From an uncultured Paracoccaceae bacterium (GTDB lineage Bacteria; Pseudomonadota; Alphaproteobacteria; Rhodobacterales; Rhodobacteraceae), in NCBI GenBank assembly GCA_937900975.1, contig CALCPC010000608.1:1-17419 (forward strand): 17,419 nucleotides of DNA. Reading direction: 5' to 3'. A program made the position numbers and the translations under genes. Positions 1 through 17,419 of this stretch are shown piece after piece (position 1 is the stretch's first letter; each line of letters starts with the position of its first letter). The notes below the pieces were generated by a model that was not told where the DNA came from, did not search any database, and saw only the letters and a program-made list of their open reading frames with translations.

Positions 1-410
1 GGATGCTGACCAACATCAACTCCGGCAAGGACGAGCTGTTGCAGCTGGTGCTGGTCGGCCAGCCGGAGCTGCGCCAGGTGATCAGCCGGCCGGAGCTGCG
101 CCAATTCGCACAGCGCGTCGTGGCCAGCATCCATATCGGCGCGCTCGACCGCACCGGCGTGGCGCGGTATATCGCGCACCGGCTGGAGACGGCGGGCGGC
201 CAGGCGGAGATGTTCAGCCCCGAGGCAATGGCCCAGGTGCACGCGGCCTCGGGCGGGATCCCGCGGCTGATCAACAAGATCTGCGATTTCGCGATGATTT
301 ATGCGGCCACCAATGAAAGCCGCGTGGTCGAGGCGGGCACCGTCGACGAGGTGCTGCGCGCCGGGCTGTTCGTGACCACGTTCGAGACGACCGAAGAGGC
401 GGCGGAATGA
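1..410 (+). CDS. ExeA/GspA-like AAA ATPase of exopolysaccharide locus, C-terminal part
   Basis: This is the 3' end of a gene that starts outside the window; the frame is open from the first base. The visible 135 residues carry the second half of an ExeA-type AAA module: a LVLVGQPELR sensor-like strand near the start and an SGGIPRLINKICD helix near residue 90, both typical of ExeA/GspA ATPases and of the ATPase that accompanies Wzz and tyrosine kinase genes in exopolysaccharide loci. Walker A and B lie upstream and cannot be checked. The stop overlaps the start of the next gene as ATGA, so the two are translationally coupled. Its role is probably cytoplasmic energy or regulatory support for polysaccharide export; that is inferred from family and neighbours. 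Confidence 0.85.
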   Translation, partial: MLTNINSGKDELLQLVLVGQPELRQVISRPELRQFAQRVVASIHIGALDRTGVARYIAHRLETAGGQAEMFSPEAMAQVHAASGGIPRLINKICDFAMIYAATNESRVVEAGTVDEVLRAGLFVTTFETTEEAAE

Positions 411-1942
411 TCGATGACTTGAAATTCTACATGCGCCTCGGGCTGCGTTGGATCTGGCTCTTCCTGCTGGTGGCCGGGCTGATCGGCGGCGCGGCGGTGG
501 CCTTGGCGTTCAGCCTGCCCACGACCTACAGCGCGTCGGCGCTGCTTTTGGTGGAGAGCGAGCAGATCCCGGGCGAGCTGGCCTCAAGCACCGTGCGCAC
601 GGATGCGGCCGAACAGCTTGAGGTGATCGAACGGCGGCTGATGACGCGCGCCAACCTGATCGATATCGCCCGCGCGCTGGATGTCGTCGGAGACATCGGC
701 GGGATGAACCCCGATGAGGTGGTGGGCATGATGCGCGCGCGCACCACGATCTCGACATCGTCGGGGCGCAACCGCGCGACGTTGATGAGCATCAGCTTTA
801 ACCATGGCGAGGCGCGCACCTCCGCCGCCGTGGTCAACGAATACATCACCCGGATCCTTGAGGCGAATGTCGAACTGCGCCGGGGACAGGCCCAAGACAC
901 GCTCGCCTTCTTTGAAGCACAGGTCGAACGTCTGGGCGTCGATCTCGATGCGCAAAGCGCGCGCATCCTGGAATTCAAGAACGCCAACAGCGACGCGCTG
1001 CCCGACAGTCTTGACTACCGGCTGGGGCGGCAATCGCTGTTGCAGGAACGGCTCGCGCAGATAGAGCGCGAGCAGGCCGCGCTGCTCGAACAGCGCGACA
1101 GGCTGGTGGACATGTTTGAAGTGACGGGCCGTCTTTCGGCCCCGACCACGGAACGGCTGACCGCCGATGAGGCGCAGCTCAACCGCCTGCAGGATGAGCT
1201 TTCGGGGCTCCTGGCCGTCTATTCGGAGCAAAACCCGCAAGTGCGCGTGCTGCGCGCCCGGATCAAGACGCTGCAAACCCGCATCGGCGCTTTGCCGATC
1301 GTGGACGCAACCGATGGCGGGGATGTGGAGGCGTCGCTGCTGGACATTCAGTTGGCCGAGATTGACGCCCGGGCCGAGGTTTTGACCGAGCAGCGCACCC
1401 AGGTCGAGCAGGAACTGTCCGCCTTGCGCGATACGGTCGAGCGCACGCCGGCCAATGCGATCACGCTGGATGCGTTGCAACGCGATTACGAGAACATTCA
1501 AGCGCAATACAACCAAGCCGTCGATGGCGCTGCCAAAGCGGCCACGGGCGAGCGGATTGAGCTTTTGTCCAAAGGCCAGCGGATTGCGGTGATCGAGCAA
1601 GCCTCCGTGCCGACGGAACCCGCCTCGCCCAACCGGCCGCTGATCGCAGGCGGCGGTATCGTTCTCGGCACCGGCACCGGTTTTGGGTTGGTCGGGCTGA
1701 TCGTGCTCTTGAACAGCACCGTGCGCCGGCCGGCCGATCTTGAGCGCCGTTTTGGGATCCAGCCCCTTGGAACCCTGCCCTATATCCGCACCCGCGGCGA
1801 ACTGCTGCGCCGGCGCGTCGCCGTCAGCGGCGTGTTGGCCGGCAGCGCCGCTTTGGTGGTCGGCGGGTTGTTCTATGTCGATCGCGAGATCACCCCCCTT
1901 GTGCTTGTGGCCGAGCGTGTGTTCACGCAACTCGGTCTGTAA
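407..1942 (+). CDS. Wzz/GumC-type polysaccharide chain-length determinant
   Basis: A 511-residue inner-membrane protein of the polysaccharide co-polymerase family. The first membrane helix is at residues about 15-37. A long periplasmic alpha-helical, coiled-coil-prone region rich in Q, E and R follows (about 170-395), then the proline-rich PTEPASPNRP motif at 402-411 just before the second helix (about 411-437). A third hydrophobic stretch at about 472-491 lies after the point where ExoP-type fusions would carry the kinase. Here the kinase is a separate gene 22 bp downstream, as in split Wzc/Etk-like systems. It is expected to set polymer length and to contact the kinase. The start overlaps the ATPase stop. 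Confidence 0.9.
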   Translation: MIDDLKFYMRLGLRWIWLFLLVAGLIGGAAVALAFSLPTTYSASALLLVESEQIPGELASSTVRTDAAEQLEVIERRLMTRANLIDIARALDVVGDIGGMNPDEVVGMMRARTTISTSSGRNRATLMSISFNHGEARTSAAVVNEYITRILEANVELRRGQAQDTLAFFEAQVERLGVDLDAQSARILEFKNANSDALPDSLDYRLGRQSLLQERLAQIEREQAALLEQRDRLVDMFEVTGRLSAPTTERLTADEAQLNRLQDELSGLLAVYSEQNPQVRVLRARIKTLQTRIGALPIVDATDGGDVEASLLDIQLAEIDARAEVLTEQRTQVEQELSALRDTVERTPANAITLDALQRDYENIQAQYNQAVDGAAKAATGERIELLSKGQRIAVIEQASVPTEPASPNRPLIAGGGIVLGTGTGFGLVGLIVLLNSTVRRPADLERRFGIQPLGTLPYIRTRGELLRRRVAVSGVLAGSAALVVGGLFYVDREITPLVLVAERVFTQLGL

Positions 1943-1964
1943 CGGCCCGCGGGAGGCACGGGAT

Positions 1965-2795
1965 ATGGAAAAACTTCAGGCCGCCATCGCCAGGGCCCGC
2001 GCACAGCGCGAAGACGCCGATCCAGCGCTGCGGATCGGCGCCGCACGGACGCCAGCACACACGCCAAACCGCGCCGCCGGTCCGCTGCCGGTGTGGGAGG
2101 CGCTGACGCCCCTCACCCTCGATCCGCGCCACCTGGCGCGCAACCGGATCGTGACCATTGGCAGCAACGCCGAAACGACCACATTCGACATGCTGCGCAC
2201 CAAGATCCTGCAGCAGATGGCGGCCAAGGGCTGGACCCGGCTTGCCATCACCTCGCCGGGGCCGGGCTGCGGCAAGACAACGACGGCGATCAATCTGGCG
2301 GGGTCTCTGGCCCGCCAGGCGGACACGCGGGCGGTGTTGATGGAAATGGACATGCGCCGCCCGTCGCTGGCACGGCTTCTGGGCCAGTCGCCCCCCGCCA
2401 GCGTCTTTGACCTGCTGGAAGACCGGATCGGCTTCTCCGAACAGGCGCATCGCCTCGGCAACACGGTGGCGCTGTCGATGAACGCCACCCCCTTCCGCCA
2501 TCCGTCCGAGCTGTTTCTGCAAACCCGCACCAGCGCCAAGCTCGATCAGATCCAAGCCGAGACCGGATCCGATTTGATGCTGTTCGACATGCCGCCCATG
2601 CTGGTCAGCGATGACACCACCGCGTTTTTACCGCAGGTCGACTGCGTCCTGATCCTGGCCGCCGCCGAAACCACGACGCTGTCGCAAATCGACCAGTGTG
2701 AGCGAGAGGTTGCCAGCCAAACCAATGTGTTGGGCGTGGTGCTGAACAAAATGCGCCTAAAGGACGAGAGCTATGGCCAGTACGGCAAATACTGA
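1965..2795 (+). CDS. CpsD/CapB-type bacterial tyrosine autokinase (BY-kinase)
   Basis: A 276-residue cytoplasmic kinase. The ATG at 1965 is preceded by GGGAGG at a good distance, so this start was chosen over the longer open frame. Motifs visible are Walker A PGPGCGKTT (98-106), a Walker A'-like LMEMDMRRP (125-133) and Walker B LMLFDMPP (204-211). The C-terminus is a short tyrosine cluster, YGQYGKY, the usual autophosphorylation tail of this family. With the separate Wzz protein upstream it should form a two-protein chain-length and export regulator. The final codons, including the whole tyrosine tail, overlap the start of the next gene. Walker A' has M instead of the more usual D/A pattern (VDADLRRP), a variant rather than a loss. 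Confidence 0.9.
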   Translation: MEKLQAAIARARAQREDADPALRIGAARTPAHTPNRAAGPLPVWEALTPLTLDPRHLARNRIVTIGSNAETTTFDMLRTKILQQMAAKGWTRLAITSPGPGCGKTTTAINLAGSLARQADTRAVLMEMDMRRPSLARLLGQSPPASVFDLLEDRIGFSEQAHRLGNTVALSMNATPFRHPSELFLQTRTSAKLDQIQAETGSDLMLFDMPPMLVSDDTTAFLPQVDCVLILAAAETTTLSQIDQCEREVASQTNVLGVVLNKMRLKDESYGQYGKY

Positions 2796-3666
2796 CCCAA
2801 ATGCCGCAACCGTTGGCGCGGTCATCATCCCGCATTACAACGACACGGCGCGGCTTGACCGCTGTCTCGCAGCGCTCGGCGCACAGGATCTGACGGCGGT
2901 TGAGGTTGTGGTGGTCGACAATGGGTCGACCGAGCCGCTTGCCGCCGTCAAAGCGGCGCATCCCTTCGCCCGCTTTGTGGTCGAGCCCGAGAAAGGCGCC
3001 GCCGCCGCGCGCAACCGCGGTGTCGCCGAAACGACGGCGCCGGGGCTGTTCTTTTTGGATGCCGATTGCGTGCCCACCTCCGATTGGCTGGCCGCAGCCC
3101 TGCGCGCGACCGCCCCCGGAACCGTCACCGGCGGTCGGGTCGAGGTGTTCGACGAAACGCCGGGGCCACGCTCTGGCGCGGAAGCGTTCGAAACCGTCTT
3201 TGCCTTTCACCAGCGCGCCTATATCGAAAAGAAGGGGTTTTCCGTCACGGCAAATCTGATCACCACTCGGGCCGTGTTCGAGGCCACGGGGCCGTTCCGG
3301 GCTGGGGTGTCGGAAGATCTCGATTGGTGCCACCGGGCGACGGCGGCGGGGCATCGGCTGGTCTATGACGACCGGCTGACCGTCGCGCATCCGACGCGCC
3401 GGGATTTAACTGCGCTCCTTGGCAAGTGGCGGCGGATGACGGCCGAGACCTTTGGGCTGGGCGGCGGGGGGGCGCGCGCGCGGCTGATCTGGGCGGGGCG
3501 GGCGTGCCTGATGCCGCTCAGCGTGCTGGCCCATGCCCCCCGGGTGATGACGCATCCCGCCCTCGCCTCGCCCGGCGAGCGGGCCCGGGCCCTGGCGACG
3601 CTGGCCCGGCTGCGGCTGACGCGCAGTGTCTGGATGCTGCGCCAGGCCGCCGGGCTCGGGCTCTGA
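2773..3666 (+). CDS. GT2-family glycosyltransferase
   Basis: A 297-residue GT-A fold transferase. Visible motifs are VIIPHYND near residue 15 (nucleotide-binding strand), VEVVVVDNGS near 45, and FLDADC near 95, the DxD-like metal/nucleotide-sugar site. An acidic SEDLDWCHR segment near 180 probably supplies the catalytic base. The C-terminal about 80 residues are basic and hydrophobic and may associate with the membrane. The ATG lies inside the last codons of the kinase gene (23-nt overlap), so translation is probably coupled. It should add a sugar to the lipid-linked repeat unit of the exopolysaccharide; donor and acceptor cannot be told from the sequence. Confidence 0.88.
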   Translation: MASTANTDPNAATVGAVIIPHYNDTARLDRCLAALGAQDLTAVEVVVVDNGSTEPLAAVKAAHPFARFVVEPEKGAAAARNRGVAETTAPGLFFLDADCVPTSDWLAAALRATAPGTVTGGRVEVFDETPGPRSGAEAFETVFAFHQRAYIEKKGFSVTANLITTRAVFEATGPFRAGVSEDLDWCHRATAAGHRLVYDDRLTVAHPTRRDLTALLGKWRRMTAETFGLGGGGARARLIWAGRACLMPLSVLAHAPRVMTHPALASPGERARALATLARLRLTRSVWMLRQAAGLGL

Positions 3667-3699
3667 CGGCCCTGTCTTTCCCAATTTCGAGAGTTCCAA

Positions 3700-4761
3700 A
3701 TGACCGACCCAAGCCTTGCCGCCGACAGCCCCGCAAAAACCCCTGTGCCGATCTCCGGCACGGCGCCGGATCCCGATCTGGGCCCCGATCTTGGCCCCGA
3801 TGCTGACCCCGATCCCGATCCCAATGCTGCGGCGCTGACGGTGATCGTCGTCAGCTACAACACCCGGGCGCTGACGCTGGCCGCGCGGCGGACGCTGCAC
3901 GAGACCACCACCACGACCCGGTTGCGCACCGTGGTCTTTGACAACGCCTCCAAAGACGGCTCGGCCGACGCCATCGCCGCCGCCTTCCCGGAGGTTACGC
4001 TGATCCGTTCCGAGGAGAATCTGGGGTTCGCACGCGCCAACAATGTCGTCGCGAAAGCGGCGACCACCGACTGGCTTTTGCTGCTCAACCCCGACACCGA
4101 GGTCCATGCCGGGGCCGTCGACGCCCTTATCGCCTTTGCCCGCGCCAATCCACGCGGCGGGATTTATGGCGGACGGACGGTGTTCCCGGACGGGGCGCTG
4201 AACATCGCCTCGTGCTTTGCGCGGATCACACCGTGGAGCGTGACGTCGCGGACCTTCGGGTTGACGACGCTGTTTCCAAACTCCCGCCTCTTCAACCCCG
4301 AGGTTATGGGCGGCTGGCAGCGGGACAGCGTGCGCGAGGTCGATGTCGTGGTCGGGTGCTTCCTTTTGATCCGCCGCGCGCTTTGGGATCGGCTTGGCGG
4401 GTTTGATCTGCGCTATTACATGTATGGCGAGGATGCCGATCTCTGCCTGCGCGCCCGCGCGCTCGGCTATCGGCCGATGATTACGCCCGATGCCGAAATC
4501 ATGCATCTTGTCGGCGCGGCAAGCCGCACACGGGCCGATAAAATGGTGTTGCTGGCCCGGGGACGGCTCACCTTGATCCACGATCACTGGCCCAGCTGGC
4601 AGGTGCCCTATGGCCGGGCCATGATGTGGCTTTGGGCCGGGTCCCGCTCTGCGGCGACCGGGCGTTTGGCGCGTCTGCGTCCGACGGCGTCAAACCGCGC
4701 CCGAGCAGAGACCTGGGCCCATATCTGGGCCGAACGCCGGGCGTGGCTGACGCCCTATTAG
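3700..4761 (+). CDS. GT2-family glycosyltransferase, rhamnosyltransferase-like (COG1216 type)
   Basis: A 353-residue transferase. After an unusual N-terminal extension (about residues 1-45) rich in Asp-Pro and Gly-Pro-Asp steps, the GT-A core begins with VIVVSYNT, then VVFDNASKDGS, ENLGFARANN and LLLLNPDTE (the DxD-type site), and later GEDADLCLRARALGY, which is characteristic of rhamnosyl-type GT2 enzymes. It lies 33 bp after the previous transferase and is probably the last gene of the operon, because the next 490 bp are AT-rich and non-coding. The acidic extension is low-complexity and not part of the catalytic fold. Sugar specificity is not determinable. Confidence 0.88.
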   Translation: MTDPSLAADSPAKTPVPISGTAPDPDLGPDLGPDADPDPDPNAAALTVIVVSYNTRALTLAARRTLHETTTTTRLRTVVFDNASKDGSADAIAAAFPEVTLIRSEENLGFARANNVVAKAATTDWLLLLNPDTEVHAGAVDALIAFARANPRGGIYGGRTVFPDGALNIASCFARITPWSVTSRTFGLTTLFPNSRLFNPEVMGGWQRDSVREVDVVVGCFLLIRRALWDRLGGFDLRYYMYGEDADLCLRARALGYRPMITPDAEIMHLVGAASRTRADKMVLLARGRLTLIHDHWPSWQVPYGRAMMWLWAGSRSAATGRLARLRPTASNRARAETWAHIWAERRAWLTPY

Positions 4762-4774
4762 GGCGGTTCCGCCC
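4761..4774 (+). terminator. Possible hairpin at end of exopolysaccharide operon
   Basis: GGGCG-GTTC-CGCCC begins on the last base of the glycosyltransferase stop codon. The stem is perfect and GC-rich, but there is no following T-run, so intrinsic termination is uncertain. Confidence 0.3.
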
Positions 4775-5254
4775 GAGGGCGGTCCTGCGAAAACCGATCC
4801 ACACAGACGACAGCCCGGCCGAGAACAGGATTGCGCACAGCCCGGCTGCCGACCGCGTTCGCTCAAGTATTGCTTAAATTTTAGGCATCTTCCGCGGCGG
4901 GACGGATATCCCCGGGGGCGCGATCCGCAATGTCTTGCCAAGGCAGGCAGCATCCGTCATCTCCGCTTGCCATCCGCTGTTCGCATTTCAAACTGTATCT
5001 GGCGATACAATATATTCAAATATTGTAAGGTTCCGAATGGAGTCTTTTGTGGTATTTGCCTCAATGTCGTCAAAAACACTAATTCTACATCCTCAGTAAT
5101 ACTTTCTTTCCTTTATAAAACAAAGGCCTAAATTCCATTTTGGTCTTAGACCTATTTTAACAGATCAAGGCGATGAGTAACGCCTTGTACAGTAGCCAGT
5201 GTATCTCCCTGTTAAACGTCACGTAGAACAACGGGTTATATTTTGCTGGATGCC
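4775..5254. promoter_or_regulatory. AT-rich leader region with multiple inverted repeats
   Basis: This stretch has no convincing gene. From about 4980 to 5220 the composition drops sharply to AT-rich, unlike the rest of the window. It holds several perfect inverted repeats: GTATC-N4-GATAC (4995-5008), TACAATAT-N6-ATATTGTA (5006-5027), CCTTT-N7-AAAGG (5110-5126), GGTCT-T-AGACC (5142-5152) and CAAGGCG-N8-CGCCTTG (5166-5187). It most likely carries the promoter and operators of the large secreted protein gene that follows. I could not pick a convincing -35/-10 pair. Confidence 0.55.
5006..5027. promoter_or_regulatory. Candidate operator: 22-bp perfect inverted repeat
   Basis: TACAATAT and ATATTGTA are perfect reverse complements separated by six bases (ATTCAA). 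Half-site length and spacing suit a dimeric helix-turn-helix regulator. The site overlaps the right arm of a smaller palindrome, GTATC-TGGC-GATAC, at 4995-5008. It lies about 230 bp upstream of the secreted protein start. Which regulator binds is unknown. Confidence 0.45.
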
Positions 5255-8164
5255 ATGACCGATGCCACGCTCACCACGCCGGCCTCCGCCAGCGTCGTTG
5301 CAACGTCCACAGATGAAATCGAGGCTGCCATTGCCCTGTTGGCCGCGGGCGACGGCGGCACGGTTTACGTCGCCAACACCGGCGAACCCCTGCAAATCAG
5401 GGCCAAAAATCTCGGCGCCGCCGACGCCCCGGTGATCATCCGCCCGCTCGATCCCGACACCCCGCCGGTGATCGAGGAGATCAACTTTTACAACGCGCAA
5501 AACTTGACCGTCACCGGCATGACCGTCTTCAGCGGCGCCTATGCCGATCAGCGCGAGGCATGGATCAACGACGTCACCATCCGGCAGTCCGAAAACATCC
5601 AATTGATCGGCAATGTCATGACGGGCACCGCCGATGGCATGTATATCGGCGAGGGCGGTCCCAAGAAATCCGAGTCGCTGACCAAGATCAACGACTCAAG
5701 CGGCATCGCTTTTATCGACAACGAGATCTCGAACTATTTTCACGGGATCGGGATGACCAACACCACCGACATCACCATCGTCGGGAACGAGATCTATGGG
5801 ATGCAGGGCGACGGCATCCGCGGCGGCGGCTGGCAGAACGCTTTGGTCGAAGGCAACCATCTGCACAGCTTCTTCGGTTCGCTGCACACGCTCAACCACG
5901 ATGACATGATCCAGATCTGGGGCACCGGCAATGTCGAGATCCTGAACAAGGACATCGAGATCCGCGGCAATTTCCTCGATTCCGCCGGCATGACCCACAC
6001 CCAAGGGATCCACATCCGCAACGAAGCCTTCGGCACCGAGGGCGTGACCGGCGGGTATTTCGAAAACATCACCGTCGCAGACAATGTGATCCACAATTCC
6101 CAGGCCAATGGCATCCGGGTCAACGACACAATTGGCGTCGAGATCGTGAACAACACGCTGTTGTGGGACGAGGCCGGATCGGGGCTCAACACAATCGACA
6201 GCACACCGACCAGCGCGGCTCCCCGGATTGTGTCCGACAACGCGCAAGACCGCACAATCGCGAACAATGTCACGACCAATATTCTGATCGATGGCGCCCA
6301 ATCCAACGCTGGAAACTACATCGTCACCTATGACGATCCCGCCTCCAGCGCCTATATCCACAAGCATATCGTCAATCTTTCGGGCCTTGGCGCGGTCGAC
6401 CTTGTCGACCTGTCCTTCCGCTCTGACAGCCCGCTTTTCGGCACCTATGGCGCGGCGCTGTCCAGCACCGCGGCAACTCTTGAGCCGATGGTCGCCGTCT
6501 TCAGCAGCGACGACCTTATGGGCAACCGGCTTGGCGTGACGCTCAGCGCCGAGCACAGCACCGTGGACGGCGCTTTGATCGACCCCTCCGCGACCGTGTC
6601 CTGGACCTTTGCCGATGGCACGGTGATGGAGGGTCTTACGGTCACGCGGGTGTTCGAAACAGCCGGGGTCCACGACGTTACGCTTGATATCACCACCCTC
6701 GACGGGCGCCGCGACAGTATCGAGCGCCAGATCAGCGTCGAGGCTGCGGAAAACTTCCAAATCGATTTCGCGTCCGGCGGACAAGACACATCGGGGCGCG
6801 ACAGCATCGTCAGTGTCGAAGACCCGGATGCGGATGCTTTTGTCGACCTGACCGAGAACGGCAGCGTCGGGCTGCTGGACAGCGGACCCGCGGCGGTGTT
6901 TCGCCTCGATGGCGAGAACCGGTTCGAAGTCACCCGCGACAACGCCCATCTTTACAACCTCGACACGTTTACGATCGACGTCTCGTTCCAGCATGAGGCC
7001 GGAACGGTGGGCAGCCTCGCCTATTTGCACAAGGTGATCGATCTCCGCGTGACGGCAGACGGGGGCGTCGACTTTAAGCTGACCACCGACCAGGGCAGCT
7101 TTCAGATCGTGACCGAAGACGGGCTGCTCAGCGGCGCCGTGTTTCACGATATCAAAGTCGCGTATGACGGGCCCTTCGGCCTGCTCCAAGTGCTGGTGGA
7201 CGATGTCGTCGTCGGGCAGACCGACGCGTTCGGACAGACCCCGGCGCAAGACGGCCATGGGATGGTCCTTGGCAACACGTTCAAAGGCGCGTTGATGGGG
7301 ATGGTGGGGCAGTTCTCCATGACCGTTCCGCCGTCGCAGATCTATGCCGACGACACCCCGCCGCCGGGCGAGGACGACCCGGACCAGGATCCGGCCTACG
7401 CCCTGGTACAGGACATCCTGGCCTTGGAGGCCACAATCGAGGACGAGGCGCTGGCCTTCGACGGCGTCGCGATCGTCTCTGACGGCGGGTCGACCGCCGG
7501 TACGCAATCCAGCGATATGATCCTCGGCGCAGACGGCGCCCGCGACGTGATCGAGGCCGGCTATGGCCAGGACATCGTCCTAGGCGGCGGCGGCAGCGAC
7601 ACCGTCTCGGGCGGGGCGCAGGGCGACAGCCTTTCCGGTGGCGCCGGCAAAGACCTCCTGCGCGGGGATATGGGGTCGGACAAGATCGCCGGTGGCGCCG
7701 GCGACGATGTCCTCGATGGCGGGCATGGGCGCGACCAACTTGTCGGCGGCGCCGGCAACGACGTCCTGATCGGCGGCGGTCTGCAGGATATTCTGATCGG
7801 CGGGGAGGGGGACGACACCCTGGTGGGAGGCACCAGCGACGACATCCTGATCGCCGGCCCAGGCCTTGATATTCTGCAAGGGGACAAGGGCGCTGATTAC
7901 TTCGTCTTCGACGCGGAGTTCGGCGCTGATGTCGCGGTCATCGCCGACTTCACCGTCGGTCTGGACAGCATCGTTCTTGGCACCCTGGCCAGTCTTGACG
8001 CCGATAAAGGGTTTGCGGACTTCAAGCTCGGCGCCGAGCAGGTCGGAGAAGACGTCGTCTACACCGCCCCGGATGGAAGCGCGCTGACATTGCAGAATGT
8101 CCAGTTGGCCGAGCTGACCGCCGCCCATTTCACCGATCTCGACCACGCCTTGGCCACCTACTGA
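5255..8164 (+). CDS. Secreted beta-helix / PKD-like / LamG-like / RTX protein, candidate polysaccharide lyase or epimerase
   Basis: A 969-residue multidomain protein. ATG 5255 is preferred; an in-frame TTG lies at 5243, and neither has a clear ribosome binding site. Residues about 15-358 form a right-handed parallel beta-helix with many repeated 'N-x-I' turns. A conserved-looking acidic patch NHDDMIQIW (214-222) is a candidate active site. A PKD-like domain (about 412-500, WTFADG...) and a LamG/concanavalin-like domain (about 500-695) follow, then an acidic Pro linker. About 752-880 is a block of GGxGxDxLxGG nonapeptides that bind calcium, and the C-terminus has no further domain. There is no Sec signal peptide, so type I secretion through the C-terminal signal is expected. 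Position next to an exopolysaccharide operon suggests it modifies or cleaves that polymer, as alginate C5-epimerases do. Substrate and reaction are inferred. Confidence 0.85.
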   Translation: MTDATLTTPASASVVATSTDEIEAAIALLAAGDGGTVYVANTGEPLQIRAKNLGAADAPVIIRPLDPDTPPVIEEINFYNAQNLTVTGMTVFSGAYADQREAWINDVTIRQSENIQLIGNVMTGTADGMYIGEGGPKKSESLTKINDSSGIAFIDNEISNYFHGIGMTNTTDITIVGNEIYGMQGDGIRGGGWQNALVEGNHLHSFFGSLHTLNHDDMIQIWGTGNVEILNKDIEIRGNFLDSAGMTHTQGIHIRNEAFGTEGVTGGYFENITVADNVIHNSQANGIRVNDTIGVEIVNNTLLWDEAGSGLNTIDSTPTSAAPRIVSDNAQDRTIANNVTTNILIDGAQSNAGNYIVTYDDPASSAYIHKHIVNLSGLGAVDLVDLSFRSDSPLFGTYGAALSSTAATLEPMVAVFSSDDLMGNRLGVTLSAEHSTVDGALIDPSATVSWTFADGTVMEGLTVTRVFETAGVHDVTLDITTLDGRRDSIERQISVEAAENFQIDFASGGQDTSGRDSIVSVEDPDADAFVDLTENGSVGLLDSGPAAVFRLDGENRFEVTRDNAHLYNLDTFTIDVSFQHEAGTVGSLAYLHKVIDLRVTADGGVDFKLTTDQGSFQIVTEDGLLSGAVFHDIKVAYDGPFGLLQVLVDDVVVGQTDAFGQTPAQDGHGMVLGNTFKGALMGMVGQFSMTVPPSQIYADDTPPPGEDDPDQDPAYALVQDILALEATIEDEALAFDGVAIVSDGGSTAGTQSSDMILGADGARDVIEAGYGQDIVLGGGGSDTVSGGAQGDSLSGGAGKDLLRGDMGSDKIAGGAGDDVLDGGHGRDQLVGGAGNDVLIGGGLQDILIGGEGDDTLVGGTSDDILIAGPGLDILQGDKGADYFVFDAEFGADVAVIADFTVGLDSIVLGTLASLDADKGFADFKLGAEQVGEDVVYTAPDGSALTLQNVQLAELTAAHFTDLDHALATY

Positions 8165-8508
8165 CCCCGCCGGAAGACCCGGGGGCTGAGGATTGGTCCG
8201 ACAGCGCCGATGGCGCGCCTTGCGCCGGGGCCGGGCGCGGCGCGGCATCGGGCCTGCGCCCCTGACGGGCTTTGTCCGACAGGCCCAGGCGGCCGCGCTT
8301 CACGCGCGGGGGATCACAGTGGGGGATCGTTGTCGGGGCTGCCCGGGGGGCGCGCGCGGCGCCGTGCGGATGGGGGAAGACCCGCGCTCGGTTTCAGGCC
8401 GGGCCGGCAAATATCTGTCCCCATGACTTGCCGGTGCGCTTAAAGGTGCAGTATCAGCAAAAAGCCGCCCTCGGGTCAGAGATGTAGGATCAGAAAACGA
8501 GAAGCTTC
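8165..8508. other. Non-coding gap before the membrane regulator gene
   Basis: About 340 bp with no supportable gene; short open frames here have arginine-rich shadow composition. A weak hairpin (CCCCG at 8165-8169 with CGGGG at 8180-8184) directly follows the upstream stop. A possible promoter is TTGCCG (8428-8433), 17 bp, GTATCA (8451-8456), but the -10 is poor. The final 70 bp are less GC-rich and probably hold the promoter of the next gene. Confidence 0.4.
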
Positions 8509-9516
8509 ATGGTAAAGCCTCTCAGCCGTGCCCTTGGGGTGCTTTCGACGCTGGGTGTCGCCCCGCCCGCCGGGGCGCAATTCAAGGTCGCGCCGCCCGC
8601 CGGGGCGCAATTCAAGGTCGCCCCGCCCACCGGGGCGCTTTTGCGCCTCGCCACATCCGCCGGGGCGGTCTTGCTTTTCGCCACGCCTGCCATGGCGGAG
8701 GATCTCTCGGTCGAGGCCGAGGACGCGGCGCTTGGGATCGCGGATCGTGTTCTTGAGGCGTTTGCGGACAGCATGCCGTCGACCCGATTTGCGCTGTCGT
8801 CGGATCTGCGCGTCAGGACGGCGGCCATCTGGGGCGAAGAGGGTGCGATTGCGTTCCCGGATCCGGCCCACGACCATGTGCAGCTGGAGCTATCGAAGAC
8901 AGAGACCGACGCGCTCTTTCTTTTGATGCAGGACGCCGGGGGAGCATGGCACCAGACGGCGCTGAAACAGGGGCATCTGATCTATTGCCAATCGGCCCGG
9001 CGCATCTGCCTGATCCTCAATCGCGCGGCCTTTGCAGAAGCTTTGGGGGCGACGTCGGACGATCTGAACGACGCGCTCTTCAATCCAAACCGCGCAGCGG
9101 CGGGGATGGCGCCGGCGCTCGGTCTTCTGGTGCTCACCGCGGGCGCGGCCACCCTTGCGGGCGCTTTTGTCTTTGCGCGCCGCGCCCGGGCGGCGGATTC
9201 GACCCGCGTAGATCCCGACCGGTTTACCATCGGGGATATCGACATCTTCCCTGCCGCGTTGAAGGCGACAAGAGCCGGTGCAGAGGTCGACCTGACGCGC
9301 CGGGACATCGCAATTCTGCGCCATATGTATGACCGGCACGGCGCGGTTGTCAGCAAGGACGAGCTTTATGACGCTGGCTGGGGGCGGGACTATATGCCCA
9401 ACAGCCGCGCCTTGGACCAGCACATCTTGGCGCTGCGCCGCAAGCTGGACCCGGACCAATCCCGGACGGAGGTGATCGAGACCGTGCGCGGTGCCGGGTA
9501 CCGCCTGGCGCCCTAG
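8509..9516 (+). CDS. Membrane-anchored one-component regulator: periplasmic N-terminus, C-terminal OmpR/PhoB-type winged helix
   Basis: A 335-residue protein with unusual topology. Residues 1-63 look like a signal peptide whose C-region is expanded by a 10-residue repeat (VAPPAGAQFK twice, then VAPPTGALLR, LATSAGAVLL, FATPAMA); cleavage after AMA63 is likely. Residues about 64-199 would be periplasmic and contain two cysteines, C160 and C167, which could form a disulfide. One membrane helix follows (about 200-223) with RRAR on the cytoplasmic side. Residues about 236-335 form an OmpR/PhoB-type winged helix (DLTRRDIAIL, VVSKDELYDAGWG, ALDQHILALRRKL, VIETVRGAGYRL). There is no receiver domain and no kinase nearby. 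This reverses the ToxR/CadC order, where the winged helix is N-terminal. It should sense a periplasmic signal and bind DNA directly. Direct repeats 12 bp after its stop are candidate binding sites. Confidence 0.82.
   Translation: MVKPLSRALGVLSTLGVAPPAGAQFKVAPPAGAQFKVAPPTGALLRLATSAGAVLLFATPAMAEDLSVEAEDAALGIADRVLEAFADSMPSTRFALSSDLRVRTAAIWGEEGAIAFPDPAHDHVQLELSKTETDALFLLMQDAGGAWHQTALKQGHLIYCQSARRICLILNRAAFAEALGATSDDLNDALFNPNRAAAGMAPALGLLVLTAGAATLAGAFVFARRARAADSTRVDPDRFTIGDIDIFPAALKATRAGAEVDLTRRDIAILRHMYDRHGAVVSKDELYDAGWGRDYMPNSRALDQHILALRRKLDPDQSRTEVIETVRGAGYRLAP
8557..8706 (+). repeat. Five degenerate 30-bp tandem repeats inside the signal-peptide coding region
   Basis: Units start at 8557, 8587, 8617, 8647 and 8677, exactly 30 bp apart and in frame. 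Units 1 and 2 differ at one base; units 3-5 diverge progressively. Each of the first units contains a short self-complementary core (CGCCCCG/CGGGGCG). The unit encodes a decapeptide ending in an AxA-like signal-peptidase motif, so the array looks like duplications of an ancestral signal-peptide C-region. Because the unit is a multiple of three, copy-number change would alter length without breaking the frame. Confidence 0.85.
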
Positions 9517-9527
9517 AAAACGGCGTT

Positions 9528-9571
9528 TCTTGCATCCCTCTTGCAAAGTTTTTGCAGTGTTTTCGCATCCC
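9528..9571 (+). promoter_or_regulatory. Four 11-bp-period direct repeats, PHO-box-like operator
   Basis: Consecutive 11-bp units read TCTTGCATCCC, TCTTGCAAAGT, TTTTGCAGTGT and TTTCGCATCCC. Seven bases (TYTTGCA) are conserved and four are variable, the same 7+4 geometry as PHO boxes bound head-to-tail by OmpR/PhoB-family winged helices. The array lies between a gene for such a winged-helix protein and the start of the Sel1 gene, 60 bp upstream of its ATG. Binding by the neighbouring regulator is an inference from geometry and position. Confidence 0.6.
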
Positions 9572-9583
9572 GCCTTCGGGTTT
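9569..9583 (+). terminator. Weak hairpin with short T-run between regulator and Sel1 gene
   Basis: CCCG-CCTT-CGGG followed by TTT. The stem is only 4 bp, so it could be an attenuator or a chance structure. It directly abuts the last 11-bp repeat. Confidence 0.25.
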
Positions 9584-9630
9584 GTGCGCAACTGAGGCGG
9601 TCAATCCCATCTGCATTAAGGAAGGCTGCC

Positions 9631-10248
9631 ATGGCTCGCAAAACCATCTCTGCCCGGCCCAGTTCTGCTGGCCCCATCTCTGCCATGATCGTGACGATCC
9701 TCCTGGCGGCCCCCGCCCAGGCCCAAAACTTCAAGGCGTTCGGCGGGCCGTGCCAGTTGCAGCAAGAGGATGCCCACGGGACGCTCAACCCCGAGGAGCT
9801 GTCGATGTGCGGTTTCATCAAAAGGATGCGCACCGACGAGGTTCATCCGCTCATGGGCGCGGTCGGCTATGGCGCGGCGAAGTCCGGCAACCACGAAGCC
9901 GCGCGTGAAATCTTCCGCGACGTGGCCAAGTCCGGCAACGTCATGGCGATGACCTGGATGGCTTGGATGGAAGACAACGGTCTTGCCGGTCCCGAAGACG
10001 CCGCCGCCGCCGCCGAATGGGACCGCCGGTCGATGGAAGGCGGCAGCGCGGTTGGCGCGTTCAACTACGGTTTGGACATTCTGCGCGGGCGCGGGGTTGC
10101 CAAGGATGAGGCGCTTGGCCGCAAGATCATCGAGAGGGCGGCAGAGCTTGGCGATCGCTCTGCCCAGCATCTGATCGACAATGATTTCGACCTCGACAGT
10201 GTCACGCCGGATGCGGATGCCTGGAAATACCAGGAGCGCTTGTTTTAG
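9631..10248 (+). CDS. Secreted Sel1-repeat (TPR-like) protein
   Basis: A 205-residue protein. ATG 9631 is chosen because AAGGAAGG lies a normal distance upstream and a signal peptide follows directly (hydrophobic stretch about 17-28, cleavage after AQA31). The mature protein has two cysteines (C41, C60) that could form a disulfide, then Sel1-like helical repeats from about residue 72 to 185 (for example YGAAKSGNHEAAREIF, YGLDILRGRGVAKDEAL and ERAAELGDRSAQHLI). Sel1 proteins act as scaffolds in envelope or signalling complexes. It follows the membrane regulator gene on the same strand with an array of operator-like repeats between them, so it is probably the regulator's target or partner in the periplasm. 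No catalytic motif is seen. Confidence 0.85.
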   Translation: MARKTISARPSSAGPISAMIVTILLAAPAQAQNFKAFGGPCQLQQEDAHGTLNPEELSMCGFIKRMRTDEVHPLMGAVGYGAAKSGNHEAAREIFRDVAKSGNVMAMTWMAWMEDNGLAGPEDAAAAAEWDRRSMEGGSAVGAFNYGLDILRGRGVAKDEALGRKIIERAAELGDRSAQHLIDNDFDLDSVTPDADAWKYQERLF

Positions 10249-10267
10249 AGCCTGAGCTGCGCGCGCT

Positions 10268-10370
10268 AGGGCAATTTCCGTTCGCGTTGAACCAGAAAAC
10301 GCGGTCAGGATCGACGGGTCGCTGATCTTGAGACCGCGTTTTCTGAGGACATGGGACCGAAAATCGCTTG
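10268..10370. repeat. REP-like palindromic element, copy A
   Basis: Begins GGGCAATTTCCGTTC 20 bp after the Sel1 stop and ends near CCGAAAATCGCTTG, an imperfect inverted match. Inside it is a perfect 14-bp inverted repeat, CAGAAAACGCGGTC (10293-10306) with GACCGCGTTTTCTG (10332-10345), with a 25-nt loop. The loop holds two GATC sites 15 bp apart followed by TTGA. A related element at 13898 shares the outer end, the two GATC sites at the same spacing and GATCTTGA. It may also terminate sel1 transcription. Confidence 0.65.
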
Positions 10371-10843
10371 CAGAGCGCGACCGTGACCTGGACGGGCCTT
10401 TGGGGCGCGCAGGGCCAACTCTTTACACATCTCATCGCGGCTGTGACGGTCTTTGCCTTCGGCCTGCCGATCTTTTTGCGGCTAGGGCTTTGGACCCGGA
10501 TGCTTTTCCGGCGGATACCGGAGGACAGGGACCTCCCCCGGTCCTTCGCCCGCTGCCTCGGCGCGTTTGCGATTGTGAAGGCCAGCATGGTCTTGCGCCG
10601 GTCTCGACGGAACCGGCCTCTCGGGGAGGCGCGAATTTTTCGCGGTGTGTCTCCGCCTTTATGGCGGTGGTGCATGTCTGGGGCTGGCTTTACTGGGGCG
10701 GGCTTGAAAAAACGCAACCGATCACAGAAACGCGCGGCATCGGGCTTTGGGCGGCGTCGCTTGTCGGAACCTTGCGCGTCCTGCCGGGCACCCGAAGCAA
10801 TGCGCGACACGCTTGCAACGCTCAAGATCCCCGATCGCGTTGA
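10368..10843 (+). pseudogene. Probable frameshifted small membrane-protein gene
   Basis: The upstream part reads in one frame from TTG 10368 and has real-protein character: a hydrophobic stretch (LFTHLIAAVTVFAFGLPIFL), then IPEDRDLPRSFARCLGAFAIV to about 10590. After that the frame turns arginine- and serine-rich, while another frame (offset by -1) becomes protein-like from about 10640: SAFMAVVHVWGWLYWGG, then QPITETRGIGLWAASLVGTL, stopping at 10843. Together they would make a roughly 150-residue protein with two or three membrane helices. I read this as one gene broken by an indel between about 10590 and 10640, or as a sequence error. The 5' end lies in the palindromic element and lacks a normal start. 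No function is assigned. Confidence 0.5.
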
Positions 10844-10927
10844 CATCTCTGATTTCAGGCAGCGCTAGGGGATCTTGGTTTTTCGCGCAGGGCCAGGGTC
10901 ACGTTCGCGCCCGCGCTGCCACAGGCG

Positions 10928-11653
10928 CTAAAGGCCAAACCGCTTGCGCAACCGCTGTAACGCCCCGGTGGACCGGTTGGCGGGCTGCTTGGCGGGCCGG
11001 GTCGGCGCCGCGCGCTCTGGATGGTAGCCGAAGCGCTCGAAATCAACCGCATAGCGCTCAGCGATCCAGGCGATGTCCTCGGCGGTCGGCTCTGCGCGCG
11101 GCCGTGTGCCGACGCGGCGATAGGCGCCGCGCTCATTGACCGATGGGATCTGTCGGGGGCCTTCCACCACCCCCGTCACCGCGTCGAGCCATCCAACAAG
11201 CGCATCGATCCCATCCTCAAGGCGAAAGATCTCGGCCGCATCCGGCACGATCTCATCCATCGCCCGGACATGGTTGTCGTGAAGGAACGGGGTCTTGGCC
11301 TGCGCGGCCTCAAGCCCCACCAACCAATCCGAGAACGCCATCGCATCGGGGATGGCGCCCTCAACCTCGGTCTGGAAATGATATGCGCTGACCAGGCGCG
11401 CCACCGGGTGGCGCACGATGGTGAAACTGGCATCGAAAAACCCGTCCGGAAAAAGCCGGAGCAAGGCCGCGCGATCGATATGCTGGGGCGAGGACCGGGT
11501 CCAACGGTCTTGGACCGGCTGCTTTTTATAGCGATTGTCGTAAAAGGCGAGGGGGCCGCAGCGGGCCTTCAGATAATCCGCCACGGCCGAGCCCGCGCAT
11601 TTTGGCACATGCGCATAGTACAGAACGAGACCGTGGGTTTTTAGGATCGGCAT
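10928..11653 (-). CDS. Sulfotransferase (sulfotransfer family 2-like)
   Basis: A 241-residue protein. ATG 11653 is chosen because GGAGGAG lies 9 bp upstream; a longer frame beginning with TTG at 11671 would consume that ribosome binding site. The motif HVPKCAGSA (15-23) is the PAPS 5'-phosphosulfate-binding loop, and IVRHPVARLVSAYHF (79-93) contains the Arg and Ser of the 3'-phosphate-binding motif. These features define PAPS-dependent sulfotransferases acting on carbohydrates. It is the last gene of a - strand group with an acetyltransferase and an SGNH hydrolase, so it probably sulfates a surface or exported polysaccharide. The C-terminus is basic. It converges on the broken membrane-protein gene. 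Confidence 0.85.
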   Translation of the reverse strand: MPILKTHGLVLYYAHVPKCAGSAVADYLKARCGPLAFYDNRYKKQPVQDRWTRSSPQHIDRAALLRLFPDGFFDASFTIVRHPVARLVSAYHFQTEVEGAIPDAMAFSDWLVGLEAAQAKTPFLHDNHVRAMDEIVPDAAEIFRLEDGIDALVGWLDAVTGVVEGPRQIPSVNERGAYRRVGTRPRAEPTAEDIAWIAERYAVDFERFGYHPERAAPTRPAKQPANRSTGALQRLRKRFGL

Positions 11654-11722
11654 CGGGCGCGGCTCCTCCAATCTGGATCGGCGCTAGAAACCACAGCAAA
11701 CGGGCAAGGAAAAGGCGGGCCG

Positions 11723-12481
11723 TCACAATGCGGCACATGCCCGGCCAAGCGATGCCCCAAGAAGGGCCGTCAGCGGCGGCACGATGATCCGGGCCGCGTC
11801 CTCGGGGCGGGGATGCACACCGTCGGGCAGCGTCACCCCATGCCAACGCGGCGCCAGATCGGCCAGGCCGAGCCCCTCGGCGCGCGCAAGCGCGTGAAGC
11901 ATCGCGTTATAGGCCGGCAGCCGGGGGCGCAAAAGCCGCTTGAACCCCGTTGCCGGCGACATCGTCATCAGCACGATCCGCGTCTCGGGCAGGGCCGCGC
12001 GCACCGTATCGACCAGGGCCAGATGCCGCGCCCGGCTGGTGGCAAGCCCCGTGCGCCGGCGCAGATCCGCATCGTTGACCGCGAACTCGATCAGGATCAC
12101 ATCCGGCGCCGCCGCCAGCACCCGGGGCAGCGCGGCCAAGGCCCAAGCCGTGTCCGCCCCCCCCATCGCAATCCGCTCCATGCGAACCGGTGCCCCGCGA
12201 CACCGTTCAAGCGCCGCGGCCAAAGCGTCGGGCCAATCGTAATGCGCGGTCAGACTGGTGCCGAAGGCGACCAGCCTCAAGCGCTCCCCCGCTGCCCGCG
12301 CGGGGGAGACGGGCGTCAAGGCCCGGTCTATCGGGGCGCTTGGAGGCGCCGAGCGCGCGCCCTCGACCCCATAAAGCAAAGCGCCGAGGGCAGCGGCCAA
12401 AAGCCCTAGGGCCCGCGCCCTACGCCATCCCGCTTGCCGCGAACCGATGCTCTGTAAGATCCGCCTCGGCAAAGCGCCCAT
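11723..12481 (-). CDS. SGNH/GDSL hydrolase, membrane-anchored or secreted
   Basis: A 252-residue protein starting at ATG 12481, with AAGG upstream; an in-frame TTG lies at 12490. A basic N-region (RR, RRAR) followed by a hydrophobic stretch at about 24-38 acts as a signal anchor or signal peptide. The four SGNH blocks are present: FGTSLT with nucleophile S76, GGADT (107-111), FAVND with N136, and DGVHP with D220 and H223. The GDS motif is GTS here, as in some family members. The gene overlaps the end of the upstream acetyltransferase gene by 62 bp, so the two are co-translated. It likely removes or transfers acyl groups on an extracytoplasmic glycan. Confidence 0.88.
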
Positions 12482-12962
12482 AATTTCCAACCTTAACCCC
12501 CTGGCGCAGCACCCGCGCGGGATTTCCAGCGACCACCGAACCCGGCGGGACGGATTTTGTCACCACCGATCCCGCACCCACCACCGAGCCATCGCCGATC
12601 TCGACCCCGGGAAGGATCAGGCTGCGGCCGCCGATAAAGCAGTTCTCGCCCACGCGCGTATGAAGATAGAGCCCCCGGGTGCGGTCATGGCAGAGGATCC
12701 GCGCTTCGAACGCGAGGTAGGAATGCGCCCCAAGATGCACGCCCTTGGGGTAGGTCAGGTCGAATTTCGCGCTCAGCGAGATTTCCGCCGAGGGATGGAT
12801 GTCCATGCCCCAGACCGTCGCCAGATAACGCCGTTTGAGGCTGACAAGCAGACGGCGCAGGCCCAAAAGGCGGTTAAGCCCCATCCGGGGCATTTTGCGC
12901 GGCGATGCCGGGGCGCATAACGGGTCTTCGGAAAACGCTCTGCTGTGCTCGGTGACGGCCAT
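12420..12962 (-). CDS. Hexapeptide-repeat acyltransferase (WcaF/colanic-acid acetyltransferase type)
   Basis: A 180-residue protein from ATG 12962, with AGAGG about 8 bp upstream. After a basic N-terminal helix region (about 25-50), residues about 55-155 show left-handed beta-helix hexapeptide repeats: [42 protein letters not shown] and the closing [10 protein letters not shown]. This is the signature of acetyl-CoA-dependent O-acetyltransferases working on sugars. It is the first gene of a - strand operon with an SGNH hydrolase and a sulfotransferase. The likely job is O-acetylation of the polysaccharide repeat unit in the cytoplasm. Confidence 0.88.
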
Positions 12963-13286
12963 GGTCGGACCTCTGCGGCAAACCCAGAGGAAGGCAGCGC
13001 TCGCTCTGGATTAGATTAAAATCCTCCGCAGTATCCCGAGCCATCGGTTAACAAAATCTGAATGTTTGCAAAGCCCGTGGCAGAAAGGCACGCAGGCCCC
13101 GGGTCGGGGGACCGCTGCGCGACGGGCTTTTGACGCATCCGTTTGCGGCCCGCATTTGCAGGTCTTTCCCGACCCAAGCCCCGCCCCCGCGCGCCTGGGC
13201 CAAGCCGATCAGGTTCCGCGACCGGCAAAGATCCCCATCGCGGCCCGCGACCATGGGTTTCAAGGCGATCGGGGCGGTAGGATGTC
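12963..13286. promoter_or_regulatory. Intergenic region between scpB-like gene and the acetyltransferase operon
   Basis: No gene is supported here. The first 110 bp upstream of the acetyltransferase start are less GC-rich and probably carry its - strand promoter: on that strand TTTGCAAACATTC and TTTTGTTAACC are visible around 13048-13074, and GGATT-N7-AATCC lies at 13008-13024. The part from 13130 to 13286 is GC-rich with nothing recognisable. Confidence 0.4.
13070..13130. terminator. Possible terminator: AAAGCCCGT / ACGGGCTTT inverted repeat
   Basis: A 9-bp perfect inverted repeat with a 43-nt intervening GC-rich segment that can itself fold (CCCCGGGTCGGGG). It lies downstream of the scpB-like gene and upstream of the acetyltransferase operon. 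The long loop makes efficient termination uncertain. Confidence 0.35.
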
Positions 13287-13913
13287 TCAACGCTCCCGCG
13301 CTGGATTTTCCGGCTCCGTGGCCAGGCCCGCATCCTCGATCTGCTCGGGATCCGGCAGATCCTGAAGCGATGCCAGATCGAAGGCTGCGAGGAACTGATC
13401 CGTTGTCACATAGGTATAGGGCGCGCCGCGCTGCGGCGCCCGTGGTCCTGTGCCGATCAGCCCGCGGGCCTGCAACCGCCCGATCAGATCGCGGCTGATC
13501 TCACGCCCGAAGATCTCCTTAAGCCCGTCCCGCGTGATCGGCTGATGGTAGGCGATGGCGGCGAGCACGGCGACATCGTATTCGCGCAGGCCGAGGTCCT
13601 GATCGCCGACATCGGCGGCCGCCCGGATCGCCGCGGCATAGGCCGGCCGCGTGCGCAACATCCAGCCGCCGGCCACCTTCGCCACTTCGAAGGAGCGCCC
13701 CGCGAGAGCGGCGGCGAGGTCATCGATCAGCAGATCGACCGACACGTTCCCCACCACCCGCGCGAGGTCTTCGCGCGGCACGGGCGCGGCGGAGGCAAAA
13801 AGCACCGCCTCGATCCGGCGCATCCATGTCTGCCAGCGCAGCGCCGGCGGATGCCCCTCAAGCTCCCGGTCGAGCGCCGCGTCTGCCGCGGCCCTGGAGC
13901 AATTTCCGTTCAC
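13287..13913 (-). CDS. ScpB-like segregation and condensation protein
   Basis: A 208-residue protein made of two winged-helix modules as in ScpB: MRRIEAVLFASAAPVPREDLARVV, then RSFEVAKVAGGWMLRTRPAYA, then LREYDVAVLAAIAYHQPITRDGLKEIFG and LIGRLQARGLI with GAPYTYVTTDQFLAAF. ScpB is the kleisin-associated subunit of the SMC complex. Here it sits with ParB- and DUF1403-like genes and without smc or scpA, so an accessory plasmid-borne form is likely. The only usable start, GTG 13913, falls inside a palindromic repeat and has no clear ribosome binding site. The family-like sequence begins only at about residue 15, so the native 5' end may have been altered by the repeat. Confidence 0.82.
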   Translation of the reverse strand: MNGNCSRAAADAALDRELEGHPPALRWQTWMRRIEAVLFASAAPVPREDLARVVGNVSVDLLIDDLAAALAGRSFEVAKVAGGWMLRTRPAYAAAIRAAADVGDQDLGLREYDVAVLAAIAYHQPITRDGLKEIFGREISRDLIGRLQARGLIGTGPRAPQRGAPYTYVTTDQFLAAFDLASLQDLPDPEQIEDAGLATEPENPARER

Positions 13914-14008
13914 AGGGACCCGGAAATCGCTGTTTCCAGATCAGCAGGCTGCCGATCTTGACCGCATGTGTCGATGTCGTTCGACCCTGTTTGACCGGGA
14001 AATGCCAT
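13898..14008. repeat. REP-like palindromic element, copy B
   Basis: AGCAATTTCCG (13898-13908) and CGGAAATCGCT (13921-13931) form a 10/11 inverted repeat. Two GATC sites 15 bp apart and GATCTTGA (13954-13961) follow, matching copy A at 10268 in order and almost in spacing. The right end is less clear; ACCGGGAAATGCC near 13990 may be the far arm. It occupies the space between the scpB-like and DUF1403-like genes, and the scpB reading frame starts in it. The rest of the gap to 14092 shows no gene. Confidence 0.6.
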
Positions 14009-14092
14009 AGCCCCGTTACCGGCGCGCATCCGACGCCCCGCTGCCCCCTCTGCCAAGGCGCTGGCGTTGCGATCCGACCGGCGGGCCATCGC

Positions 14093-14983
14093 TTAGACCC
14101 CGTAAAGCCGGAACGTGTCGCGCCCGGTCAGTTCGCGCACGGCACCAAGCTCGACCAGCCGGTCGCAGAACCGGCGCGCGGCGCGGGCCGAGCGCAGCGC
14201 CGTCAGCGCGGTTGGCGCCACGGCGTCCTGACTGAGGACCTGCGCCACCGCCTCTTCCGCGCCCTTGGCGCGCAGTTTCGGCGCCACCCCGCGCAGCCGC
14301 TCCGCCCGGCGCGCAAGGTCGCCCGCCTGGCGCGCCGCCTCGACCGCCGCCACCACAATCGCCCGATGACAGGCGCGGCGCAGATCGCCCCCCGATTTCC
14401 GCAGATCCGCCCGCTTGAGACCAAGCGCGAGGAGCGGCAGAACATGGCGCCACCCGAGCGCCTGTGCCAGGGACGCATCTGCAAGCAGCAGCGACGCATT
14501 GTGGTCTCGCGGACGCTCCTCGACCACGGCTTGCAACACGGACGCCGCGCGTGGAAGCGGCGCGCCCTGCCCCGCGTCCAGCCAGGTTGCGATCCGATCC
14601 GGGTCCAGTCCCGGCAGCGCCCGCTGCAGCGTCTTTGATGAGACCGGACGCGCCACCGCCAGCCGCCAGGCGGCATAGACCTCACCGGCCGGGCCGGGGC
14701 TGTCGCCGGGCTGGAGGAACGCCGCGGCGTCGCGCAATTCCGAAGCGCGTTCGCGGCGCCCCTGGTGGGTCACGCAGATCTCTGCGGCACGAAGCGCCAG
14801 TCGCGCCCGCAGCAAGGTCTGGGGCACGCCCCCCTGGCACAGCAACAGATGCAGGTGGCTCAGCGCCGCGCCCGACAAAAATGCTGCGTCTTCAGAGGTT
14901 TCAGGCCGCGCCGAGGTGACCCAGGCCGGCATCCGGGGTAGGCTATCGGCGTCGTCGGGGGGGTCATGCCGGGCGTAGGTCAT
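14093..14983 (-). CDS. DUF1403-like protein of plasmid segregation cluster
   Basis: A 296-residue, Ala/Arg/Leu-rich and mostly alpha-helical protein with no signal peptide or membrane segment. The N-terminal pattern (LPRMPAWVTSARPETSEDAAFLSGAALSHL) and the region RLALRAAEICVTHQGR fit my recollection of DUF1403 proteins, which occur with scpB- and parB-like genes on alphaproteobacterial replicons. The C-terminus (about 255-296: SARAARRFCDRLVELGAVRELTGRDTFRLYGV) resembles a winged-helix segment, possibly a DNA-binding or ScpB-like end. No catalytic motif is visible and the function is unknown. Family assignment is from memory and should be checked against Pfam. Confidence 0.65.
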   Translation of the reverse strand: MTYARHDPPDDADSLPRMPAWVTSARPETSEDAAFLSGAALSHLHLLLCQGGVPQTLLRARLALRAAEICVTHQGRRERASELRDAAAFLQPGDSPGPAGEVYAAWRLAVARPVSSKTLQRALPGLDPDRIATWLDAGQGAPLPRAASVLQAVVEERPRDHNASLLLADASLAQALGWRHVLPLLALGLKRADLRKSGGDLRRACHRAIVVAAVEAARQAGDLARRAERLRGVAPKLRAKGAEEAVAQVLSQDAVAPTALTALRSARAARRFCDRLVELGAVRELTGRDTFRLYGV

Positions 14984-15349
14984 ATCACAAGCCTACCGCG
15001 ACACGGCGCTTTTGTCCACGATACGAGCCCGAACCGCCCCATTCTGTGGCTCTTTATAATGTCCAATAATGTTGCCTTATCGGAAGTGGTCGCGGAAAGC
15101 TCCGAAACATGCATGGCCCCGACAAAAAAGGGCACACATCGCCCGCTTCAGAGCCACCTGAGGTCGAGATTTCGAGCTCACCGCCCTCGGCGGCGGCGAT
15201 CCAGGCTGAGCTTGACGAGAGCGACACGCAAACGGGCAAGGAGATCGCCCTCCCCGTCGATGTGGCGGGATCGGGGGCGCACGACCTTGGTCCTGGCCAT
15301 GGCGGATCACTGAGGCGCCAAGGCTTCGGGCAAAAGGGCCAACGTCGCC
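14984..15349. other. Gap with transposon-scar character, no supportable gene
   Basis: About 370 bp upstream of the DUF1403-like gene. On the - strand a basic 40-codon frame (15178-15300, starting MARTKVVRPR) follows the TniB fragment but matches nothing I recognise. Near 15050-15090 the sequence is AT-richer (TTTATAATGTCCAATAATG). GAGATTTCGAGC at 15166-15177 recurs at 16182-16193. Confidence 0.4.
15166..15177 (+). repeat. 12-bp direct repeat, left copy
   Basis: GAGATTTCGAGC, identical to 16182-16193. The pair brackets the TniB fragment and the GNAT gene, about 1.0 kb apart. Confidence 0.5.
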
Positions 15350-15538
15350 TCAGTTCAGCGGGCATGGTGTCCGGTCACGGGGCGGGGCGGTCAGCAGATT
15401 GTCCAACCGTGCAAGAGCCTTTCCAGCCCGATCGAACCCAATCCAGCGTTCCACCCTGATCCAAGCAATCCGCGCCTCATGGGGCCGGTTGCCGATAGCG
15501 GCGAGATCCTGCGCTAAGCTCTCTGCGGTGCGGGACAT
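15350..15538 (-). pseudogene. Truncated TniB-type transposition ATPase (N-terminal fragment)
   Basis: The 62-residue frame from ATG 15538 matches the N-terminus of TniB, the ATPase partner of the TniA transposase in Tn5053/Tn402-type elements: EARIAWIRVERWIGFDRAGK, then ALARLDNLLTAPPRDRTPC, corresponding to the conserved 'ERI..LR..RWIGYPRA...L.RLE.L...P...RMPNLL' stretch. The frame stops just where Walker A should follow, so the ATPase core is lost. No TniA or TniQ is seen nearby. It is a scar of a Tn402-like transposon in the interval separating the parB-like and DUF1403-like genes. Confidence 0.7.
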
Positions 15539-15620
15539 GGCAGCTTCGAGCCCAAGTTGACCGATGCTGCGCTCTGAATGACTGTCCGGTTACACGGAAC
15601 TCCCGCCTGAGGCCGACAAA

Positions 15621-16178
15621 ATGAGATTGCTTAGACCGAGCATCGAACACATTTCCGATTACATCTCTGCTCTGCGAATGGGCTGGTCGCCAGATAATTT
15701 GCGGTCGGAAGCCGCTCAAGAGCAGATTGAAAGCATCGAAAGAGATGCCGCAACCTTTGTTTCAAACCTTGATGACCCTACAGCCAAAGCCGGTCCAGTT
15801 ACGCTTCCAGACGGCTCAAAAGTGCCCCGTCTGCCAAGTATCCGTAGATGGATTTGGGACGGCGAATTTTGTGGGCACATAGGTTTACGCTGGAAACCGG
15901 GGACAGAAGAGCTGCCGCCCACCTGCTCAGGTCATATCGGATACGCTGTTGTTCCGTGGCGGCAGGGAGAGGGGTTGGCGTCTGCCGCACTTGTAGCAAT
16001 TCTTCCGGAGGCTAAAGCCGTTGGGCTGAGGTATATTGAAATTACGGCCAGCCCGGACAATCCCGCGTCAGTGCGGGTCATCGAAAAGGCAGGCGGCACA
16101 TTGGTAAGAACCTACATTGCCGACACGGCACTTGGTGGACATGAGACGTTGGAGTTTAAAATCACACTTGCAGCCTGA
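15621..16178 (+). CDS. GNAT-family N-acetyltransferase
   Basis: A 185-residue cytoplasmic acetyltransferase, with GAGG 8 bp before ATG 15621. The GNAT core is at about residues 80-175: FCGHIGLRWKPG, then HIGYAVVPWRQGEGLASAAL, where the RQGEGLA loop is the acetyl-CoA pyrophosphate-binding motif A, then IEITASPDNPASVRVIEKAGGTLV, the motif B asparagine and helix. It resembles the small predicted acetyltransferases of COG3981; the substrate is unknown. Base composition is near 50% GC, clearly lower than all its neighbours, and it lies on the opposite strand within a segregation operon next to a transposon fragment. It is very likely an acquired cargo gene. Confidence 0.88.
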   Translation: MRLLRPSIEHISDYISALRMGWSPDNLRSEAAQEQIESIERDAATFVSNLDDPTAKAGPVTLPDGSKVPRLPSIRRWIWDGEFCGHIGLRWKPGTEELPPTCSGHIGYAVVPWRQGEGLASAALVAILPEAKAVGLRYIEITASPDNPASVRVIEKAGGTLVRTYIADTALGGHETLEFKITLAA

Positions 16179-16519
16179 GCGGAGATTTCGAGCAGCAGAC
16201 ATTCCCTTCCAAGTAAAAGATGTCCGCTTTGTCCGGCACAGCCGATCTTCGTTGTCCTAAATGAACCAGTGTCTGTCTTGGTCAAAAAAGCTCTCAGACC
16301 GATCAAAGGCTTGCGGGGTGAAGTGTCCTTTAAGGTCAAGTGGGGCGGACGCCGTGGAATTCCTTGGCGCAGGCACCGTCCCGATCCGCAACGCCCCCCC
16401 AACGCTCGGCGCGCTGCGCGGACATCGGCGTGTGGATGACGGGTCCGCTCGACCAACCGACGGATCACCGTTTGCCAAGCTTCGGGGGTGAACACGGCCC
16501 ATCCCCGCAAACGCCCCCA
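16179..16519. other. Gap after GNAT gene, no recognisable gene
   Basis: About 340 bp. The right repeat copy (16182-16193) is followed by a near-palindrome, AGCAGACATT ... ATGTCCGCT (16193-16229). GC-rich sequence from 16320 onwards has a - strand frame running out of the parB end (with the segment FTPEAWQTVIRRLVERTRHP), which I do not recognise. It may be debris of the original operon or of a mobile element. Confidence 0.4.
16182..16193 (+). repeat. 12-bp direct repeat, right copy
   Basis: GAGATTTCGAGC, identical to 15166-15177; it begins 4 bp after the GNAT stop codon. Confidence 0.5.
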
Positions 16520-17419
16520 TCACGCCTTGGGGTCGACGGGATTTTCCGCCGCGCGGCGGTTGTCCGGTCCAAGACCAAGCCAGCGCGCAAGCAGTGCCGC
16601 AAGCTGGGGGGTGACGTCCGGGCCCTCAAGCGTCAGCCGGCCCGGGGCTTCGGTCAGCGTGATGGCCAGGGGTGGGGCGCCGAGATCGGCGCGCAAACCC
16701 GCAGCGGGATCGACGGCAGGGGGCGGGTCGGGGACCGAGCGCGGCGGCGCCGCGCCTTTTTTCGGCGTCCAGTTCAGCACCTCCAGGATCCGCTTTTGCT
16801 CGGCCGCCGCATCCTCTGGCGCGGCGTTCAAAGCCACAACCAACCGCGCTTGCAAATCGGGCTTGGCGGCCAGCGCCTGGGCAAGGACCAGGCCCAAGCG
16901 CTCTCCGATCTGGGTCGGAAAGGTCAGATGCGCGTCGAGCGCGTCGACAATTTCGGTGAAGGCGCGGATCTTGGAGCGTTTCGCGCGCGAAACATTGGCA
17001 AAGAGCGTTCGCAGCGCCGCCGGCCGGTCGGCGAAGACGCCGGCCTCCACCGCCCGCACCACGATCCGCGCCCGCTCGTAATAGCTGAGGCTGGCGCGGA
17101 TCTCGTTCTCTTCGACCATCGCGACATAGGTCTCGGGCGCGGTCGCGGGGGCACAGACGCGGGCCAGAACCGTGTCCGACCCGCCCTCCCCGGCCAGCCG
17201 GCGCAGCGCTGTCAGCCGCCGCCAGCCCGAGATCAGCCCAAAGCGCCCGCCCTCCAAGGCCACGACGTCGATGGGCGTCTGCTGGCCGCGGGCGCGCAGG
17301 CTTTCGATCAGCGCCGCCATCTCCTCATCCTCGGCGGCCGCCACCATCCGGTCGCGCACCAGATACGCCACCTTCGCCTCCATCGAGGAGGGTGAGAACA
17401 CCGCCGCCCGCGCGCTCGG
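16520..17419 (-). CDS. ParB/RepB-like partition protein, N-terminus outside window
   Basis: The frame is open to the window edge; a GTG at 17401 exists, but the coding sequence continues upstream (PSARAAVF...), so the gene is partial. The ParB N-terminal nuclease-like domain is visible: EMAALIESLRARGQQTPIDV, GRFGLISGWRRLTALRRL (at the place of the usual GERRxRA box, here SGWRRLTA) and VAMVEENEIRASLSYYERARI (the EN-x5-L-S/T region). A helix-turn-helix-like central part follows (ALRTLFANVSRAKRSKIRAF). A Pro/Ala linker and a short C-terminal region complete it. It should bind parS-like sites and take part in segregation with the downstream DUF1403- and ScpB-like genes. The changed GxRR box suggests a divergent, possibly CTP-independent, form. 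Confidence 0.82.
   Translation of the reverse strand, partial: PSARAAVFSPSSMEAKVAYLVRDRMVAAAEDEEMAALIESLRARGQQTPIDVVALEGGRFGLISGWRRLTALRRLAGEGGSDTVLARVCAPATAPETYVAMVEENEIRASLSYYERARIVVRAVEAGVFADRPAALRTLFANVSRAKRSKIRAFTEIVDALDAHLTFPTQIGERLGLVLAQALAAKPDLQARLVVALNAAPEDAAAEQKRILEVLNWTPKKGAAPPRSVPDPPPAVDPAAGLRADLGAPPLAITLTEAPGRLTLEGPDVTPQLAALLARWLGLGPDNRRAAENPVDPKA

What the first reader, a model, noticed from the sequence alone, without database searches (positions are those of the whole stretch)
9528..9571. Four direct repeats with exact 11-bp period between a winged-helix regulator gene and a Sel1 gene
TYTTGCA is repeated at 9528, 9539, 9550 and 9561 (the last copy with one change), each followed by four variable bases. 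This 7+4 layout is that of PHO boxes, where OmpR/PhoB-family domains bind head to tail. The gene ending 12 bp before the array encodes just such a domain, and the array lies 60 bp upstream of the Sel1 gene. Together they look like a regulator, its operator and its target.
Basis: partly seen in the sequence, partly recalled or inferred. Interest (0 to 1): 0.75.

Follow-up and report, generated by a model that had tools for sequence, protein, structure and literature searches.

The report
Membrane regulator, repeat operator, exported target
A small, patchily distributed two-gene cassette of alphaproteobacteria pairs a membrane-spanning DNA-binding protein with a conserved row of four short DNA repeats that is very probably its docking site, in front of a gene for an exported Sel1-repeat protein.

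Summary
It is not chance. In 13 wHTH-Sel1 loci (window plus 12) three units score 18-21 of 21 in 12; none of 48 Sel1 loci without the wHTH neighbour exceeds 15. Among 394 family genomes the exact three-copy array occurs in 6 of 8 with the wHTH, always between wHTH and Sel1, and in 7 of 386 without. In two wHTH genomes a further array lies, unlinked, before an exported cupin gene whose homologue follows Sel1 in four other cassettes; three cupin genes in genomes without the full-length wHTH lack it. The regulator appears to be a membrane protein with its DNA-binding domain at the C-terminus, opposite to ToxR/CadC. Only these two genes are shared by all 13 loci, and 1 of 17 genomes of one genus has the wHTH. 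Best reading: PHO-box-like operator of a membrane-tethered one-component regulator in a patchy regulator-operator-target cassette. Binding, sign of regulation, topology, signal and Sel1 feedback are untested.

The parts
8509..9516 (+). Membrane-anchored (predicted) winged-helix regulator gene (335 codons; start codon uncertain)
   Evidence: the ORF listing; Pfam Trans_reg_C E 8.4e-24 at residues 257-333; hydrophobic segment from residue 204; homologues
9118..9174 (+). Predicted transmembrane segment (residues 204-222)
   Evidence: hydropathy peak 2.07 at residue 204; a peak of 1.5 or more shortly before the winged helix in 28 of 30 aligned homologues; long helix 193-229 in the model
9277..9507 (+). 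C-terminal OmpR/PhoB-type DNA-binding domain (residues 257-333)
9528..9567 (+). Operator-like array: four units of TYTTGCA with N4 spacers, 11-bp period (9528-9534, 9539-9545, 9550-9556, 9561-9567)
   Evidence: exact three-copy form searched in the family
9618..9625 (+). Likely ribosome-binding site AAGGAAGG before the Sel1 ATG
   Evidence: read directly
9631..10248 (+). Gene for exported-looking Sel1-repeat protein (205 codons), the presumed target

Best explanation
The array is the operator of the wHTH protein encoded just upstream. That protein is a one-component transmembrane regulator: an N-terminal export/anchor segment, a fast-evolving periplasmic sensor of roughly 130 residues with two invariant cysteines, one transmembrane helix and a C-terminal cytoplasmic OmpR/PhoB-type winged helix. 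Several copies bind head to tail, one per 11-bp unit (about one helical turn), on one face of the DNA, and switch on (most likely) the promoter of the exported Sel1 protein and, in some genomes, of an exported cupin protein. The fourth, degenerate unit (NNTNNCAC, for example CTGACAC or CTCACAC) may serve as or overlap a -35 element. Shown by computation: array, conservation, close association with the regulator gene, unlinked second target, domain order. Inferred: binding, activation rather than repression, membrane topology. Unknown: signal.
For: Array 18-21/21 in 12 of 13 linked loci versus at most 15 in 48 of 48 unlinked Sel1 loci, Fisher p 7e-12. In 15 aligned 100-bp stretches (L048 left out) the array is the main conserved block. 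Exact three-copy pattern in 6 of 8 wHTH genomes versus 7 of 386 others, p 9e-9; all 6 lie between wHTH and Sel1; reversed control pattern 2 places against 15. In 8 of 8 wHTH genomes a Sel1 gene follows on the same strand (coordinates). Unlinked cupin genes of two wHTH genomes carry arrays of 20/21 and 19/21 roughly 100 bp upstream; three near-full-length cupin genes in genomes without the full-length wHTH score 11. Cupin and wHTH co-occur (5 of 8 versus 4 of 386, p 9e-8, one of the 5 a remnant; 4 of 8 without it, p 5e-6). The recognition-helix stretch PNSRALDQH is identical in 11 of 13 loci, while mean pair identity is 30% for the N-terminal part and 60% for the DNA-binding domain. 11-nt units with 7 conserved and 4 less conserved bases are the published layout bound tandem head-to-tail by PhoB (PMC4415409, passages). 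No consensus sigma-70 promoter was found at 9450-9700, as expected if an activator is needed, but this is weak evidence.
Against: No binding or expression data. L048 has the pair but a degenerate array (14/21, one 10-bp step by eye), and in G413 the relaxed pattern found no place in the cassette. L042 has a partly out-of-phase array (15/21) before a Sel1 gene in a genome where only DNA-binding-domain matches were found (best E 2.6e-16). Nine exact three-copy places in 7 genomes lie outside cassettes; three are palindromic (L139, L145, L147), but L138 and L144 look like real arrays before other genes and L137, L143, L146 were not classified. No common -10 element was found downstream. Linked loci are related, so counts are not fully independent (effective 14.0 of 15 rows at 70% identity). 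One search scored only the best 6 candidates per genome, so wHTH genes could have been missed.
Confidence: 0.8

Rival explanations
1. The array is bound by another OmpR-family response regulator of the host, not by the neighbouring membrane protein.
For: The host genomes hold several OmpR-type regulators (G000: 5 matches, the query itself included). Response regulators with 49-60% identical DNA-binding domains exist (P0095, P0097-P0103). Arrays resembling this one precede other genes in genomes without a wHTH match (L138, L144).
Against: Array and wHTH co-occur tightly and both are patchy: 6 of 8 versus 7 of 386 genomes. The cupin genes examined keep an unlinked array only in wHTH genomes (2 of 2 against 0 of 3). 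Three genomes whose hits cover only the DNA-binding domain (G151, G285, G392) have no exact three-copy array.
Confidence: 0.12
2. The array is a repressor site: the membrane regulator keeps Sel1 off until a periplasmic signal releases it. (Shares the operator reading with the best explanation; differs in sign.)
For: Position relative to a promoter is unknown; the fourth unit resembles a -35 element, so occupancy could block RNA polymerase (inference).
Against: Same-phase tandem sites that run into the -35 region are the arrangement of PhoB-type activation (recalled; PhoB-sigma contact is mentioned in PMC4415409, passages); no good sigma-70 promoter was found.
Confidence: 0.25
3. The repeats are a chance or decaying tandem duplication without function.
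For: Short, AT-rich units could arise by slippage; a 30-bp tandem repeat lies in the neighbouring gene (8557-8638).
Against: The spacers vary while the units stay, at the same phase, over loci whose flanks mostly differ; 2000 shuffles never reach the score; the array recurs at unlinked cupin genes.
Confidence: 0.01

Closest known systems
PHO box / tandem operators of OmpR-PhoB-type response regulators
   Same: 11-nt direct repeats, 7 conserved plus 4 less conserved bases; winged helix of the same fold family
   Different: Core TTTTGCA instead of CTGTCAT; three to four units; regulator has no receiver domain and is predicted to sit in the membrane
ToxR/CadC-like transmembrane regulators
   Same: Single protein with a winged helix, a transmembrane helix and a periplasmic sensor; best fold match is the CadC DNA-binding domain; two invariant cysteines in the sensor
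   Different: Reversed order: sensor first, DNA-binding domain last; ToxR, VtrA and CadC have it first (PMC9214523, passages)
Co-component systems VtrA/VtrC and ToxR/ToxS
   Same: Two-gene cassette, membrane regulator followed by an exported protein, fast-evolving periplasmic part (PMC9214523, passages)
   Different: Partner has a Sel1 fold, not a lipocalin-like one, and an operator-like array lies between the two genes; physical interaction untested
ExoR-ChvG/ChvI of Rhizobiales
   Same: A periplasmic Sel1-repeat protein tied to a transcription factor (PMC3460628, passages; that ChvI is of OmpR type is recalled)
   Different: There a kinase and a response regulator carry the signal; here one protein would span both roles
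HigX of Caulobacter
   Same: Alphaproteobacterial transmembrane regulator with its DNA-binding domain after the membrane part (PMC13384398, passages)

Membership tests
PHO-box-type tandem operator | Direct repeats at 11 nt, 7 conserved plus 4 less conserved bases | tested here: met
   12 of 13 linked loci 18-21/21 at period 11; the other periods tried reach at most 16 in any of the 13; column profile
PHO-box-type tandem operator | Bound head to tail by an OmpR/PhoB-type winged helix | not testable with these tools
   Needs footprinting or gel shift
PHO box of PhoB itself | Core like CTGTCAT | tested here: not met
   Core is TTTTGCA
OmpR-family response regulator | N-terminal receiver domain | tested here: not met
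   Only Trans_reg_C in the window protein; no receiver family in any of the 30 homologues of A1
ToxR/CadC-like regulator | OmpR-type winged helix of CadC fold | tested here: met
ToxR/CadC-like regulator | DNA-binding domain N-terminal, periplasmic domain C-terminal | tested here: not met
   Winged helix is residues 257-333 of 335; hydrophobic peak before it in 28 of 30
ToxR/CadC-like regulator | Transmembrane helix joining both parts | tested here: inconclusive
   Hydropathy and model agree; topology not measured; N-terminal hydrophobic peak in 22 of 30, not in the window protein itself
Co-component system | Downstream gene for an exported partner | tested here: met
   wHTH then Sel1, same strand, in 8 of 8 wHTH genomes of an unselected draw; the 13 loci were chosen for it; export inferred from signal-like N-termini
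Co-component system | Physical complex with the regulator's periplasmic domain | not testable with these tools
   Needs pull-down or two-hybrid; similarity-matrix correlation 0.80 only shows co-inheritance
ExoR-ChvG/ChvI | Histidine kinase plus response regulator | tested here: not met
   The regulator has no receiver; no third gene is shared by the 13 loci within the flanks held

The most novel reading that the evidence does not exclude
A self-contained, horizontally moving signalling cassette in which a ToxR-reversed membrane regulator turns on an exported Sel1 protein that in turn binds the regulator's periplasmic domain and shuts it off (ExoR-like feedback compressed into two genes), with the disulfide-capable sensor and a cupin as further envelope parts.
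Probability: 0.25. Interest if true: 0.75.

Novelty: new variant of a known kind. Interest (0 to 1): 0.6.

Why it matters
It would give a minimal system in which regulator, operator and target are all identified and travel together, so the open question of how a membrane-tethered factor reaches and stacks on a multi-unit operator can be tested directly. The reversed domain order also allows a test of whether ToxR-type signalling depends on which end the DNA-binding domain is attached to. The authors of PMC13384398 (passages) call HigX the first of its class of transmembrane transcription factors characterised in alphaproteobacteria; none of the papers listed by searches (capped listings, titles and abstract starts) was seen to be about the present family.

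Tried and rejected
Chance or slippage repeat: rejected by conservation. Autoregulation through a like array before the wHTH gene: none found, 11-15 of 21 in the 12 loci tested (L048 not tested). Large regulon: at up to 3 mismatches the 8 wHTH genomes give 18 rows outside G244 against 3 for the reversed control, and 51 against 1 in G244, which is swamped by palindromic elements of the same letters. Outside G244, 6 places are neither cassette nor cupin; one search looked at all 6: L153, L159 and L166 lie inside longer reading frames, L165 lies at the start of an opposite gene, L164 and L169 have a forward frame starting 145 and 115 bp downstream and remain possible weak targets. wHTH elsewhere in the L042 genome: only DNA-binding-domain matches. 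Common -10 element: none. Promoter and terminator scan of 9450-9700: nothing. Presence outside the family: in a class-wide draw that also held some family members, 0 of 288 other genomes matched at E 1e-40, with at most 8 candidates scored per genome. Contig lengths of 1500 bases or more shared by the two homologue lists: 27, out of 82 distinct wHTH and 70 distinct Sel1 lengths; the lengths were typed from part of the listed rows; indirect, not used as proof. Sel1 start codons of the relatives were approximate. Literature: listings; passages of PMC10269533, PMC3460628, PMC4415409, PMC13384398, PMC9214523 and one short section of PMC10269533.

Full report
Observation. The window carries TCTTGCA, TCTTGCA, TTTTGCA and TTTCGCA at 9528, 9539, 9550 and 9561, exactly 11 bp apart, 11 bases after the stop of one gene and 63 bases before the ATG of the next. 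Chance is excluded: 3 matches of the two-copy pattern against a mean of 0.21 in 200 shuffles; 21 of 21 against a best of 17 in 2000 shuffles of the 300 bp before Sel1. The exact two-copy pattern is found nowhere else in the genome held, which is 78% complete.

Conservation. Sel1 relatives were fetched from named genomes and MAGs: 60 loci, 12 of which have the wHTH gene directly upstream. Scoring three units gives 18-21 of 21 in 12 of 13 linked loci (window included) and 10-15 in 48 of 48 unlinked ones; Fisher p 7e-12. The exception, L048, keeps TTGCA-like units with one 10-bp step (by eye). In 15 aligned arrays, L048 left out and two cupin arrays included, units 1-3 read TTTTGCA with a T favoured before units 1 and 2, spacers vary, and a fourth unit keeps only NNTNNCAC (for example CTGACAC, CTCACAC or TCGCAC).

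Specificity. The wHTH family, matched over nearly its whole length, is in 8 of 394 family genomes; three further hits cover only the DNA-binding domain; at most 6 candidates were scored per genome. In all 8 a Sel1 gene follows on the same strand. The exact three-copy array is in 13 of 394 genomes, 15 places: 6 of the 8 wHTH genomes, one place each and always between wHTH and Sel1, and 9 places in 7 of the other 386; p 9e-9. The reversed pattern gave 2 places. Of the 9, the two in G411 and the one in G137 are palindromic; L138 and L144 (two overlapping places) are arrays before other genes and may belong to other regulators; L137, L143 and L146 were not classified. The two wHTH genomes without an exact match are G156, which has one mismatch in the relaxed search, and G413, whose cassette array was not found even at 3 mismatches.

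A second, unlinked target. In L033-L036 a gene for an exported-looking ChrR-type cupin follows Sel1 (Cupin_7 match just below cut-off). In G245 and G244 this cupin gene lies elsewhere and has its own array, 20/21 and 19/21, roughly 100 bp before the start codon. The cupin is in 9 of 394 genomes, 5 of them wHTH genomes, one of these a remnant (p 9e-8, or 5e-6 without the remnant); no match was found in the window's own genome, which is incomplete. The three near-full-length cupin genes of genomes without the full-length wHTH (G093, G010, and G151, which has a DNA-binding-domain-only hit) score 11; a fourth, in G368, is cut by a contig end. That the operator follows a target to another place in the genome, and only where the regulator is present, is the strongest evidence here, though it rests on two genomes against three.

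Cassette. Within the flanks held, only the wHTH and Sel1 genes are shared by all 13 loci (frames of 80 residues or more at E 1e-10; opposite-strand shadow frames of these genes were disregarded). Most flanks differ, but L037 and L038, both Pelagimonas, share theirs, so inheritance is vertical at least there. In one genus 1 of 17 genomes has the wHTH. In a class-wide draw only the window's own genome of 289 matched. Similarity of the two proteins runs in parallel over the loci (r 0.77-0.80), as expected of joint inheritance. The DNA-binding domains average 60% identity, the N-terminal parts 30%, and PNSRALDQH is identical in 11 of 13: constant operator, variable sensor. Horizontal movement is inferred from this patchiness.

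Mechanism. Most likely the winged helices stack head to tail on the units, as PhoB does on the PHO box (PMC4415409, passages), and activate Sel1 and cupin transcription from the membrane. The sign is inferred: no consensus promoter was found, and no shared -10 element. Feedback by Sel1, as for ExoR on ChvG (PMC3460628, passages), is a hypothesis.

Standing. New variant of a known kind: known fold, known operator layout, unusual domain order, new core sequence and a new cassette. None of the papers listed by searches was seen to be about it; these cover open-licence PubMed Central papers and only capped listings were read.

Noticed in passing
L149 (reverse complement about 1501-2168); L193; L033-L036 about 5590-6220: Exported-looking ChrR-type cupin gene that either follows Sel1 in the cassette or carries its own array elsewhere in the genome.
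   Followed up: yes
G244, many places such as L171, L172, L176: Dispersed palindromic elements built from letters like TTTTGCAAAACTTTTGCAAATTCCGTGCA; 51 matches to the three-unit pattern at up to 3 mismatches in this one genome, cassette and cupin arrays included.
   Followed up: partly
L138 about 1501; L144 about 1501-1540: TCTTGC arrays at 11-bp period before other genes (L138: a gene that looks by eye like 6-phosphogluconate dehydrogenase) in genomes without a wHTH match; possibly another regulator with a like site.
   Followed up: partly
L042 about 4875-4915: Sel1 gene of a Geminicoccaceae MAG with a partly out-of-phase array but no full-length wHTH relative found in the genome.
   Followed up: partly
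L164 about 1501; L169 about 1501: Weaker three-unit matches (3 mismatches) 145 and 115 bp before a forward reading frame in G328 and G396; possible further targets.
   Followed up: partly
8557-8638: 30-bp tandem repeat, 2.7 copies, in the N-terminal part of the wHTH gene (PPAGAQFKVA repeats); not seen in the other 29 aligned homologues, so the true start may lie further in.
   Followed up: no
L040 5558-6118: A second, diverged Sel1 gene directly after the first.
   Followed up: no
5243-8164 and 407-4761: Large protein with right-handed beta-helix, PKD and RTX calcium-binding repeats, near a Wzz-like gene and frames that look by eye like glycosyltransferases: possibly an exopolysaccharide locus beside the cassette.
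   Followed up: no
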